A stretch of DNA of 64,000 nucleotides, taken from positions 1 through 64,000 of the forward strand of contig CALUTP010000038.1 in NCBI GenBank assembly GCA_944323725.1, given 5' to 3'. Below the pieces are notes generated by a model, which saw only the letters and a list, made by a program, of their open reading frames with translations, had not been told where the DNA came from and searched no databases. Source of the DNA: Candidatus Gastranaerophilales bacterium (GTDB lineage: Bacteria; Cyanobacteriota; Vampirovibrionia; Gastranaerophilales; Gastranaerophilaceae). The translations under genes were made by a program, and so were the position numbers. Below, piece after piece: positions 1 through 64,000 of the stretch (within the stretch, counting starts at the first letter, position 1; each line of letters opens with the position of its first letter).

Positions 1-194
1 CTTGATTTTTTTGAATAATACCTGGCAAAGTAAGAGCACAAACAACGCCAATAATACCAAGAGTAATGAGTACTTCAGCAAGAGTAAAAGCCTTAGAATG
101 AGGAGTATGTGCTAAAACCCAGTATAATAGCCTATTTTGCCTACTAAAGCCCCCCCCCCCTTCGTAGTTTTAAAGCTATAATTTTATTTTGCAT
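1..194 (-). pseudogene. Prepilin-like protein, out of frame at a poly-G tract, 3' end beyond window
   Basis: On the minus strand an AAGGAG ribosome site precedes ATG at 194. Translation runs 16 codons and stops at 146-144, because 11 consecutive G (plus-strand C 150-160) put it out of frame. With 10 G the frame would run through a hydrophilic leader of about 35 residues into KAFTLAEVLITLG and a hydrophobic helix, the N-terminal signature of type IV prepilin-like proteins (PilD cleavage before F, here after Ala rather than Gly). The rest lies left of the window. A G run this long in a roughly 30% GC genome suggests slipped-strand phase variation, with this copy OFF. Permanent decay or a sequencing indel are alternatives. 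The role (pilus or pseudopilus subunit) is inferred from the leader alone. Confidence 0.72.
150..160 (-). repeat. 11-nt homopolymeric G tract inside the prepilin 5' coding region
   Basis: Eleven C on the plus strand, read as G in the gene. It lies 12 codons after the ATG. Ten G would connect the ATG with the prepilin frame and eleven do not. I noticed no other G/C homopolymer of similar length in the window. Confidence 0.9.
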
Positions 195-215
195 GATAAA
201 TCTCCTTTCGTGAAT

Positions 216-1106
216 TTACTTTTCTTGTTCATACCCAAAATTTCTAAGTGAACTATGTTTTTTTCTCCAATCTTTTTCTATTTTAACTTCCAATCCTAAA
301 AAAACTTTCTTTTCTATTATTTTTTCGAGTTCAATACGAGCTTCAGTTCCGATTTTTTTTAAAAGATTCCCGCTTTTCCCAATGAGTATTCCTTTTTGAC
401 TTTTTGTTTCACAAAATATCGTAGCATAAATCTTGTCAATAGTATCAGTTTCTTGATAACTTTCTATTTTAACGGCTACAGAATGAGGAATTTCATCAGA
501 GGTATTAAGTAAGATTTTCTCTCTTATAATTTCTTTGGTTACATCTCTCATTGTCTCTTCAGTGACGACATCTTCTGGATAAAGCAATTCTCCTTCAGGA
601 AGAGATTTATAAATATTTTTTAATAAAGTATCAATATTCCGTCCGGTTTTAGCTGAAATCTTTACTACAGGATAATTTTTTTCAAATAAAGTTTTGTATG
701 TAATTAGGTTTTCATCAATCTTTTCTAATTTTTTAGTTTTATCAACTTTATTCATTACAATGATTACTGGAATATCTGTTTGTAAAATATTCTGAGCAAT
801 CCACTTATCGCCTTTTCCTGCAGGTTCAGATCCGTCAACAAGAAATAAAATAAGATCAGCATCGGGTACTGCAACTTTAGCTTCGTCAAGCAGAAATTCT
901 CCAAGTTTGTTAAGCGGTTTATGAATTCCTGGTGTATCTATAAATACAATTTGACCATCATCTGTAGTATAAATACCTTTGATTCTTTTTCTCGTAGTTT
1001 GAGCTTTGTCTGTTGCAATAACAATTTTTTGCCCTAGAATTTTATTCAAAAGGGTTGATTTACCAACGTTTGGACGTCCTATTATTGCTGTAAATCCGCT
1101 TTTCAT
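216..1106 (-). CDS. era: GTPase Era
   Basis: Ras-like GTPase that binds 16S rRNA near its 3' end and acts in 30S maturation. From the chosen start (296 aa; E. coli Era is 301) the G1 loop GRPNVGKS is at residues 10-17, G3 DTPG at 57-60, G4 NKVD at 119-122 and G5 SAK near 151. A C-terminal KH RNA-binding domain has the GKSG-type loop near residue 235. An in-frame ATG at 1124 exists, but it overlaps a TGTTAAAAT extended -10 box, so ATG 1106 is preferred; the mRNA would then be nearly leaderless. The gene stands alone, divergent from the next. Identification is secure; the start is inferred. Confidence 0.95.
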   Translation of the reverse strand: MKSGFTAIIGRPNVGKSTLLNKILGQKIVIATDKAQTTRKRIKGIYTTDDGQIVFIDTPGIHKPLNKLGEFLLDEAKVAVPDADLILFLVDGSEPAGKGDKWIAQNILQTDIPVIIVMNKVDKTKKLEKIDENLITYKTLFEKNYPVVKISAKTGRNIDTLLKNIYKSLPEGELLYPEDVVTEETMRDVTKEIIREKILLNTSDEIPHSVAVKIESYQETDTIDKIYATIFCETKSQKGILIGKSGNLLKKIGTEARIELEKIIEKKVFLGLEVKIEKDWRKKHSSLRNFGYEQEK

Positions 1107-1114
1107 ATATTTAT

Positions 1115-1123
1115 ATTTTAACA
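1115..1123 (-). promoter_or_regulatory. Extended -10 promoter of era
   Basis: TGT followed by TAAAAT, ending 8 nt before ATG 1106. The predicted transcription start is within a few bases of the ATG. No convincing -35 box. Confidence 0.55.
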
Positions 1124-1211
1124 TAAAAGTATCATTTTTTTAACATATTAGCAATTTTTTTTAACTCAATGTATTATATATATGTGTAGGGAAAATAAAA
1201 TTGGACTCAGA

Positions 1212-3530
1212 ATGAACAAGAAAACTGGCAAAATTATTATAATTATATTGCTAAGCTTAGGGTTGATCCCTTTTAGTGCAATGCTTGCTGAAGCTAATAG
1301 CCTTACCCAACTTGATATTAAAAAATCGAATACGGCATCTTCTTCTATTGACGTAACCCTATACACTACAAGTCCTTATGCTGACAGTATTGCAGTAACA
1401 AAAAAATCAGATAATAAGTACGTCATTCTTATGCCAAATGTATTAAGTTCTGCAGGAAGCAAGCCTGATTTGTCTGGAATAAAGGATTATATATCAGACA
1501 TTGATGTAAAATCAGTGAATGATGGCGTTGGTGGATATACCAAAATAACTTTAATTACAACTAAACCAATTAATATTAGAGCTAATGCTAAAAATGCAGT
1601 TCCATTAACTGCAGAGCAAAAAGCATATAAAAATCTTATAGCTCAATCCCGTACACATACAAATACTCCAGTATATATACCTGATTCAAGAAAATTTGAG
1701 CCAAAAACTACTGTTACAGTTAATAAACCGGTTCAGCCGGTTAAAATGATTCCAGTAAAACAAGAAACAAAACAGTTTTTATCAAAAAATGAAAGTATTA
1801 TAGACACAGCTCAAAATAAAATTAAAGAAGTATCAGATAAGAAGAATATTAAACGACAAGAAGTTGAAACTATTCAGTCAAAAGTTGTAAAAACGAATAA
1901 TGAAGAAAAAATATTACCAAAAACTGACGATATATCAAAGCATATACCAGATATGCCGGTTTTACCTGCTAAAGCTGATGTAAAACCTCCGTTAAAAGAT
2001 TTTGGTACAATTTCATTATTAAAATCAGTAAAGCAGCATATAAAGAGGATTTTGCCGGACATGCCTATAACGTTAGTAATGATATTGATTCCTGTATTAG
2101 GATTGTTATTTATGCTTAAATTGATAAAAACATCAATAATAAATGCTAATTTTTTGAGAAGATCTTTCAAAGAGCACTTAGATACAAAACCTGTAATTTT
2201 AAATGATTACGAGGAGCTCATTTCTAATCCTGAGTTGAATTGGCAGGAGAAATATCAGAAATTTATGGCTGAAACTGGAGCTAATTTAGAGGATTCTTCT
2301 ATTAAAAAATATTCTTTTATAACTCCTCAAAATAATACAGCTGTTCAATATGATTTGGCTGATGATACAGTTACAATTAAACCAAAAATTGCATCAAATC
2401 CAGCCCCAGAAAATATTATCGAACCAGCAATTGAGCAAAAAATAGTTATGAGTGATGCCGTAGAAGAATTAGAAAGACAAATAGAAAAATTAGAAGCTGA
2501 AAAAGAAATAAGTAGTAAACAGGAAGATGAAACCGTACCTGTTCTGGAAGAAAAAAGGGTTAACGACATGATTGAAAACGAAAAGTATTTGGCTAGTTTA
2601 GAAAAACTTCTTCATGATTCTCCTGATGTAGAAAAAACAGATTTGAATGAAGAAGCTATTTTGAAATCTTTAGAGCAAAATTTTAAAGATATAACAGTAC
2701 AAAGTGAAGATAATATGATTACATCTAGAATGTCAGAAGTTTCTAATGGGAACCAAAGTGTAAAGATAAAGAAATTAAAAGCTTTTGCTGATAATGTTGC
2801 ATTAGAAGAATCCTACAGAAATAAACCGCTTCCAAAAACTCGTGAAGAGGTAAGAGCATCTTCATATAAGGAAGGTAAGCATGTTAATTTAGGGTATTCA
2901 AAGCTTCATTCAAATACCCGCTCACTGGATGGAGGTAATTTGAGTGTTGCAGATTTGATTTCAAGAAGCAGTAAATTTATGCAAAATCCTGCGCCAAAAG
3001 CAGAAATTGTAAAACCTGCAGAGCCAAAAATTTCTGAGGTGAAACAACCAATTTTTCAACCAGAAAAAGGCTATTCAATGTCAACTATAGAGGAATTTTT
3101 GTCACTTCCTGATGATAATAATAGAGCAACAGCTTCAAATAGTTTGTCAAATAAAGTAGCTGAGAGTCTTGCTCAAATAAAGCCATCAATGAAAATACAA
3201 AAAGCTGTTCCTGCAAAAAATAATATAACAAATCCGATTGCAAAGTTAAGAAATGATACAAAAGAAAATTATCTAAATGGATTGATTGTAAAATCAGGTT
3301 ATAATATTGATAAAAATAAAGGTTTTTACATAGTGAATCTTGATGGAGAATCTGCACTTGTAGGCAGAATTAATGAAGAAATTTTTGTTCTCAAAAAATT
3401 TGATAGAAATATAGAAAAACATATTCAAGTTCGTCAAGACAACCCTAATGTATATATGGTAAAAGCTGACGGTTTCCGCTCCCTTGTAGAAGTAAATGAA
3501 GACAAGATGGGTGTACTTATTGAACTTTAG
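1212..3530 (+). CDS. Large envelope-anchored protein of unknown function
   Basis: About 772 aa from the ATG at 1212; an upstream in-frame ATG at 1182 has no better ribosome site. The N-terminus (MNKKTGK then a hydrophobic run ending AEA) looks like a signal peptide. A beta-rich stretch of about 110 residues follows, loosely resembling an AMIN-type envelope domain. Then come a Lys/Pro-rich linker, a second hydrophobic segment near residues 284-308, a Glu/Lys coiled coil near 416-440, a long low-complexity region and a compact C-terminal domain of about 90 residues. The layout suggests an inner-membrane protein with a periplasmic N-domain and a cytoplasmic tail. Era is divergent upstream. I do not recognise the family, and the AMIN comparison is weak. 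Confidence 0.8.
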   Translation: MNKKTGKIIIIILLSLGLIPFSAMLAEANSLTQLDIKKSNTASSSIDVTLYTTSPYADSIAVTKKSDNKYVILMPNVLSSAGSKPDLSGIKDYISDIDVKSVNDGVGGYTKITLITTKPINIRANAKNAVPLTAEQKAYKNLIAQSRTHTNTPVYIPDSRKFEPKTTVTVNKPVQPVKMIPVKQETKQFLSKNESIIDTAQNKIKEVSDKKNIKRQEVETIQSKVVKTNNEEKILPKTDDISKHIPDMPVLPAKADVKPPLKDFGTISLLKSVKQHIKRILPDMPITLVMILIPVLGLLFMLKLIKTSIINANFLRRSFKEHLDTKPVILNDYEELISNPELNWQEKYQKFMAETGANLEDSSIKKYSFITPQNNTAVQYDLADDTVTIKPKIASNPAPENIIEPAIEQKIVMSDAVEELERQIEKLEAEKEISSKQEDETVPVLEEKRVNDMIENEKYLASLEKLLHDSPDVEKTDLNEEAILKSLEQNFKDITVQSEDNMITSRMSEVSNGNQSVKIKKLKAFADNVALEESYRNKPLPKTREEVRASSYKEGKHVNLGYSKLHSNTRSLDGGNLSVADLISRSSKFMQNPAPKAEIVKPAEPKISEVKQPIFQPEKGYSMSTIEEFLSLPDDNNRATASNSLSNKVAESLAQIKPSMKIQKAVPAKNNITNPIAKLRNDTKENYLNGLIVKSGYNIDKNKGFYIVNLDGESALVGRINEEIFVLKKFDRNIEKHIQVRQDNPNVYMVKADGFRSLVEVNEDKMGVLIEL

Positions 3531-3560
3531 TAAATATGATATTGTAGGAAGACGTGAAGA

Positions 3561-4715
3561 GTGAAAAAAACTCTTATATTTTTGTGTTTAATAATATTTT
3601 GTGTATTTATTTTTTCTGGTTGTAGGCCAAAAGATAATCGTATAGTTCTGCAGTATGCAAGCTGGGGGTCAAAGTCTGAAATAGATATTTTAAAACCTCT
3701 GTTAAATGACTTTGAAGGAAAAAATCCAAATATAAAAATTGATTTCATGCATATCCCTCAAAACTATTTTCAAAAAATCCATCTTCTATTTGCTTCAAAT
3801 ACAGCACCTGATATTATTTTTGTTAATAATTTAAATTTGCCAGTATATGCAAATGCTGGTGTATTAGAAGATTTGAGTGCTTATCAAAGTGAGAAATTTT
3901 ATCCTCAGGCTTTAAAAGCTTTGAGCTGGAAAGGAAAGCTTTATGCAATCCCAAGAGATGTTTCTAATTTAGTTGTATTCTATAATAAATCAATGTTTAA
4001 AGCGGCTAACGTTCCTTTTCCTTCTAAAAATTGGACGATGCAAGAATTTCTAGAAAAATCCAGAAAACTTACAAAATTTCCTGAAACTTTTGGTGTAAGT
4101 TTTGAAGAAGATTTGCTGTTTTACCTTCCATATTTGATGAGTGAAGGCGGCGGGGTATTGTCTGATGATTTGTCTGAGGAAATTATAAATAATAAAAATT
4201 CTCAAAGAGGTTTAAAATTCTATTCGGATTTAAGAAAAGTTTATCATACAGCGCCTTTAGCATCAGAAAGTGCAAGTGCAACCATGGCACAGATGTTTTT
4301 GCAAGGGCGTATTGCAATGCAGGTCTCAGGTCGTTGGCTTGTGCCTAAATATAGAGAAGATGCAGATTTTGATTGGGATATAGCTCCTTTCCCAAAAGGG
4401 AAAGCTGGCAGTGTTGTACCTCTTGATGCTTCAGGATGGGCGATTGCTAAATCTTCAAAACACAAATCAGAAGCAATAAAACTTATCACATATCTTGCAT
4501 CAAAAGATAATATTGGGAAAATGACTCAAAGCGGTCTTATTGTTCCAGCAAGAATTGATGTTGCAAATTCAAAATATTTTTTAAATAATGAAAAACCTAT
4601 TAATGGTAAAGTTTTTCTTGACGTTATAGAAACTTCAAAACCTACTCCAGTATCTGTTAATTATAATGAAATAACAGATAAAATGAACAAATATACAGAA
4701 CATTTATTTAATTAA
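3561..4715 (+). CDS. Extracellular solute-binding lipoprotein, family 1 (sugar ABC type)
   Basis: 384 aa from GTG 3561, which has a purine-rich AGGAAG upstream. The signal peptide ends in lipobox FSGC, making Cys21 the lipidated residue. The mature part starts IVLQYASWGS and has the fold markers of family-1 binding proteins: FEGKNPNIKI, ASNTAPDIIFVNN, YAIPRDVSNLVVFYNKSMF, and a late GWAIAKSSKHKSEAIKLI. Such proteins hand carbohydrates to an ABC importer at the membrane. No permease or ATPase gene lies nearby, so the transporter must be encoded elsewhere and the substrate is unknown. It starts 30 nt after the preceding gene and may be cotranscribed with it. Confidence 0.85.
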   Translation: MKKTLIFLCLIIFCVFIFSGCRPKDNRIVLQYASWGSKSEIDILKPLLNDFEGKNPNIKIDFMHIPQNYFQKIHLLFASNTAPDIIFVNNLNLPVYANAGVLEDLSAYQSEKFYPQALKALSWKGKLYAIPRDVSNLVVFYNKSMFKAANVPFPSKNWTMQEFLEKSRKLTKFPETFGVSFEEDLLFYLPYLMSEGGGVLSDDLSEEIINNKNSQRGLKFYSDLRKVYHTAPLASESASATMAQMFLQGRIAMQVSGRWLVPKYREDADFDWDIAPFPKGKAGSVVPLDASGWAIAKSSKHKSEAIKLITYLASKDNIGKMTQSGLIVPARIDVANSKYFLNNEKPINGKVFLDVIETSKPTPVSVNYNEITDKMNKYTEHLFN

Positions 4716-4793
4716 TTTTAAATAATTTCCAAAAACTAAATTAGCTAAAGCTTTAGCAAATATTTATCCAAAAATGTAAAAAGCTCTAATCTG

Positions 4794-4802
4794 TGATAAA
4801 AT
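4794..4802 (+). promoter_or_regulatory. Extended -10 promoter of rsmI
   Basis: TGA followed by TAAAAT, ending 7 nt before the ATG at 4810, which predicts a leaderless transcript. No Shine-Dalgarno sequence is present between them. Confidence 0.6.
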
Positions 4803-4809
4803 TGATAAT

Positions 4810-5625
4810 ATGAAAGAATTTGATTTTTACATAGTGCCAACTCCTATTGGGAACTTAGGAGATATAACACTAAGAGCGATTGAAGTTTTGAAATTAGTTG
4901 ACATAATAGCATGCGAAGATATGCGTGTTACTCAAAAGCTTTTAAATCATTTTGATATAAAAACAAAATGTGTATCATATCATAAATTTAATGAAAAAGA
5001 ACGGATTAATAGTTTTATAGAAATTTTAAAATCAGGTAAAAAAATGGCGCTAGTATCAGATGCAGGTACACCATTATTTTGTGATCCGGGTTCAGTATTA
5101 GTTGATGAATTGAGAAAAAATGGTTTTTTAATAACATCTCTTCCTGGAGCCAATGCAGTTGTTACATTTTTATCTCAAGTCCCAAGAGAAAATGAGAATT
5201 TTAATTTCGTAGGTTTTCTACCAAAAACTAAATCACAAATTGTCGATATTTTTAAAAGAACAAAATTTTCTGATTTAGTTTTTTATGATTCACCAAATAG
5301 AATTATGAATACTTTGGAAATTATTGAAGAAATTTATCCAAAAGCAAAAGTTGCAGTTGGAAGAGAACTTACGAAAGTATTTGAAGAAGTTAAAATCGGC
5401 AATGTTCATGATGTAATTTCTCACTTTAAGGAAAAGGTTATTAAGGGTGAAATTGTTGCTATGATTTATCAACAAGGGAATAATACTTGTGAGTTGGATG
5501 ATATTGATGAAAAAATTGAGATTTTAAAGTCAAAAAATTATAAAGCCAAAGAAATATCTCAGATAATTTCATTACTCTATGGAATCAACAAAAACGAAGT
5601 CTATAAGAGGGTTTTGGAAAGATAA
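4810..5625 (+). CDS. rsmI: 16S rRNA (cytidine1402-2'-O)-methyltransferase
   Basis: 271 aa SAM-dependent methyltransferase of the tetrapyrrole-methylase fold. In E. coli it 2'-O-methylates C1402 of 16S rRNA in the decoding centre. Family markers are visible in order: FYIVPTPIGNLGDITLRAIEVL near residue 5, ACEDMRVTQKLL near 36, VSDAGTPLFCDPG near 80, FVGFLPK near 133, FYDSPNRI near 157 and VGRELTKVFEEV near 184. The length is normal. There is no ribosome-binding site before the ATG; an extended -10 box sits there instead, so translation is probably leaderless. It is a single gene between two apparently unrelated units. Confidence 0.95.
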   Translation: MKEFDFYIVPTPIGNLGDITLRAIEVLKLVDIIACEDMRVTQKLLNHFDIKTKCVSYHKFNEKERINSFIEILKSGKKMALVSDAGTPLFCDPGSVLVDELRKNGFLITSLPGANAVVTFLSQVPRENENFNFVGFLPKTKSQIVDIFKRTKFSDLVFYDSPNRIMNTLEIIEEIYPKAKVAVGRELTKVFEEVKIGNVHDVISHFKEKVIKGEIVAMIYQQGNNTCELDDIDEKIEILKSKNYKAKEISQIISLLYGINKNEVYKRVLER

Positions 5626-5664
5626 ATGTATATAAATATTAAGTTTTTTACTTTTATTAGTTTA

Positions 5665-5673
5665 TGCTATAAT
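5665..5673 (+). promoter_or_regulatory. Extended -10 promoter of the bamA-skp unit
   Basis: TGC followed by TATAAT at 5668-5673. It overlaps the first in-frame ATG (5672), so that ATG cannot be the start of an mRNA made from this promoter. The predicted start of transcription is near 5680. Confidence 0.7.
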
Positions 5674-5707
5674 GTATGTAAGAATAAGAGAAGTTTTGAG
5701 GGTAAGT

Positions 5708-7639
5708 TTGTATAACAACAGAAAAAGTTTTAAATTAATAATATCCCTGTGTATGATAGCGATATTTCCACTTTGTGCACTAGCAGAGCCAGATAATTCT
5801 GCAGATGGTGCATATGTTGAAAGTTCTCAAGCTTCTACTCCATCAGAAGAAGTTAATTCTGCTGAAAAGAATGCAAGATATTTGAAAAAAGTTGAAATAC
5901 ATGGGACTAATGTTGTAAGTCCTGATCTTATTCTTGAAAAACTCAATCTAAAAAATGGTGATTTATACGATAGGGATGCCGTCCAAAATGGTCTAAGAAA
6001 TGTATATAGCATGGGTTATTTTACTGAAAAAATTCGAGCAATCCCAGTAAATAATTCTGATGGAACTGTTACGTTAAAAATTATTCTTGAAGAAAATGCT
6101 CCTGTAACGGATTTTACTATTGAAGGAAATACAGTTATTTCTACAGAAGAAATTTTAGCCCCGCTTTTGCCAATGAAAGGTAAACCTCAAAACATAACTC
6201 AATTAAATGAAGCAATAGAAAAAATCCAAAATATTTATACCTCAAAGGGTTATATTCTTTCTAGAGTGGATTCAGTAACGGATGATCCTGATGGAACTAT
6301 CAATATTAGTATAAAAGAGGGTACAGTTAATTCTATTGCGATTGCAGGTAATGAAAAGACAAAAGATTACGTAATTGCAAGGAATATTCTTACTGAACCG
6401 GGTGCTGTATATAATGAAAATCAAATTAAGCAGGATTTGGTGAGATTATATGCTACACAAGCATTTAAAGATGTAACAAGAGAAATCGAGCCTTGTGCTG
6501 ATGATCCAGATACTTATGATATTACAATTAATGTGCAAGAGCAAAGAACTGCCAATATTTCAATTGGTGGAGGTCTGGATTCAGTGACAGGGGTATTTGG
6601 CTCTTTGGGTATTGCAGATAATAATTTTCTTGGCAGAAATCAAAGAGTATCTTTGAATGGTTTAGTTGGTTCTGGTGTAATTTTGAACGATGCATCTATT
6701 TTAAGGCGTATGAATATGCAGTTTGAACTAAGCTTTTTTGAGCCACATTTTTTGAATGCTGATACTTCTTTGATGTCAAAATTATTCTATAGGGATTTTG
6801 GCAGCTATCAAGTACCATTAGCAATAGAAAGAAGGTTTGGTGGTGAGGTAACTGTTGCTCATCGTATCAAACGTAATAAACACCTAACATCAACATTTTC
6901 TTTAGGAGTTGAAAATATTGATGTAAGTGAAGGTGATTATAATAAAATTTCAGGATTGTACTCAAGATATAATATTCCGATAGAAGAGCGTGCAAGACAA
7001 TTGGAAGGTGGATTATTTATGTCGCTCAGCCCTGCACTTGTATATGATACAAGAGATTCTAATGTAGTTACAAGAAAAGGGACACTTGCTAGTATCAGAT
7101 TTGATGAAGAACTTGGTCTAATTGATTTTGATAAGACGCATGGTAAGCTTACAGGAACTATTAAACAGTATATTCCTGTAGGTAAGAAGTCATCTTTGTC
7201 ATTTATGGCAAAAGCTGGCGGTAAAATACATGGAGATAATATGCCAGAAGTTATGGCATATCGTTTAGGCGGTCCTTATACAATTAGAGGTTTCAAGATG
7301 AGTGGTGTAGGTACAGGTGAGGCTTTTGTTATGGGTTCTGCTGAATTTGCAACTCCAATTCCATTTATTGATAGAACCAGATTGGCTAAAAAAGTCGGAT
7401 TTCTTAATAATATAAGACTTACAGCTTGGGTAGATGCTGGTAAAGTATTTGAACCGACAGTTACAAATACATTATATGATAGACCATTATATGCAGTCTC
7501 CGCTGGTGTCGGTGTGAAATTATATATTCCTGGCATGGGGCCATTGTCAATTGATTATGGTATTCCGCTCACAAATCCGGGTGATAATGGGTCTAAAAAC
7601 GGATACTTTACATTTGGTGTAGGTGATTTACTATATTAA
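5708..7639 (+). CDS. bamA: Outer-membrane protein assembly factor BamA (Omp85)
   Basis: Outer-membrane beta-barrel insertase of the BAM complex. About 643 aa from TTG 5708, which has GAGGG five bases upstream; the earlier in-frame ATG (5672) lies inside the -10 box. A signal peptide ends near CALA. Three POTRA repeats follow (KVEIHGTNVVS; FTIEGNTVISTEEIL; SIAIAGNEKTKDYVI), then a 16-strand-type barrel with the family markers GGPYTIRGFK and a C-terminal region near GPLSIDYGIP. It has fewer POTRAs than the five of E. coli, as in cyanobacterial Omp85. A skp/ompH-like gene follows after 22 nt, the usual pairing. This is good evidence for an outer membrane. Confidence 0.94.
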   Translation: MYNNRKSFKLIISLCMIAIFPLCALAEPDNSADGAYVESSQASTPSEEVNSAEKNARYLKKVEIHGTNVVSPDLILEKLNLKNGDLYDRDAVQNGLRNVYSMGYFTEKIRAIPVNNSDGTVTLKIILEENAPVTDFTIEGNTVISTEEILAPLLPMKGKPQNITQLNEAIEKIQNIYTSKGYILSRVDSVTDDPDGTINISIKEGTVNSIAIAGNEKTKDYVIARNILTEPGAVYNENQIKQDLVRLYATQAFKDVTREIEPCADDPDTYDITINVQEQRTANISIGGGLDSVTGVFGSLGIADNNFLGRNQRVSLNGLVGSGVILNDASILRRMNMQFELSFFEPHFLNADTSLMSKLFYRDFGSYQVPLAIERRFGGEVTVAHRIKRNKHLTSTFSLGVENIDVSEGDYNKISGLYSRYNIPIEERARQLEGGLFMSLSPALVYDTRDSNVVTRKGTLASIRFDEELGLIDFDKTHGKLTGTIKQYIPVGKKSSLSFMAKAGGKIHGDNMPEVMAYRLGGPYTIRGFKMSGVGTGEAFVMGSAEFATPIPFIDRTRLAKKVGFLNNIRLTAWVDAGKVFEPTVTNTLYDRPLYAVSAGVGVKLYIPGMGPLSIDYGIPLTNPGDNGSKNGYFTFGVGDLLY

Positions 7640-7661
7640 TATATAAAGACTAGGAGGTATT

Positions 7662-8117
7662 ATGAAAAAATTTAAATTAGCGGCTTTAATGTTATTCTGC
7701 GGATTATTTGTCGCGACTTGCTCTCAGAGTTATGCTGCTGGAGTAGGGTATATAGATTACCAAAAAGTGCAGGCAGCTTATCCTCTTGCTCAACAAGCTG
7801 TAAAAGAAGTTGATGCAAAAGCTCTAGAGCTTCAACAATATATGGTAGATAAAGAAAAACAGTATAAGTCTTTAGATACACCATTAAAAAAACAAAATTT
7901 TGAAGAAGCTACAGCAAGAGAATTTAATGCTAAGCAAGATGCTTATATCAAATTAAAAAATGACAAAGAAGAGCTTGTCTATAACAAAATCCAAGCGGCT
8001 GCAAAACAGGTGCTCGTTGAGCAGAAACTTGATGCTATTGTTGATTTTAGGGTAATTTTTGTAGGTGGTGTTGATATCTCTGATTTAGTTATCCAAAAAT
8101 TAAAAAGTGGAATGTAG
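7662..8117 (+). CDS. skp: OmpH/Skp-family periplasmic chaperone
   Basis: 151 aa with a strong AGGAGG ribosome site. A signal peptide (Lys-rich start, hydrophobic core, cleavage near SYA) is followed by GVGYIDYQKVQAAYPLA, the standard opening of the Skp/OmpH family. A long charged helical hairpin with EEATAREFNAKQDAYIKLK follows, then a short C-terminal strand region (AIVDFRVIFVGGVDISD). Skp trimers hold unfolded outer-membrane proteins on the way to BamA, and this gene lies directly behind bamA in the same transcription unit. Membership is clear; whether it is a true Skp orthologue is less certain because the family diverges fast. Confidence 0.85.
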   Translation: MKKFKLAALMLFCGLFVATCSQSYAAGVGYIDYQKVQAAYPLAQQAVKEVDAKALELQQYMVDKEKQYKSLDTPLKKQNFEEATAREFNAKQDAYIKLKNDKEELVYNKIQAAAKQVLVEQKLDAIVDFRVIFVGGVDISDLVIQKLKSGM

Positions 8118-8134
8118 TTTGTAAAGGATTTTGA

Positions 8135-8908
8135 ATGAACTATTCTGAAAACGGCGAGCAGTATCACATAGGATTAAAAGATGGAGATGTGGGAGAATAT
8201 GTTATTCTCCCTGGAGATCCAAAGCGATGCAGTAAAATTGCCCAATATTTAGATGATGCGAAATTAGTTGCTGATAGACGAGAATTTACTACTTATACCG
8301 GTTATTTAAATGGAGTAAAAGTTAGTGTAACATCTACTGGTATTGGTGGTGCTTCTGCTTCTATTGCCCTTGAGGAGCTTGTGAAAATTGGAGCTAAATA
8401 CTTCATAAGAGTTGGTACTTGCGGAGGTATTGATATAAATGTAAAAGGTGGTGATATCGTAGTTGCTACCGGTGCAATCCGTATGGAAGGTACCACAAAA
8501 GAATATGCTCCTATAGAATTTCCAGCAGTTGCTGATATAGATATAATTAATGCATTAAGAGAATCTGCAAATAAATTAGGCTATTCTTATCATACTGGGG
8601 TAGTTCATTGTAAAGATTCTTTTTATGGTCAGCATAATCCTGAGTTGATGCCAGTTTCTTATGATTTATTAAATAAGTGGGAAGCATGGAAACGGCTTGG
8701 ATGTCTTGCTTCAGAGATGGAGTCTGCAGCTTTATTTATTGCAGGTAGCTTTTTAAAAGTTAAAGTTGGTTCTGTATTTTTAGTTGTAGCCAATCAGGAA
8801 AGAGAAAAACAAAATCTTGAAAATCCTGTGGTGCATGATACTGATAAAGCTATTAAAACAGCAATAGAAGCTATAAAATTATTAATATCAAACAGTAGTA
8901 AGGGATAA
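8135..8908 (+). CDS. udp: Uridine phosphorylase-type nucleoside phosphorylase
   Basis: 257 aa, close to the 253 aa of E. coli Udp. Markers of the NP-I phosphorylase family: [15 protein letters not shown] near residue 22 (phosphate-binding GDP loop), [17 protein letters not shown] near 68, IRVGTCGGI near 90 and [11 protein letters not shown] near 190 (the E-M-E ribose-binding motif). The enzyme splits uridine with phosphate to uracil and ribose-1-phosphate in the cytoplasm. It begins 18 nt after skp and is probably read through from bamA-skp. Purine nucleosides as substrate cannot be excluded from sequence alone. Confidence 0.88.
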
Positions 8909-8911
8909 ATT

Positions 8912-10387
8912 ATGTATAATAAAAAGATGCAGTATATTATTAGAACTTGTTCAAGCGAAAATGTTCAGGAATTACAAAATTTGTTGAATGAAATGTCAAT
9001 GAATGGCTGGGAATTATATAGCATGAACGAAGTGGAAGCTGATGAAGGTTTTAATTATAACTGTATTTTTATGTCAGAAATTAAAAATGATGAAGCTGGC
9101 GAAAATTCTGATATTATAAATATTTCAAGTTTCAAAAGCCAAATGGAGAAAATTTTATCACCGGAATTTTCGCCATATGAAAATTGTATTGAAATTCAGT
9201 CAAAAATAAAAAATCAACAACAAAAAATTTCAAAAATTAAAAAAGAGTTAGAAGGAGAAGCCCCAGCTTCTGTTGGTAGAAAAAAACTTAATGATAAAAT
9301 TTCAGCAGGTCTAAAAGAGTTAGATGAATTGAGAGCTAAATTATCAAAAGCGACTTCGCCTGATGTGATGTATTCAAGACTGCATGAAGAAAAGCTTTCG
9401 ATAAACTTGAGTGAGGAACTTCTTGGGTATGTGGATACTGATTGTGAAATCCCAGAGGAAGCTCTTGTTGCAGCTACTGTAAAATCAAGATTAAAGCTTA
9501 CTGATGAGTTAGGATATGTAATTCCAAAAATTATATTTAAAGATGATTCTAACCTTAATCCTTATGAGTTTAGTATAAAAATAAGAGGGCTAGAAGTCGT
9601 AAGAGCTTGTGTATATCCAAATTGTACAATGTTTTTTAAATCGGAATTGCATTTAGACAAAAAAATTAAAAATTCAATATACGACGAAGATGTAGTAACA
9701 GGTAAAGAAATCGTCTGGATAGAAAATTCTCAAACAAAAGATTTCTGGGAAAAAGGTATGACTGGTGCTGAGTACATAGCAAGAGTCTTGGAAGCAGTAT
9801 CAGTAAAGCATGTGGACGATTTACTAGATTATGCTGATGTTGACAAATATATTGATGTTGTAAGTGAAAATAATGATTTTCTTGTTCAGAATGTTATTCC
9901 AGATTTTATTTCAATGTCTGATTTGAGATTTATTTTGACAAGTCTGATAAGAGAAAAAGTTTCAGTGAAAGATATAACATATATTTTTGAAAAAATTAAT
10001 GATTATGCTGAAGATTGTCCAAAATCAGAATTATTGAAAAAGATAAGACTTGCTCTAGGGCGTCAAATATGCAGGAAATATGTAAATTCAGATGGTTCAA
10101 TAAGTGTGTTTGAATTATCTGAAAAAACACTTGAAGCTTTTGTTCCTAGTTTTGAAGAGGATGAGGATTTTATAATCAAGATTGATGGTGATTTTGCAGA
10201 AAAACTTGCGCAAAAAATTGCTAAAAAGGCAAAACAATTTGACATAGAAAGTCCTAATCTTTTAGTTCCAATGGAATATAGGCATTTGTTTTTTACCCTT
10301 TTATCTAATTATATGAATGACATAACAGTTTTAACACGAGAAGAAATAGGATGTCATTATCCTGTAGATGTAATATCAAATATTTAG
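8912..10387 (+). CDS. Conserved-looking protein of unknown function with central coiled coil
   Basis: 491 aa, starting 4 nt after the udp stop with AAGG upstream, so very likely cotranscribed. The first 50 residues (MQYIIRTCSS, then EMSMNGWELYSMNEVE) resemble the small DUF4177-like fold in which N-G-W-E-L is typical. A strongly charged coiled coil spans about 85-145. The remaining 340 residues look globular and soluble, with a CVYPNC pair near 231 and acidic helices at the C-terminus. No signal peptide or membrane segment. I do not recognise the main domain and assign no function. Confidence 0.8.
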   Translation: MYNKKMQYIIRTCSSENVQELQNLLNEMSMNGWELYSMNEVEADEGFNYNCIFMSEIKNDEAGENSDIINISSFKSQMEKILSPEFSPYENCIEIQSKIKNQQQKISKIKKELEGEAPASVGRKKLNDKISAGLKELDELRAKLSKATSPDVMYSRLHEEKLSINLSEELLGYVDTDCEIPEEALVAATVKSRLKLTDELGYVIPKIIFKDDSNLNPYEFSIKIRGLEVVRACVYPNCTMFFKSELHLDKKIKNSIYDEDVVTGKEIVWIENSQTKDFWEKGMTGAEYIARVLEAVSVKHVDDLLDYADVDKYIDVVSENNDFLVQNVIPDFISMSDLRFILTSLIREKVSVKDITYIFEKINDYAEDCPKSELLKKIRLALGRQICRKYVNSDGSISVFELSEKTLEAFVPSFEEDEDFIIKIDGDFAEKLAQKIAKKAKQFDIESPNLLVPMEYRHLFFTLLSNYMNDITVLTREEIGCHYPVDVISNI

Positions 10388-10420
10388 CAAAAAAAATTAT
10401 TTAGGAGTTTTAAAAAAGAC

Positions 10421-12418
10421 ATGCATATAATGAAACTAAGTGGCATGAATTATGTCCCATCATTTAACAGACGTTTGCGAAATGATGAAAAAAAAGAATA
10501 TCGTGTAGATACTATCCAGCAAGCCTATAATTATTTAGGAATAAAAGATGTAGCTATGATAATGCATGGATCTTGTTATCCTGCGGATACTTTTGATTTA
10601 GGGATAGGCTCTCCTGCTGGTAATAGTGCTTCAAAAATGGCAGAATTCGAAGTCTTGCATGGATTTACTTCAGGTCAGCAAGGTCCGCTTGGAATGATTT
10701 CTCATGAAAATTATTCTCCATATTCAAGTTCAATATTTGCTAAAAATCAAATGTTTATTGATGTAGAAAAACTTACTCAAGATGGATATGCAAATATTTT
10801 GGATAAAAAAACTATTAAAAAATATACGCTTCCGGAAAATAAATTAGGTGAAAATTATACTTATACCCAATTTGATAAAGCATTTAATAATTATGATAAA
10901 GTAATAGATATTGCATATAATAATTTTAAAAGTAAGTTAAAAAATAATGATTCTAAAGCTATTGAATTAAATAAAGAATTTAAAGGTTTCAAATCTGCCA
11001 ATAGTCCGCATTTGATAAAAGAAGGTGTATATCAAGTTTTAAAAAAACAGTATAAAACTGGAGATTTTAACACTTGGGATGGTATAGATAAAGACTTATT
11101 CGGATTAATAGAAAAAAAAGATCCAAATGCAATAGCAAGATATAAGGAAATTATCAATAAGTCAGGAAAACAAGTAGATGAATACTGTTTTGCACAATTT
11201 CTGGTCGATAAGCAGATCAAAGAAAATAAAGAATTTAGAAAACAACTAGGTACAAATCTTAATTATGCTCCAAAAGAAATTAAAAAGAATGGTCTTGTAT
11301 ATATAAATGATTTCCTAGTTGGTGGTTCAAAAATGGATGAGTATACTAATCCTGGAGTATTCTCTAAAAACTGGCGTATGGGATGTCCTAGTGGAGGTAC
11401 TTATGGTGTTCAAATGTGGGATGCTCCAGTTGCTGATCCTGAAAAATTATTCAATTCCGATGGTTCATTAGGCCCTTCTGGAAAATTTCTTCAAAGAAAA
11501 ATTAATTCAATGCTAGATTCTTGTGAAAATGTTAGAGTGGATCATGCAATAGGGCTTTATGATCCGTACTTGTATGATAAATCATCAATAGTTTTTGATA
11601 ATGGTAATTTTAGAGCAGATTTGTTAAAAGCTGGAAGAATTTCTGATTTAGGAATAGATCCTAATGGTAATTATAAAAAGATTGTAGAGAAGATTGTAAT
11701 TCCAGCAATGAGAAATCATGGTCTAAAACCAGATGATGCGGTATGGGAAGACTTAGGCTGGAAAACTGACATATTTAATGATATACATTATAATAAGTTG
11801 AGATTACCTGGAATTACCCAGCTTGAATGGGATAAAGCTGAAGGCAGTCCTCGTAAAAATTGGGCTCTGATAGGTTCACATGATAGTGTTCCAGCATTAA
11901 TGCTGTTAAAGGAAAATTTTGATAGTTTTAATAATGAAAAATCACCTTGGAATCCTCTATATTTAGCTGGTTTCTTGCACTGGGATCCAGCTAGAGCCGA
12001 AGAAAGAGATGCTTTTTGTAAAAAAGTTGCTTCCAATCCAATTGATAGAGTAAAAGCTAGATTTGCAGAATTATTTATGAATTCAGAAAAAATACAAATT
12101 GCTTTCCCTGATTTTTTTGGAATTGATGCTGTATATAATTATGGCGGTAAGGAAGCTAAGACTAATTGGAAACTTAGAATGACAAAGGATTGGGAAGATG
12201 AATATTATAAAAATCTTTCAAGTGACAATCCTACAGCCTTAAATCTTCCAGAAGTATTATCTATTGCAGTAAAAGCGCAAATGGATAGAGAATATATTCA
12301 ATATAAAAATAGCGGTCATAATGATGCAGAAGAATATAAACAGAATTTGAAAGAAAAAATGCAGCCTTTGCTTGATAGATTAAATAAGTTTACTCAAATT
12401 CTAAAGGAAAAAGAATAA
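10421..12418 (+). CDS. malQ: 4-alpha-glucanotransferase, divergent GH77
   Basis: 665 aa. GH77 enzymes transfer alpha-1,4-glucan segments in maltodextrin and glycogen metabolism. Visible markers: GPLGMISHENYSPYSS (the usual P-x-G ... SPY-S-S motif) near residue 87, the nucleophile motif RVDHAIGL with Asp374, the acid/base motif WEDLGW with Glu443 (AEDLG in most homologues), and GSHDSVPAL with Asp488 as third carboxylate. All three catalytic acids are thus in place. The N-terminal half is divergent, and a lysine-rich insertion near 145-270 is unusual. The ribosome site GGAG is rather far from ATG 10421; ATG 10430 is possible. A strong terminator follows. It may work with the GH13-like protein at 43280. 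Confidence 0.85.
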   Translation: MHIMKLSGMNYVPSFNRRLRNDEKKEYRVDTIQQAYNYLGIKDVAMIMHGSCYPADTFDLGIGSPAGNSASKMAEFEVLHGFTSGQQGPLGMISHENYSPYSSSIFAKNQMFIDVEKLTQDGYANILDKKTIKKYTLPENKLGENYTYTQFDKAFNNYDKVIDIAYNNFKSKLKNNDSKAIELNKEFKGFKSANSPHLIKEGVYQVLKKQYKTGDFNTWDGIDKDLFGLIEKKDPNAIARYKEIINKSGKQVDEYCFAQFLVDKQIKENKEFRKQLGTNLNYAPKEIKKNGLVYINDFLVGGSKMDEYTNPGVFSKNWRMGCPSGGTYGVQMWDAPVADPEKLFNSDGSLGPSGKFLQRKINSMLDSCENVRVDHAIGLYDPYLYDKSSIVFDNGNFRADLLKAGRISDLGIDPNGNYKKIVEKIVIPAMRNHGLKPDDAVWEDLGWKTDIFNDIHYNKLRLPGITQLEWDKAEGSPRKNWALIGSHDSVPALMLLKENFDSFNNEKSPWNPLYLAGFLHWDPARAEERDAFCKKVASNPIDRVKARFAELFMNSEKIQIAFPDFFGIDAVYNYGGKEAKTNWKLRMTKDWEDEYYKNLSSDNPTALNLPEVLSIAVKAQMDREYIQYKNSGHNDAEEYKQNLKEKMQPLLDRLNKFTQILKEKE

Positions 12419-12420
12419 TA

Positions 12421-12453
12421 AAAAAAAGACCGTTTTTAATCGGTCTTTTTTTA
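12421..12453 (+). terminator. Rho-independent terminator after malQ
   Basis: Stem AAAGACCG / CGGTCTTT with an 8-nt loop and a run of T. A-rich on the other side, so it can also serve the convergent gene at 12472. Confidence 0.9.
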
Positions 12454-12471
12454 TTGATTTTAATAATGATT

Positions 12472-13290
12472 TTAATTTTCTTTTGCAATACCAGTTTGGA
12501 AACCTGGAACGCATAAAAATGCAGGAACTGTTCTAGTGATTGCAGTTGATAGAACTGATTTATCAGCCATAAGTGTTACTGCCATGCTTAGGTCATCTAC
12601 ATGTGGTGCAAAATCCGTTCCTTTAATTTTTCTATCAACTTTTTTATGATAAACTTTTTCATTTATAAAGTTTGAAACTTTGTTTCCTGCAATAATTCCA
12701 ATTCCTAGTGCTGCAAGAGTAAGCCCTGCAGAAGGTATTATTTTAAGGAATTTATTAATAAATTTTGCAGTTTTTAATTTGTTTTTTGTAAGGTTATTAG
12801 TATTTATCTGAGGTACTTTGCTTAAAATCGGTTTTTTGTATTTATCATATAATCTAGAAACTCCGCCAACGCAAGCAACAGGTACTAAAACATTTCCTAG
12901 CATTTGATTGACAGCTTCTCTAAATTTTGCTTTTCTGTTATGTTTTTTGTCAAATGCTATTCCGCCAGCAAGCCCACCAACAACGGATCCTCCTGCGAGT
13001 GTTAAAATTTCTTTTTCTTCAAGTTCAAGTAGCTTACGGTGTGGTTTCTTTTTATTGTATATTTTAAAAATTGCCCAATCTTTCATAGGAGTTTGAGCAA
13101 TTTTAGACGGGTTTATAGAGAATCCCTGTTTTTTAGCAATAAAACCTAACGCAGTTCCAACTCCTGCCATAGTTGTTCCTAGAACTTGAGATTTTAGCTT
13201 ATTATCAACATGCTCTCTATATGTTTTATTATTGTGTCCAAAATTTGTTTGTTTTGTATTGTTAATATTGTATATAGCTTGGATTGTCAT
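12472..13290 (-). CDS. Glycine-zipper membrane-associated protein with N-terminal F-x-[GA]-type signature
   Basis: 272 aa on the minus strand with AAGG before the ATG. Near the N-terminus is TKQTNFGHNN, a variant of the F-x-[GA] tag seen in several other proteins of this window. Several short hydrophobic glycine-rich helices follow: TMAGVGTALGFIA near 40-52, GGSVVGGLAGGIAF near 100-113, LVPVACVGGVSRLY, and AGLTLAALGIGIIAGN near 195. They are separated by Lys-rich stretches. No cleavable signal peptide. This looks like a small-helix membrane-perturbing or membrane-associated protein, but the family is not recognised. It converges on malQ. Confidence 0.75.
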   Translation of the reverse strand: MTIQAIYNINNTKQTNFGHNNKTYREHVDNKLKSQVLGTTMAGVGTALGFIAKKQGFSINPSKIAQTPMKDWAIFKIYNKKKPHRKLLELEEKEILTLAGGSVVGGLAGGIAFDKKHNRKAKFREAVNQMLGNVLVPVACVGGVSRLYDKYKKPILSKVPQINTNNLTKNKLKTAKFINKFLKIIPSAGLTLAALGIGIIAGNKVSNFINEKVYHKKVDRKIKGTDFAPHVDDLSMAVTLMADKSVLSTAITRTVPAFLCVPGFQTGIAKEN

Positions 13291-13445
13291 ATCTTTGACC
13301 TTTCACACACACTATATCAAAAACAGTGAATAAAAAACATTGTTATCTGGGATAAAACTTTTAACATTTCTTAACTACACTGTTACAAAATATTAAAAAC
13401 TAAACAAGCAAAAGCAAAAAAAAATATTCAGCGTTATTAGATTAT

Positions 13446-13457
13446 TTGTTCGAACAA
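13446..13457. promoter_or_regulatory. Perfect 12-bp palindrome upstream of the 13477 gene
   Basis: TTGTTCGAACAA, 20 bp before the ATG, in the 186-bp region between two divergent F-x-G genes. It could be a repressor site. It does not match the spacing of known LexA boxes, and nothing else supports a role. Confidence 0.3.
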
Positions 13458-13476
13458 TTTTAAATGAAGAAATTAT

Positions 13477-15057
13477 ATGCCGATAAATAATATAACAGTA
13501 AAACCAAATCAGACAGTAAAAGATTTTAGTTATGGAAGACGTTTTGTAAAAGGGATAGCCAGCCGTTCTATAGCTCCGCTTATACTTTTAGAAGCTTTTG
13601 TAGAGGCAGGCAGGACATATCAAGCTTATCAGCGCGGCGGGTTTGATGAAGCAAGAGAACGTATTACAGAAGAAATCATAGGTGCTGCATTCTGGTTCAG
13701 TGGTGTTGCTAGTTTTAATAAATTGATAGACAAGTTTATTGGTAAAAAGCTATATAAACTCCCAGAAACTGATTTTGATGGTGCAGGAGATACTTTACGT
13801 GATCCTATTAAAAACTATTTGAAGAAATATGCAGATAAGTTTAAAGACCCTAAAAAAGCAGAAAGCATGATTGCTAAATTTAAATTTGGCAAAGCAATTT
13901 CAAGTATTATTTTAGCGAACTGTCTAGTAGGTTTTGCTGTTCCAAAACTAAATCAAGCAATTACAAAACAATTAAGAAAACATAGGAAAAATCAACCGGA
14001 AGAAAGTACTCAAAAATCAATCAATATGAATACGCAGCGGCAGAATCTTAATGATTTCTTAAACGGTATGCGGAAAGATAAAAATGTATCTTTTGGAATG
14101 TCTCCTCAATTACTTTTAAGTTTAGCGAATAGTTTTGAAAATACACCTAAGTATCAGTTGTTGTCGACAGATGTGGGTATAGCTGGAGGCCGGGCAATTT
14201 GCGCAAGAAATAATCATGAAAGAACAGAAGTCTTATTTAGAGATATAGCATCAAGTTTCTTCTATATGTTTAATATGCCTATTGTAGCCGCATTATTAAA
14301 TAAAATCCAAGATGGTAAATCCACAAGACTTGATCCAGTAGCAGCAAAACAAGTATCTGATCATTTAGAAGCAGTTCTCGATGCTCATAATGGCAGTATG
14401 AAAGCTGATGCATTCAAAGATTTTGTTCTAGGTAAACCTGAGAATAAATATATGATTAGTCCGGATTTAGCAAAGGATTTATCAAAAAATAATAATGTAA
14501 TAAATCTTGATGACTTTATAAATCATTTGAAAAAAATAGTTCCAGAAAATGAATTTGCAGATTATGAAAAAGTTGCAAGAAAAATGTCAGAATTACAGCC
14601 TAAAGTAACCGGTACAAGTGTATTATCAAAAGCTCAAATTGAAGATATTTTCAAAGGCGGTGCTGTAAATATGCCAGAATTTTTGAAAAATGTTTATAGA
14701 TGTTCAACTCAAGATGAAAACTTATTTACAGGGAAAGTTCATGCTCCAGCATTTGATAATGAATTGAAATTTATCTCAAGAGATACATTCACCCGCAAGC
14801 AGGCAGAAATTGCGGATTATGTAAATATAATACTTAAAAAAGCTAAAAATGGTGAAGTTACAAAAGATTTACTTAAAAAAGTATGTCGAGAAAACTTTAT
14901 TAAAAATAGCTTTAACTGGGGAATTGGTTTTGCAATATCTGCAGCATTCCTTTCAACATTTATTCCAAAGATACAATACTTTATAACAACAAAAGTTACT
15001 GGAAAAAATACTTTCCCAGGTACAGAAGATTATTCAAATGAAAAGAAAAGTAAATAA
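13477..15057 (+). CDS. Unknown protein of the F-x-G group with hydrophobic segments
   Basis: 526 aa. It opens MPINNITVKPNQ and reaches DFSYGRRF near residue 18, a relaxed version of the F-x-G tag; a second copy, NVSFGMSPQ, occurs near 207. Hydrophobic stretches lie near 32-45 (APLILLEAFVEAG), 65-76, 148-160, 263-278 and at the C-terminus (GIGFAISAAFLSTFIP near 488). Between them are Lys/Asp-rich soluble parts. The repeated tag may mark two fused units. It is divergent from the 12472 gene of similar style. No enzymatic motif and no recognised family; membrane association is inferred from hydrophobicity. Confidence 0.78.
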   Translation: MPINNITVKPNQTVKDFSYGRRFVKGIASRSIAPLILLEAFVEAGRTYQAYQRGGFDEARERITEEIIGAAFWFSGVASFNKLIDKFIGKKLYKLPETDFDGAGDTLRDPIKNYLKKYADKFKDPKKAESMIAKFKFGKAISSIILANCLVGFAVPKLNQAITKQLRKHRKNQPEESTQKSINMNTQRQNLNDFLNGMRKDKNVSFGMSPQLLLSLANSFENTPKYQLLSTDVGIAGGRAICARNNHERTEVLFRDIASSFFYMFNMPIVAALLNKIQDGKSTRLDPVAAKQVSDHLEAVLDAHNGSMKADAFKDFVLGKPENKYMISPDLAKDLSKNNNVINLDDFINHLKKIVPENEFADYEKVARKMSELQPKVTGTSVLSKAQIEDIFKGGAVNMPEFLKNVYRCSTQDENLFTGKVHAPAFDNELKFISRDTFTRKQAEIADYVNIILKKAKNGEVTKDLLKKVCRENFIKNSFNWGIGFAISAAFLSTFIPKIQYFITTKVTGKNTFPGTEDYSNEKKSK

Positions 15058-15133
15058 TATAATTTCTTTGAAAAAGAATAATTGCTTGTAAAAAAAATCT
15101 GCCTGTGAGATAATTCTATTGGAAAGGCAATAC

Positions 15134-15757
15134 ATGTCAAACGTTTTAGTTTATACATTAGACGGAAAAATATATATTAATTTAACCAACCGCTGTACAA
15201 ATGAGTGTATTTTTTGCCTGAGAAAAGATAAGGACGATGTGTGCGGTCAGGCTCTTTGGTTAGATGATGAAAATTCCAAAGCTTCTGATGTAATAGAACA
15301 ATTTGAAAAAATCTATAAAGAGACCCAGTCCAAAGAAGTTATATTTTGCGGTTATGGGGAGCCTATGCTGAAATTTGAAGTGCTGAAAGAAGTCGCAAAA
15401 TATATAAAAAATACTTACCCTGAAATAAAAATTCGTATAAATACAAACGGGCACGCTAATTTTGTGTACAAAAGGAATCTTGTGCCTGAGTTGAAAGGGC
15501 TTATTGATGAATTTTCAGTGAGTTTAAATGCTCCTGATGAAAAAGAATATAATGAGCTGTCACAGCCAAAATTTGAAGGGGCTTATGATGAAGTGAAAAA
15601 ATTTATCAAGGCTTGTTCCGATGAAAAAATTTCCGTTATCGCAAGTGTTGTAGAAGGTTATAAAGGAAGACATCTTGACCTAATGACTTGTAAAAAAATT
15701 GCATCAGATCTAGGTGCAAAATTTAGAGTGAGAGAGTGGATTGTGAATGGTTACTAA
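15134..15757 (+). CDS. Radical SAM protein, TatD-associated type
   Basis: 207 aa from ATG 15134, which has GGAAAGG upstream; the longer reading frame from TTG 15119 would place that ribosome site inside the gene. The CTNECIFC motif (C-x3-C-x2-C) near residue 21 binds the 4Fe-4S cluster that cleaves S-adenosylmethionine. GYGEPML near 77 is the G-G-E-P-type SAM motif, and INTNGHAN near 105 is the next conserved strand. The short length and the YTLDGKIYINLTNRCTN opening match the family often found beside TatD nucleases; no tatD is seen here. Its substrate is unknown. An F-x-G protein follows within 25 nt. Confidence 0.85.
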   Translation: MSNVLVYTLDGKIYINLTNRCTNECIFCLRKDKDDVCGQALWLDDENSKASDVIEQFEKIYKETQSKEVIFCGYGEPMLKFEVLKEVAKYIKNTYPEIKIRINTNGHANFVYKRNLVPELKGLIDEFSVSLNAPDEKEYNELSQPKFEGAYDEVKKFIKACSDEKISVIASVVEGYKGRHLDLMTCKKIASDLGAKFRVREWIVNGY

Positions 15758-15780
15758 ATAAAATAATGAAAGGAAAGATT

Positions 15781-16224
15781 ATGCAAGTACAAAACATCTC
15801 AAATCCACAGACTAAACTTCAAAGTTTCCAAGGGAAAATTGATATTATACCTGGAGATTTAAGTTATCAAGCAGCAAAAAATGTTCGTAAAGCTTATAGT
15901 GCTATGTCAGAGGTTATAAAAGAAAAACCGTATAATTTATTAATTCGTCAAAATCACAAAAGAAATTCAATTGATATAATTGCACAAGATAGTAAGACTT
16001 TTGGTAAGAAAAATCCGCCAATCTCAGTTTCATCAATTGGACTTGGAAATAACGACTTAAGTAATAATGATGAAGCAATTGTAGATTTTTATTCATCTGT
16101 AGCAGAATATGTTGCATCAGAATACGAAGCAAAAAATCCTACAAATTTAACATTTATTGATAAAACCAAAAATTTACTAATTAAATTTGGTAAAAAATTT
16201 ATGACAGCAATCCAAGATGAGTAA
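15781..16224 (+). CDS. Small soluble protein of the F-x-G group
   Basis: 147 aa from ATG 15781, preceded by GAAAGGAAAG. The longer frame from 15736 overlaps the radical SAM stop and lacks a ribosome site. MQVQNISNP leads to LQSFQGKIDI near residue 15, one of the best matches to the F-x-G tag. The remainder is hydrophilic without membrane helices, with a second F-x-K-like spot (TFGKKN) near 79 and a Lys-rich C-terminus. It is tightly coupled to the upstream radical SAM gene and lies 33 nt before the acetate-CoA ligase. Function unknown; whether it is a radical SAM substrate cannot be said. Confidence 0.72.
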   Translation: MQVQNISNPQTKLQSFQGKIDIIPGDLSYQAAKNVRKAYSAMSEVIKEKPYNLLIRQNHKRNSIDIIAQDSKTFGKKNPPISVSSIGLGNNDLSNNDEAIVDFYSSVAEYVASEYEAKNPTNLTFIDKTKNLLIKFGKKFMTAIQDE

Positions 16225-16256
16225 TTCATAAATAAGAAGAAAAGAAAGGACGCGAA

Positions 16257-18428
16257 ATGAATCTTTTAGACAAAATTATGAAACCGAAATCAATTGCAGT
16301 TATCGGTGCATCTACAAAAGAACATACAATCGGTTCTGATATTATGAAACGATTGCAGGAATACAATTTCAACGGGAAAATTTATCCTGTAAATCCAAAA
16401 GGTGGGATTATTGAAGGCTTACAAGCATATACTTCAATATTAGAAGTACCAGGTGAAGTGGATTTGGCTATTATTGTAGTTAATTCAAAATTTGTACTTT
16501 CTACAATAGATCAATGTAATGAAAAAGGTATTAAAGGCCTATGTATTATTACTGCTGGATTTAAAGAGACAGGTAAAGAGGGTGCTGAACTCGAAAAACA
16601 ATTAGTTGAAAAATTAAAAGAATATGGTATGAGATGTGTAGGCCCTAACTGTTTAGGTGTTGTAAATACTCACCCTGAAATCAGAATGGACGGATGTTTT
16701 GCTGAATCTCTACCAGAACGTGGTAATATTGGTTTTGTATCTCAATCCGGCGCTTTAGGTGGAGGTATTTTAAATATCTTAAAAGACCTTAACCTTGGTT
16801 TTGCTCAATTTATTTCAATTGGTAATCAAGCTGATGTAAATGCAGAAACAGCTCTTGAATATTGGGAAAATGATTCTGATGTAGAACAAATTCTATTATA
16901 TATGGAATCAATTCAAAATCCTGCTAACTTTAGAAGACTAGCATCTAGAATTACAAAGAAAAAACCTATCTTGGCCTTAAAAGCTGGTCGTTCAGCAGCA
17001 GGAGCTTCAGCCGCATCATCTCACACTGGTTCTTTAGCTGGTGCTGATAAAGCTGCAGCAGCTTTGTTGAAACAATCAGGTGTAATTAGAGAATTTTCTT
17101 TGAAGAATTTATTTTCTACAGCAAAAGTTTTTGCGAACTGCCCTATTCCTAAAGGTGATAGAGTAGCTATTATAACAAACTCAGGTGGACCTGGTATTAT
17201 GGCTACTGATGCTGTATGTGAATATGGTATGCAGATGGCTAAAATTTCAGATGAGACAAAAGAAAAATTAAGAAGTTTCTTACCATCTGCAGCATCTGTT
17301 AAAAACCCTATTGATATGATTGCGTCAGCTCCAATTGAACATTATAAACAAACTCTAGAAACAGTGATTGCAGATGAAAATGTTGATATGATTATCACAA
17401 TTTATCTTCCATTCTTAGGCTTAAAAGATATAGATGTAGCTAAAGCCTTAATGGAAATTAAAGCTAAAAATCCGCAAAAACCTGTTATCGGTGTATTTAT
17501 GACTAAGAGCGAATTCTTTACAAAGATTTCTGAAATGGATGTAAATATGCCATTCTTTATGTATGCAGAAGAAGCTGCTGACGGTTTGAACAGATTAAAT
17601 CAACAAAGACTTTGGATGGAAAGACCGGAAGGTAAAATTCCATGCTACGATGTAGACAGAGCTAAAGTTGAAAGTATTATTAAAAAATCATTATCAGAAG
17701 GCAGAGCTCAGCTTACTACATTAGAATCAATTGATGTATTGCAGGCTTACGGAATCAGAGCTTGTAAATACGGATTAGCAACTAACGAAGAAGAAGTTGT
17801 TGAACTTGGTAACTCAATTGGATACCCTGTTGTAATGAAAATGACTTCAAAAACTACTTCTCACAAAACAGATGTAGGCGGTGTAGTTGTTAACATCAAA
17901 TCAGAAGAACAATTAAGAAAAGAATACAAAGGATTACTTGAAAGACTTGAAGCAAAAGGATTGTTGGATGGTCTTGAAGGTGTAATTATTCAAGAAATGG
18001 TAAAAGGCAACCGTGAAATGGTTTGCGGTATCGCAACCGATCCTCAATACGGACCTATGATGATGTTCGGTTTGGGTGGTGTGTTCGTTGAAGTTATGAA
18101 AGACGTAACTTTCAGAATTGCTCCGTTAACCGATGTTGATGCTGAAGAAATGATTAAATCAGTTAAAGCATACAAATTGTTAGAGGGTGCAAGAGGTACA
18201 AAACCTGCTCAGATAGATCAAATACAAGAAACTTTATTGAGATTATCTCAATTGGTAAGTGATTTCAAATTCATTGACGAACTTGATATTAACCCGTTGT
18301 TAATTTCTGAAGCTACTGGTGAAGGTATTGCAGTTGATGGCCGTATTAAGGTAAGAATTGAAGAGGCAAAAGAAGCTCTTGGTTGTTCTTGTGGATGCGG
18401 TTCTGTTGCTTGTTCTTGTAGCAAATAG
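16257..18428 (+). CDS. acdA: Acetate-CoA ligase (ADP-forming), fused alpha-beta type
   Basis: 723 aa, the length of single-chain ADP-forming acyl-CoA synthetases. Order of domains: CoA-binding Rossmann domain (AVIGASTKEHTIGSDIM near residue 14; GPNCLGVVN near 133), ligase-CoA domain with SSHTGSLAG carrying the phosphorylated His256, then an ATP-grasp domain (VVMKMTSKTTSHKTDVGG near 525; EVMKDVTFRIAPL near 615; DELDINPLL near 675). It makes ATP from acetyl-CoA while releasing acetate, an energy-yielding last step in fermentation. The end is unusual: the last 15 residues contain six Cys (CSCGCG ... CSCSK), a possible metal or cluster ligand. GAAAGGACGC precedes the ATG. A strong terminator follows. 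Confidence 0.93.
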   Translation: MNLLDKIMKPKSIAVIGASTKEHTIGSDIMKRLQEYNFNGKIYPVNPKGGIIEGLQAYTSILEVPGEVDLAIIVVNSKFVLSTIDQCNEKGIKGLCIITAGFKETGKEGAELEKQLVEKLKEYGMRCVGPNCLGVVNTHPEIRMDGCFAESLPERGNIGFVSQSGALGGGILNILKDLNLGFAQFISIGNQADVNAETALEYWENDSDVEQILLYMESIQNPANFRRLASRITKKKPILALKAGRSAAGASAASSHTGSLAGADKAAAALLKQSGVIREFSLKNLFSTAKVFANCPIPKGDRVAIITNSGGPGIMATDAVCEYGMQMAKISDETKEKLRSFLPSAASVKNPIDMIASAPIEHYKQTLETVIADENVDMIITIYLPFLGLKDIDVAKALMEIKAKNPQKPVIGVFMTKSEFFTKISEMDVNMPFFMYAEEAADGLNRLNQQRLWMERPEGKIPCYDVDRAKVESIIKKSLSEGRAQLTTLESIDVLQAYGIRACKYGLATNEEEVVELGNSIGYPVVMKMTSKTTSHKTDVGGVVVNIKSEEQLRKEYKGLLERLEAKGLLDGLEGVIIQEMVKGNREMVCGIATDPQYGPMMMFGLGGVFVEVMKDVTFRIAPLTDVDAEEMIKSVKAYKLLEGARGTKPAQIDQIQETLLRLSQLVSDFKFIDELDINPLLISEATGEGIAVDGRIKVRIEEAKEALGCSCGCGSVACSCSK

Positions 18429-18437
18429 TTCATAAAT

Positions 18438-18471
18438 AAAAAAGACCGGTTATATAAACCGGTCTTTTTTT
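18438..18471 (+). terminator. Rho-independent terminator after the acetate-CoA ligase
   Basis: Stem AAAAAGACCGGTT / AACCGGTCTTTTT with a TATA loop, followed by T residues. Confidence 0.93.
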
Positions 18472-18497
18472 ACTTTAGTTTCATAGGAGGATTAGGA

Positions 18498-18743
18498 TTG
18501 CTTAATAAAATTACACCAAGAATTTCAGCAGTATTAGGTGCAGTAAGGGATAGAAGTTATATAAATAAATATGCAAAAGGGAAAATTAAAGAGCCTCCTG
18601 CTTTTTATAATTCTCTAATAAAAAAATCAGGACCTCCAGCTAAAGCTTTTAATCAAAAAGTTAAAAGTTGGATGTTAGCATATAAGGATAATATTAAATA
18701 TTTTGATATGGTTGATAAGATAAATAAAATGTTTAAAGGATAA
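18498..18743 (+). CDS. Small basic protein of unknown function, TTG start
   Basis: 81 aa beginning with TTG 18498; a perfect AGGAGG (18485-18490) lies 7 nt upstream and decides the start. The product is Lys-rich and probably helical, with a PPAFYNSLIKKSGPPAKAF centre and no membrane segment or Cys. It sits alone between a terminator and the 18856 gene. Family not recognised. The ideal ribosome site makes it more credible than its length alone would. Confidence 0.65.
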   Translation: MLNKITPRISAVLGAVRDRSYINKYAKGKIKEPPAFYNSLIKKSGPPAKAFNQKVKSWMLAYKDNIKYFDMVDKINKMFKG

Positions 18744-18855
18744 AATTTGTACTTTTTTATAAAGTATCTTTATTGTAAATTTTTCTTAATGAAATAACAA
18801 AAATTATTTTCAGCAACATAATATAATTATGTGGTCTTAAAATAAGGATTAGTGT

Positions 18856-19473
18856 ATGAAAGTTTCAAGAGTAGGAATGAGTGTAAATCCGCAGTTTACA
18901 GCTGAGAGGACTAAAAATGCCCTAAAAAATACTGCTGGAGCTGCAGCTATAGCAATTGCATCAGCTGTTCCTGAAACAGAAGCAGATGCACAATTTTTTG
19001 TTCCACCTCCAGTACAACATTATTATTATGTGCCTGTTGTTCCAAATCCGATAACTACTGTTCCAAACTGTTTTGTATATGGTGATGTAGATAATTTTGA
19101 TACTGATAAATCTATGGCTCAGGTATTTTCAGAGATTGATTCAAAAGTAAAGGAAAATGGTTCAATTTCTATGAATGAAGTAGTTGGAATGGAACGTGAT
19201 AATTGGAATAAGACTCATTTTTATCCATATAGTAATTACCAAATGCAAAATACCGCTGCTAATTTTAAAACATTATCAACTCTATATAATGAAGAAGGTT
19301 CAAATCCTAATACAATAAATTATTCAGAATATAAAAATATAATGGATACTTATATGCAATATAAAAATGTCGCAAATTTTATAGGGTTAATGCAAATATT
19401 AACAATGCCACATCCTGTACATCCGCCACATAATCGTCATAAACCAATGCCTCCTCACCATCATAGACATTAA
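18856..19473 (+). CDS. F-x-[GA]-tagged protein with His/Pro-rich C-terminus
   Basis: 205 aa from ATG 18856, with AAGGAT upstream. MKVSRVGMSVNPQFTAERTK carries the tag (F-T-A) at about residue 14-16. A short Ala-rich helix (GAAAIAIASAVPE) follows near 30 and could act as a signal or anchor. Then come a Pro/Tyr/Val stretch (FVPPPVQHYYYVPVVP), a polar helical middle, and a tail with about ten His in the last 25 residues, which may bind metal. Its convergent neighbour at 19490 is ftsL-like, probably unrelated. Family not recognised. Confidence 0.7.
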   Translation: MKVSRVGMSVNPQFTAERTKNALKNTAGAAAIAIASAVPETEADAQFFVPPPVQHYYYVPVVPNPITTVPNCFVYGDVDNFDTDKSMAQVFSEIDSKVKENGSISMNEVVGMERDNWNKTHFYPYSNYQMQNTAANFKTLSTLYNEEGSNPNTINYSEYKNIMDTYMQYKNVANFIGLMQILTMPHPVHPPHNRHKPMPPHHHRH

Positions 19474-19489
19474 ATGTTAATTAAAATTT

Positions 19490-19963
19490 TTAGTATCCAA
19501 TTGCCCAATTTACAGATGGTATAAATTCCTTTTTAGGTTCTACAGCTATTGATGATGTTATTGCTGGGACTTCAATAACTTTTGCGGCTTTTTGAAGCAG
19601 ATTGTATTCTGTCATTCTATTATCAACGTTATTAAATGATTTTAATCTATCTAAATTATTTTGTAATTCAGCATTTTCATCGTTAAGAGTAGTTACTTGA
19701 CGACTTAATGTATTTAAAGTAATTTCATTTGACATTTCAAAATAATAACTTATAAAAGCTACGGCTATAAATATACCTAATATTGAACATAAAGTTGAAT
19801 TTACTTTTCTAATAGCCATTTCTTTTACCGAACTTCCTTTGTGAAAATATCCTTCAATAACTGGTGCCTGTTGCACAGGACGTTCTGTGTATCCTGTTTC
19901 TACATAAGAATAACGTATTTCTTCTTCTTCTCTTACTCTCGCTGTATTCAATTTATTCCCCAA
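19490..19963 (-). CDS. ftsL: FtsL-like divisome membrane protein
   Basis: 157 aa at most; a TTG at 19951 (GGGG six bases upstream) may be the real start. It has a cytoplasmic N-terminus of about 65 residues, one membrane helix (CSILGIFIAVAFISYYF near 80), then a periplasmic leucine-zipper coiled coil (NTLSRQVTTLNDENAELQ) and a short tail. This is the FtsL layout, and the gene sits 23 nt behind rsmH, the standard mraW-ftsL order of the division cluster. The sequence family is too variable to prove identity, so the call rests on topology and position. No ftsI follows; the cluster is broken here. Confidence 0.68.
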   Translation of the reverse strand: MGNKLNTARVREEEEIRYSYVETGYTERPVQQAPVIEGYFHKGSSVKEMAIRKVNSTLCSILGIFIAVAFISYYFEMSNEITLNTLSRQVTTLNDENAELQNNLDRLKSFNNVDNRMTEYNLLQKAAKVIEVPAITSSIAVEPKKEFIPSVNWAIGY

Positions 19964-19986
19964 CTTTTACTGTAAATATTAATTAA

Positions 19987-20919
19987 CTACCCGCTAATAC
20001 ATCTTGCAATTCTTAATTTTGCGCTCCTTGATGGTGGATTTTCTCGAATTTCTTGTTCTGTTGCAACGATAGGCTTCTTATTAACCAACTCTAATTTTGG
20101 CGGCGGGCATGTGCAAATCATTTGATTTTTACTGCAATGACACCGCTGTGAGTGGTATTTGAATAAGCATTTCACTATCCTATCCTCCAAAGAGTGAAAA
20201 CTTATTACACTTATTATAGCACCAACTTCAAGTAAATCCAACACATCATTCAGAGTATTTTTTACATTTGTTAACTCTTGGTTAACTTCAATTCGAATAG
20301 CTTGAAATACTCTTGTAGCAGGATGTATAGCTGATTTTATATTTGGTGTAACTTTTTTTATTAGATCTGCTAATTGTATAGTTGTTTCAATTTTTTTTAG
20401 CTTTCTTTGCTCAATAATAGCTTTTGCAATCCTTTTTGAAAATCTTTCTTCGCCATATTCTGAAAAAATTCTTACTAAATCATTTTCTGAGTATGTATTT
20501 ACAACGTCATAAGCTGTAAAATTTGAATCTTGGTTAAATCTCATATCTAAAGGTGCATCTTTAGAAAAAGAAAAACCTCTTTCAGCTTTATTGAATTGAT
20601 GATAAGATGCTCCAAGGTCAAATAGTACACCACCAGTAATTTTTTTTATTCCAAGTTCATTTAGGACGTTTTTAATATTTGTATATGAATTTTTTACTAT
20701 TGTTAAGTTTTTGTAACTTTTTAAACGTTCTGAAGCTGCTTGAATAGCTTCATTGTCAATATCAAATGCGATTAATTGCCCATCAGGTTGAATTCTTTGC
20801 AAAATTAACTCGCTATGTCCTCCTCCTCCTAATGTGCAGTCGATATAAATTAGTCCATTTCTGCACTCAAGTGCATTGACGGCCTCATTTTTCATAACAG
20901 TATAATGCTTAAATTCCAT
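19987..20919 (-). CDS. rsmH: 16S rRNA (cytosine1402-N4)-methyltransferase
   Basis: 310 aa (E. coli RsmH 313). It N4-methylates C1402 of 16S rRNA, the same nucleotide as RsmI, whose gene is at 4810. YTVMKNEAV near 6, the SAM-binding IDCTLGGGGHS with GGGGHS at 31-36, FDLGASYHQF near 105, ISFHSLEDRIVK near 240 and a C-terminal KKPIVATEQEIRENPPSRSAKLR motif are all visible. A cysteine cluster (CHCSKNQMICTC) sits near 262. The ATG is directly preceded by a TGC-TAAAAT box at 6 nt, so the mRNA is probably leaderless. Confidence 0.95.
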   Translation of the reverse strand: MEFKHYTVMKNEAVNALECRNGLIYIDCTLGGGGHSELILQRIQPDGQLIAFDIDNEAIQAASERLKSYKNLTIVKNSYTNIKNVLNELGIKKITGGVLFDLGASYHQFNKAERGFSFSKDAPLDMRFNQDSNFTAYDVVNTYSENDLVRIFSEYGEERFSKRIAKAIIEQRKLKKIETTIQLADLIKKVTPNIKSAIHPATRVFQAIRIEVNQELTNVKNTLNDVLDLLEVGAIISVISFHSLEDRIVKCLFKYHSQRCHCSKNQMICTCPPPKLELVNKKPIVATEQEIRENPPSRSAKLRIARCISG

Positions 20920-20925
20920 AAAAAA

Positions 20926-20934
20926 ATTTTAGCA
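20926..20934 (-). promoter_or_regulatory. Extended -10 promoter of rsmH-ftsL
   Basis: TGC followed by TAAAAT with exactly six T before the ATG at 20919. It predicts transcription starting on the ATG itself. Confidence 0.65.
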
Positions 20935-20962
20935 TAAATTTTATTAAAAAGCTTACATTATT

Positions 20963-21163
20963 CTATTGAAAAACAAAACCTTCTAATCCATATTCATCAA
21001 TAATTTCTAAAAATTTATTGTATGTATAGATTTGTGCTTCGCCAGATTCATCAAAAATTTCTATAAGTTTATTTTGATTCTGATTTTCGACAGCATTAAT
21101 CATTTTGTCAATTTCATTTGCTTCATTCTCTTTTTCTGTTGTTGAAATAAATTTGATGTCCAT
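20963..21163 (-). CDS. Small acidic protein, paralog of the next gene
   Basis: 66 aa from ATG 21163; the longer frame from TTG 21178 would include the GGAG ribosome site. It is acidic and soluble. The last 27 residues (QIYTYNKFLEIIDEYGLEGF) match the C-terminus of the 21185 product (QIYTYAKFLEIYDMHGLEGF), so the two are tandem duplicates whose N-termini have diverged. Function not recognised. They form a two-gene unit upstream of rsmH and transcribed towards it. Confidence 0.68.
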   Translation of the reverse strand: MDIKFISTTEKENEANEIDKMINAVENQNQNKLIEIFDESGEAQIYTYNKFLEIIDEYGLEGFVFQ

Positions 21164-21184
21164 AATACTTTTCTCCAAGAGCCG

Positions 21185-21433
21185 TTAATTTACTAAAAAT
21201 CCCTCAAGTCCATGCATATCGTAGATTTCTAAAAATTTGGCATATGTATATATTTGAGTATTTTCAGGTTTTTGTTGATCCATAATAAGAATTCTGCCAT
21301 TTCCGATTTTTGAATCTAAATGCATCATAAAATCAATCATTGCTGTGACAAATATTTCATCTTCTAAATCTTCAATTGTAACACTTTTTAAGAAGTGAAA
21401 ATCTTTTTCTTGAAATGTTCTTGCTGCTGGCAT
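21185..21433 (-). CDS. Small acidic protein, paralog of the 20963 gene
   Basis: 82 aa with a near-perfect AAGGAG before ATG 21433. The central part (SVTIEDLEDEIFVTAMIDFMMHLD) looks helical; the C-terminus carries the shared IYTYxKFLEI ... GLEGF motif. No Cys, membrane helix or signal. The paralogous gene starts 22 nt downstream on the same strand. The conserved tail is probably the functional or partner-binding part. Family not recognised. Confidence 0.72.
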   Translation of the reverse strand: MPAARTFQEKDFHFLKSVTIEDLEDEIFVTAMIDFMMHLDSKIGNGRILIMDQQKPENTQIYTYAKFLEIYDMHGLEGFLVN

Positions 21434-21553
21434 TGCAAACTCCTTAAATTATAACCATTAACTTTACGTTGGTTGTTACGTCATTAATTAATAATTTCTT
21501 TAATAAAAATCTATAAATATTACAAAATTGTTACAAGCGTAGAAGTTTAAAAT

Positions 21554-21592
21554 TAAAAAAGAACCGGAAATATATTTTCCGGTTCTTTTTTT
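21554..21592 (-). terminator. Rho-independent terminator after gltX
   Basis: Stem AAGAACCGGAAA / TTTCCGGTTCTT with T runs on both strands. It lies between gltX and the small-gene pair, both on the minus strand, so it separates the two units. Confidence 0.9.
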
Positions 21593-21609
21593 ATTATTAT
21601 ATTAAATGT

Positions 21610-23079
21610 CTAGACAGTTTGTTTAATAGCACTGTTAATCCGGTTAAATGTCTTATTCTTGCCAATAATTGCAAGTATTGCAGTCATATCAGCTCCGCAA
21701 ATTCTGCCAGTAACAGCTGCTCTTATAGCCCACATTGTAATTTTAGGTTTAATACCTTTTTCCTTGTAGTAGCCTCTAAATGCTTCTAGTTTTTCATGGA
21801 GATTTTCTTCATTCCATTCCCAATCTTTAGCCTGTTCAAGGAAAGTTTTCAAAACATCTTGCGATGTTTCAGTATCAAGAGTTTCTTTTGCTTTTTCATC
21901 TATTTCGACTTTTTCACCAAAGAAATATGGTACCGCATCAGTAATATCAGAAAGAACAGTTAATGGTTCATAAGTGACCTCAACCATTCTTGTATATTGA
22001 GCATCTGTTAGTTCGTTTAAATCGTATTTTGTTAAATATGGTCTAAGTTTTTCTTTTAATTCAGGAATTGAAAGCATTTTTATGTAATGACTGTTCATCC
22101 AATTTAATTTGTCATATTCAAAGATTGAATTAGAAGATGAAATTTCATTAATTCTAAAATCCTGAGCAATTTCATTGACAGTTTTAATTTCCTGACCATC
22201 AGAAGGAGACCAGCCAAGTAGGGCAACAAAGTTGATTAACGCATCTGTCAAGTATCCTTTTTCAACAAATTCAGAAACTGCAGTTGCACCATGTCTTTTA
22301 GAAAGTTTGCTTCTGTCAGGAGCTAGAATCATCCCTAAGTGCCCGAATCTTGGAACTTCAGCCCCAAGTGCTTCAAAGATTAAAATCTGCTTGAATGTAT
22401 TAGAAATATGATCTTCGCCTCTGATTACGTGTGAAATTTTCATAAGCATATCATCTATTACAACTGCAAAGTTATAAGTAGGTGCTCCATTTGATTTCAT
22501 TATAACAAAATCACCTAGTAAATCAGTATCCATATGTAATTCACCTTTAACAAGGTCATTGAATTTTAATATAGACGAATCGTGAAAAGCTTTTTGAGCT
22601 TTTGCAATATTAAATCTGATTGCAGGTTTTTTCCCTTCCGCTCTTAATTTAGCTTTTTCATCTTCTGTTAAGTTTTCGCATTTTTTAGAATATACATAAG
22701 GTCTTTTGTTTTTAGTAGCTTCTTCTTTTTCTGCTTCTAATTCTTCTGGAGTGCAGAAACATTCATATGCAAACCCTTTGTCTAAAAGTTCTTGAACATA
22801 TTTAGGGTATATATCAAATCTTTCAGATTGAGTATAGGGTCCGTATGGGCCTCCAACATCTGGACCTTCGTCCCAGTTTAGTCCTAAAGCTTTTAAGCTG
22901 TCAAAGATATTATCAATGTATGCCTGGCTTGTGCGATCAGCATCAGTATCTTCAATTCTTAAAACAAATTTACCTTGGTGTTTTTTTGCAAATAAGTAAT
23001 TAAATAAAGCTGTTCTTGCTGTTCCAATATGTAAATTCCCGCTTGGCGACGGAGCAATTCTCACTCTAACTTCGTTCAT
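21610..23079 (-). CDS. gltX: Glutamyl-tRNA synthetase
   Basis: 489 aa from ATG 23079 with GAGGA upstream; an in-frame start at 23145 adds 22 basic residues without a ribosome site. It is a class I aminoacyl-tRNA synthetase charging tRNA-Glu. RIAPSPSGNLHIGTART near 7-23 is the HIGH region, LRIEDTDADR near 43, VIRGEDHISNT near 208, and SKLSKRHGA (the KMSKS equivalent) near 255. The usual zinc-type region has CFCTPEELEAE, then a KKCENLT Cys. The C-terminal anticodon-binding part is helical. No glnS-like gene is seen here, so tRNA-Gln may be made by transamidation. Confidence 0.95.
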   Translation of the reverse strand: MNEVRVRIAPSPSGNLHIGTARTALFNYLFAKKHQGKFVLRIEDTDADRTSQAYIDNIFDSLKALGLNWDEGPDVGGPYGPYTQSERFDIYPKYVQELLDKGFAYECFCTPEELEAEKEEATKNKRPYVYSKKCENLTEDEKAKLRAEGKKPAIRFNIAKAQKAFHDSSILKFNDLVKGELHMDTDLLGDFVIMKSNGAPTYNFAVVIDDMLMKISHVIRGEDHISNTFKQILIFEALGAEVPRFGHLGMILAPDRSKLSKRHGATAVSEFVEKGYLTDALINFVALLGWSPSDGQEIKTVNEIAQDFRINEISSSNSIFEYDKLNWMNSHYIKMLSIPELKEKLRPYLTKYDLNELTDAQYTRMVEVTYEPLTVLSDITDAVPYFFGEKVEIDEKAKETLDTETSQDVLKTFLEQAKDWEWNEENLHEKLEAFRGYYKEKGIKPKITMWAIRAAVTGRICGADMTAILAIIGKNKTFNRINSAIKQTV

Positions 23080-23213
23080 TTTGAATCCTCGATTTCTTTT
23101 ATTTTTCGCACTTACAATCCTATCACGCACAGTTTTTAATTTCAAGAAGTTTAATCTGATGTTAAATTAATTAGTTTGTATTAAAATAGATAGTTTAATT
23201 TGTTGTAGTATTA

Positions 23214-23222
23214 TGTTATAAT
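23214..23222 (+). promoter_or_regulatory. Extended -10 promoter of the 23229 gene
   Basis: TGT followed by TATAAT, with 6 nt to the ATG at 23229 and no ribosome site. This is one of the clearest leaderless arrangements in the window. Confidence 0.7.
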
Positions 23223-23228
23223 GCAATT

Positions 23229-24083
23229 ATGAAAAAGATTGTAATTTTATTTGCTGTTTTTTTATTAGGAGTGAGTGTTTTTGGAAAGGAAGATGATGCA
23301 ATCCTCCCAAATATTTTTATTTATCCTATGCCAGATTGTGAGTCAAAGATAAATGATGATGAGTTTACTCCTGAGGAACTTGAGTATATTTCGCCAGATT
23401 CTGCTAAAGATGAAGAATTGTCTGTAGATGATGAAATTAATTTGTTTAGTTCGGTTGAAAATGTTAATGATAAAGAATATAGTGAATTTGTAGAAGATTC
23501 AAATGCTATTTTTTTAAAGGATAATTATGATAATTATGTCGTGAATATTAGAGTTCCGCAAAAAATAACTTCGACTAAATCGTTAAATTTAGATAATAAA
23601 ATTCACAATGAAAGACTATTAAATTTGTCGAAGTATTCTAAGGAGGAATATAATATTTCAGGGCATTCAATGAATAATGTATATCGAGCTGGAGGTTTTT
23701 CGTTTGGAACTATGTATGATGCTAGCGTGGATAGAATTTCTATGCTGGAAAAATCTGCTAGATTATTTACAAGATATGAGAATAAACGATTTGCACTAAG
23801 CTCAGCTTATGAAAAAACCTCTAATACAACAATAGGGACGCTTTATGATACGCTTTATCTAGCCCCGGAATTTAAAATTAATAATTATTTCGCAGTAAGA
23901 GAAGTATTAAGTGCTGATATTACAAGAAATAGAAAAAGCAGTGAATTAATTTTTTCCGTTTCTCCATATGGGCGTGATAATAATGACCGCTTTCGACTTG
24001 AATTTGGTGCAAAGCAAACTATTGATCAGGATAATGCACTATATGGGACTCAGTTAAACTTTTCGACGAATTTAAAATTGTAA
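23229..24083 (+). CDS. Exported protein of unknown function with possible beta-rich C-terminus
   Basis: 284 aa. A signal peptide (MKKIVILFAVFLLGVSVFG) is followed by an acidic, probably disordered stretch of about 75 residues (EDD, DDEF, DEELS). A C-terminal half of alternating polar/hydrophobic segments follows (FSFGTMYDA, RFALSSAYEK, ELIFSVSPYG, FRLEFGAKQT, TQLNFSTNLKL) that could form outer-membrane strands. It ends in a hydrophobic residue but is too short for a full barrel unless oligomeric. The ftsB-like gene follows after 81 nt. No family recognised; export is likely, barrel formation only suggested. Confidence 0.72.
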   Translation: MKKIVILFAVFLLGVSVFGKEDDAILPNIFIYPMPDCESKINDDEFTPEELEYISPDSAKDEELSVDDEINLFSSVENVNDKEYSEFVEDSNAIFLKDNYDNYVVNIRVPQKITSTKSLNLDNKIHNERLLNLSKYSKEEYNISGHSMNNVYRAGGFSFGTMYDASVDRISMLEKSARLFTRYENKRFALSSAYEKTSNTTIGTLYDTLYLAPEFKINNYFAVREVLSADITRNRKSSELIFSVSPYGRDNNDRFRLEFGAKQTIDQDNALYGTQLNFSTNLKL

Positions 24084-24164
24084 ATTTATCAAAATATAAT
24101 TGTCTGTAATTAATGTTTTTAATATAATTTAAATAGTAGATAAATCCTTTAAGGAGTTTTAATA

Positions 24165-24599
24165 TTGGAAGTTAGTAGCAATACAAAATTAAATGAAGAA
24201 ACGGCTGCAATTCAAGAGAATGGTCTTGCTGCAAGAGCTATTGCAAAAAATAAAAGCCATAAGCGTAAAATTGGTTTTTATTACTCTTTTTTAACAATTG
24301 TGCTGTTATTTTGTCTTGTTCAGGTGGGTTTTGGTGTAATTTTGAATATATCTAAGATTATTGCTTATAAGGCTAAGATTATTACTATGGAAAAAGTAAG
24401 AGATGATGCAGAACTTAGGAATAAAGAACTAAAAAGCGATATAAAACAATTTTCAAAAACGGCTAGTCTAGAGGAAATTGCAAGAAATAATCTTAAAATG
24501 GCAGGAGAAGATGAAGTGCTCGTAATTATCAATAACACTCAAGAATCTACTGATAAAAATAAAAAACATCTTAGTAAAAAATTTAAACATAAAAAGTAG
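24165..24599 (+). CDS. FtsB/DivIC-like septum-formation initiator protein
   Basis: 144 aa from TTG 24165, with AAGGAG 8 nt upstream. A cytoplasmic N-terminus of about 45 residues is followed by one membrane helix (FLTIVLLFCLVQVGFGVIL near 46), a coiled coil (KAKIITMEKVRDDAELRNKEL) and the motif LEEIARNNLKMAGEDEVLVI. That motif corresponds to the E-x-A-R-x-x-L-x-M-x-x-P-x-E-x-x-x-V end of DivIC/FtsB proteins, which bridge FtsL with FtsQ. The basic tail is unusual. With the ftsL-like gene at 19490 it would give the FtsL-FtsB pair, though the two are not in one operon. The TPR gene starts 10 nt later. Confidence 0.78.
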   Translation: MEVSSNTKLNEETAAIQENGLAARAIAKNKSHKRKIGFYYSFLTIVLLFCLVQVGFGVILNISKIIAYKAKIITMEKVRDDAELRNKELKSDIKQFSKTASLEEIARNNLKMAGEDEVLVIINNTQESTDKNKKHLSKKFKHKK

Positions 24600-24609
24600 T
24601 TGGTGGTTT

Positions 24610-26187
24610 ATGCAGGAAAATGAAGTTGTAAGTTATGTAAAAAAAGCATTTGAATATAAAGAACATGAGTGCTACAAGCAAGCTATAGAAATGCTTTATA
24701 AGGTTTTGGAATCAGAAAGTGATAATATAGAAATCCTATTTCAAATAGGTGAATTATATGCTCTTTTGCATAACTATAATAGGACTGAGCAATATTTGGA
24801 AAAGGTTCTTTTAATTAATGCAAAACACTTGCCGTCTTTAAAATTGCTACAAAAAGTTTATATAAGACAAAATGAATTTAAAAAAGCAAAAAAAATAGCT
24901 GTTTCAGTTTTTGAAATTGAGAAAAACTCTGAAAACTTAAAAAATTTGATAAAAATTCTTGGTATATTGAAAGAATTTGAGGCAATTGCAACGTATCAAG
25001 AAACAGAATATATGGATAGTGATTGTTATTATGCGTGGGCTGAGTCTTTATATAATGCAGGTAAAACTGATGAGGCTAAAGTTTTGATTGAAAAAGCATG
25101 CAAATTAAATTCAGAAGATTCTGATTGTAAAATTCTTTTAGGTAAAATATATTTTGATGAAAATGAATTTGATAAATCAAGAGAAATATTTGAGGGTTTT
25201 GGTAAAAATTCCCAAGATGCTGTAGTATTAAACTATTTAGGTTTATTTGCTCTTGATGATATGAATTTTGTTGAGGCTATAAAATTCTTTTCTAGAGCTT
25301 CAAATATTGACAAGTCGAATCCAGTTTATTTCTATAATCTAGGTAATGCTTATTTCTTTAATGGCTGGCATGAGGAATCTGTAAATGCTTACCAGAAAGC
25401 TATTTGCTTAACTCCAGATAATGCTGATTACAGATATTCTTTGGCTTATTTGTTATTTGAAGATAAAGAGTATGATAAAGCTAAAAAGGAAATTGATATA
25501 GTTCTTGAAAATAATCCAAAACATTATCAGGCAAGGGTGATATCTGCTTTATTGAAATTAGAGAGTAAAGATTATTTAGGTGCCCAACAGATACTTGAAG
25601 AAAATATAAAATTTGGTGCAGAAGATGATTTTACATTAATTTCTCTTGGAAAAGTATATAGCGAGCTTGGTATTTTTGATAAAGCTGAAAAAGTTACAAG
25701 TAACGCTATAGAAAGAACTCCAGACAATATGAATAATAGATGTGCTTTGGCAGAGATCTATATAAAAGAAAAAAAATATAATGAAGCAATAGAAATTTCC
25801 AAAAGTCTAATTGCTGAGAATGAGAGGTATATATCTGCCTATATTATTGGAGCAAAGGCGTCTTATTATAACGGGGATATTGATTTAACTAAAGAATATG
25901 CTCAGGATGCAATCGCACTGGACATAAATTGTTCAGAAGGATATTATTATTTAGCTATGGTAAGAGTTTCACAAAAAGATTATGATGAAGCTGTAGAGTG
26001 CATGAAAAGAGCTATTATGTATGATATTACAAATGCAAAATATTATGCAGAGATGAGTAAAATATATAAGCTTAAAAGTGATATAAAAACAGCATTTGAA
26101 TATATAAAAGAAGCTGAAAGTATTGATAGTTCAGTTGAGTACAAAATTATATATAAAGAACTTGCAGCTCTAAATAGGAAGCTTTAA
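24610..26187 (+). CDS. Tetratricopeptide-repeat protein
   Basis: 525 aa made almost wholly of TPR units, roughly a dozen, spaced about 34 residues apart. Clear examples are QIGELYALLHNYNRTEQYLEKVL, YYNLGNAYFFNGWHEESV-like and YYYLAMVRVSQKDYDEAVECM-like repeats. No signal peptide or membrane helix, so it is a cytoplasmic scaffold. It lies 10 nt behind the ftsB-like gene and is presumably coexpressed, which hints at a cell-envelope or division role without proving it. Client proteins cannot be deduced. Confidence 0.88.
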   Translation: MQENEVVSYVKKAFEYKEHECYKQAIEMLYKVLESESDNIEILFQIGELYALLHNYNRTEQYLEKVLLINAKHLPSLKLLQKVYIRQNEFKKAKKIAVSVFEIEKNSENLKNLIKILGILKEFEAIATYQETEYMDSDCYYAWAESLYNAGKTDEAKVLIEKACKLNSEDSDCKILLGKIYFDENEFDKSREIFEGFGKNSQDAVVLNYLGLFALDDMNFVEAIKFFSRASNIDKSNPVYFYNLGNAYFFNGWHEESVNAYQKAICLTPDNADYRYSLAYLLFEDKEYDKAKKEIDIVLENNPKHYQARVISALLKLESKDYLGAQQILEENIKFGAEDDFTLISLGKVYSELGIFDKAEKVTSNAIERTPDNMNNRCALAEIYIKEKKYNEAIEISKSLIAENERYISAYIIGAKASYYNGDIDLTKEYAQDAIALDINCSEGYYYLAMVRVSQKDYDEAVECMKRAIMYDITNAKYYAEMSKIYKLKSDIKTAFEYIKEAESIDSSVEYKIIYKELAALNRKL

Positions 26188-26277
26188 AACAAAAATTTGC
26201 CCTTGAAAATAATATAATTATAATATTAATATATAGGGCTGATTAGGGAGCCGGACTGAATTAGAGGAGTTGAGCTT

Positions 26278-26964
26278 ATGGATATGAAAAAGATTATATG
26301 TACAATTGCGCTTGCGCAATCATTATTAATAGCACCGGCTTTTGCATTAAGTTTTGGAAAAGAAAAGCCGATTGTCGTGCCGAAAAATTTTCCAGCGAAA
26401 TATAATGCAGATTATATAAAAAGAATAACCCCAGAATATAAATCTGTAGGTGAAGATTTTATATTTTATGTAGCTCTGGATATGCTAAAAGGTACGAATG
26501 GAGAATTCTCTCGTAAAGCAATCTTAGGGAATAACCTTTCACAGCGTCCTGTAAAAATTGAATTTAGGGATTTAGCTTCAATAAATCCCGACTATGCTTC
26601 ATTTGATGCATTAGGTTGGAAACGGGGAAAACAATTATATATTTATATAAATCCAAGACATAAAGATGCCCCTCCAGGAGCTCTTGCAGCATTATTATCC
26701 CATGAAGCACTCCATCAGGATGAATACAATTCTCTAGCAGAAGAAACTTATGCTTGGACAATGGAAGCTTCTGTGTGGTGTGAAATATTAAATGTTTATC
26801 CTGAAAGTGATGAGAATCTTCACCCTTTAGTTACTCGTGAAAATACTTTGAAAAAGTTGTTTGAAAAAGGTAATTATTCAAGCAAATATATAAAGAAAAC
26901 AGTTCATGCAAATGAAGGATATAAAAACCTTCCGGCAACATCTCCGGGTTTTGAAGATTTATAA
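26278..26964 (+). CDS. Exported putative zinc metalloprotease (HExxH)
   Basis: 228 aa. GAGGAG precedes the ATG (a second ATG lies two codons on). A signal peptide ends near APAFA. The mature part holds LAALLSHEALHQDEYNS with H142-E143-xx-H146, a classical zinc-binding HExxH helix preceded by hydrophobic residues. About 13 residues later comes AEETYAWTMEA, whose Glu could be the third zinc ligand as in gluzincins. The rest gives no family name. Location would be periplasm or surface. Substrate unknown; protease activity is inferred from the motif alone. Confidence 0.7.
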   Translation: MDMKKIICTIALAQSLLIAPAFALSFGKEKPIVVPKNFPAKYNADYIKRITPEYKSVGEDFIFYVALDMLKGTNGEFSRKAILGNNLSQRPVKIEFRDLASINPDYASFDALGWKRGKQLYIYINPRHKDAPPGALAALLSHEALHQDEYNSLAEETYAWTMEASVWCEILNVYPESDENLHPLVTRENTLKKLFEKGNYSSKYIKKTVHANEGYKNLPATSPGFEDL

Positions 26965-27045
26965 TTGCTAAATTTTTATGAATAATTACATAGGTTAATT
27001 ATAAAGTATATTGATTATACAAAATCCTTGATGTTAAATATTCGT

Positions 27046-28278
27046 ATGAAGAGAAAAGAATTATATATTTTTATTGCCTTAGTCTTTGTTTTGGTAGGTT
27101 TGAATTTGCTTGTTATGCATGCAAATAACCCACTATATTCTGAAAATGATGAGATGGTAAATAAAGAATATATTTCTTCTCAGAAATTATTTGATGAAGT
27201 CTGGACAGAAGTAAAAAATAATTATTATGATTCTTCAATGAATCATCAATCTTGGATGCGGTGGAAAGAACATTATCATGGGAAAATAAAAACAGATGAT
27301 GATGTTAAAGTGGCTGTAGATACAATGCTTGCAAGCTTGGATGATCCTTATTCAAGATATATGAATAAGTCGGAGTATTCAGACCAAAATACGTCCATAA
27401 ATTCTAAAATCACAGGTATTGGGGTTAATATAGCAAATATTTCGGGAAAGACACAAATAATAAACGTCATTGAAGGTACTCCAGCACAGTTGTCAAACCT
27501 CCAATCAGGAGATATAATTTTGGATATAGATGGAAAAGATATAAATGGTCTGTCACTTTCGGAGGTTGCAAATTTGGTAAGGGGGCCGGAAAATACAACG
27601 GTTCAACTTACAGTTTTAAGAAATAAAGATAAATTTATTAAAAAAGTTGTAAGAAAAGAAATTAGAATAAAAACAGTTAAAAGTTCAGTAGATAAAAATA
27701 TTGGTTATATACAAATTACGAGTTTTATAGGCTCAACTACTCCTAATGAGTTTTTGGAGGCGCTCGAAAAAACAAAAAATACAGATGGGCTAATCCTTGA
27801 TTTGCGTGGGAATACAGGAGGGCTTTTGCCTAATGCGATTTTTATAGCGAATTTATTTATTCCTAAAGGTAATTTAGTAAGTATTGTGGGTAGAAATGGT
27901 TATAGATATAATATAGAAGCTCAGGATACTGATTTAGGAATAGAAAAACCTGTAATAGTTTTGGTTGATGGCGCTTCAGCTTCAGCAAGCGAGATACTTT
28001 CAGGTGCATTAAAAGATTATAAAAAAGCTAAACTTTTAGGTACAAAAACTTATGGCAAGGGAATGGTGCAAAAGATTATTCCACTGCCAAATGAAACTGG
28101 GCTAAATCTTACCGTTGCAAAATATCTTACGCCATCCGGTGCAGATATTAATAAAAAAGGTATTAGTCCGGATATAGAAGTAAAATTTACTGAAAAAGAT
28201 TTGGAAAATCATAATGATATTCAATTAAAAACAGCTAAGACTATCTTGTCTAGAATGTTAAGTCAGAATGTAAATTAA
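27046..28278 (+). CDS. ctpA: Carboxy-terminal processing protease, S41 family
   Basis: About 410 aa. An N-terminal membrane anchor (IFIALVFVLVGLNLLVM) is followed by the LFDEVWTEVKNNYYD segment, a PDZ domain (GIGVNIANISGK ... GDIILDIDGKDINGLSLSEV near 115-185), and the protease domain. That domain has the nucleophile in DGASASASE and the general base in KTYGKGMVQ, the Ser/Lys pair of tail-specific proteases. It trims C-termini of exported proteins. Possible starts are TTG 27028, ATG 27031 and ATG 27046. The last is preferred because TGT-TAAATA lies 5 nt before it and overlaps the earlier ones, but this is only moderately supported. Confidence 0.92.
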   Translation: MKRKELYIFIALVFVLVGLNLLVMHANNPLYSENDEMVNKEYISSQKLFDEVWTEVKNNYYDSSMNHQSWMRWKEHYHGKIKTDDDVKVAVDTMLASLDDPYSRYMNKSEYSDQNTSINSKITGIGVNIANISGKTQIINVIEGTPAQLSNLQSGDIILDIDGKDINGLSLSEVANLVRGPENTTVQLTVLRNKDKFIKKVVRKEIRIKTVKSSVDKNIGYIQITSFIGSTTPNEFLEALEKTKNTDGLILDLRGNTGGLLPNAIFIANLFIPKGNLVSIVGRNGYRYNIEAQDTDLGIEKPVIVLVDGASASASEILSGALKDYKKAKLLGTKTYGKGMVQKIIPLPNETGLNLTVAKYLTPSGADINKKGISPDIEVKFTEKDLENHNDIQLKTAKTILSRMLSQNVN

Positions 28279-28526
28279 AGATTTTTATTCATAAAAAAGT
28301 TTTTATATCTCAGATCTTTTTTATTGACAACAAGTCCGCAAAGAGAACAGGCAAGGGTTTCTCCAGTACTATCTATCGGCATAAACATATGCTCGCATGT
28401 ATCGGAATTTTCTTCTTCTGGTATTTCATCAAGCGGGTTAAGTGCATTTTTTTTGTCGTGTTCGTCTAGAATTTCCATTAATCTATCTTTTTTTAGATAT
28501 TTTACAAGAAGTTCAATGAAATACAT
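28275..28526 (-). CDS. Small zinc-ribbon-like protein
   Basis: 83 aa. The ATG at 28526 immediately follows the TAA of cdd, so translation is coupled. The N-terminal half is charged and helical. The C-terminal half has CEHMFMPIDSTGETLACSLCG, in which C-x-H and C-x2-C could make one zinc site of the TFIIB/rubredoxin-knuckle type. Possibly a nucleic-acid-binding or adaptor protein; no family recognised. It overlaps the end of ctpA by 4 nt, convergently. Confidence 0.72.
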   Translation of the reverse strand: MYFIELLVKYLKKDRLMEILDEHDKKNALNPLDEIPEEENSDTCEHMFMPIDSTGETLACSLCGLVVNKKDLRYKNFFMNKNL

Positions 28527-28910
28527 TTATAAATCAAAACCTCCAGGAAGAAGTTCATCAAGACTATAAACTTTTAATTCATTATTAATCTCAGTTATTA
28601 CATCAATACCATTTTGACTTCTAAATTCATATAATACTTGTCTGCAAGCTCCGCAAGGTAAGCAATTATCCATATTCGGCGAAAATATTGCTATTGCGGA
28701 AATTTTTTGTTCTCCATTTGCTATAGCAGTTCCTACAGCATTTCTTTCCGCACAGATTGTTAAGCCAAAACTTGAATTTTCAAAATTACATCCAGAAAAG
28801 AGCTTTCCATCAGGAGTGCAAAGGCAGGCCCCTACTTTGAATTTAGAATATGGTGCGTAGGCTTTTTCAGAAACTTCTTTAGCTTGTTTCATTAGTTCGT
28901 TATAATCCAT
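28527..28910 (-). CDS. cdd: Cytidine deaminase
   Basis: 127 aa from ATG 28910 with GGAGG upstream; the longer frame from 28931 would contain that ribosome site. Tetrameric-type CDA: AYAPYSKFKVGACL near 16-29, GCNFENSSFGLTICAERNAV with zinc ligand Cys and catalytic Glu near 41-60, and PCGACRQVLYEF with two more Cys ligands near 87. It deaminates cytidine and deoxycytidine to uridine forms for pyrimidine salvage, which fits the uridine phosphorylase at 8135. It heads a two-gene unit with the zinc-ribbon gene. Confidence 0.95.
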   Translation of the reverse strand: MDYNELMKQAKEVSEKAYAPYSKFKVGACLCTPDGKLFSGCNFENSSFGLTICAERNAVGTAIANGEQKISAIAIFSPNMDNCLPCGACRQVLYEFRSQNGIDVITEINNELKVYSLDELLPGGFDL

Positions 28911-29008
28911 TTTATCCTCCAGAGGGCTCAATATATCTAGTTCACATGTATTATAAGTTTATTCTATTTGGTTAAAATTTTAATCCGTTAGTCGTATGAA
29001 AAAATATG

Positions 29009-29017
29009 TGGTACAAT
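29009..29017 (+). promoter_or_regulatory. Extended -10 promoter of the 29024 gene
   Basis: TGG followed by TACAAT, 6 nt before ATG 29024. It overlaps an upstream in-frame start (29006), which therefore cannot be used from this promoter. Confidence 0.6.
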
Positions 29018-29023
29018 GAATTT

Positions 29024-29848
29024 ATGAAAAAAATATTCAGGGTATTAATAAGTTTATTTTTTGTGGTTTTTACATTATTACCAGCGGGAGCTTTAACATT
29101 TAATGTTGTTGTATTGCCGGTAGATTTGAATCGTGTATGTGAAAATTATTACTGTTACCCTGAAATATCAGAAATTGTAGCGCAAGATTTAATAAAGTAT
29201 TTTAATTCAGGAGTAAAAGTGCATGCTCCTTCACTTTTTGAAGTAAGGAAAGCTCTTGCTCAGAATGCTTCATTAAAAAGTTCTACAAATAATGCACTTG
29301 GCAAATTTGGAAGGACTGAAGTGATAGATTTTCCTGCAATGAAGACTATTGCACGTCAATTTTCAGCAAATTCTGTATTGTTAGTTTCCAACAATGTTGT
29401 TATTGAAAATTCTGGAGTAAAAAGGAATGTCTGGGAGGTGTTGGAGTTATCGAGTGCTATGAATATTGCTTATCCGTATACAATGGAAACTAATGCAGTA
29501 TTAATTGATACTGTAAATGATTTAGTCATGTGGAGCGGGAATTATTCAAAAAAAATAAGTGATAATGAAGATAATTTTAATGCTGTAAAGTCATCTGAAA
29601 CTTTTGCAAAGTTATCATATTTTAGAGCGTATTCTGAAGATATTCTAGCAAAGACCATCGCACAAAATGTTATTTTGAGATTTTTTCCTAAAACAGTTAG
29701 TCCAATAGTAGATAAAAAGAATGTAAAGCCTTCAGGGTCATATTTTCGTTATGAAAATACAACCCCTACATTGAATAAATTACAGGATAAAGAAGACCAA
29801 AAAAATCAATCAGAAGACAACTATGGAGAAATTCTTTATGGTATTTGA
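29024..29848 (+). CDS. Exported protein of unknown function
   Basis: 274 aa from ATG 29024. The signal peptide runs to about PAGALTF. The mature domain opens FNVVVLPVDL, then EISEIVAQDLIKYFNSG, and later MKTIARQFSANSVLLVS and AVLIDTVNDLVMWSGNYSKKI. The pattern of an opening strand, a helix, a 'search for system' helix and a late W-S-G-x-Y strand resembles CsgG/TolB-N-like lipoprotein domains that compute a periplasmic alpha/beta fold. There is no lipobox Cys, and the similarity is only structural guesswork. The C-terminus is charged and disordered. The final 13 bp overlap the convergent 29836 gene. Confidence 0.75.
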   Translation: MKKIFRVLISLFFVVFTLLPAGALTFNVVVLPVDLNRVCENYYCYPEISEIVAQDLIKYFNSGVKVHAPSLFEVRKALAQNASLKSSTNNALGKFGRTEVIDFPAMKTIARQFSANSVLLVSNNVVIENSGVKRNVWEVLELSSAMNIAYPYTMETNAVLIDTVNDLVMWSGNYSKKISDNEDNFNAVKSSETFAKLSYFRAYSEDILAKTIAQNVILRFFPKTVSPIVDKKNVKPSGSYFRYENTTPTLNKLQDKEDQKNQSEDNYGEILYGI

Positions 29849-30126
29849 GTTTGATTCTCTTTTTGTTTTGGCATTTCTTGAGTGAATTTTTTGGGAGTAT
29901 TAACCATGTTATTAAATTTTTGATTATCTAAAGATTTTTGGCTGTGTACATTGTCAAATTTTTCTTGAATACCACTTCCAGATGATTTAGGGGCATTTTT
30001 TTTCATTTCAACTTGGGAAGGTGTATTCGCGGAAATTTCATCAAGTTCTTTTATTCTTGCCTTGGTATCAATTACAGCGACTGTACCGACTGCAATGATT
30101 GCGATTATTATAAGTGGTTTTTTCAT
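29836..30126 (-). CDS. Small membrane-anchored protein of unknown function
   Basis: 96 aa with AAGGAG before the ATG. One N-terminal hydrophobic helix (PLIIIAIIAVGTVAVI) is followed by a polar, Lys/Gln/Asn-rich tail with no fold markers, likely disordered in the periplasm. It converges with the 29024 gene and shares its last codons. Family not recognised. Confidence 0.65.
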   Translation of the reverse strand: MKKPLIIIAIIAVGTVAVIDTKARIKELDEISANTPSQVEMKKNAPKSSGSGIQEKFDNVHSQKSLDNQKFNNMVNTPKKFTQEMPKQKENQTQIP

Positions 30127-30221
30127 TAAAATTTCTCCTTTGTTCCTGTATATTTTAGATGTAAATGAAGCTAAAATAATTATCCAAAGTGATTATTTTA
30201 TGTGCTAATAGGATAAATAAC

Positions 30222-30250
30222 TTGCAAGAAAATGTTAAAAATGGTAATAT
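30222..30250 (+). promoter_or_regulatory. Sigma-70-type promoter of the zinc-ribbon/radical SAM unit
   Basis: TTGCAA, 17-nt spacer, TAATAT (30245-30250) with a TG-N extension. Predicted transcript start near 30257, giving a leader of about 28 nt with AAGGGG before ATG 30285. Confidence 0.75.
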
Positions 30251-30284
30251 AAGATTGTAGTTAAAACTTTAAAAAGGGGAATTT

Positions 30285-30452
30285 ATGGCAAGATTAATAA
30301 GACCAACATGGGCTATTAGATGTGTTCAATCAGGTTGTAAAACATTATTCGAAGTAGCAAAATTGGAAGATGGTAAACAACAGGAAGTTGTTTGTCCTAA
30401 TTGTGGTGAACATTACGTATATCCAATTACTGAAGATGATGAAAATAAGTAA
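30285..30452 (+). CDS. 55-residue zinc-ribbon protein
   Basis: MARLIRPTWAIRC opens a 55 aa protein with two pairs of cysteines: C-x4-C (residues 13 and 18) and CPNC with Cys37 and Cys40. They are spaced as in rubredoxin-like or zinc-ribbon folds, and the C-terminus is acidic. AAGGGG lies 7 nt before the ATG and a good promoter lies upstream, so it is expressed. It is 2 nt from the radical SAM start, suggesting translational coupling and a joint role (for example electron donor or RNA-binding adaptor), which is unproven. Family not recognised. Confidence 0.82.
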   Translation: MARLIRPTWAIRCVQSGCKTLFEVAKLEDGKQQEVVCPNCGEHYVYPITEDDENK

Positions 30453-30454
30453 AA

Positions 30455-31372
30455 ATGTATAATAATACTGATAAACGCTATAATCAGTATAGTGCATATT
30501 TGAAAAATAAATTCGGCGTCAAGGTATATAAAATTACACTTGATGCCGGTTTTTCATGTCCAAATCGAGATGGTACTATTTCTACTGGCGGTTGTATTTT
30601 TTGCGATGAGGGTGGTAGTTTTTCTCAAGCTCATTCTAACCTTTTAACTATAGAACAACAAGTTGAAGAGGGGATAAAAACTCTCAGCACAAGGTTTAAA
30701 GCTGAAAAGTTTATGTCATATTTTCAAGCTTATTCTAACACATATAGACCTGTAAAAGAGTTAGAAAAGATTTATAATTCAGCACTATGCAATGATAAAA
30801 TAATAGGACTTTCAATAGGTACAAGACCGGATTGTGTAGATGAAGAAAAGTTAAATTTGATAGCAGGGTATAAAGATGATTACTATACCTGGATAGAGTA
30901 TGGGCTGCAATCTATACATAATAAAACACTAAAAAAAATAAATAGAGGTCATGATTTTGATTGTTTTTTACGAGCATATGAAAAAACAAAGGAAAAAGGT
31001 ATAAATGTTTGTGTACATGTAATTTTGGGGTTATGGGAAACTCAAGATGAAATAATGCAGACAGCACAAAAGCTTGCAGAACTAAAAGTGGATGGTATTA
31101 AAATTCATATGTTGTGTGCTCTCGAGAATACAAAACTTGCGTCGATTTATGAAAAAGGTGAAATTTCATTTATGACAGAGGATGAATATGTGAATATGGT
31201 TTGCGATTTTTTGGAGTATCTGCCAAAAAATACGACAATACATCGTCTAGCTGGAAACGGCCTTAAAAAAAAATTAATAGCTCCACGCTGGCTGGGTGCA
31301 AAACTTGATTGTCTTAATAAAATTGATAGAGAATTGATTAGACGAAATTCATATCAAGGTATAAAAAATTAA
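30455..31372 (+). CDS. Radical SAM protein, YhcC/TIGR01212 type
   Basis: 305 aa. It starts YNQYSAYLKNKFGVKVYKI, then DAGFSCPNRDGTISTGGCIFCDEGG. The family's cluster-binding Cys pattern is C-P-N-R-D-G ... G-G-C-x-F-C (about residues 31, 43 and 46). Further markers: SIGTRPDCVDEEKL near 116, WIEYGLQSIHNKTLKKINRGH near 141 and KIHMLCALENTKLA near 211. These match the YhcC family, whose reaction is not settled. Distance to the zinc-ribbon gene is 2 nt, so they form one unit. Length is normal. Confidence 0.92.
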   Translation: MYNNTDKRYNQYSAYLKNKFGVKVYKITLDAGFSCPNRDGTISTGGCIFCDEGGSFSQAHSNLLTIEQQVEEGIKTLSTRFKAEKFMSYFQAYSNTYRPVKELEKIYNSALCNDKIIGLSIGTRPDCVDEEKLNLIAGYKDDYYTWIEYGLQSIHNKTLKKINRGHDFDCFLRAYEKTKEKGINVCVHVILGLWETQDEIMQTAQKLAELKVDGIKIHMLCALENTKLASIYEKGEISFMTEDEYVNMVCDFLEYLPKNTTIHRLAGNGLKKKLIAPRWLGAKLDCLNKIDRELIRRNSYQGIKN

Positions 31373-31524
31373 TAAACAGTTTACAAAAAATGAAAAATAT
31401 GTAATACTAAATTTGTGCAGAAGTGTATTGTAAAGATTTGTTAAACTGATATATAAAAATTCGCAAAAAAATTTTTTGAGAGCCCTTAAAGCTTTTGAAA
31501 AATATTAATCTCGGAGTGATAAAT

Positions 31525-32349
31525 ATGTTAACTATTCAACCAAATTTTTCTCAGCGCATTCATAATGCTCAACCGTTTGGGAAACAATCAGCTGTAATTA
31601 TTGTTCCAAAAGAAAAATTAACAATTCCATATTTGAATGATAAGCATTCAGCAAGTAGAGCATCTGATCTAAATACAGATGAATTTGAAAGAGATATTGT
31701 AGATGCAGAATATGAAGAAATTTTTGATGAAGAGGCTCAATCTTCAAATTTGCCAGCTGTTGTTGATAGAGAAGAACGTGTTAATAAAAATGATGAAGAT
31801 TTAAATGATATAAAAAATAATATTAACGCTACAATGAATAATCTGAAAGATGTCCAAAAAGAACTGCCAGCAGGAGCACAAAAGGCAATGAACGGATTAT
31901 TTACACTTGGAGCAGCTGCGGTAAGTGGTATCAGTGTAAAATATGGATTTACAGAAACAAATAAAATTTTGGGCAAACTATTTAAAAAACCAGCTATGAA
32001 AAAGTTTGGTGAAAATTTTGTTAAACCATTTAAAGCCGGTTGGAAAGCAGTGAAGGGTTTCTTTAAAACTCAATATAAAAAATTTAAAACTACTGGTATG
32101 TATGATACTATCACAAAATCTTTTGAAAAATTCAAAACAACTAAATTTGGTAAAAAGTTAGTTAATATGTATGAAAAATTTTCAAAGAGTAAACCAGTAC
32201 AAGAGACTAAAGTTTTTATAGCTAAAGTCAGAGATATAAAGCCTGATAAAGTTCAAGAAGCTACAGGTGATATACTAGGAGTAGCAACAGGTATTTCAGC
32301 AGGTGTTGCTGCAAATTTAGAACCAGATAAGGTAAAAGAAACAATATAG
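31525..32349 (+). CDS. F-x-G-type protein with short hydrophobic segments and basic helices
   Basis: 274 aa from ATG 31525, which has GGAG upstream; the frame from 31495 lacks a ribosome site. MLTIQPNFSQ reaches AQPFGKQS near residue 18, a version of the N-terminal tag. An acidic region follows (DEFERDIVDAEYEEIFDEE near 53), then a helix LFTLGAAAVSGISVKYGF near 120, a Lys/Phe-rich amphipathic stretch with repeated KKFK, KFKTT and KFGKK (145-230), and a C-terminal GVATGISAGVAAN. Its style equals that of the next gene, which begins 10 nt later. No enzyme motif; function unknown. Confidence 0.72.
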   Translation: MLTIQPNFSQRIHNAQPFGKQSAVIIVPKEKLTIPYLNDKHSASRASDLNTDEFERDIVDAEYEEIFDEEAQSSNLPAVVDREERVNKNDEDLNDIKNNINATMNNLKDVQKELPAGAQKAMNGLFTLGAAAVSGISVKYGFTETNKILGKLFKKPAMKKFGENFVKPFKAGWKAVKGFFKTQYKKFKTTGMYDTITKSFEKFKTTKFGKKLVNMYEKFSKSKPVQETKVFIAKVRDIKPDKVQEATGDILGVATGISAGVAANLEPDKVKETI

Positions 32350-32358
32350 GACGTTAAA

Positions 32359-32904
32359 ATGTTAACAGTTCAAAATTTAGGTTTATATAATAATACGACT
32401 TTTACTGCAGGCAAGTTAAATGATGAGCAGAAAGAAAATCTACGTGACGGCGCTGTAGCTGGGGGTGCAGCTGGTGGTGGTTTTAAAATGTTCAAAAATG
32501 CAAAAAATGCATCTAAATTAACAGCAGAGACCTCTCAAAGAATTAAAGAAGGTCAGCAGTTAGTGCGAGAAACTGTTGTAGCTGCTACTAAGCCAGTAAA
32601 AGAAGCAAAAGGATTATGGTCAACTTTTAAAGCAAATTGTAAAATTTATAAAACAAGATTGTTTGAAAAAGTCACTGCAATAAAGGCTTCAAAATATATT
32701 AAGCCGATTTTAAATAATAAAATCGTAAAATTTAGCTGTGGTATTGTAGGTGGAGCGTTAGCTGGATGTGTATTAATATCTGGTATAGGGACTTTATATA
32801 ATAATACTACTAAGATTGCTGACCATTATGCTCCGCAAGTAGCAGAGGGAATGAATTCTCTTGCAGAGGATTGTCGTAATATTAAAAAAGAACTGTTAAA
32901 CTAA
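32359..32904 (+). CDS. F-x-[GA]-tagged glycine-zipper protein
   Basis: 181 aa with AGGAC upstream of the ATG. MLTVQNLGLYNNTTFTAGKLN gives one of the best tag matches (F-T-A-G at about 15-18). A glycine-zipper stretch (GAVAGGAAGGGFKMF near 31) follows, then a long basic helical region and a C-terminal hydrophobic segment (CGIVGGALAGCVLISGIG near 136). It is 10 nt behind the 31525 gene; the first residues of both (MLTIQ / MLTVQ) are alike, suggesting old duplication. Membrane association is likely, function unknown. Confidence 0.74.
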   Translation: MLTVQNLGLYNNTTFTAGKLNDEQKENLRDGAVAGGAAGGGFKMFKNAKNASKLTAETSQRIKEGQQLVRETVVAATKPVKEAKGLWSTFKANCKIYKTRLFEKVTAIKASKYIKPILNNKIVKFSCGIVGGALAGCVLISGIGTLYNNTTKIADHYAPQVAEGMNSLAEDCRNIKKELLN

Positions 32905-32950
32905 TATAAAAATTATTGTTAAAATGATAAAATCGTGCTAAGTTTATCTT

Positions 32951-34099
32951 ATGCACGATTTTATATTGAAAGAAATATGTAATGCCAATATGCCTGATGA
33001 ATTAAGTTCTATAGGTTTTGATAATATATACGTAAATAAAGCATCCGATAAATATGAATATAAAAATATAAAGATATATTCATTGACAATTCCTCAGGCA
33101 AATATTTTGAAACAAACCGCACTTTCAGTAGGTGCAGATTGTGCAACTCATCGAGAAACAATTACTGGTAAAATTGATACGACAGACTGTATTCTTGGTG
33201 GCAGTATCTCTCAATTAAAAACAATTTCGAATAAGCTTAAATTTCAGCCGTTTTCATTAAAGCAGCTAGCGTTGGAAATCGAAAACTTTATTTTAACTCC
33301 AAAGAAATTGAAGCCTAAAATAATGGGGATTTTGAATGTTACGGACAATTCTTTTTCTGATGGTGGTCTATATCTTGATACAGAAAAAGCATTTAACCAT
33401 CTATTAAAAATGGTAAATGATGGTGCTGATATTATTGATATAGGGGCTGAATCTACAAAGCCTTACTCAAAAGATGTTCCAGCTGCAATTCAATTAGAAA
33501 GGATAATACCGATACTAGAGTTAGTAAAAAAAGAAGAAATTTCAGTTCCCCTAAGTATTGATACAAGAAGTGCTGAAGTCGTTAGGGAATGTGTTAAGTA
33601 TGGGATTTCTATTATTAATGATGTTTCAGGATTAGAATATGACAAGTGTATGATAGATGAGGTCTGTGCAAATAGTCAGGTAAATATAGTAATTCAACAT
33701 TCCAATGGAAATCCGGATAATATGCAGGAAAATATAGAATATAAGTCACTTATTGATGATATATATTTAAAAATTAGTGAAAAAGTTAAATATGCTATTT
33801 CAAAAGGGATTTCAAAAGATAGAATTATAGTAGATCCAGGAATTGGGTTTGGAAAAACAAGAGAGCAAAATTTTGAGATTATAAAAAGACTTGGTGAATT
33901 TAAAGGTTTAGGATGCCGGATTTTATTAGGTATTTCAAGAAAAAGTTTTATGAACATACAGGATGAGGATAATTTTGTAAAAGATTCTTTCACCTTAGCT
34001 TTGAATACAATTGCACTTGAGTATGGTGCAGATATATTGAGAGTTCATAATGTAAAGCTTCATAGATGTCTTTTGGATATGTTATGTGAAAATATTTAA
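32951..34099 (+). CDS. folP: Dihydropteroate synthase with N-terminal extension
   Basis: 382 aa, against about 280 for E. coli FolP. It condenses p-aminobenzoate with the pterin pyrophosphate in folate synthesis. The TIM barrel starts at about residue 120 with KIMGILNVTDNSFSDGG, followed by DIIDIGAESTKPYS near 160, SIDTRSAEVVRECV near 198, IINDVSGL near 217, DPGIGFGKTREQN near 297 and LGISRKSFM near 324. These are the pterin and phosphate-binding loops. The first 115 residues form an extra alpha/beta domain as in clostridial-type FolP. The box TGC-TAAGTT ends 6 nt before the ATG, another possible leaderless start. Confidence 0.92.
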   Translation: MHDFILKEICNANMPDELSSIGFDNIYVNKASDKYEYKNIKIYSLTIPQANILKQTALSVGADCATHRETITGKIDTTDCILGGSISQLKTISNKLKFQPFSLKQLALEIENFILTPKKLKPKIMGILNVTDNSFSDGGLYLDTEKAFNHLLKMVNDGADIIDIGAESTKPYSKDVPAAIQLERIIPILELVKKEEISVPLSIDTRSAEVVRECVKYGISIINDVSGLEYDKCMIDEVCANSQVNIVIQHSNGNPDNMQENIEYKSLIDDIYLKISEKVKYAISKGISKDRIIVDPGIGFGKTREQNFEIIKRLGEFKGLGCRILLGISRKSFMNIQDEDNFVKDSFTLALNTIALEYGADILRVHNVKLHRCLLDMLCENI

Positions 34100-34298
34100 T
34101 AAATTTTATGTAAAAGGGTTGGCAAAATTAAATTTTTGAGTTTTAATATAATGAAGTGTTAGGAGTTTATAATAATTTATAGCAGATGTAAACATTTGTA
34201 AATAAAATTAAAAATTCCAGCAAATTATGTCAAAAATAAAAATGTTTTGTTTTTAACTAAATATCAAACATATACAAATAAAAAGTGAGGTGTAGAAT

Positions 34299-34955
34299 AT
34301 GTCAGTAAATGCAGTAAATGGTGCAGACAACAGAGGTAGAAATGCCGCAATTGGTGCTGGAGTTGGTCTTGTTGGCGGTGGCGCAGCAGGATATTTCACA
34401 AAATCAATTTTAAAAGATGGTAATTTTTCAGATGAATTTATTCACAACACAATGTTAGCTACAGCAGCAGATGATAATGCAAAAAATAGCTTAAAATTAG
34501 CTAAGAAAGTCGCAGAAATGGGTGAAGATGTTCCTGTAGATAAAATGAAAAAAGTTCTTAACAAAGCTATTGAAAAATCTGCTGATATTTTTGGTGCAGA
34601 TAAACTAGAAGAAACAAAGAAACTTTTAGCAGAAGGCTCAGATGATGAAGTTAAAACACTTTTTGGAACTTTTAAAGCAGCTACAGAAACTATTTATGAT
34701 ACAGCTAAGAAAGTTGTAAGTGACGGATTGGAAACTATTTATGACAAAGCTGGCAAGAAGTTTAATGAATTGCCTCAGGATGCAGCAGAAGAAACTAAAA
34801 AATGTTTAGAAGTAGCTAAGAAAACAGCTCGTAATATGAAACTAAAACCGGCAGCTATTTATGGTGCAGCTGCAGCATTAGTAGCAGGTGTTGCTGGTTA
34901 TTTAGCTACTCCAAAAGCAAAAGATGCATCTTCTGCAGATAAAGCTAACGCTTAA
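34299..34955 (+). CDS. Glycine-zipper protein, F-x-G group without the Phe
   Basis: 218 aa with GAGG before the ATG. The N-terminus (MSVNAVNGADNRGRN) resembles that of neighbours but lacks the F-x-G core. It leads into AAIGAGVGLVGGGAAGYF, a textbook glycine zipper. A long Ala/Lys/Glu helical region follows with coiled-coil character and alternating AKK and ETK spacing (ATETIYDTAKKVV, ETIYDKAGKKF). The protein ends in a hydrophobic helix (PAAIYGAAAALVAGVAGYLA near 185). Two hydrophobic ends with a soluble middle suggest membrane association. Family not recognised. Confidence 0.75.
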   Translation: MSVNAVNGADNRGRNAAIGAGVGLVGGGAAGYFTKSILKDGNFSDEFIHNTMLATAADDNAKNSLKLAKKVAEMGEDVPVDKMKKVLNKAIEKSADIFGADKLEETKKLLAEGSDDEVKTLFGTFKAATETIYDTAKKVVSDGLETIYDKAGKKFNELPQDAAEETKKCLEVAKKTARNMKLKPAAIYGAAAALVAGVAGYLATPKAKDASSADKANA

Positions 34956-34970
34956 TTAAAATATATAATA

Positions 34971-35010
34971 AAAAAAAGACAGGAACGATAAGTATGTTCC
35001 TGTTTTTTTT
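34971..35010 (+). terminator. Rho-independent terminator before uvrA
   Basis: Stem ACAGGAAC / GTTCCTGT with a 9-nt loop and eight T. Confidence 0.9.
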
Positions 35011-35032
35011 GTAGAATTTGAATATTATTTTC

Positions 35033-35061
35033 TTGTAAGTGTATTATATTGGTGCAATAAT
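35033..35061 (+). promoter_or_regulatory. Promoter of uvrA
   Basis: TTGTAA at 35033-35038, 17-nt spacer, TGC extension and AATAAT at 35056-35061, six bases before ATG 35068. Predicts a leaderless uvrA mRNA. No LexA-like box seen. Confidence 0.65.
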
Positions 35062-35067
35062 AAAATT

Positions 35068-37893
35068 ATGTTAGATAAAATTACAATAAAGGGTGCAAAA
35101 GAACATAATTTAAAGGATGTATCCCTTGAAATTCCAAAGAATGAGTTAATAGTATTCACAGGAGTTTCTGGCTCAGGGAAAAGTTCATTAGCATTTGATA
35201 CAATATTTGCAGAAGGTCAAAGACGCTATATAGAAAGCCTTTCTACTTATGCAAGACAATTTTTAGGTCAGATGGATAAACCTGATGTTGAATATATAGA
35301 CGGACTTTCTCCAGCAATATCGATTGATCAAAAATCAACAAGTAATAATCCTAGATCAACAGTGGGAACTGTTACTGAAATATATGATTTTTTAAGACTT
35401 TTATATGCAAGAGCAGGGACTCCATATTGTCCTAATTGCGGAGATGAAATTAAACCTCAGTCAATTGATGAGATTGTCAATAGTATTATGAAGCTTGGCG
35501 AGGGTACAAAGATTCAAATACTAGCGCCAATTGTAAGGGGTAAAAAAGGTGAATTTCAATCTACTTTTGACGAATTAAGACAAGAAGGTTTTGTCAGGGT
35601 TAAAGTTGATGATACGGTGTTTAACCTTGATGAAGACGATATTGAGCTGAGCAAAACTAAAAAACATACAATTTATGTTGTGGTAGATAGAATTGTTGTA
35701 AAAGAAAGTGCTCAATCAAGAATTGCAGATAGTGTTCAAATAGCTCTTAAAAAAGCTGATGGTATAGTTATAATAGATGTAGTTGGTGATAAGGAAATTA
35801 TATACAGTGAAAAGCTTTCTTGCCCGAAGTGTAATTTAAGTTTTGAAGAGTTAACACCGAGGATTTTTTCATTTAATGCGCCCTATGGGGCTTGTGAAAG
35901 ATGCTCTGGACTTGGCGCAGATTTTGTAATTGATCCAAATCTTATCGTTCCAGATAGTACAAAATCTTTAAAAGATGGAGCTATTTATCCTTGGTCAAGG
36001 ACAAGTACATCCTATTATGAAGATGTTCTAAAGTCAGTTTGTGAACATTATGGAATTGATATGGAATTACCATTTGAAGATTTGCCACAAGAGCATCAGC
36101 AAATTATTTTATACGGTGGTGACGATTTGATAAAATTTCGTGTGATGAAATTTGGCACTCATCGTTATGAAACTAAGTACCATAGATTTTCAGGAGTAAT
36201 TCCTTTTTTAGAAAAAAGATATAATGAGTCAAACGGTGAATACTGGCGTGAAGAAATCGAAAAATATATGATAACTACCCCTTGTCCGGCATGTGGCGGA
36301 GCTAGATTGAAGCCTTTCCCGCTAGCGGTAAGGATTAATGGCAAAAATATTTACGAGTTTACTCTACTTCCAATTACTGACGCACTCGATTTTATTAATG
36401 ATTTGTATTTGGAATTCAATGAGTATAAATTGCAAATTGCAAAACAGATACTGGATGAGATAAGAGCTCGTCTTAGATTCTTATGTGATGTAGGATTAGG
36501 TTATCTTAATCTTGCCAGAATGGCAGGTACACTCTCAGGAGGAGAAGCTCAGCGAATCAGGCTTGCAACTCAAATTGGAAGCGGATTGTCAGGCGTGCTA
36601 TATGTGCTTGATGAACCCTCTATAGGCTTGCACCAAAGAGATAATGACAGGCTTATTAAAACCCTTATAAAACTTAGAAATCTTGGGAATACACTCATTG
36701 TAGTAGAACATGATGAAGATACAATGAGAAATGCTGATTACATAGTAGATATAGGTCCTAAAGCCGGAGTTAATGGTGGTAAAATTGTTGCTCAAGGTAC
36801 AATTGATGATATTATAAGGTGTAAATCATCACTTACGGGACAATATTTAAGCGGAGCGAAATTTATTCCTGTTCCAGAAGAAATTAGGGAAGGTAATGGG
36901 AAATTTTTACGTGTGAAAAATGCACATCTTAATAATCTGAAAAATATAAATGTAGAGATCCCTTTAGGAAGAATTGTTGTGTTAACAGGGGTATCAGGCT
37001 CAGGTAAATCAACTCTTATGCAGGATTTAATTTATGAATATGCTCTTCATTCGTTGCGTGGTAATAAACCAAAACCACAAGGAGTTGATGTGATTGAAGG
37101 TTTTGAAAATATTGATAAAATTATAGATATAGATCAATCTCCGATAGGAAGGACTCCTCGTTCAAACCCTGCGACATATACTGATTTATTTACTCATATA
37201 CGAGAATTATTTTCAAAAACAAATGAGGCAAAAGTTAGAGGATATAAGCCTGGAAGGTTCAGCTTTAATGTAAAAGGCGGACGTTGTGAGGCTTGTAAGG
37301 GTGATGGTGTTAATAAAATAGAAATGAATTTCTTATCAGATGTCTATGTAAAATGTCCGGTATGTAAGGGAAGAAGATATAACAGAGAAACTCTTGAGGT
37401 TAAATATAAAGGAAAAACTATTGCAGACGTTCTTGATATGAGTGTTAAAGAAGCTTTGGAGTTCTTTGAAAATATACCGCCAATTAAGCATAAATTAAAA
37501 ACATTATATGATGTAGGATTAGACTACATAAAATTAGGACAAAGTGCGACAACACTATCAGGAGGTGAAGCACAAAGAATCAAGCTAGCTTCAGAATTAA
37601 ATAAAAGAGCTACAGGGAAAACGCTATATCTTCTAGATGAACCTTCTGTTGGGCTTCATTGGTCTGATTTAGATAAGCTAATTAAAATAATTCAACAACT
37701 TGCAGATCAAGGAAATACTATTTTGGTTATTGAACATAATTTGGATTTAATAAAAATCGCAGACTATATAATTGATTTAGGTCCAGAGGGTGGCGCTGCC
37801 GGAGGTCAAGTAGTTGCAACAGGTTCTCCGAAAGAAATAGCTAATAATAAAAACTCAATAACTGGTCAGTATTTGAAAGGTGTATTAAACTGA
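35068..37893 (+). CDS. uvrA: Excinuclease ABC subunit A
   Basis: 941 aa (E. coli 940). DNA-damage recognition ATPase of nucleotide excision repair with two ABC modules. First module: Walker A TGVSGSGKSSLAFDT near 31, the zinc-binding CPNCGDE/CPKCNL insertion near 119 and 253, signature LSGGEAQRIRLATQ near 490 and DEPSIGLHQRD. Second module: VSGSGKSTLM near 640, the zinc finger CEACKGDG...CPVCKGRR near 739-766, LSGGEAQRIKLA near 829 and DEPSVGLHW. CPACGGARLKPF near 409 is also typical. The order and spacing are normal. uvrB and uvrC are not in the window. Confidence 0.97.
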   Translation: MLDKITIKGAKEHNLKDVSLEIPKNELIVFTGVSGSGKSSLAFDTIFAEGQRRYIESLSTYARQFLGQMDKPDVEYIDGLSPAISIDQKSTSNNPRSTVGTVTEIYDFLRLLYARAGTPYCPNCGDEIKPQSIDEIVNSIMKLGEGTKIQILAPIVRGKKGEFQSTFDELRQEGFVRVKVDDTVFNLDEDDIELSKTKKHTIYVVVDRIVVKESAQSRIADSVQIALKKADGIVIIDVVGDKEIIYSEKLSCPKCNLSFEELTPRIFSFNAPYGACERCSGLGADFVIDPNLIVPDSTKSLKDGAIYPWSRTSTSYYEDVLKSVCEHYGIDMELPFEDLPQEHQQIILYGGDDLIKFRVMKFGTHRYETKYHRFSGVIPFLEKRYNESNGEYWREEIEKYMITTPCPACGGARLKPFPLAVRINGKNIYEFTLLPITDALDFINDLYLEFNEYKLQIAKQILDEIRARLRFLCDVGLGYLNLARMAGTLSGGEAQRIRLATQIGSGLSGVLYVLDEPSIGLHQRDNDRLIKTLIKLRNLGNTLIVVEHDEDTMRNADYIVDIGPKAGVNGGKIVAQGTIDDIIRCKSSLTGQYLSGAKFIPVPEEIREGNGKFLRVKNAHLNNLKNINVEIPLGRIVVLTGVSGSGKSTLMQDLIYEYALHSLRGNKPKPQGVDVIEGFENIDKIIDIDQSPIGRTPRSNPATYTDLFTHIRELFSKTNEAKVRGYKPGRFSFNVKGGRCEACKGDGVNKIEMNFLSDVYVKCPVCKGRRYNRETLEVKYKGKTIADVLDMSVKEALEFFENIPPIKHKLKTLYDVGLDYIKLGQSATTLSGGEAQRIKLASELNKRATGKTLYLLDEPSVGLHWSDLDKLIKIIQQLADQGNTILVIEHNLDLIKIADYIIDLGPEGGAAGGQVVATGSPKEIANNKNSITGQYLKGVLN

Positions 37894-37918
37894 TAAAAAG
37901 GTCTTATTTTAAGCCCCC

Positions 37919-37947
37919 TTGAACTTATTGTAGACTTCTGATATAAT
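37919..37947 (+). promoter_or_regulatory. Sigma-70 promoter of the 37971-39525 pair
   Basis: TTGAAC, 17-nt spacer, TATAAT (37942-37947) with TG-A extension. Transcript start near 37954; AGGAG at 37960-37964 precedes ATG 37971 by 6 nt. Confidence 0.85.
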
Positions 37948-37970
37948 AGAACTATAATCAGGAGATACGT

Positions 37971-38585
37971 ATGAAAAATTTTTTATTAACTATAATTATG
38001 TTGATGATGCTCACCTTTGGTCAATCTGTATTAGCAAAAAACGTTCCTGTGGTTGCAATGAGCGATTATGTGGGAACTAATCCTCCTCAAGCTATGGCAA
38101 TTAAGGTTGGAAGTAATATTCAGGTGACTGATGATATAGTTTTATTTGAAGGTTATGTTGTTAAGGGTAAAATTGTAGTTAATAAAAATGGTTCATTTTC
38201 ATTTATTCCATATAGTTTTATAAATTTCCACAATGAAGAAACTCAATTTGAACCACAGGCATATGCGACTTTTGCTGGTATGGTTGTAAATAATAAAATA
38301 GTTGCAGCAAAATCTCCTTTGACTATTAAAACAGGTCAGGTGTTTGCGTTGAATTTTACAGATGTTGCACCAAAACAGCATCAGCAGGCTCAAAATGTTT
38401 CAGGAACTGCTTCTGATATTGTAAATACTTCTTATACACCTGCAACAGAAGAATCACAACGCCCATTTAGCAGATATTTACCTGGTCTGCCTTTGACAGA
38501 TTTGAGCACTTTTGATTCTTGTAATCGTTATAATCCGGCTATGCCTTTAAATAATATTTTAAGAAATAGAGAATTTTTGAGATAA
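37971..38585 (+). CDS. Exported protein, paralog of the next gene
   Basis: 204 aa. Signal peptide ends near VLAKN. The domain from about 23 to 125 has NPPQAMAIKVGSNIQVTDDIVLFEGYVVKGKIV, corresponding to NPPEYISLKAMSNVTLDENIIIPEGSIVKARLT in the next gene, so both carry the same beta-rich fold. Then come FSFIPYSF versus FSVIPVSYT and a late FALNFTDV versus FSLRFKDV. The C-terminus differs and is Pro/Asn-rich. A good promoter and ribosome site lie upstream, and the paralog follows 32 nt later. Likely periplasmic or outer-membrane-associated. Function unknown. Confidence 0.8.
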   Translation: MKNFLLTIIMLMMLTFGQSVLAKNVPVVAMSDYVGTNPPQAMAIKVGSNIQVTDDIVLFEGYVVKGKIVVNKNGSFSFIPYSFINFHNEETQFEPQAYATFAGMVVNNKIVAAKSPLTIKTGQVFALNFTDVAPKQHQQAQNVSGTASDIVNTSYTPATEESQRPFSRYLPGLPLTDLSTFDSCNRYNPAMPLNNILRNREFLR

Positions 38586-38616
38586 TTACATTATTTTAAG
38601 AAGAGAGTAGGATAAA

Positions 38617-39525
38617 ATGAAGAACATTTTTAAATTAGGGATTATTGCTGTATTTATGGCATTATTTATGCAACCGGCATTTTCAGTAGAAGTTTTGAAG
38701 GTAGAATCTTTGAGTAATTTTTCTACTCAAAATCCGCCAGAATATATTTCTTTAAAAGCGATGAGTAATGTTACATTAGATGAAAATATAATTATTCCGG
38801 AAGGCTCAATTGTAAAAGCTAGACTTACTGATGTAAAAAAGCCTAAAAGACTTAAACGTAATGCTACTTTTTCGGTAATACCTGTAAGTTATACTGATGA
38901 AAAAGGTAATGAGATTGAAATAACCGAAGAGTACATTGGTAAGTTTTCACCAAAATTTGAAATAGATAAAGCAGATTTAGCTAAAAATGCTGCACTTACT
39001 GTGGGGGATTATTTTGTTAAAGGCGTAAGTCTAGGCTATCATGCAGTCGAAGGTGCTGTAAAAAACGAGGAAGGTAATAGATTGAAGTCCTCAGCAGTTT
39101 CTGTATATGACAATTCGCCTTTTTCATATATTAAAAAAGGAAATGAATTAGAAATTAAAGAACATGATTTATTTTCTTTGAGATTCAAAGATGTGGATAT
39201 AAATAAAAAAGATGAATTGCAACCAGATCAGGAAGTTTCTGAATCTCAAATGAAAAATCAAAATCCACCAGAAGAAGTTAAGGTAAAAGAGAAAAAGACT
39301 AAGAAATTAAAAAAAGAAAAGCTGAATTCTGAAAAAGAAAACTTGCTACCTGCTACTGATATAAAAAACAATGTAGAAGAAAATGTAGAAGAAGTAATTA
39401 ATGAATCTGAAGGTATTAATGAAGAAAATTCTATGAAAGAGTTAAAATTAAATGAACCATCAGTTCACTGGGTACAAGAAGGTGTAAAAGGCGAGACCTT
39501 TAAGTTTGGTCGTGAAGATTATTAA
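38617..39525 (+). CDS. Exported protein, paralog of the preceding gene
   Basis: 302 aa with a signal peptide ending near PAFS. The domain shared with the 37971 product covers about residues 24-195 and contains an insert with DYFVKGVSLGYHAVEGAV. After that the protein is a Lys/Glu-rich low-complexity tail of about 90 residues (KEKKTKKLKKEKLN), then a short end with WVQEGVKGETFKFG. The tail may bind peptidoglycan, DNA or partner proteins; that is speculation. It converges with the 48-residue gene at 39522, overlapping by 4 nt. Confidence 0.78.
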   Translation: MKNIFKLGIIAVFMALFMQPAFSVEVLKVESLSNFSTQNPPEYISLKAMSNVTLDENIIIPEGSIVKARLTDVKKPKRLKRNATFSVIPVSYTDEKGNEIEITEEYIGKFSPKFEIDKADLAKNAALTVGDYFVKGVSLGYHAVEGAVKNEEGNRLKSSAVSVYDNSPFSYIKKGNELEIKEHDLFSLRFKDVDINKKDELQPDQEVSESQMKNQNPPEEVKVKEKKTKKLKKEKLNSEKENLLPATDIKNNVEENVEEVINESEGINEENSMKELKLNEPSVHWVQEGVKGETFKFGREDY

Positions 39526-39668
39526 GCCTCTAATGCCGCAATTTTTAATTTACCATTCCCTTCAAGGATAATTTCGGTTTCTTTTTCTGTGTCAGAAATT
39601 ATCAGTTTTGTTTTCCGAATATTATTTTCTGTAAAAGTTACTATTTCTTTAACTTTTATTTCACTCAC
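39522..39668 (-). CDS. 48-residue protein, GTG start
   Basis: A minus-strand frame of 48 codons from GTG 39668, with AAGGAG 9 nt upstream: MSEIKVKEIVTFT ... GNGKLKIAALEA. It is charged, without Cys or membrane helix, and looks like two or three beta strands. The stop overlaps the convergent 38617 stop by 4 nt. Below the size limit of most gene finders. The clear ribosome site and the amino-acid make-up argue that it is real, but no family is recognised. Confidence 0.55.
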   Translation of the reverse strand: MSEIKVKEIVTFTENNIRKTKLIISDTEKETEIILEGNGKLKIAALEA

Positions 39669-39751
39669 GTCATACACTCCTTCTATTTTATATGATAACA
39701 GATTTTAGGATTATTTCAATACTAAATAACCGATAGGAATTATTTGTTAAC

Positions 39752-39796
39752 AAAAAAGGACTTGTTTTTATATAAAAAACAAAGTCCCCTTTTTTA
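39752..39796 (-). terminator. Rho-independent terminator after tsf
   Basis: On the minus strand a GGACTTTGTTTTTT / AAAAACAAGTCC hairpin followed by TTTTTT, 17-60 nt behind the tsf stop. Confidence 0.8.
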
Positions 39797-39812
39797 ATTT
39801 TCTTAGTATCAA

Positions 39813-40676
39813 TTAACCTTTAATTTGACTCATAACTTCTTCAGCAAAGTTGTCTTGACGTTTTTCAAGACCTTCGCCAAGCATATATCTTGTGAATTTT
39901 TCAACAGTTAATTTGCCTTCAATCAATTGACCAACTGTAATATCAGGATTCTTGATGAATGGTTGTTCAAGAAGAACTCTTGATGCCATAAGTTTGTTTA
40001 CACGACCTTCAACAATTTTGGCTCTTATAGCTTCAGGTTTTTTCTGAAGATCTTCTTTGCCCATTTCAACCTCTGTTTCATGGTCGATAACAGACTGAGG
40101 GATTTCTGCTCTTGAAATAAATTCAGGAGCTGAAGACGCAATGTGCAGGCAAATATCGTTCATTAATTCTTCATCTTTTTTATCTGTTTTTAAAAGAACA
40201 CCGATTTTACCGTTGTGAATGTATGATGCTGTATTGCCTTCATAGCGGACAAATCTTCTAAAAGTTATTTTTTCACCAATAGAAGCGATTTTTTCTTTAA
40301 TAACTTCAGAAACTGCTTTACCGCATTTAGGACAAATAGACGCAAGTAATGCATCAACGTCAGCAGGATTAGATTTAGCTACCATTTCAGCAAGACCTGC
40401 AGTTAGTTCTTTAAATTCATCATTTTTAGCGACAAAATCTGTTTCACAGTTAACTTCTACCATAGCACCGCAGTCAGCTTGAACTGATGATGCAATTAAC
40501 CCTTCAGCAGCAATTCTGCCCATTTTTTTATCAGCAGAAGCCATCCCTTTTTGGCGAAGAACTTCCATAGCTTTTTCCATGTCACCGTCAGTTTCAACTA
40601 ATGCTTTTTTAGCATCCATCATACCTGCACCTGTTTTATCGCGAAGTTCTTTAACCATTTGAGCTGTAATATTCAT
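39813..40676 (-). CDS. tsf: Elongation factor Ts
   Basis: 287 aa (E. coli 283). Guanine-nucleotide exchange factor for EF-Tu. The N-terminal UBA-like helix bundle VKELRDKTGAGMMDAKKALVETDGD (residues 9-33), VNCETDFVAKND near 74 (the Thr-Asp-Phe-Val that contacts EF-Tu) and C-terminal VGQLIEGKLTVEKFTRYMLGEG are present. Odd: a CPKCGKAV stretch near 115 replaces the usual linker and could hold a metal or disulfide. It lies about 100 nt behind rpsB in the usual rpsB-tsf operon. An AGGAGA ribosome site precedes the ATG. Confidence 0.96.
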   Translation of the reverse strand: MNITAQMVKELRDKTGAGMMDAKKALVETDGDMEKAMEVLRQKGMASADKKMGRIAAEGLIASSVQADCGAMVEVNCETDFVAKNDEFKELTAGLAEMVAKSNPADVDALLASICPKCGKAVSEVIKEKIASIGEKITFRRFVRYEGNTASYIHNGKIGVLLKTDKKDEELMNDICLHIASSAPEFISRAEIPQSVIDHETEVEMGKEDLQKKPEAIRAKIVEGRVNKLMASRVLLEQPFIKNPDITVGQLIEGKLTVEKFTRYMLGEGLEKRQDNFAEEVMSQIKG

Positions 40677-40777
40677 TATTATTCTCTCCTTTTTAATTGT
40701 CCGTTTACTTTTTTATAACCGGATTAAATAAATTTTAAGAGGTGAGGTTGTAATTCACCCCGCCTCTTAAAAATAAC

Positions 40778-41566
40778 TTATTCTGCCTTAACTACTTCTT
40801 CTTTAACTTCAGCTTCAACTGTAACGCCTGCATCTTCTGCTTTAATTTCTTCAATTTTAGCTTTTTGATTTGCATTGTTTTCTCTAAGTTGTTTGCCTTC
40901 AAGTACAGCATCAGCTAATTTAGAAGTGATTAATTTAATTGAGCGGATAGCATCATCGTTACCAGGAATGACATAATTGATACCATCTGGATTAGCATTT
41001 GTATCAGCTAAACAGATAACAGGAATTCCTAATTTATTAGCTTCCTGAATAGCAATTAATTCTTTGCCTTGGTCAATGATAAAGATAAGATCAGGTAATC
41101 CTCTCATATCTTTAATACCGCCTAAAGTCTTGCTTAATTTGCCTAATTGTCTATTTAATTGAGCAATTTCTTTTTTAGGTAATTTTTCAGCGTGACCTGA
41201 AGAAATGAATTCTTCCATTTCTTTTAATTTATTAACGCGGCCTCTGATAGTTTCAAAGTTAGTAAGCATGCCGCCTAGCCATCTTCTGTTGATATAATAA
41301 GCTCCTGAGCGTTGAGCTTCTTCTGCAACAACTTCAGCAGCCTGTTTTTTAGTACCAACGAATAAAATATTTTTGTTGCGAGCTGCGAATTCTCTGACAA
41401 CAGCGTAAGCTTCATCTAATAGATCAGAAGTTTTACGTAAATCAAGAACGTAAATACCATTTCTTGCACCGTAAATATACGGTTTCATTTTAGGGTTCCA
41501 TCTTTGAGTTTGGTGTCCGAAGTGAACACCTGCTTCTAAAAGTTCAATCATAGATGCTACTGGCAT
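40778..41566 (-). CDS. rpsB: 30S ribosomal protein S2
   Basis: 262 aa. S2 binds the 30S head-body junction. [35 protein letters not shown] near 9-43, [14 protein letters not shown] near 66, [15 protein letters not shown] near 88, [10 protein letters not shown] near 152, [30 protein letters not shown] near 177 are all family markers. The last 35 residues form an acidic/Lys tail. AAGGAG precedes the ATG. A leader of about 155 nt is predicted from the promoter at 41728-41755, which leaves room for autoregulation. Confidence 0.97.
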
Positions 41567-41727
41567 CGGTTTTCTCCTTATAATTAATGTATTGTACTAC
41601 GGGCTATAGAGTTTCATCCAGAGTGTATTTAATGAAGGTTTTACTGCTATTTCAATAATGGAATTGTTTAATTTTCAGTACAATCTCGGACTAGGGCTAT
41701 GCCTATCAAACATAAATAGCCAATAAT

Positions 41728-41755
41728 ATAATAATATAAACATGCTTTAATGCAA
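41728..41755 (-). promoter_or_regulatory. Probable rpsB-tsf promoter
   Basis: On the minus strand TTGCAT (41755-41750), 16-nt spacer, TATTAT (41733-41728). The start of transcription would be near 41721, leaving about 155 nt of untranslated leader. No known leader fold identified. Confidence 0.5.
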
Positions 41756-41774
41756 ATATAATATTGATTTTTGT

Positions 41775-41815
41775 AAACACAAAAGACTGCTATAATTTAG
41801 CAGTCTTTTGTGTTT
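41775..41815 (-). terminator. Terminator after ahcY with perfect 18-bp stem
   Basis: AAACACAAAAGACTGCTA pairs without mismatch with its complement across a 5-nt loop; the T-rich end of the stem (TTTTGTGTTT) supplies the U tract. It lies 17 nt behind the ahcY stop. Confidence 0.85.
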
Positions 41816-41832
41816 ATATTTTAATATTAGGA

Positions 41833-43182
<1,350 letters not shown>

Positions 43183-43279
43183 TTAAGAATAGTTTATGTA
43201 AAAATTTCTTAATATAAGTTTTCGTTTTGGCAAAAATATAGTTTCAGCATTTTTAAGAAATTAGAAATAAGGAGTGTTT

Positions 43280-46200
43280 GTGAAAGTTAATATTGACAAG
43301 TTTAATACGGTTAAAAAGCCTCTTTCTTTCGAAGGCTATAACCCAGCAAAATCTGAAGTAGGAAGTAGTATATATGAGTTTAATTACCCTTATGACAGCA
43401 ATAAATTTGACTGTTATTTAGAGTTATGTAATGTTATTCCAGACAAAAATAAAAATTATTCACTTGGAAGAGAACTTAAAAATAAAGAGCTTGGTACTTC
43501 ATCTGTATTGTTAAAAAGTGGTATTAATAGAATTAATTTAAAAGATTATTCTTTGAATGAGAATACTCCATTTGCGTATCATTATAAACTTGTTCCAAAG
43601 AATACTGGTGGAAGAGGTATTCCAATGTATCAGCTTGATTCTGGTGATATAATTAATCAAGTTTATAATGGGGAATCAAAAAATTATGAGAAAATATATA
43701 ATTTAGTTATGCCTAATAGCACTAAGGGCTCAACTGGAGGCTCTTTTATGTTGTTGGTACCTGATGCATATAATGCAATGTATTCATATGATAGTTATGG
43801 AAATTATCAGACTAATCTTGATTATTTAGATGTTGCAAAATCAATTAAAACATTCTCAAATAAAATGGGAGGAAGTCTTGCCGGTGTTGAGCATGACCTT
43901 GATGCTGGCAAGTTTGATGGATTCTCTAAAATTGTTTCTACTCCTTTATTTACTGATGACAGTCTAACCCCTCATGGTTATTGGAATAAAAACTGCATGC
44001 AGATTTCTCAGGCTCTTGGAAATATTGATGACTATGCTAGACTTCAAAAGAAATTATTCGCTCATGGGATTAACTGGGTATCTGATGGTGCATATGTAAA
44101 TGAAGGATTGGAAGGTATTCATTTTAAACATGTTTTGAAATGGGGAGAAAAATCACCTTATTTTAACTGGTTCTATGCTAGTAATCTTAAAAATGGCCCT
44201 TTTAATCTTGGTGCATTTGGAAAGAAGACAAATTTTGTGGCTCACAAGATAGTCAATTCCCCTTGGAATTTTGAACAAACTGCTGATGGAGTTGTAAATG
44301 TTACAAAAAATAAGAATTATGATAGAAAGCAACCGACTTATCTCCAAATTTTTGATAGTAGATTAGTAACTCCAGCAGAGGCTAAAAATAACTCTCCTTT
44401 AATCAAAGATTATACATATAAAAATACTAGTAATATATTTGATATTGTAACTCATGATGATACAGTTATTCCTTATTCTTTTGAAATAGATCCAGATATT
44501 TATTTGGATAATATAAAGAAATTTAATGAATATAATAAAACTAAGCCAGTAGGGCATTATGTTCCATATAGCAGTTTTGAAGCTACACGAATACTTACTA
44601 AATTCCCTAATTACCAATTGGAATCAAAGTTTGAAAGCGGTTTTACGACCTGGGATGCAAATGTAGATATTGCTAAGCTTCGTTATGTATATTCTAGAGC
44701 TGATAATATAGAAGAAAATAATCTTCCAGAAAATAAAAGGGAAGCTTATAGCAAAACAATAGAAGAAAGTGCTATGGAAGTTCAAGATTATGCAATTACT
44801 TCAGCTAAATATTGGACAAAGAAAACTAATCAAATTTTGAATTTGCATGTGGCAAAAAATCTTCCTAATATAGATAGTTATGATGCAGAAAAAGTTTATA
44901 AGGTAATACAGGATAACATAACTATTAAGAAAGTCTTTCCGGTTTCATTAAAATCTAAAGTGAATATTTCAAATATACAGTATGTTTTGAATGGTAAGTA
45001 TAAATCTAAACCAGTTAAGGATGGTGAAGATTTTAAATCTCTTGTCAAGTCAACTTTAATGGATGTTCCTCTAGATTCTATTGAATTAGGTGATAATATT
45101 GTATCAGTTCTTGGCTCTTCATATATTTCAAAACGAGCTCATCACGCTGATGAAATTGGAAAATCTAGATATGAGCTCGATAAAATTAATAATCCTCATT
45201 TAAATGAAGAAAATGAGAAAATTTATAAGACAGTAAATGCCATGTTTGAAGAGAAAGATGATATAAATAATACTAAAAATGGTGAATTCTATACTTTTGC
45301 AATGACTGTATTAAAACGTGTTAATGAAATGCTTCCTACAGATTCAAAACTCAATACAGGTTATAATACAAGTGATTATGGTAAATATGTTGTACCACTT
45401 TTAATTCCAGAAATTATGAAATTTGCTGTGGTTAAAGGATTATTCCCTGATGCAAATGTTGATATAAATGAAATCGATGGTGGTATTTTATATGATTATG
45501 AAGAGTTAAAAGAAACTTCACTGCAAGCGCTAGGTATCCGAGCTACAAGTCCAAAACAGGAAGCTACAGAGTTAATTTCAGCTATGAAACGCGGTATTTC
45601 CTCTATTTCTCCTGAAGATAAAGATTTTCTTGCGGAAGCTCTTTATAAAATGATTGAAAATACAAATCTTACAAGCTTTAAATTAGCAGAAATGATAGTC
45701 GATAGAAGTCAGGCTGGTCTTGATTGGAGAATTGATGCTACAAAAGATATTGGAGACGTTGATGCTTTAAGAAATTACCATGGTGATTTCCAAACGACTT
45801 GGGATGATGTAATTAGTTTTTGGAATAAATTTGCAAATAATGTTTATGCTGAAAATCCAAATTCCTATTTAGTTGCAGAAGTTACAGATGAGGATGAACT
45901 TTATGATAAAGGCAATGGAAAGGGTTCTTCAAGATTTAATACAAGAAAAGATATAGTTATGAAGTTCCTCAGAGAAACAGGAATTGCATCAACTGCAAAT
46001 TATAGATATTTCTTTACTGATGTCGCTGGAATTTTTGGAAAAACTGCGGAAAAGGGTGACAGTAATTTAGAAAATTTAGGTACTCGAATGATGGACATTT
46101 TAAAAGATGGTTGGGATGGTAGTAGAAATGAACCACTTACGGGTTTCCTTCATTACGGTCCTCTTGATGCGCAGAGATACTCATATACATTTGTGGATAA

Positions 46201-47599
46201 CCATGATAAACCTCGTATTTTACATGCATTAGGTATGGATATGGGATTATTTTATGCAAACCTTACTGATAAGAAAAATCACTCTTATAGAGAGGCTGCA
46301 TATAGAGTATTTACTGGTAATTATAATGATCCAATAAATTATGAACATTTTAATAATTATAAATTTGATACGAAAAGTCCAAAAGCAGCAGCTATGGGTG
46401 ATGCTATGCAGTTTGCTTTCAGTAAAGTATTAGATAATGTATGCAAAAGTTATAGTGATATATTTAATAGTGGAAATAGAAATAGAATATTTGAATACAT
46501 TGTCAAGTCAATAACTGAATTAGCTAATGGAATATCATATTCAAAAGATGGAACAAGGAAAAGCTTTAATGCGGATTCTTTTGGTGTAATACCTTATGAT
46601 GTAGCTATTAATCAAGTTATTCAACAAGCAGAAAATCATGGTTTAAATCTATCTAATGCTCAAAGAGATATATTAAGAAAAAGTATTCTTTGTGAAATGT
46701 TACGACCAGCAATGCCTAAAATGAAAGGCATGATGCAATTCTTAGTTGCAGCTCCGGGTAATCCTACTGTATATGCTGGTGATGACTTTGGAATGACTGG
46801 TTATGAGCAGAAAACCAAGAATATTTATTTGCAAAACCGTAATGCGCTTCATCACGAATGGCTAGAAAATGGTTCAGAAGGTCTTGATGATATTAAAAAC
46901 TTCAAAAAAGAAATGGATGATTTGATGGCAATCCGTTCAAGATATGAACTCCATCCATTGAACGATGGTTCTATATATCTTCTTCCTACTCAAAATGGTA
47001 CTAAATCCGCAGATTCATCAGATAAAAATTATTCTGAAAAATTAAGTGCAATTTTAAGACAAAGTACTGATGGTGCAATGACTATTTCATTATTTAATAC
47101 AAGAGGTATTACACATAATTATAAAGATTTTAACGGCCCTAAGGATGTGTACTTAGATGCGATAGAAATTACCCCGCCAGAAGATAATGATTCTTTAAGA
47201 GGTGGAATTACTCCGGGAACTGAGTTTGTTAATGCAATGAATGAAAATGAAAGGTTTGTCGTTAGATCAGAAGGAGATCATTATTATATAGTTCCTAAAA
47301 ATGGCGGTCGCATACATGTAAATGATTACACAATGATTTTGTACTATGCACCTGAAGAAGTTTTGAAAAAAGCAAAAGAACTTAAACAAATAAAGGATTC
47401 TGTAAAGGTTGTAGATAAAGATAAAAATGTGTATGATACAATAAAACAGCAAAGAGAGGAAATGAATAAAAAAAATAGACATATGTCCTTTACTGGCGGT
47501 ATAAAATTGTATAATCCACAATATAATATCATATCTAATCTGTATAGGAAAACTAATAAAGTTGAAACTGGTTCTCGATTAGCTTTACTTTCAAAATAA
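43280..47599 (+). CDS. Giant GH13-like alpha-amylase-fold protein with F-x-G tags at both ends
   Basis: About 1439 aa from GTG 43280; AAGGAG is 5 nt upstream, which favours this over GTG 43274. The N-terminus MKVNIDKFNTVKKPLSFEGYN carries the F-x-G tag, and another copy (HMSFTGGIKLYN) lies in the last 40 residues. An early NPYDS/ELCN-type beta domain is followed by a TIM-barrel beginning. GH13 catalytic motifs come late: LDWRIDATKDIG with Asp819, YLVAEVTDED with Glu867 and FVDNHDKPR with Asp976. VYAGDDFGMTGYEQKTKN near 1170 matches the region near the active-site rim. The roughly 400 residues between the barrel start and the catalytic segment are an exceptional insertion. All three carboxylates are kept, so activity on alpha-glucans is likely. 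No signal peptide. Exact GH13 subfamily not recognised. Confidence 0.85.
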   Translation: MKVNIDKFNTVKKPLSFEGYNPAKSEVGSSIYEFNYPYDSNKFDCYLELCNVIPDKNKNYSLGRELKNKELGTSSVLLKSGINRINLKDYSLNENTPFAYHYKLVPKNTGGRGIPMYQLDSGDIINQVYNGESKNYEKIYNLVMPNSTKGSTGGSFMLLVPDAYNAMYSYDSYGNYQTNLDYLDVAKSIKTFSNKMGGSLAGVEHDLDAGKFDGFSKIVSTPLFTDDSLTPHGYWNKNCMQISQALGNIDDYARLQKKLFAHGINWVSDGAYVNEGLEGIHFKHVLKWGEKSPYFNWFYASNLKNGPFNLGAFGKKTNFVAHKIVNSPWNFEQTADGVVNVTKNKNYDRKQPTYLQIFDSRLVTPAEAKNNSPLIKDYTYKNTSNIFDIVTHDDTVIPYSFEIDPDIYLDNIKKFNEYNKTKPVGHYVPYSSFEATRILTKFPNYQLESKFESGFTTWDANVDIAKLRYVYSRADNIEENNLPENKREAYSKTIEESAMEVQDYAITSAKYWTKKTNQILNLHVAKNLPNIDSYDAEKVYKVIQDNITIKKVFPVSLKSKVNISNIQYVLNGKYKSKPVKDGEDFKSLVKSTLMDVPLDSIELGDNIVSVLGSSYISKRAHHADEIGKSRYELDKINNPHLNEENEKIYKTVNAMFEEKDDINNTKNGEFYTFAMTVLKRVNEMLPTDSKLNTGYNTSDYGKYVVPLLIPEIMKFAVVKGLFPDANVDINEIDGGILYDYEELKETSLQALGIRATSPKQEATELISAMKRGISSISPEDKDFLAEALYKMIENTNLTSFKLAEMIVDRSQAGLDWRIDATKDIGDVDALRNYHGDFQTTWDDVISFWNKFANNVYAENPNSYLVAEVTDEDELYDKGNGKGSSRFNTRKDIVMKFLRETGIASTANYRYFFTDVAGIFGKTAEKGDSNLENLGTRMMDILKDGWDGSRNEPLTGFLHYGPLDAQRYSYTFVDNHDKPRILHALGMDMGLFYANLTDKKNHSYREAAYRVFTGNYNDPINYEHFNNYKFDTKSPKAAAMGDAMQFAFSKVLDNVCKSYSDIFNSGNRNRIFEYIVKSITELANGISYSKDGTRKSFNADSFGVIPYDVAINQVIQQAENHGLNLSNAQRDILRKSILCEMLRPAMPKMKGMMQFLVAAPGNPTVYAGDDFGMTGYEQKTKNIYLQNRNALHHEWLENGSEGLDDIKNFKKEMDDLMAIRSRYELHPLNDGSIYLLPTQNGTKSADSSDKNYSEKLSAILRQSTDGAMTISLFNTRGITHNYKDFNGPKDVYLDAIEITPPEDNDSLRGGITPGTEFVNAMNENERFVVRSEGDHYYIVPKNGGRIHVNDYTMILYYAPEEVLKKAKELKQIKDSVKVVDKDKNVYDTIKQQREEMNKKNRHMSFTGGIKLYNPQYNIISNLYRKTNKVETGSRLALLSK

Positions 47600-48163
47600 T
47601 TAAAATTTGTTTAAAAGCTCAGCTAGAGCTGTAGGACAAAGTCCGATTATATTTTCAAGACTGCCTGAATAGGATTTTATATATCCTTTAGGCATTTCTT
47701 GTATCCCGTATGAGCCTGCTTTATCAATGGGTTTATATTCTTTTACATAAAATTCTATTTGTTTATCTGTTAATTTTTCAAATTCAACTTCACTTGTAAC
47801 CGATTGTTTTTTTAGTTCTCCAGTTTCTGTGTCAATAACTACTATTGCTGTAACGACTTGGTGCTTTCTGCCGGAAAGTTTTTTTAACATTTCAACAGCG
47901 CCTTTTTCTCCATTAGGTTTGCCAAGAATTTTATTGTCTAATACAACAACAGTATCAGCTCCGATAATTTTGCAGGGCTCTTTTACTAAGGGTACTACTG
48001 CAAGAGCTTTATTTTCCGCTAAGCTTTCGATAAATTCATAAGAAAAATCCGTCTTCGTATGATCTTCGATATACGGTGACGGAATAACTTCAAATTCGTA
48101 ATTGTTTTGTCTTAGAATGTGTTGTCTTCTGGGAGAAGAAGACGCCAAAATAATTTTTCCCAT
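47600..48163 (-). CDS. maf: Maf-like nucleotide pyrophosphatase
   Basis: 187 aa. ILASSSPRRQHILRQ near 4-18 (the substrate-binding S-S-x-R-R), ENKALAV near 50, IIGADTVVVLDNKILGKP near 66-83 with the catalytic Asp, SGRKHQVVTAIVVI near 92, and DKAGSYGIQ near 147 are the markers of Maf/YhdE house-cleaning enzymes. They hydrolyse noncanonical or dTTP/UTP-type nucleotides and are linked to septum inhibition. It ends directly at the end of the GH13-like gene, convergently and with no gap, so the two transcripts overlap. Confidence 0.93.
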   Translation of the reverse strand: MGKIILASSSPRRQHILRQNNYEFEVIPSPYIEDHTKTDFSYEFIESLAENKALAVVPLVKEPCKIIGADTVVVLDNKILGKPNGEKGAVEMLKKLSGRKHQVVTAIVVIDTETGELKKQSVTSEVEFEKLTDKQIEFYVKEYKPIDKAGSYGIQEMPKGYIKSYSGSLENIIGLCPTALAELLNKF

Positions 48164-48219
48164 AGGTTTGTTCCTTTTTTTATTATTATATCAAAAACAA
48201 GGAACGCTAAATCTTTTTA

Positions 48220-48456
48220 TTAGTATCCACGACTTTTCATATATCGTGCATTTTTAGCATTTACTGCATAACAAGCAATATTAAGACGCTGTTTTAGAGT
48301 CATCATATTCCGATACATTGTTGCATAATCGTTCATTGCACCCATCATTTTGTCTGGATCAACCATTGATTCCATATTATCGTGGTTATCAACTTTTTCT
48401 TCTGCATATTTTTTGACCAGCAACTGATCAATGTAGTCTTCTGCACCTATTGCCAT
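48220..48456 (-). CDS. Small protein of unknown function
   Basis: 78 aa with GGGAGG before ATG 48456. Met-rich middle (NMESMVDPDKMMGAMNDYATMYRNMMTLKQRL) with a predicted amphipathic helix, then AKNARYMKSRGY. No Cys pair, signal or membrane segment. It lies 57 nt upstream of maf and may be cotranscribed with it. Family not recognised; the unusual Met content (about a tenth of the residues) is notable. Confidence 0.65.
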   Translation of the reverse strand: MAIGAEDYIDQLLVKKYAEEKVDNHDNMESMVDPDKMMGAMNDYATMYRNMMTLKQRLNIACYAVNAKNARYMKSRGY

Positions 48457-48639
48457 TTGGTGACCTCCCTAAATAGTGTGTGTGTTCTTGTTCCTATGAG
48501 AAAGTGTATATATCTATCCTAAATATTCCTTATGTATATACTAAGTATTTTATTCCACAGAAATTGCCTATTTTTTCATTGAATGTTACAAAATGTTAAA
48601 ATAAATTTTTTAGAGGAAATAAATTTCAATATAGGGAAC

Positions 48640-48645
48640 TATAAT
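48640..48645 (+). promoter_or_regulatory. -10 box of the U32-family gene
   Basis: TATAAT, 6 nt before ATG 48652. It lies inside the longer reading frame that starts at 48583, arguing against that start. Confidence 0.6.
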
Positions 48646-48651
48646 AATTGC

Positions 48652-50295
48652 ATGAAAGAAATTAAAATTGTTTCACCAGTAAAAAAGCCTGAAGATATTG
48701 ATTTGTTTGCAAGAGAGACTTCTTGTAAAGAATATTATGTATATTATAAAAAATTTTTAAATAATAATTTTGATTATGTAGATGAGTTTGTAGCTGCAGC
48801 AAAAAGAAATAATTGTGCAATATATATAAATTTTAAACATGATATAACAGAAGAAAATTTAGCAGAGATAAAAAAAATGCTTAAATACCTAAAGACAGCA
48901 GGAATTGATGGTATTTTTATAAACAGTTTTGCAATATTAGAGGCGATAAAGGTATTTAATTTACCTTTTAAAGTTGTGGTGGATTCATACTTTGATATAC
49001 ATAATATTGCAGGGATTGATTTTATCAATAATTTTCATAAAGTTGATGAAATTATTATCACAGAAGAAATTTATATGAAGAATATTTCAAAAATTAAAAA
49101 ATATACAAAGCTTCCTCTTGCGATTGATACAGATAATCTGCCATGGTGTGCTGAGGATATAAAAAAACTTGGTGCAATTGATAAGGTAGTGATAAAAGGT
49201 AAATTTGCAAATTCAGAAGAAATTTTAGAGGGAATTGAACTTATTGAAAAGATTTTGGCAAAACCAAAACTGTTTAAAACTCAAAAATTACCATTTAAGC
49301 ATGTTAGAAAAAGTATATATCAGACAAATCACTTTTCAGGTGAGATGGTCTCCGCAGAGGGGAAAGATTTTAAATTTAGCAGAAATATCCAAAATTTTGA
49401 GTGGGATATAAAAAGATCAAGAATTTCTAAAAATGTTAGTTTTGAAAAAAGTGATGATTTTAAAATTAATTTGAGGTTGTCAGAACTTGAGCAGCTTAAA
49501 GAGTTGGAAAAATATATAAAAAAAATAGGAATTAACCCTATAAGTTCGATTGAGTATGGAGAAATTCTTTCTACTTGTGATCTTTCGACAAGCAGTTTCA
49601 ATGAAATAATTACGAAGGTAAAAGCTTTTTGTGCAAAATATGAAATTGATTTTCAGCTTTCGACACCAAGAATTTTAATAGAACGTGATTTTGACAGAGT
49701 ATATGAGTATGTAAAGCAGTTATTGCTGACAGAGCCTACTCCATCGTCATTAATAATTAATAATATTGGCTATTTTTGGATGGTTGTAAATGATAGTGAT
49801 TTAGATGATATTCCTATTGAAATAGGTGGTGGAATAAATCTTTTAAATAGTATGTCAATAAAATGTCTAAATAATTTAGCTCCAATAAATGCAGTTGATT
49901 TTACGCCATTTACAGATATAGAAAATGCTGTAAAAACGGTAAAAAAAATAAAAAATATTATCCCGAATAGAAAATATACGATTGCAGGTAATGTGAGAGT
50001 CCCAAGTCTAGGACTTTGTCCATTAAATAATGATAGTGCTATTATTTCAAGATTATCCTGCAAAGCCCCATGCCATAGGGGTGGTTTTGCTTTAAAAGAT
50101 CCGTCATTAAATAAAATATATCCTTTTACCTGTGATGGTTTTTGCAGAATGCATATGTTTGAAGATAAAATTTTAGAGGACTTTGATAGAGTTGACATGC
50201 TTAATAAAGCTGGAATAAATGAATTTATTTTTGATTTTTCTGCATTAAATGCAAAATTTGTGCCTATTCTATTGAATAAGTTTTTTACAAGATAG
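48652..50295 (+). CDS. Peptidase U32 family-like protein
   Basis: 547 aa from ATG 48652; an in-frame ATG at 48583 would put the TATAAT box inside the gene. MKEIKIVSPVKKPEDIDLFA opens a TIM-barrel-like half (FKHDITEENLAEIKKMLKYLKTAGIDGIFINS near 60-90). A second half has PFKHVRKSIYQTNHFSGEM, and a C-terminal region has CPLNN, SCKAPCHRGG and FTCDGFCRMHMF. The last four or more Cys correspond to the cluster ligands of U32 proteins, some of which (TrhP, RlhA) make modified RNA bases rather than cut peptides. The usual E-x-F-x-H-G motif is not seen, so it is a divergent member. Function unassigned. Confidence 0.7.
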   Translation: MKEIKIVSPVKKPEDIDLFARETSCKEYYVYYKKFLNNNFDYVDEFVAAAKRNNCAIYINFKHDITEENLAEIKKMLKYLKTAGIDGIFINSFAILEAIKVFNLPFKVVVDSYFDIHNIAGIDFINNFHKVDEIIITEEIYMKNISKIKKYTKLPLAIDTDNLPWCAEDIKKLGAIDKVVIKGKFANSEEILEGIELIEKILAKPKLFKTQKLPFKHVRKSIYQTNHFSGEMVSAEGKDFKFSRNIQNFEWDIKRSRISKNVSFEKSDDFKINLRLSELEQLKELEKYIKKIGINPISSIEYGEILSTCDLSTSSFNEIITKVKAFCAKYEIDFQLSTPRILIERDFDRVYEYVKQLLLTEPTPSSLIINNIGYFWMVVNDSDLDDIPIEIGGGINLLNSMSIKCLNNLAPINAVDFTPFTDIENAVKTVKKIKNIIPNRKYTIAGNVRVPSLGLCPLNNDSAIISRLSCKAPCHRGGFALKDPSLNKIYPFTCDGFCRMHMFEDKILEDFDRVDMLNKAGINEFIFDFSALNAKFVPILLNKFFTR

Positions 50296-50321
50296 AAATG
50301 AAATTTCTAGCAGAAGATTAA

Positions 50322-50567
50322 TTATAATTTAAATTTAAAATCAAATCCTTCAAGGAGTTCAGATGGTGAAATATTCATTGCATTTGCAATTTTAACAAGT
50401 GTCGAAAATTTTAAATCAACTAGCCCGTTTTCAATACGACTTTGAGTTGCGGATGTTAGTAGCAGGCTTTTAAATGCGAATTCATTTAGCGACATCTTTT
50501 TTTTAAGACGAAGTCTTTTTATATGTTCACCGAATAAATGTAACAAATCTTTATGTTGCTGTTGCAT
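50322..50567 (-). CDS. Xre-family transcriptional regulator
   Basis: 81 aa, essentially one HTH domain. LFGEHIKRLRLKKKMSLNEFAFKSLLLTSATQSRIENGLVDLKFSTLVKIANAM has the five helices of the Cro/C1 fold; recognition helix near TSATQSRIENG. The C-terminus (SPSELLEGFDF) matches the end of many such regulators. No effector or toxin domain. It is divergent from the prepilin gene, and the shared control region contains the likely operators. Its own -10 lies in one of them, so autoregulation is expected. Confidence 0.88.
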   Translation of the reverse strand: MQQQHKDLLHLFGEHIKRLRLKKKMSLNEFAFKSLLLTSATQSRIENGLVDLKFSTLVKIANAMNISPSELLEGFDFKFKL

Positions 50568-50590
50568 ACATGTAATTATAGTGACATAAT
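50562..50590 (+). promoter_or_regulatory. Promoter of the prepilin gene
   Basis: TTGCAT (50562-50567), 17-nt spacer, CATAAT (50585-50590). The -35 box overlaps the first codons of the Xre gene on the other strand. Confidence 0.7.
50565..50581. promoter_or_regulatory. Operator-like half site 1
   Basis: CATACATGTAATTATAG repeats the core CATACATGTAAT found in the palindrome at 50599. It covers the -10 of the Xre gene (TATAAT on minus, 50580-50575, 7 nt from its ATG) and the spacer of the prepilin promoter. Confidence 0.55.
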
Positions 50591-50598
50591 ATAAGTAT

Positions 50599-50618
50599 CT
50601 ATTACATACATGTAATAG
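50599..50618. promoter_or_regulatory. 20-bp perfect palindromic operator
   Basis: CTATTACAT and ATGTAATAG, 9-nt arms with a 2-nt centre. It sits between the predicted prepilin transcription start (about 50597) and the AAGGAGG ribosome site (50620-50626), so a bound Xre dimer could block elongation. Confidence 0.65.
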
Positions 50619-50631
50619 TAAGGAGGATAAT

Positions 50632-51323
50632 ATGAAAAAAGCTTTTACACTAGCTGAGGTACTAATAACTTTAGGAGTAATAGGGATTGTTGCAGCAATG
50701 ACAATTCCAAATATAGTAGCTGATTATAGTAAAAAGCGTACCATTACGCAATTAAAAAAGTCATATACAGAACTTTCGCAATTGCTGAAAATGTCAGAAA
50801 TTGATAATGGTAATATCGAGTATTGGGATTATACGTTGTCTGGTGAGGATTTTTATTACGGATATATAAAACCTTATTTAAAAAAAGTTAAAGAGATTCC
50901 GAATAAAGAATTTAAGAGATATATGGTATATAAAAACCTAAATGGTACTATGTGCACAGGAGAAGTTTGGTGTACTCAAGAGGATTCTTATTATTCATAT
51001 TTGTCAAATGGAGTTGTAATGGGTGTGATGACTCATCCTGGACAGACTAAATATAAGGCGGTTTCAATAGATATAAATGGACAAAACAATCCTAATCAAT
51101 TAGGAAAAGATGTGTTTATTTTTAGTATTTCAAAAACAGAAAAATGCTAGTTCCCTATGGATTTTCAGATGCGGGTATAAGTTCTGGTGTTTTTAATGAT
51201 TATGATAGAGAAAAAATCAAAACAGGAGGAAATTACTCTTGTAATAAAGCCAATAAAGGAATATGGTGTTCAGCTTTGATATTCTATGACGGATGGGAAA
51301 TTAAAGACGATTATCCTTGGTAA
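50632..51323 (+). pseudogene. Prepilin-like protein, frame broken near the C-terminus
   Basis: MKKAFTLAEVLITLGVIGIVAAM is a type IV prepilin leader and helix at residues 1-23. A pilin-like body with CTGEVWC and VSIDINGQNNPN (typical of the repeat-like C-terminus) follows, and the first frame ends KTEKC at 51150 (172 aa). One added A in the run at 51139-51143 would let the reading pass into the frame beginning ATGCTA at 51144, which continues 59 residues (MLVPYGFSDAG ... YSCNKANKGIWCSALIFYDGWE) to the stop at 51321-51323. The C-terminal Cys pair and W-C-S-A-L-I are common in related prepilins, so the two parts were one gene. Pseudogene, slippage switch or programmed -1 shift cannot be told apart here. 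AGGAGG ribosome site present. Confidence 0.78.
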
Positions 51324-51346
51324 AATATTATTTTTTCCTTAAATTC

Positions 51347-51375
51347 TGTAAAAATTTTTATGTCCATGCTACAAT
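51347..51375 (+). promoter_or_regulatory. secA promoter
   Basis: TGTAAA-like -35, 17 nt, TACAAT (51370-51375) with TGC extension. The transcript has a leader of about 34 nt with GGAGAGG before ATG 51416. Confidence 0.6.
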
Positions 51376-51415
51376 TACAGCATAAGACACCAAATTTGGA
51401 GAGGAAAATTTAATA

Positions 51416-54055
51416 ATGATAAGTTTTTTATTGAAACTGTTGGGTGATCCTAACGAGAAAAAAGTTAAAAACATAATGGGGATAATTGATCATATAAACG
51501 CTTTAGAACCTCAATTTGCGGAATTGACAGATGAAGAATTGAAGGCAAAAACTGCAGAATTTAAAGAAATTTTAGCCAAACGTCCTACATCAAAAGATTT
51601 TAATACAGATAGAAAGCTAGAAAAAGAAGCTCTAGATAAAATTCTGCCTGAAGCATTTGCGACAGTGCGAGAAGCTGGGAAAAGAGTTTTAAACATGCGA
51701 CATTTTGATGTCCAGTTAATTGGAGGATATTTTCTTCATAATGGACATATAGCAGAAATGAGAACAGGTGAAGGTAAAACTCTTGTTGCAACTTTGCCTG
51801 CTTACTTAAATGCTCTGACAGGAAAAGGTGTTCATGTAATTACTGTAAACGATTACCTTGCGAAACGTGATAGTGAATGGATGGGGAAAATTTATAAATT
51901 CTTAGGACTTTCAGTCGGGGTAATTCTTTCCGGTGGAAGATCTATGGATGACTTTGAAGCCAAAAAAGCAGCTTATGATTGTGACATTACATATGGTACA
52001 AATAATGAGTTTGGTTTTGATTATCTTCGGGATAATATGGCTCAAAGTCCAGAAATGCTGGTTCAGCGGCCTTATAATTATGCAATTATCGATGAAGTTG
52101 ATAGTATTCTAATTGATGAGGCAAGAACCCCTCTTATTATAAGTGGCCGTTTGGAAAAGTCAGCTGAAACATATCAGCTTATGGCTCAAATTGCTCCGAA
52201 GCTCCAAAAAGATAAAGATTATGAAGTAGATGAAAAAAATAAAAATATTATCCTGACAGAAGAAGGTATAGACAAAGCACAAGAGCTTTTGCAAATTAAA
52301 GATTTGTTTGATATAAATACTCAATATGCTCATCATTTATTGCAAGCATTAAAGGCAAAAGAACTTTTTGTAAAAGATACAGATTACGTTGTTCGTAATA
52401 ATGAAGTAATGATTGTTGATGAATTTACAGGTCGTTTGATGGAAGGAAGACGCTGGTCAGATGGTCTGCATCAGGCAATAGAAGCAAAAGAAGGTGTAAA
52501 AATCCAAGATGAGACCCAAACCCTAGCAAGTATTACCTTCCAAAACCTATTTAGATTATATCCAAAACTCTCTGGTATGACTGGTACAGCAATGACAGAG
52601 GAAGCTGAATTTGGTAAGATTTATAATCTAGAAGTTACAACAATCCCTACAAATAAGCCTGATATAAGAATAAATTATCCAGATGTAATTTACAAAACAG
52701 AAAAAGCAAAATTCAATGCGGTGGTAGAAGATATTATTGCACAGCATAAAATAGGCAGACCTGTTTTAGTCGGTACAATAAGTATCGAAAAGTCAGAATA
52801 TGTATCTCATTTGCTCAGCCAACGAGGGATTAAACATAATGTTTTGAATGCTAAACATCATGAAAAAGAAGCTTATATTATCGCTCAGGCAGGGCGAGTT
52901 GGTGCTGTTACCATTGCGACAAATATGGCAGGTCGTGGTACTGATATCCTTTTAGGCGGTAATGCTGAGTATATGGCAAAAGAAGAACTCGAAAGACGTG
53001 GTATTACACCTGAAACTGTTGAAGATTATGAAGCTCAAAAGGAAGCTGCTATGTCTGCAGCTAAAAAAATTACTGAAGAAGAACATGAAAAAGTTGTACA
53101 GGCTGGAGGACTTCACGTAATAGGTACAGAACGCCATGAATCCCGCCGTATTGATAACCAGTTAAGAGGACGTGCAGCACGTCAGGGAGATCCGGGTTCT
53201 ACAAGATTTTTCCTATCTCTTGAAGATAATTTAATGCGAATTTTTGGCGGTGATAAAATTACAAGTTTAATGAATGCTCTTAACGTTGAAGAAGATATTG
53301 CAATTGAACATCCTCTTATTACAAGACAAATTCAATCGGCTCAGAAAAAAGTTGAAACTTATCATTTTGATATAAGAAAAAGTGTCCTTGAATATGATGA
53401 TGTAATGAATATTCAGCGTGAAAAGTTCTATGCCCAGCGTCGTAAGGTCTTGTTTGGCAAAAATCTTAGTGAAGATATATATTATATGATAGAAAGAGAA
53501 ATTGATCGCCTTTTAAGAAGTTATATTGCTCCAGAACAAAACCCTGAAGAATACGTGTTTGAAGATTTGCAAACTATGATAAAAGAATTACATTCTATCA
53601 TACCGCAGCTTTCGCATTTTCAAGTATCTGATGTTCAAAGCCTTCGTTTTGATGCAATGTTTAATAAGTTGAAAGATTTTGCTATACAGGCATATCGTGA
53701 ACATGAAATGGCAGTTATTGAATTTTATAATGATGTCGTTGCTAAGTATGACGAAAATTTTGTTCCTCAAGAGCCATTTGCTGACCAAAACGTTATTAGA
53801 AATTTAGAAAAAGATATTCTTTTACGAGTAGTAGATAATAAATGGATAGATCATCTTCATAATATAGATATGCTTCGTGAAGGTATTGGGTTAAGAGCTT
53901 ACGGACAGAAAGATCCTTTGATTGAATACAAACGTGAAGCATATGATTTATTTAATAAAATGATGTTTGAAATTCAAGGTGATACTGTAAAACATTTATT
54001 TAGAACAAAATTTGGTATTCAAGTAGTTAATGGTTCACCTGAGGATATGGCATAA
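51416..54055 (+). CDS. secA: Preprotein translocase ATPase SecA
   Basis: 879 aa (E. coli 901). Motor of the Sec export path at the inner membrane. [33 protein letters not shown] (Walker A GEGKT near residue 117), [19 protein letters not shown] near 222 (Walker B), [13 protein letters not shown] near 390, [19 protein letters not shown] near 500, [28 protein letters not shown] near 578 and the helical wing/scaffold part ([13 protein letters not shown] near 815) are present. It ends GSPEDMA without the Cys-rich SEC-C tail that many SecA proteins use for SecB and lipid contact. This occurs naturally in several lineages. Confidence 0.97.
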
Positions 54056-54171
54056 TTTATAACCGTTTATAGCAGTGATGATTGAAACATCTAGTATAAT
54101 TTGCTTGTTATATTTTATATTTATTATGTTTGATGTATTATTATTACATAAGTAATTAAAAAGGAATTAAA

Positions 54172-55266
54172 ATGCTAAGAACAGGAATAGTCGGATTGCC
54201 GAATGTAGGAAAATCAACTTTATTTAATGCGTTAACAAGTGCTAAAAATGCTCAAAGTGCAAATTATCCATTTTGTACTATTGAACCTAATGTAGGTGTG
54301 GTAAATGTCCCTGATGATAGACTTGAGGTACTTGCAAAGTTGTGTAAAACTCAAAATATAATCCCGACAGCAATAGAATTTGTAGATATAGCAGGCTTAG
54401 TAAAAGGTGCAAGTAAAGGTGAAGGATTAGGTAACCAATTTTTACATAACATTAGAGAAGTTGATGCGATAATTCAAGTTGTTCGTTGTTTTGATGACCC
54501 TAATACAATTCATGTTTCTGGTAAGGTAAATCCACTAGAAGATATTGAAACTATTAATACAGAGTTAGCTTTAGCAGATATTGCATCAGTAGAAAGACGC
54601 CAGGCTCGTATCGCAAAACAAGCTAAAGGCGGGGATAAAAATGCTGTTCTTGAAGATAAGGTTTTGAAAAAACTGCTAGAATTATTGTATAAAGGTACTT
54701 TTATAAATGTAAAAGAACATTTCAATGAAGATGAAATCCCTTTTGTAAAGCAATTGAATTTGATGTCAACAAAACCTGTAATTTATGCGGCTAATGTATC
54801 AGAGTTTGATTTGAAGAGTGGAAACCATTATACAGAGCAGGTAAATGAGTATGCTAAAGCTCATAGTGCGGAAATGGTAATTATTTCAGCAAAAATTGAG
54901 GAAGAGTTATCTGAATTGGGTTCTGAATCTTTAGAATATTTGAAAGAATTAGGTGTAGATGATAGCGGGATTGATAGGATGATTAAATCAGTTTATCATC
55001 TTTTGAATTTGAGAACATTTATTACTGCAGGTGAAAAAGAAGTTAGAGCTTGGACAATTGTTGCTGGAACAAAAGCTCCACAGGCTGCAGGTGTAATCCA
55101 CACTGATTTTGAAAAAGGTTTTATTCGTGCTGAAATTACTCCTTATGAGGATTTTGTTGCTTGTGGCTCATATTCAGCTTGTAAAGATAAAGGAGTTACA
55201 CGTCTAGAAGGTAAAGATTACATAGTTCAAGATGGTGATCTTGTTCATTTTAGATTTGCTGTGTAA
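54172..55266 (+). CDS. ychF: Ribosome-associated GTPase/ATPase YchF
   Basis: 364 aa (E. coli 363). Obg-type P-loop ATPase that binds ribosomes. [16 protein letters not shown] near 8-23, [22 protein letters not shown] near 30, [21 protein letters not shown] near 66, then a coiled coil, AANVSEFD near 203 in place of NKxD (which gives ATP preference), and a C-terminal TGS domain with [13 protein letters not shown] and [22 protein letters not shown] lies before the ATG. Bidirectional terminator behind. Confidence 0.96.
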
Positions 55267-55285
55267 TTTAAAATTCCAAAATTTT

Positions 55286-55318
55286 AAAAAAGAGGCTTTT
55301 ATAAAAGCCTCTTTTTAT
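55286..55318. terminator. Bidirectional terminator between ychF and the SEC-C gene
   Basis: AAAAGAGGCTTTT / AAAAGCCTCTTTT hairpin with A/T runs on both sides; serves two convergent genes. Confidence 0.93.
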
Positions 55319-56620
55319 TTATTTTAAATTAGCCCCGCAGCATTTTTTGAACTTTTTACCACTCCCGCAAGGGCAAGGATCATTTCTGCCTATTTTGGAT
55401 AAATCAATATTATCAAGTTGAGGGCGATCTTCTTGTTCTTCAATTATTCCTAAAGTGCTTGAAAATGCTTTTGATTTATATAAAACAGTTGTTGATGAAT
55501 ATATTTTTTGTTCAAGATAATGGGATTTATATTTTTCTAGTAATTCATCAAGTGTATAATTTGTTTTATATATTCCATTAACTATAGGCATAAAATTATC
55601 TTCATGTTTCAATGCAACTTTTTTAATTAAATTTGCAGAAAATTTATCATTGCCTAAGAAATATTGGATACATTTATCATAATTAGGAATATTAGAAGGC
55701 TTTTGTGCTTCAAAAATCTTATTGAATGTTCCCCAAAATGGAACTGCATACATTCCTAATTCTTCATCATATACAATACCTACGTCATAAGTCTCTTTAT
55801 GAGAGGAAAATCCGCCTAGAGAATTTTCAAGGAAGTTATCATATGAATTGTTAAATTCAGATACTGTAAAGAACTGATAGATTTCAGGTTCTTGAATTTT
55901 ATCTTGAAAATCTTCTTTTTCTTCTCCTTCTGCAAAATCATTAAATAGTCCAATTACATCATCTGCATACTTATTTGTAGTCACCACTTCATCTGCGCCA
56001 AAGTAATCTACAAATTTTTTGTATAGATCTTTCACATCTTTATCTAATTCTTTCATCTTTTTAGGGTTATCAAGGTATACTAATTCAGGGTTTTGGATTA
56101 TTTTTGCTACTGCAAATCTATATACATCATCTCTTCTTGTTGTAGATAGTACACCTGATACTTCAAGAAGATAATATTCTTTTTCGTAGGCAAATATTCT
56201 TGCAACAATAAATTGACCTGGTCCCATTCCTCTAAAAGTTGTCATTTTTACAAGAGATGTTACCTCATAATCTTTTTCGTTAATGATGTTGTATAACTTA
56301 AATCCATTTTTACCGATTTTATGGATTTCAAATACAGAAGAAATTGATTTTTTTAGAGCTTTAACAATTTTTTTTGCTGAAGCAGAAAGACCTTTAATGT
56401 TTTCCAAATATAAATCAAGGATGCTTTTGTGAGTCTCACCTAATTTTCTTTCGAATATATATGTAAAACAAGCTGATTGAAAGTTATTAGAACCAGCTGT
56501 TGCTCCAATAGTTCTCATATATTCTTCAAAATCAGAATGTACTTCTTCATTTGTTTGGATGAAGACTGCAATGTTTTTTATAACATCATTAATTTCTTTT
56601 AAATTTTCCATTACAAGCAT
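55319..56620 (-). CDS. Protein of unknown function with C-terminal SEC-C zinc motif
   Basis: 433 aa from ATG 56620 with GGGAG upstream. The last 20 residues, [17 protein letters not shown], are a canonical SEC-C motif (C-x-C-x8-C-C) that binds zinc. The rest is an acidic, helical, soluble body of about 410 residues with [22 protein letters not shown] near 125 and an acidic stretch near 210-230. SEC-C tails occur in SecA and in many unrelated proteins, so this is not evidence of a Sec role by itself. SecA of this genome lacks the motif. Family of the body not recognised. Confidence 0.8.
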
Positions 56621-56767
56621 AAAATTCTCCCTTTTATTCATATATTAGAATACAGTAAAATTGATAAAAACTCAATACCTTACAAGATTAATATAATATA
56701 TAATGCTTATCTCTGTTAATAAAATTTAATAAATTTTATTTATCTAAAGCAAATTTCTGATACTTTA

Positions 56768-56776
56768 TGTTTTAAT
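56768..56776 (+). promoter_or_regulatory. Extended -10 promoter of the matrixin-like pair
   Basis: TGT followed by TTTAAT, 6 nt before ATG 56783, with no ribosome site in between. Weaker than the others in this window. Confidence 0.45.
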
Positions 56777-56782
56777 ATAAAT

Positions 56783-57355
56783 ATGATGAAGAAGTTATTG
56801 GTAGTACTAGGGTTAATGTTGTTTTTTTCAAGTAGTGCATTTGCTTGGAGTACCCCTCGTTGGACAGTTTTTCCTTTGAATGTATACATTGAGGATAATA
56901 AAAATTCTGAGGTAATACGTCAAGCTTTTGTTGATTGGCAGATTGGTGCTAAAAAGGTTAACCCATTTATAAGGTTTGATTTTAAGGAAGGTGAAAGAGG
57001 ACTTAGGAAGTCTCAAATTGATGTCCGTTTTGTATCTGGCGCTCAGCCAAACGGTCAGTATTATTCAGTAGCTTCAAATTCTTTGACTGATGGTTTTTCT
57101 CTTATAAGAAATAATTCTGGATTTTTTTATCATGTATCTATAAGTATATCAACAACTGATAGTGAGGGGAGCCCTTTATCAAAAGCTAAGTTACATTCGA
57201 TAGCTCTTCAAGCAGTAGGACGTTCACTTGGTATTAACTGTATAGGCTCCATTAATAATGTAATGAGTTGTAATACAGAATATGAAGTGAATAAGATTAC
57301 TCCACAAGATTTATATGCATTGAAAAATGTATATAGTTATGTAAGAAATAAATAA
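56783..57355 (+). CDS. Matrixin-fold protein with degenerate active site
   Basis: 190 aa with a signal peptide ending near SAFA. The body follows the matrixin (M10-like) plan: W-T-V-F-P-L-N-V-Y-I opening strand, QAFVDWQIGAKKVNPFIRFDF (the helix and strand usually AFxxWxxxxxxxFxx), IDVRFVSG, then the active-site helix. Where metzincins have HExGHxLGLxH, this has LQAVGRSLGI with Gln143, Ala144 and Arg147 replacing His, Glu and His; NNVMSC matches the Met-turn region. It cannot bind the usual zinc and is probably a pseudoprotease. A paralog follows 32 nt later. Exported; function unknown. Confidence 0.8.
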   Translation: MMKKLLVVLGLMLFFSSSAFAWSTPRWTVFPLNVYIEDNKNSEVIRQAFVDWQIGAKKVNPFIRFDFKEGERGLRKSQIDVRFVSGAQPNGQYYSVASNSLTDGFSLIRNNSGFFYHVSISISTTDSEGSPLSKAKLHSIALQAVGRSLGINCIGSINNVMSCNTEYEVNKITPQDLYALKNVYSYVRNK

Positions 57356-57386
57356 TAAATATAATAAATATATAATAGGAGGGTGT

Positions 57387-57938
57387 GTGAAAAAAATATT
57401 AATGTTAATTGGTATAATGCTGATTAGTGCTGGAACTGTATTTGCTCTGGGTAGTCCTAGATGGCGTTTTTCTTCATTAACCGTATATATGCCTCCTGTA
57501 CCTGAGTCTACGATAACTCAAAAAGCATTTAGTACTTGGGAGAACTCTTCTGGCGGAATATTAAGATTTAAAATTGGAACCAGACGTTCCTATAGCAGGT
57601 ATGCTCATATTTCTATTAGTTATATAGATTCTCTTGCTCCTGGTCAATATTATGATGTTATGTACGATGTTTATCGTCCGGGATTTTCTACGCATAAAGA
57701 AAGTTCTTTTGTAGCTGATTATTTTTATAAAGTTGATGTTCGGATAAGGACAAAAGATGAAAATTATAAAAAATATACAGATTCACAGTTATATGCAATA
57801 ACTCTTCAAGCAGTAGGACGAGCATTAGGCGTAGGTTACGTAGAAAAACCAAATAATGTTATGAGTTATAATTTAAGTCTAGATAGTATTAAAATAACTC
57901 CAGAAGATGTTAGCGCTTTTATGAAAGTTTATAAATAA
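57387..57938 (+). CDS. Second matrixin-fold protein with degenerate active site
   Basis: 183 aa from GTG 57387 with AGGAGGG upstream. It has a signal peptide and is 30-40% similar by eye to the 56783 product: W-R-F-S-S-L-T-V-Y start, FSTWENSSGGILRFKI, IDSLAPGQYYDV, LQAVGRALGVG and NNVMSY. The residues in the place of the zinc histidines and catalytic Glu are again Gln141, Ala142 and Arg145. The duplication happened after the loss of the site, as the same substitutions are shared. Coexpressed with the first copy; probably exported partners or decoys. Confidence 0.8.
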   Translation: MKKILMLIGIMLISAGTVFALGSPRWRFSSLTVYMPPVPESTITQKAFSTWENSSGGILRFKIGTRRSYSRYAHISISYIDSLAPGQYYDVMYDVYRPGFSTHKESSFVADYFYKVDVRIRTKDENYKKYTDSQLYAITLQAVGRALGVGYVEKPNNVMSYNLSLDSIKITPEDVSAFMKVYK

Positions 57939-57957
57939 AAATCTACTTATAATGGTT

Positions 57958-57984
57958 GATTTTTCAAATACTGTTTGAAAAATC
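57958..57984. promoter_or_regulatory. 11-bp hairpin overlapping the symporter -35 region
   Basis: GATTTTTCAAA, 5-nt loop, TTTGAAAAATC. The right arm contains the -35 TTGAAA. It lacks a following U tract on either strand, so it is more likely an operator or weak terminator of the upstream unit. Confidence 0.45.
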
Positions 57985-58003
57985 ATCTATAATGTTGTAT
58001 AAT
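57975..58003 (+). promoter_or_regulatory. Sigma-70 promoter of the symporter gene
   Basis: TTGAAA (57975-57980), 17-nt spacer, TATAAT (57998-58003). Start near 58010; AAGAGG precedes ATG 58045. Confidence 0.85.
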
Positions 58004-58044
58004 AATTTAGTTAAAATTATATTGAAGAAATAAGAGGTTTAAAT

Positions 58045-59367
58045 ATGAAATTACACATGCAGATACTGATTGCTCTAGGTTTAGGGATTAAAAGGAACTG
58101 GCATATATTTTTTGGTATTATAGCTGGTATTTTGGTTGGTATATTTCTGCATAGTCATTCTTTCCATCTTATTCATACTTTGTTAATTTTTATAGGTCAG
58201 GTTTTTATAAGATTAATTCAAATGGTCGTTATTCCTCTGGTTGTTTCAGCAATTGTAATTGGTATTACAAGTGTAGGGGATAATAAACAGCTTGGAAAAT
58301 TCGGTTCAAAAATGGTATTATACTATGGAATTATAACTGTTGCGGCAGTAGTTATTGGCGCTACTCTAGCATTACTATTTAAACCAGGTTTAGGTGCTGC
58401 TCATTATATAGCTGCTAATTCAGCAAGTGAAGTACAAACAGCAGTTTCTACTGCAATGGCTCAGCAGCAAGGGAATATTTTGGGAATTTTCTTAGATTTT
58501 ATTCCAAGTAATCCTTTAAATGCATTAGCTCATGGAAATATGGTTGCAATAATTGTGTTTGTTCTTATTTTTGCTGTTGCGTTAGCAAAAGTTGGTGATG
58601 TGAACAGACCAATTGTTTCCTTTTTTGAATCAGTGTTTGCGGCAACAATGAAAATTACTGATTGGATAATGTTTTTAGCTGCTCCCGGTGTATTTGCTCT
58701 TACAGCTTCAGCAGTGTCAAGCTTTGGAGTAGATATATTTATGAGTATTTCCAAATATCTTGGAGTATTGGCTATTGGTTTTTTACTTCAGTTATTTGTT
58801 GTGTATCCATTATTTTTGAAATTTTTCTCAAAGGTAAATATTGGAATGCTATATTCAGCTGTGGCAGAAGCTATGATGGTTGCTTTTGGAACTGCTAGTT
58901 CTTCAGCTACTTTGCCTTTGACAATTGCTTGTTGTGAAAAAAGAGGAATTTCTCATAAAATTTCTAGTTTTGTTTTACCACTAGGGGCAACTTTAAATAT
59001 GGATGGAACAGCTTTATTACAAACTGTAGCTGTAATATTTTTAGCTCAAGCTTATGGTGTAGTGCTTACCCCATTTTTAGTAATTCAGATTGGATTGCTT
59101 GCAATTATAGCATCTTCAACTTGTGCAGGAATTCCTGGAGCTGGATTGATTACTATAGCTCTTATTCTTAATGGTATGGGATTAAGTCCAGAACAGTTAG
59201 TAGCAGGTTTTGCATTTCTGTTTACTATAGAAAGAGTTACTGATATGATGAGGACATTAGTGAATGTCACTTCTGATGCAGTTGTAGTTGCAGCTATTGC
59301 TGATAATGAAAATGAAATTAACTATGAGTTGCTTAATAATCCTCAGGCATATGAAGATATAGCATAA
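58045..59367 (+). CDS. Dicarboxylate/amino acid:cation symporter (DAACS)
   Basis: 440 aa with about eight membrane helices and two re-entrant loops. Markers of the GltP/DctA family: FIRLIQMVVIPLVVSAIVIGI near 55, the serine-rich loop FGTASSSATLPLTIACCEKRGIS near 278-300, and the NMDGTAL motif near 318 that binds sodium/proton and aspartate. Cys-rich SSTCAGIPGAGLI near 353 is the second hairpin. It imports glutamate, aspartate or C4-dicarboxylates with cations. It has its own promoter and ends 13 nt before queF. Confidence 0.92.
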   Translation: MKLHMQILIALGLGIKRNWHIFFGIIAGILVGIFLHSHSFHLIHTLLIFIGQVFIRLIQMVVIPLVVSAIVIGITSVGDNKQLGKFGSKMVLYYGIITVAAVVIGATLALLFKPGLGAAHYIAANSASEVQTAVSTAMAQQQGNILGIFLDFIPSNPLNALAHGNMVAIIVFVLIFAVALAKVGDVNRPIVSFFESVFAATMKITDWIMFLAAPGVFALTASAVSSFGVDIFMSISKYLGVLAIGFLLQLFVVYPLFLKFFSKVNIGMLYSAVAEAMMVAFGTASSSATLPLTIACCEKRGISHKISSFVLPLGATLNMDGTALLQTVAVIFLAQAYGVVLTPFLVIQIGLLAIIASSTCAGIPGAGLITIALILNGMGLSPEQLVAGFAFLFTIERVTDMMRTLVNVTSDAVVVAAIADNENEINYELLNNPQAYEDIA

Positions 59368-59380
59368 TTGAGGTGTAGTT

Positions 59381-60283
59381 ATGAGTAATAATGCAGATGA
59401 AATTGCATCTAAATATTTAGGTAAAAAAACAGAATGCTTTGATGAGTATAATCCAGATTTGCTCGTTGCCGTACCAAGAGTTGATAACCGTCTGTTATAT
59501 GACATAAATAATAATAATAATTTACCTTTTTTCGGTTGGGATGTCTGGCATTGTTATGAATTTTCTTCAATGACAGAAAATGGTGTTCCTGTTACTAGAG
59601 TTTTAAAATTGCGTTATGAATGTGATAGTGAATTTATAGTTGAGTCAAAATCATTAAAACTTTATTTGAATTCATTTAATATGTCTAGATTCGGTCGGAA
59701 TATAAATGATTGTTTAGAAACTTGTAAAAATCTTATAGAGCAAGATTTGAGTCAAAAACTTAATACTAAAGTTATTGCAAATTTTTTTGAAGATGATATA
59801 GAACAAGTTTGTATATTCGACAATTTTGAAGATCTTATGAAATATACAAATGAAATAGAATTAAAAATTGAAAATTTTAAAGAAACACCTGAACTATTAA
59901 AAACTGAATCCAATGATATTATTAGTGAATACTATTTAAAATTTAATGCAATGCGTTCAAATTGTAGAGTAACTCATCAACCAGATTTTGGTGATATTTA
60001 TATATATTATAAATCTAAATTGCATATTGTAGAAAAAAGTCTTATAAAATATCTTACATCTTTTAGAAATGAATTTCATTTCCATGAAGAATGCTGTGAA
60101 ATGATATTTAAAAGGTTAATGGATTTATTAGATTCATCAGACGAAGTCTTTGTATGTGCTTTATATACTCGAAGAGGCGGAATTGATATAAATCCGGTTA
60201 GATGGAGTAAAAATTGCTCTATAAAACCTGCAAGAAGTTTGATAGATATTACGAAATTTGCAAGAACTGGAATTAAGCAATGA
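59381..60283 (+). CDS. queF: NADPH-dependent 7-cyano-7-deazaguanine reductase
   Basis: 300 aa, the long two-domain (bimodular) type of E. coli QueF (282 aa). It reduces preQ0 to preQ1 in queuosine synthesis. FWGWDVWHCYEFS-type opening near 47 (FFGWDVWHCYEFS), VESKSLKLYLNSFNMSRF near 85 (the QueF motif E-S-K-S-x-K-L-Y), MRSNCRVTHQPDFGDIY near 190 with the covalent Cys, and YTRRGGIDINPVRW near 263. GAGGTG precedes the ATG. yraN overlaps its stop by 4 nt. Other queuosine genes are not in view. Confidence 0.95.
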   Translation: MSNNADEIASKYLGKKTECFDEYNPDLLVAVPRVDNRLLYDINNNNNLPFFGWDVWHCYEFSSMTENGVPVTRVLKLRYECDSEFIVESKSLKLYLNSFNMSRFGRNINDCLETCKNLIEQDLSQKLNTKVIANFFEDDIEQVCIFDNFEDLMKYTNEIELKIENFKETPELLKTESNDIISEYYLKFNAMRSNCRVTHQPDFGDIYIYYKSKLHIVEKSLIKYLTSFRNEFHFHEECCEMIFKRLMDLLDSSDEVFVCALYTRRGGIDINPVRWSKNCSIKPARSLIDITKFARTGIKQ

Positions 60284-60630
60284 ATACTAGAAAAATTGGC
60301 GGGGCGGGAGAAGATTTGGCCTGCCGATTTTTAGAAAAAAATGGATATAAAATATTAGAAAGAAATAAACATTATTCAAGGTTTTGTGAACTAGATATTA
60401 TTGCAAAAGATAAAAATACTATAGTGTTTGTAGAAGTTAAGACCCGAAAAACTAATAATTTTGGTACTCCAATGGAGTCAATTACAAAGACAAAATTTCA
60501 AAATATACTAAAGGGAGTACAATATTATATTATTGAAAATAAAATAAAAGATTATAGAGTGGATATTATTGGTATTACATTGAAGCCAGAGTTAAAAATT
60601 GTGCATTTAAAAAATGTATCGCCGATTTAA
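60280..60630 (+). CDS. yraN: UPF0102/YraN-family nuclease-like protein
   Basis: 116 aa. AGEDLACRFLEKNGYKILERN near 9-29, ELDIIAKDKNTIVFVEVKTRK near 38-58 and the C-terminal VDIIGI match the YraN family. ELDII with EVK is the PD-(D/E)xK nuclease core (Asp40, Glu52 and Lys54 by position), so Holliday-junction or DNA-end processing is predicted but unproven. Overlaps queF by 4 nt (ATGA), a translational-coupling arrangement. Its stop lies in a hairpin. Confidence 0.93.
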   Translation: MNTRKIGGAGEDLACRFLEKNGYKILERNKHYSRFCELDIIAKDKNTIVFVEVKTRKTNNFGTPMESITKTKFQNILKGVQYYIIENKIKDYRVDIIGITLKPELKIVHLKNVSPI

Positions 60631-60647
60631 TTAAAAAATCGGCGATA
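60618..60647 (-). terminator. Hairpin over the yraN stop, terminator for the minus gene
   Basis: ATCGCCGATTT / AAATCGGCGAT stem of 11 bp. On the minus strand ACATTTTTT follows, so it suits the 60667 gene; on the plus strand it could stop yraN without a U tract. Confidence 0.6.
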
Positions 60648-60666
60648 AAAGATGAGAAGATAGTCT

Positions 60667-61038
60667 TTATTTGTGTTTCGGTGAAATATCTTTTTCAGGG
60701 TTTGGAGATTTTGGTATATTAATTTCTTCTTGAGGTTTATTTTGTCTTTCTCTTCTCAAATCTGGATGATGCTTACGAAATTCTCCTTTGTGATGTCGAA
60801 AGTGATGGGGACTATCAGGTGTCGGAGGCATTTCCATTCTATGTATTGGCGGGGGTGGAGGTGGACAATGTCTAGGAGGTACAGGCGGTTTCCCTGCAAG
60901 TGATGCATAGACTGCAAGTGCCAGCAAACATCCAATAAACGATGCTACACAAGGGATAATGAATCTAAGAACGTGTCTTTCTTTTAGTCCGAAGCATTTT
61001 TTTTGAGTTAATCCTGTATTTTTAATTTCTTCTGTCAT
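60667..61038 (-). CDS. Small membrane protein with Pro/His-rich tail
   Basis: 123 aa. A short cytoplasmic N-terminus (LTQKKCFGLKERHVLRF) leads into one membrane helix (IIPCVASFIGCLLALAVYASL near 28), followed by a low-complexity Pro/His/Arg tail (PPVPPRHCPPPPPP, HHFRHHKG, RKHHPDLRRER) reaching the periplasm. AGGAG-like site before the ATG. The tail may bind metal or polyanions. Similar in style to the His/Pro tail of the 18856 product. Function unknown. Confidence 0.7.
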   Translation of the reverse strand: MTEEIKNTGLTQKKCFGLKERHVLRFIIPCVASFIGCLLALAVYASLAGKPPVPPRHCPPPPPPIHRMEMPPTPDSPHHFRHHKGEFRKHHPDLRRERQNKPQEEINIPKSPNPEKDISPKHK

Positions 61039-61166
61039 ATATTACTCCTTTAAATTTTATCTTACATGTATATAACGAAAAATTTTTAGAATTGTTCATT
61101 TTTATAAAAATATTTTTAAAAATTAAAAGAGTATAACTTTATAGTCTTATATAAATGGCTAAATAT

Positions 61167-62270
61167 TTATTTAACAGCTCCGTTTTCTATTTTGTATATT
61201 TTAACATCTTTTAAAAATTCTTGTTCAAATAAGACAGTATCAACAGAAGTTATTATTGTTTGTGTTTTAGAGTTAATTGATTTTAAAAGATAGTTTTGTC
61301 TAATATCATCAAGCTCAGCTAGTACATCGTCAAGAAGTAATATTGGTTCATCCCCAGTTTTCTCCGTAATAATATCCAGTTCAGAAAGTTTCAGAGCTAG
61401 GACAATAGTCCTTTGTTGACCTTGTGATGCAAATTTTGTTGCTTCATTATTATTTATAAAAAACTGGATATCATCCCTGTGCGGTCCTATGCAAGCTTGA
61501 CATCTTCTAATTTCTTCGACTTTCTTTTCTTTAAGTGCATTTTTAAATTTTTCAACAATTTGTTCTAATTTTGGTTCATTTTCTAAAAATGAACAATCAT
61601 AATGAATTTTTAAATCTTCTGTTTCGCTAATTATACGATGTTTTTCTTTTGCAATTTTTTCAATTTCTTTTAAAAATTTTTTACGGAGAAAAATTATATT
61701 GCTTCCTGTAATTGCAAGTTGTTCATTATATACCTCCAAAAGAGTTTCGTCAAATTGAGTTCCTTTGATTAATTCCTTTAAAAAATTATTTTTTTGAATA
61801 CGAATTTTATCATATTTTGATAATCTATCATCATATGCAGGGTAAATTTGAGAAATGGCTCTATCAAGCCAATCTCTTCTATCAGAAGGGTTCCCTCTAA
61901 GCAGTAGTAGATCAGAAGTTGAAAAAAGTACTGTTTTTAGTACTGATTTAAAGTCTTTAGGTCTGCTTTTTACTCCATTAATTTTAAGTTCTCTAGTTTT
62001 TTCTTTTGTATATATATAATTAAGTTTAATTTCAATATTAGCTTTTATTATGTCTGATTCAATAGAAAGCTTTTCTGAATTGAAATTTATTAATTCTTGA
62101 TTATTTGAAGTTCTAGGACTTTTTAATGTAGAAAGAAAATAAATACTTTCAAGGATGTTTGTTTTTCCTTGTGCATTTTTACCGATTATAAGTATTTTGT
62201 CTGAGTTAAAATCAAGTTCTATGTCTTGGCAGTTTCGATAGTTTGTTAATTTTAAATTACTAAGTTTCAT
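61167..62270 (-). CDS. recF: DNA replication and repair protein RecF
   Basis: 367 aa from ATG 62270. SMC-like ATPase that loads RecA at gapped DNA. NYRNCQDIELDF near 10, Walker A IGKNAQGKTNILE near 29, FSTSDLLLLRGNPSDRRDWLDR near 112, GPHRDDIQFFINN near 261, SQGQQRTIVLALKLSE near 285 (signature) and LLDDVLAELD near 316 (Walker B). A TTG-started frame from 62288 exists, but the TATAAT box lies inside it (62282-62277), 6 nt before ATG 62270. Not next to dnaN or gyrB, unlike many bacteria. Confidence 0.95.
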   Translation of the reverse strand: MKLSNLKLTNYRNCQDIELDFNSDKILIIGKNAQGKTNILESIYFLSTLKSPRTSNNQELINFNSEKLSIESDIIKANIEIKLNYIYTKEKTRELKINGVKSRPKDFKSVLKTVLFSTSDLLLLRGNPSDRRDWLDRAISQIYPAYDDRLSKYDKIRIQKNNFLKELIKGTQFDETLLEVYNEQLAITGSNIIFLRKKFLKEIEKIAKEKHRIISETEDLKIHYDCSFLENEPKLEQIVEKFKNALKEKKVEEIRRCQACIGPHRDDIQFFINNNEATKFASQGQQRTIVLALKLSELDIITEKTGDEPILLLDDVLAELDDIRQNYLLKSINSKTQTIITSVDTVLFEQEFLKDVKIYKIENGAVK

Positions 62271-62276
62271 TCTTAA

Positions 62277-62282
62277 ATTATA
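62277..62282 (-). promoter_or_regulatory. -10 box of recF
   Basis: TATAAT on the minus strand with exactly 6 nt before ATG 62270; predicts a leaderless mRNA. Perfect consensus but no good -35. Confidence 0.65.
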
Positions 62283-62372
62283 CTTCAAACAAATGATTAT
62301 TTTTTTATAGAATTGTAGAAAATAGTATTATACCAATTATAACGGGTGAAATGTATAAAAATGAGGAAGGTC

Positions 62373-62624
62373 ATGTTACCAATTGTATCAGAAGAAATAG
62401 CGGCAGAAACATTTTCAGAGGTTTTTCAAGATATGCCGGCTTGGCGTAAGAAAATGATTCATTATTTAAAAGATGAAAATCCTGAGATAAATACAGCGAT
62501 TATAGAAGCAGCAAATAATTCTGATTTGGATCCGAAGGCAGTTGCATTGGGTGCATATATGACATATCGTTTATTAGAGTTAGCAATGAAAGAAGCAGAT
62601 GCTATGATGAATTTTTCAGAATAG
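62373..62624 (+). CDS. Small acidic protein upstream of pilT
   Basis: 83 aa from ATG 62373 (AGGAAGG just upstream); starts at 62346 (GTG) and 62361 are possible. The product is helical and soluble: EEIAAETFSEVFQDMPAWRKKM, then EAANNSDLDPKAVALGAYMTY. No motif recognised. It lies 21 nt before pilT and reads in the same direction, so it may be coexpressed and influence twitching or pilus retraction, but this is by position alone. Confidence 0.7.
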   Translation: MLPIVSEEIAAETFSEVFQDMPAWRKKMIHYLKDENPEINTAIIEAANNSDLDPKAVALGAYMTYRLLELAMKEADAMMNFSE

Positions 62625-62645
62625 TATAAGATAAGGTGGTAATAA

Positions 62646-63719
62646 ATGGCAATGGAAATTAGTGAACTTTTAGAAAAATTAGTAAAAGAAGGTGGTAGTG
62701 ACTTGCATATTTCAAGTAATTTGCCTCCAGCAATTCGTGTAGATGGAAAGTTAAAGCGTATGGATTATCCGCCACTTTCTCCTGATGAAGTAGAGACACT
62801 TCTTTTTCCAATGCTTTCAAATGAGCAACGCAGACGCCTTGAACAAGAATGGGAGCTTGATTTTTCTTATGGTATTGAAGATTTAAGCCGTTTCAGGGTC
62901 AACTTTTATAAGGATAAAGGTAATTATGCTGCAGCTTTTCGTACAATTACGTCTCAAGTTCCATCATTTGATAAATTAGGACTGCCGGATATAGTAAGAA
63001 CAACAGCAGAAAAGCCAAGAGGACTTATTTTAGTTACTGGTCCTACCGGTTCAGGTAAATCTACAACGCTTGCAGCTATGATAGACTATATAAATTCAAC
63101 AAAAGCAGAGCATATTTTGACAATTGAAGATCCTATTGAATTTGTTCATACATCAAAATCTAGTATAATTCACCAGCGTGAGTTAGGTATGGATACACGA
63201 TCATTTGCAAATGCTCTTAAATCTGCATTACGTGAGGACCCTGATATTATTCTAGTAGGTGAGATGCGAGACCATGAGACAATCGCTTTAGCTCTTACTG
63301 CTGCTGAAACTGGTCACCTTGTATTTGGTACTTTACACACCTCTTCAGCTTCACAAACAGTTGACCGTATTATAGACGTATTCCCTGAAGGTCAGCAGCA
63401 GCAAATACGTGTCCAATTAGCAAACTCTCTTGTTGCTGTATTTTCTCAAACTCTTTTGCCAAAATTACAACCCGATGGAACAAAAAAAGGTCGAGTAATG
63501 GCTCAGGAAATAATGCTTGTAAATCCTGCTATTGCTAACCTCATTCGTGAGTCAAAAGCCGCTCAAATTTATTCTACCATTCAGATGAACCAAGGTATGG
63601 GGATGCAAACATTGGAGATGGCTCTTGCTAATTTATATAAAGAAGGGCTTATTAGTCTTGAAGATGCACTTACTAAGACTTCAAGACCAGAAGAGTTAAA
63701 AAGAATGATAAATGCTTAA
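62646..63719 (+). CDS. pilT: Type IV pilus retraction ATPase PilT
   Basis: 357 aa (P. aeruginosa PilT 344). Hexameric ATPase that depolymerises the pilus at the inner membrane. LLEKLVKEGGSDLHISSNLPPAIRVDGKL near 8, GPTGSGKSTTLAAMIDYIN near 131 (Walker A), LTIEDPIEFVH near 158 (Asp box), QRELGMDTRSF near 174, AREDPDIILVGEMRD-like LREDPDIILVGEMRDHET near 195 (Walker B), TGHLVFGTLHTSSASQTVDRIIDVFPE near 221 (His box) and an AIRNLIRE-type end. GGTGG lies before the ATG. It supports a real type IV pilus despite the two broken prepilin genes here. Confidence 0.96.
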   Translation: MAMEISELLEKLVKEGGSDLHISSNLPPAIRVDGKLKRMDYPPLSPDEVETLLFPMLSNEQRRRLEQEWELDFSYGIEDLSRFRVNFYKDKGNYAAAFRTITSQVPSFDKLGLPDIVRTTAEKPRGLILVTGPTGSGKSTTLAAMIDYINSTKAEHILTIEDPIEFVHTSKSSIIHQRELGMDTRSFANALKSALREDPDIILVGEMRDHETIALALTAAETGHLVFGTLHTSSASQTVDRIIDVFPEGQQQQIRVQLANSLVAVFSQTLLPKLQPDGTKKGRVMAQEIMLVNPAIANLIRESKAAQIYSTIQMNQGMGMQTLEMALANLYKEGLISLEDALTKTSRPEELKRMINA

Positions 63720-63723
63720 AAGT

Positions 63724-63752
63724 AAAGGGGCTTTTTTTTAAAAGCCCCTTTT
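63724..63752 (+). terminator. Rho-independent terminator after pilT
   Basis: AAGGGGCTTTT / AAAAGCCCCTT hairpin followed by T residues. Confidence 0.88.
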
Positions 63753-64000
63753 AAATATATTTATGTGGTTTGTTTATTCTGGAGTGATGCCAAATAGCCG
63801 GATAGAATCACGATATATTCTCACGCTGACTTTGTTGTAAGAAATGAAAATTATATTTTTAGGTTATGTGATTTAATTGGACAAAAATAATCACTTATAT
63901 GATATTTTGCTGACTGATAATTTGTATTTAACCTTTCGTGTTTTATATAATTTTTTTTGTGTTAACATGAAGTTAAGAGTTACACTAAAATATGAGGAAA
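63753..64000 (+). other. Non-coding end of window, possible promoter for an outside gene
   Basis: 248 bp without a gene I can support. Near the edge, a TTAACA-like element, 18 nt, then TAAAAT could be a promoter, and ATGAGG follows directly; a reading frame may begin at the very end and continue outside. Confidence 0.3.

Follow-up and report, generated by a model that had tools for sequence, protein, structure and literature searches.

The stretch of DNA analysed here (64,000 nt, the window) harbors two tandem genes whose products, P1 and P2, are very probably pseudoproteases: the catalytic residues are lost and the genes are kept under selection. The favoured reading (probability about 0.55) is that both are exported, non-catalytic and metal-free versions of matrixins with a binding role, for which matrixins of the same cell, or the substrates of those matrixins, are the likeliest partners. 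The two intact ORFs share a strand, with 31 nt between the P1 stop and the P2 start (Table 1), and their products are 33% identical along the full length (E 5e-35). By inspection of the translations, the signal peptides end in AFA (before WS) or in VFA (before LG), in line with the initial annotation of two exported proteins with intact frames and signal peptides.

Table 1. Features of the P1-P2 locus (window coordinates)
Feature	Position	Strand	Basis
Flanking gene, C-terminal SEC-C-like cysteine motif, divergent from P1	55319..56641	-	neighbour kept in g1, g13, g35
Extended -10-like element TGTTTTAATATAAATATG, directly ahead of P1 start codon	56768..56785	+	conservation across g1
P1, exported matrixin-fold pseudoprotease (very probable), 190 aa	56783..57355	+	ORF, Pfam, AlphaFold2 model, structure match
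P1 signal peptide MMKKLLVVLGLMLFFSSSAFA	56783..56845	+	translation by inspection
P1 former zinc helix LQAVGRSLG (LHEIGHALG in active relatives)	57206..57232	+	alignment
P1 Cys153 at third zinc histidine position	57239..57241	+	alignment
P1 Met-turn Met161 and Cys163 (second and last Cys of mature protein)	57263..57271	+	alignment
P2 Shine-Dalgarno AGGAGG, 4 nt ahead of GTG start	57377..57382	+	sequence
P2, second exported matrixin-fold pseudoprotease (very probable), 183 aa, GTG start	57387..57938	+	ORF, Pfam, P1 comparison
P2 signal peptide MKKILMLIGIMLISAGTVFA	57387..57446	+	translation by inspection
P2 former zinc helix LQAVGRALG	57804..57830	+	alignment
Flanking dicarboxylate/cation symporter-like gene	58045..59367	+	neighbour kept in g1, g2, most g13 loci

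The matrixin fold of P1 and P2 is supported by profile comparisons and by modelling. PF00413 (Peptidase_M10) is the sole Pfam match for either protein, with scores (P1 21.2 bits, E 3e-4; P2 23.9 bits, E 4e-5) that fall 0.1-2.8 bits short of the 24-bit cut-off. The match spans residues 27-184 of P1 and 26-182 of P2, and positions 9-158 of the 159 in the profile; this near-full coverage, together with the nesting of the clade among matrixins that keep HExxH, places both proteins in the PF00413 homology family. A search of NCBIfam with P1 and P2 gave no match. Against the PDB, the profile of 17 relatives that share the lost motif (dead proteins, alignment A1) finds chains of human MMP-1 and MMP-16 and of karilysin (E 6e-4 to 0.05), the same group that is found by the profile of 13 active relatives (A2, E 1e-9 to 1e-13). 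The AlphaFold2 model of P1, built on the 17 sequences of A1, has a pLDDT of 82 and a pTM of 0.79 and matches karilysin and MMPs with probability 1.00. Its best PDB match is the karilysin catalytic domain (E 1.6e-6, TM 0.60-0.68), as is that of an active control model (E 4e-9). The r.m.s.d. is high (about 5 A or more), as the models take in the signal peptide and loops, so that the fold is supported at family level and not in detail. The model match and the Met-turn methionine (Met161 in P1, Met159 in P2) are those of a metzincin. The matrixin plan proposed from the sequence is thus borne out by Pfam, by the dead-family profile and by the model, and the suggested comparison with M10 templates yields karilysin and MMPs for P1 and no different fold.

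P1 and P2 resemble matrixins (PF00413, MEROPS M10A) in fold, order of elements, the N-terminal P-R-W / V-Y strand, G-x-x-x-G helix spacing and the Met-turn Met, and differ from them in having no zinc ligand, catalytic Glu or recognisable propeptide switch, and in scoring under the Pfam cut-off. In alignment with active relatives, the first His of HExxH is replaced by Q, the Glu by A and the second His by R in both proteins, exactly the two helix sequences, each followed by NNVMS, that the initial annotation had described. The third zinc His is Tyr151 in P2. Consequently, where an active M10A enzyme has HExxHxxGxx(H/D), P1 and P2 read QAVGRxLGxx(C/Y), with the Met of NNVMS retained. The same state occurs in many genomes, which rules out a sequencing error. 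A relocated site, leaving P1 and P2 as enzymes or metal proteins, might be read from the polar residues (Q, R, K, E) conserved at the former His positions, but candidate ligands are few: mature P1 has two His (117, 138) and two Cys, and mature P2 has two His and is free of cysteine. Furthermore, a search of A1 for an invariant His, Cys, Asp or Glu found none, the invariant residues being K3, A21, P25, R26, W27, Y35, A48, F49, W52, F65, Y94, I122, A144, G146, G150, M161 and Y184. With no conserved ligand in the dead proteins, this alternative is rejected as highly improbable.

The 164 loci read encode 138 distinct matrixin proteins, of which 91 have HExxH and 45 do not (1 cut and 1 other were set aside). 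The dead gene is found in 12 of the 13 genomes of the window's genus (g1), being absent only from G007, and recurs in the genera g2, g13 and g35 of the same family. The residual motif varies between genera: mostly L[QER]A[VI]G[RKE]x[LIV]G in g1, mostly L[RQ]A[VI]G[ERQ]xxG in g2, xxEIGYILGL in g13 (Glu usually retained, second His always Tyr) and LHE[IT]ANALxL in g35, in which only the second and third His are gone and there is no Met-turn. The Met-turn segment is also deleted from two g2 proteins (L094 1495-2019, L095 1498-2040). Further dead motifs are HEVGKVxGLPS in g10, LHYAGLAMGLEK in g27 and HEVGKAIGMP in one g8 protein. All 13 g1 genomes carry further matrixin genes, and active HExxHxxGxxH relatives co-exist with the dead gene, so that the active homologues that were to be sought in related genomes occur in the very same ones. 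The window genome has its own small active-type matrixin (L003 1-392, contig C34); the contig ends just before the HExxH position, and a search for the C-terminal half elsewhere did not find it. In genus g8 (L025, L047, L144, L145, L147, L150), small active matrixin genes form clusters of 3-4 on both strands, which suggests a local family expansion.

A maximum-likelihood tree of 82 rows was built with the zinc-helix columns omitted, so that the dead trait had no influence on its shape. The dead proteins of g1, g2, g13 and g35 all fall in one clade of 35 rows (bootstrap 99 / SH-aLRT 97), recovered in 99% of 200 bootstrap trees and again in a quick tree of 111 rows; due to long branches, the order within it is unsure. 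The dead g10/g27 and g8 proteins branch outside. Overall, the starred branches imply that the dead state arose at least twice, and the best tree has three changes. Gene order is consistent with common descent of the main dead clade. The SEC-C-type gene (55319 homologue) borders the dead gene on one side in both g1 and g13, and the symporter gene (58045 homologue) borders it on the other in g1 and at most g13 loci; in g35 the dead gene adjoins the SEC-C gene, and in g2 it neighbours the symporter and has two cell-division-type genes upstream. Around the symporter gene of 30 further genera in the family, the flanks read contained no matrixin gene. Dead orthologues occur in single copy in other g1 species and in g2, g13 and g35, so that the zinc site must have been lost well ahead of the duplication that gave P1 and P2; loss before duplication, as originally proposed, therefore holds, and the tree rules out the reverse order. 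Judging by the range of motifs left behind (HExxN, xExxY, QAxxR), the loss may have begun with the second and third His and have reached the first His and the Glu afterwards. At two loci (L106 2031-4008, L109 8584-10107), an insert of two ORFs lies between YchF-like and SEC-C genes; the ORFs are intact in G004 and fragmented in G008, and one begins like an adenine methyltransferase.

Nei-Gojobori estimates support purifying selection on the dead genes: dN/dS is 0.06-0.21 in closely related dead pairs (upper bootstrap limits 0.12-0.47) and 0.03-0.12 in active pairs. Some dS values are near saturation (window vs L004), and the close pairs are therefore the firmest (L004/L005: P1 0.13, P2 0.12; L010/L011: 0.07). 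In g1 dead proteins the best-conserved mature segment is the former zinc helix, with a mean pairwise identity of 0.60 (0.31-0.53 in the others). The view that these are relics on the way to pseudogenes, kept by chance, could draw on the many combinations of drifted active-site residues, on the deleted Met-turn of the two g2 proteins and on the loss of the gene in G007. However, frames are intact in 45/45 dead sequences, dN/dS lies far under 1, the promoter and start region are conserved and nearly the whole genus has the gene. Pseudogene decay is rejected on the dN/dS values, and a relic is very hard to credit; the retention originally claimed is supported.

The two genes differ in how they begin. 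The -10-like element of P1, with no exact match elsewhere in the window, lies 6 nt before the ATG and has an identical place in 12/12 listed single or first-copy g1 dead genes. It is still recognisable in g2, and the g13 version reads TG-nTATAAT, 6 nt before the ATG; upstream of the element, a GCAA-T-rich block is likewise kept in g1. No Shine-Dalgarno sequence was found ahead of the P1 start, which, together with the position of the -10-like element, suggests a leaderless mRNA. The good spacing that had been ascribed to both genes therefore applies to P2, which has a Shine-Dalgarno sequence, and fails for P1. Downstream of P2 and ahead of the symporter gene there is an inverted repeat (57949-57993) with 20-nt arms that are 85% complementary. 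It overlaps a strong sigma-70-like promoter (57975-58003, 11 of 12) and is a possible operator; its conservation in L106 is not obvious.

If the fold is metal-free, other contacts may do the structural work of zinc. Mature P1 contains exactly two Cys, 153 and 163, the latter two residues past the Met-turn Met. This pair flanking the Met-turn occurs in 12/15 g1 and 12/12 g13 dead proteins (L130, in which the Met-turn reads AM, was counted by position), and in 0/66 active single-domain matrixins. Possibly, a Cys153-Cys163 disulfide across the Met-turn replaces zinc as a staple in P1-type proteins. The idea covers only part of the dead clade, since the pair is absent from P2-type, g2 and g35 dead proteins. 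At the first two His positions, one helix turn apart, the residue pairs Q-R, Q-K, E-R, R-E and Q-Q recur, and polar or oppositely charged pairs (Q-R, E-R, R-E) may share the structural role.

That several genera have kept a family of dead enzymes, at a genomic position that is largely conserved, makes a binding function probable; the matrixin fold would now serve as a periplasmic or extracellular binding module. The partner may be an exported active matrixin of the same cell or a substrate of one, for which the dead copy would be an inhibitor, a chaperone or a substrate shield; such a partnership is tentative. The strongest hint at it comes from g35, where in 4/4 genomes read an active matrixin gene directly follows the dead gene (-1 to +3 nt apart). 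In g1, g2 and g13, the active matrixin is not beside the dead gene, which from its upstream sequence seems to have its own promoter. Strict co-occurrence with the closest small active paralogue also fails: G001, G009 and G010 (the last two 99% complete) carry the dead gene without it, which limits the commitment made here to an exported, non-catalytic binding protein. The further matrixins read in G001, G007, G009 and G010 have an intact HExxH.

The same observations bear on a free-standing binder unrelated to proteases, in which the old cleft or a new surface would bind an envelope component, a host mucus protein or a peptide, as adhesin, scaffold or solute binder. The three genomes without the closest paralogue and the separate locus with its own promoter in g1, g2 and g13 agree with it. 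So do strands 91-125, which change fast in g1 and g2 (identity 0.31-0.32) and are the least conserved part of the g1 dead proteins (0.31), as a fast-changing surface is expected of a protein tuned to varying partners. On the other hand, it leaves the g35 tandem unexplained, the proteins show none of the anchors, repeats or extra domains that are usual in adhesins, and larger HExxH matrixins remain in G001, G009 and G010. A free-standing binder is a real but lesser prospect. The initial annotation took the dead fold to suggest binding, by an inhibitor, decoy, adhesin or scaffold. Genomic evidence that active matrixins are the partners is limited, and some of it points the other way. The favoured reading, that P1 and P2 are exported non-catalytic binding proteins of the matrixin fold, can be extended to a metal-free partner in which a Met-turn disulfide replaces zinc and which regulates active matrixins exported into the gut, but this full version is unlikely.

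Karilysin of Tannerella forsythia (2xs3, 4in9), whose structure is the closest one solved, provides a precedent: with its inhibitor potempin A (PDB 8b2q) it exemplifies one bacterium encoding both a matrixin and its inhibitor. In contrast to potempin A, a dedicated inhibitor according to the PDB title, the candidate here is itself a paralogue of the protease, though a dead one, and inhibition is one of its possible actions. In a survey of zincins with substituted HExxH, His tends to be replaced by Arg, Lys or Glu, and Glu by Ala; decoy or accessory roles are suggested, and inactive ADAMs are discussed (PMC3650047). The dead clade has the same kind of non-random substitutions and differs from those zincins in that it consists of bacterial matrixins, occupies a conserved locus and, in part, has a new Met-turn Cys pair. 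iRhom pseudoproteases, inactive protease relatives, regulate an active metalloprotease (PMC6451368); they are eukaryotic with an unrelated membrane fold, so the likeness is analogy only. Inactive zincins are therefore already known, and what is new here is the clade, its conserved locus, the Cys pair and the dead-active abutment in g35. The open-licence papers searched included none on a bacterial matrixin pseudoprotease. To our knowledge, the function of bacterial inactive zincins is largely untested. The clade offers a clean test set, with dead and active paralogues of one small fold within the same genomes, an abutting pair in g35, intermediate states (HExx[NYK]) that are still visible, and a candidate swap of metal site for disulfide. 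It also makes exported matrixins a recurrent feature of an uncultured gut lineage. Elsewhere in the window (26278-26964), another exported protein carries HEALHQDEYNSLAEE, a zincin-like motif outside the matrixin family.
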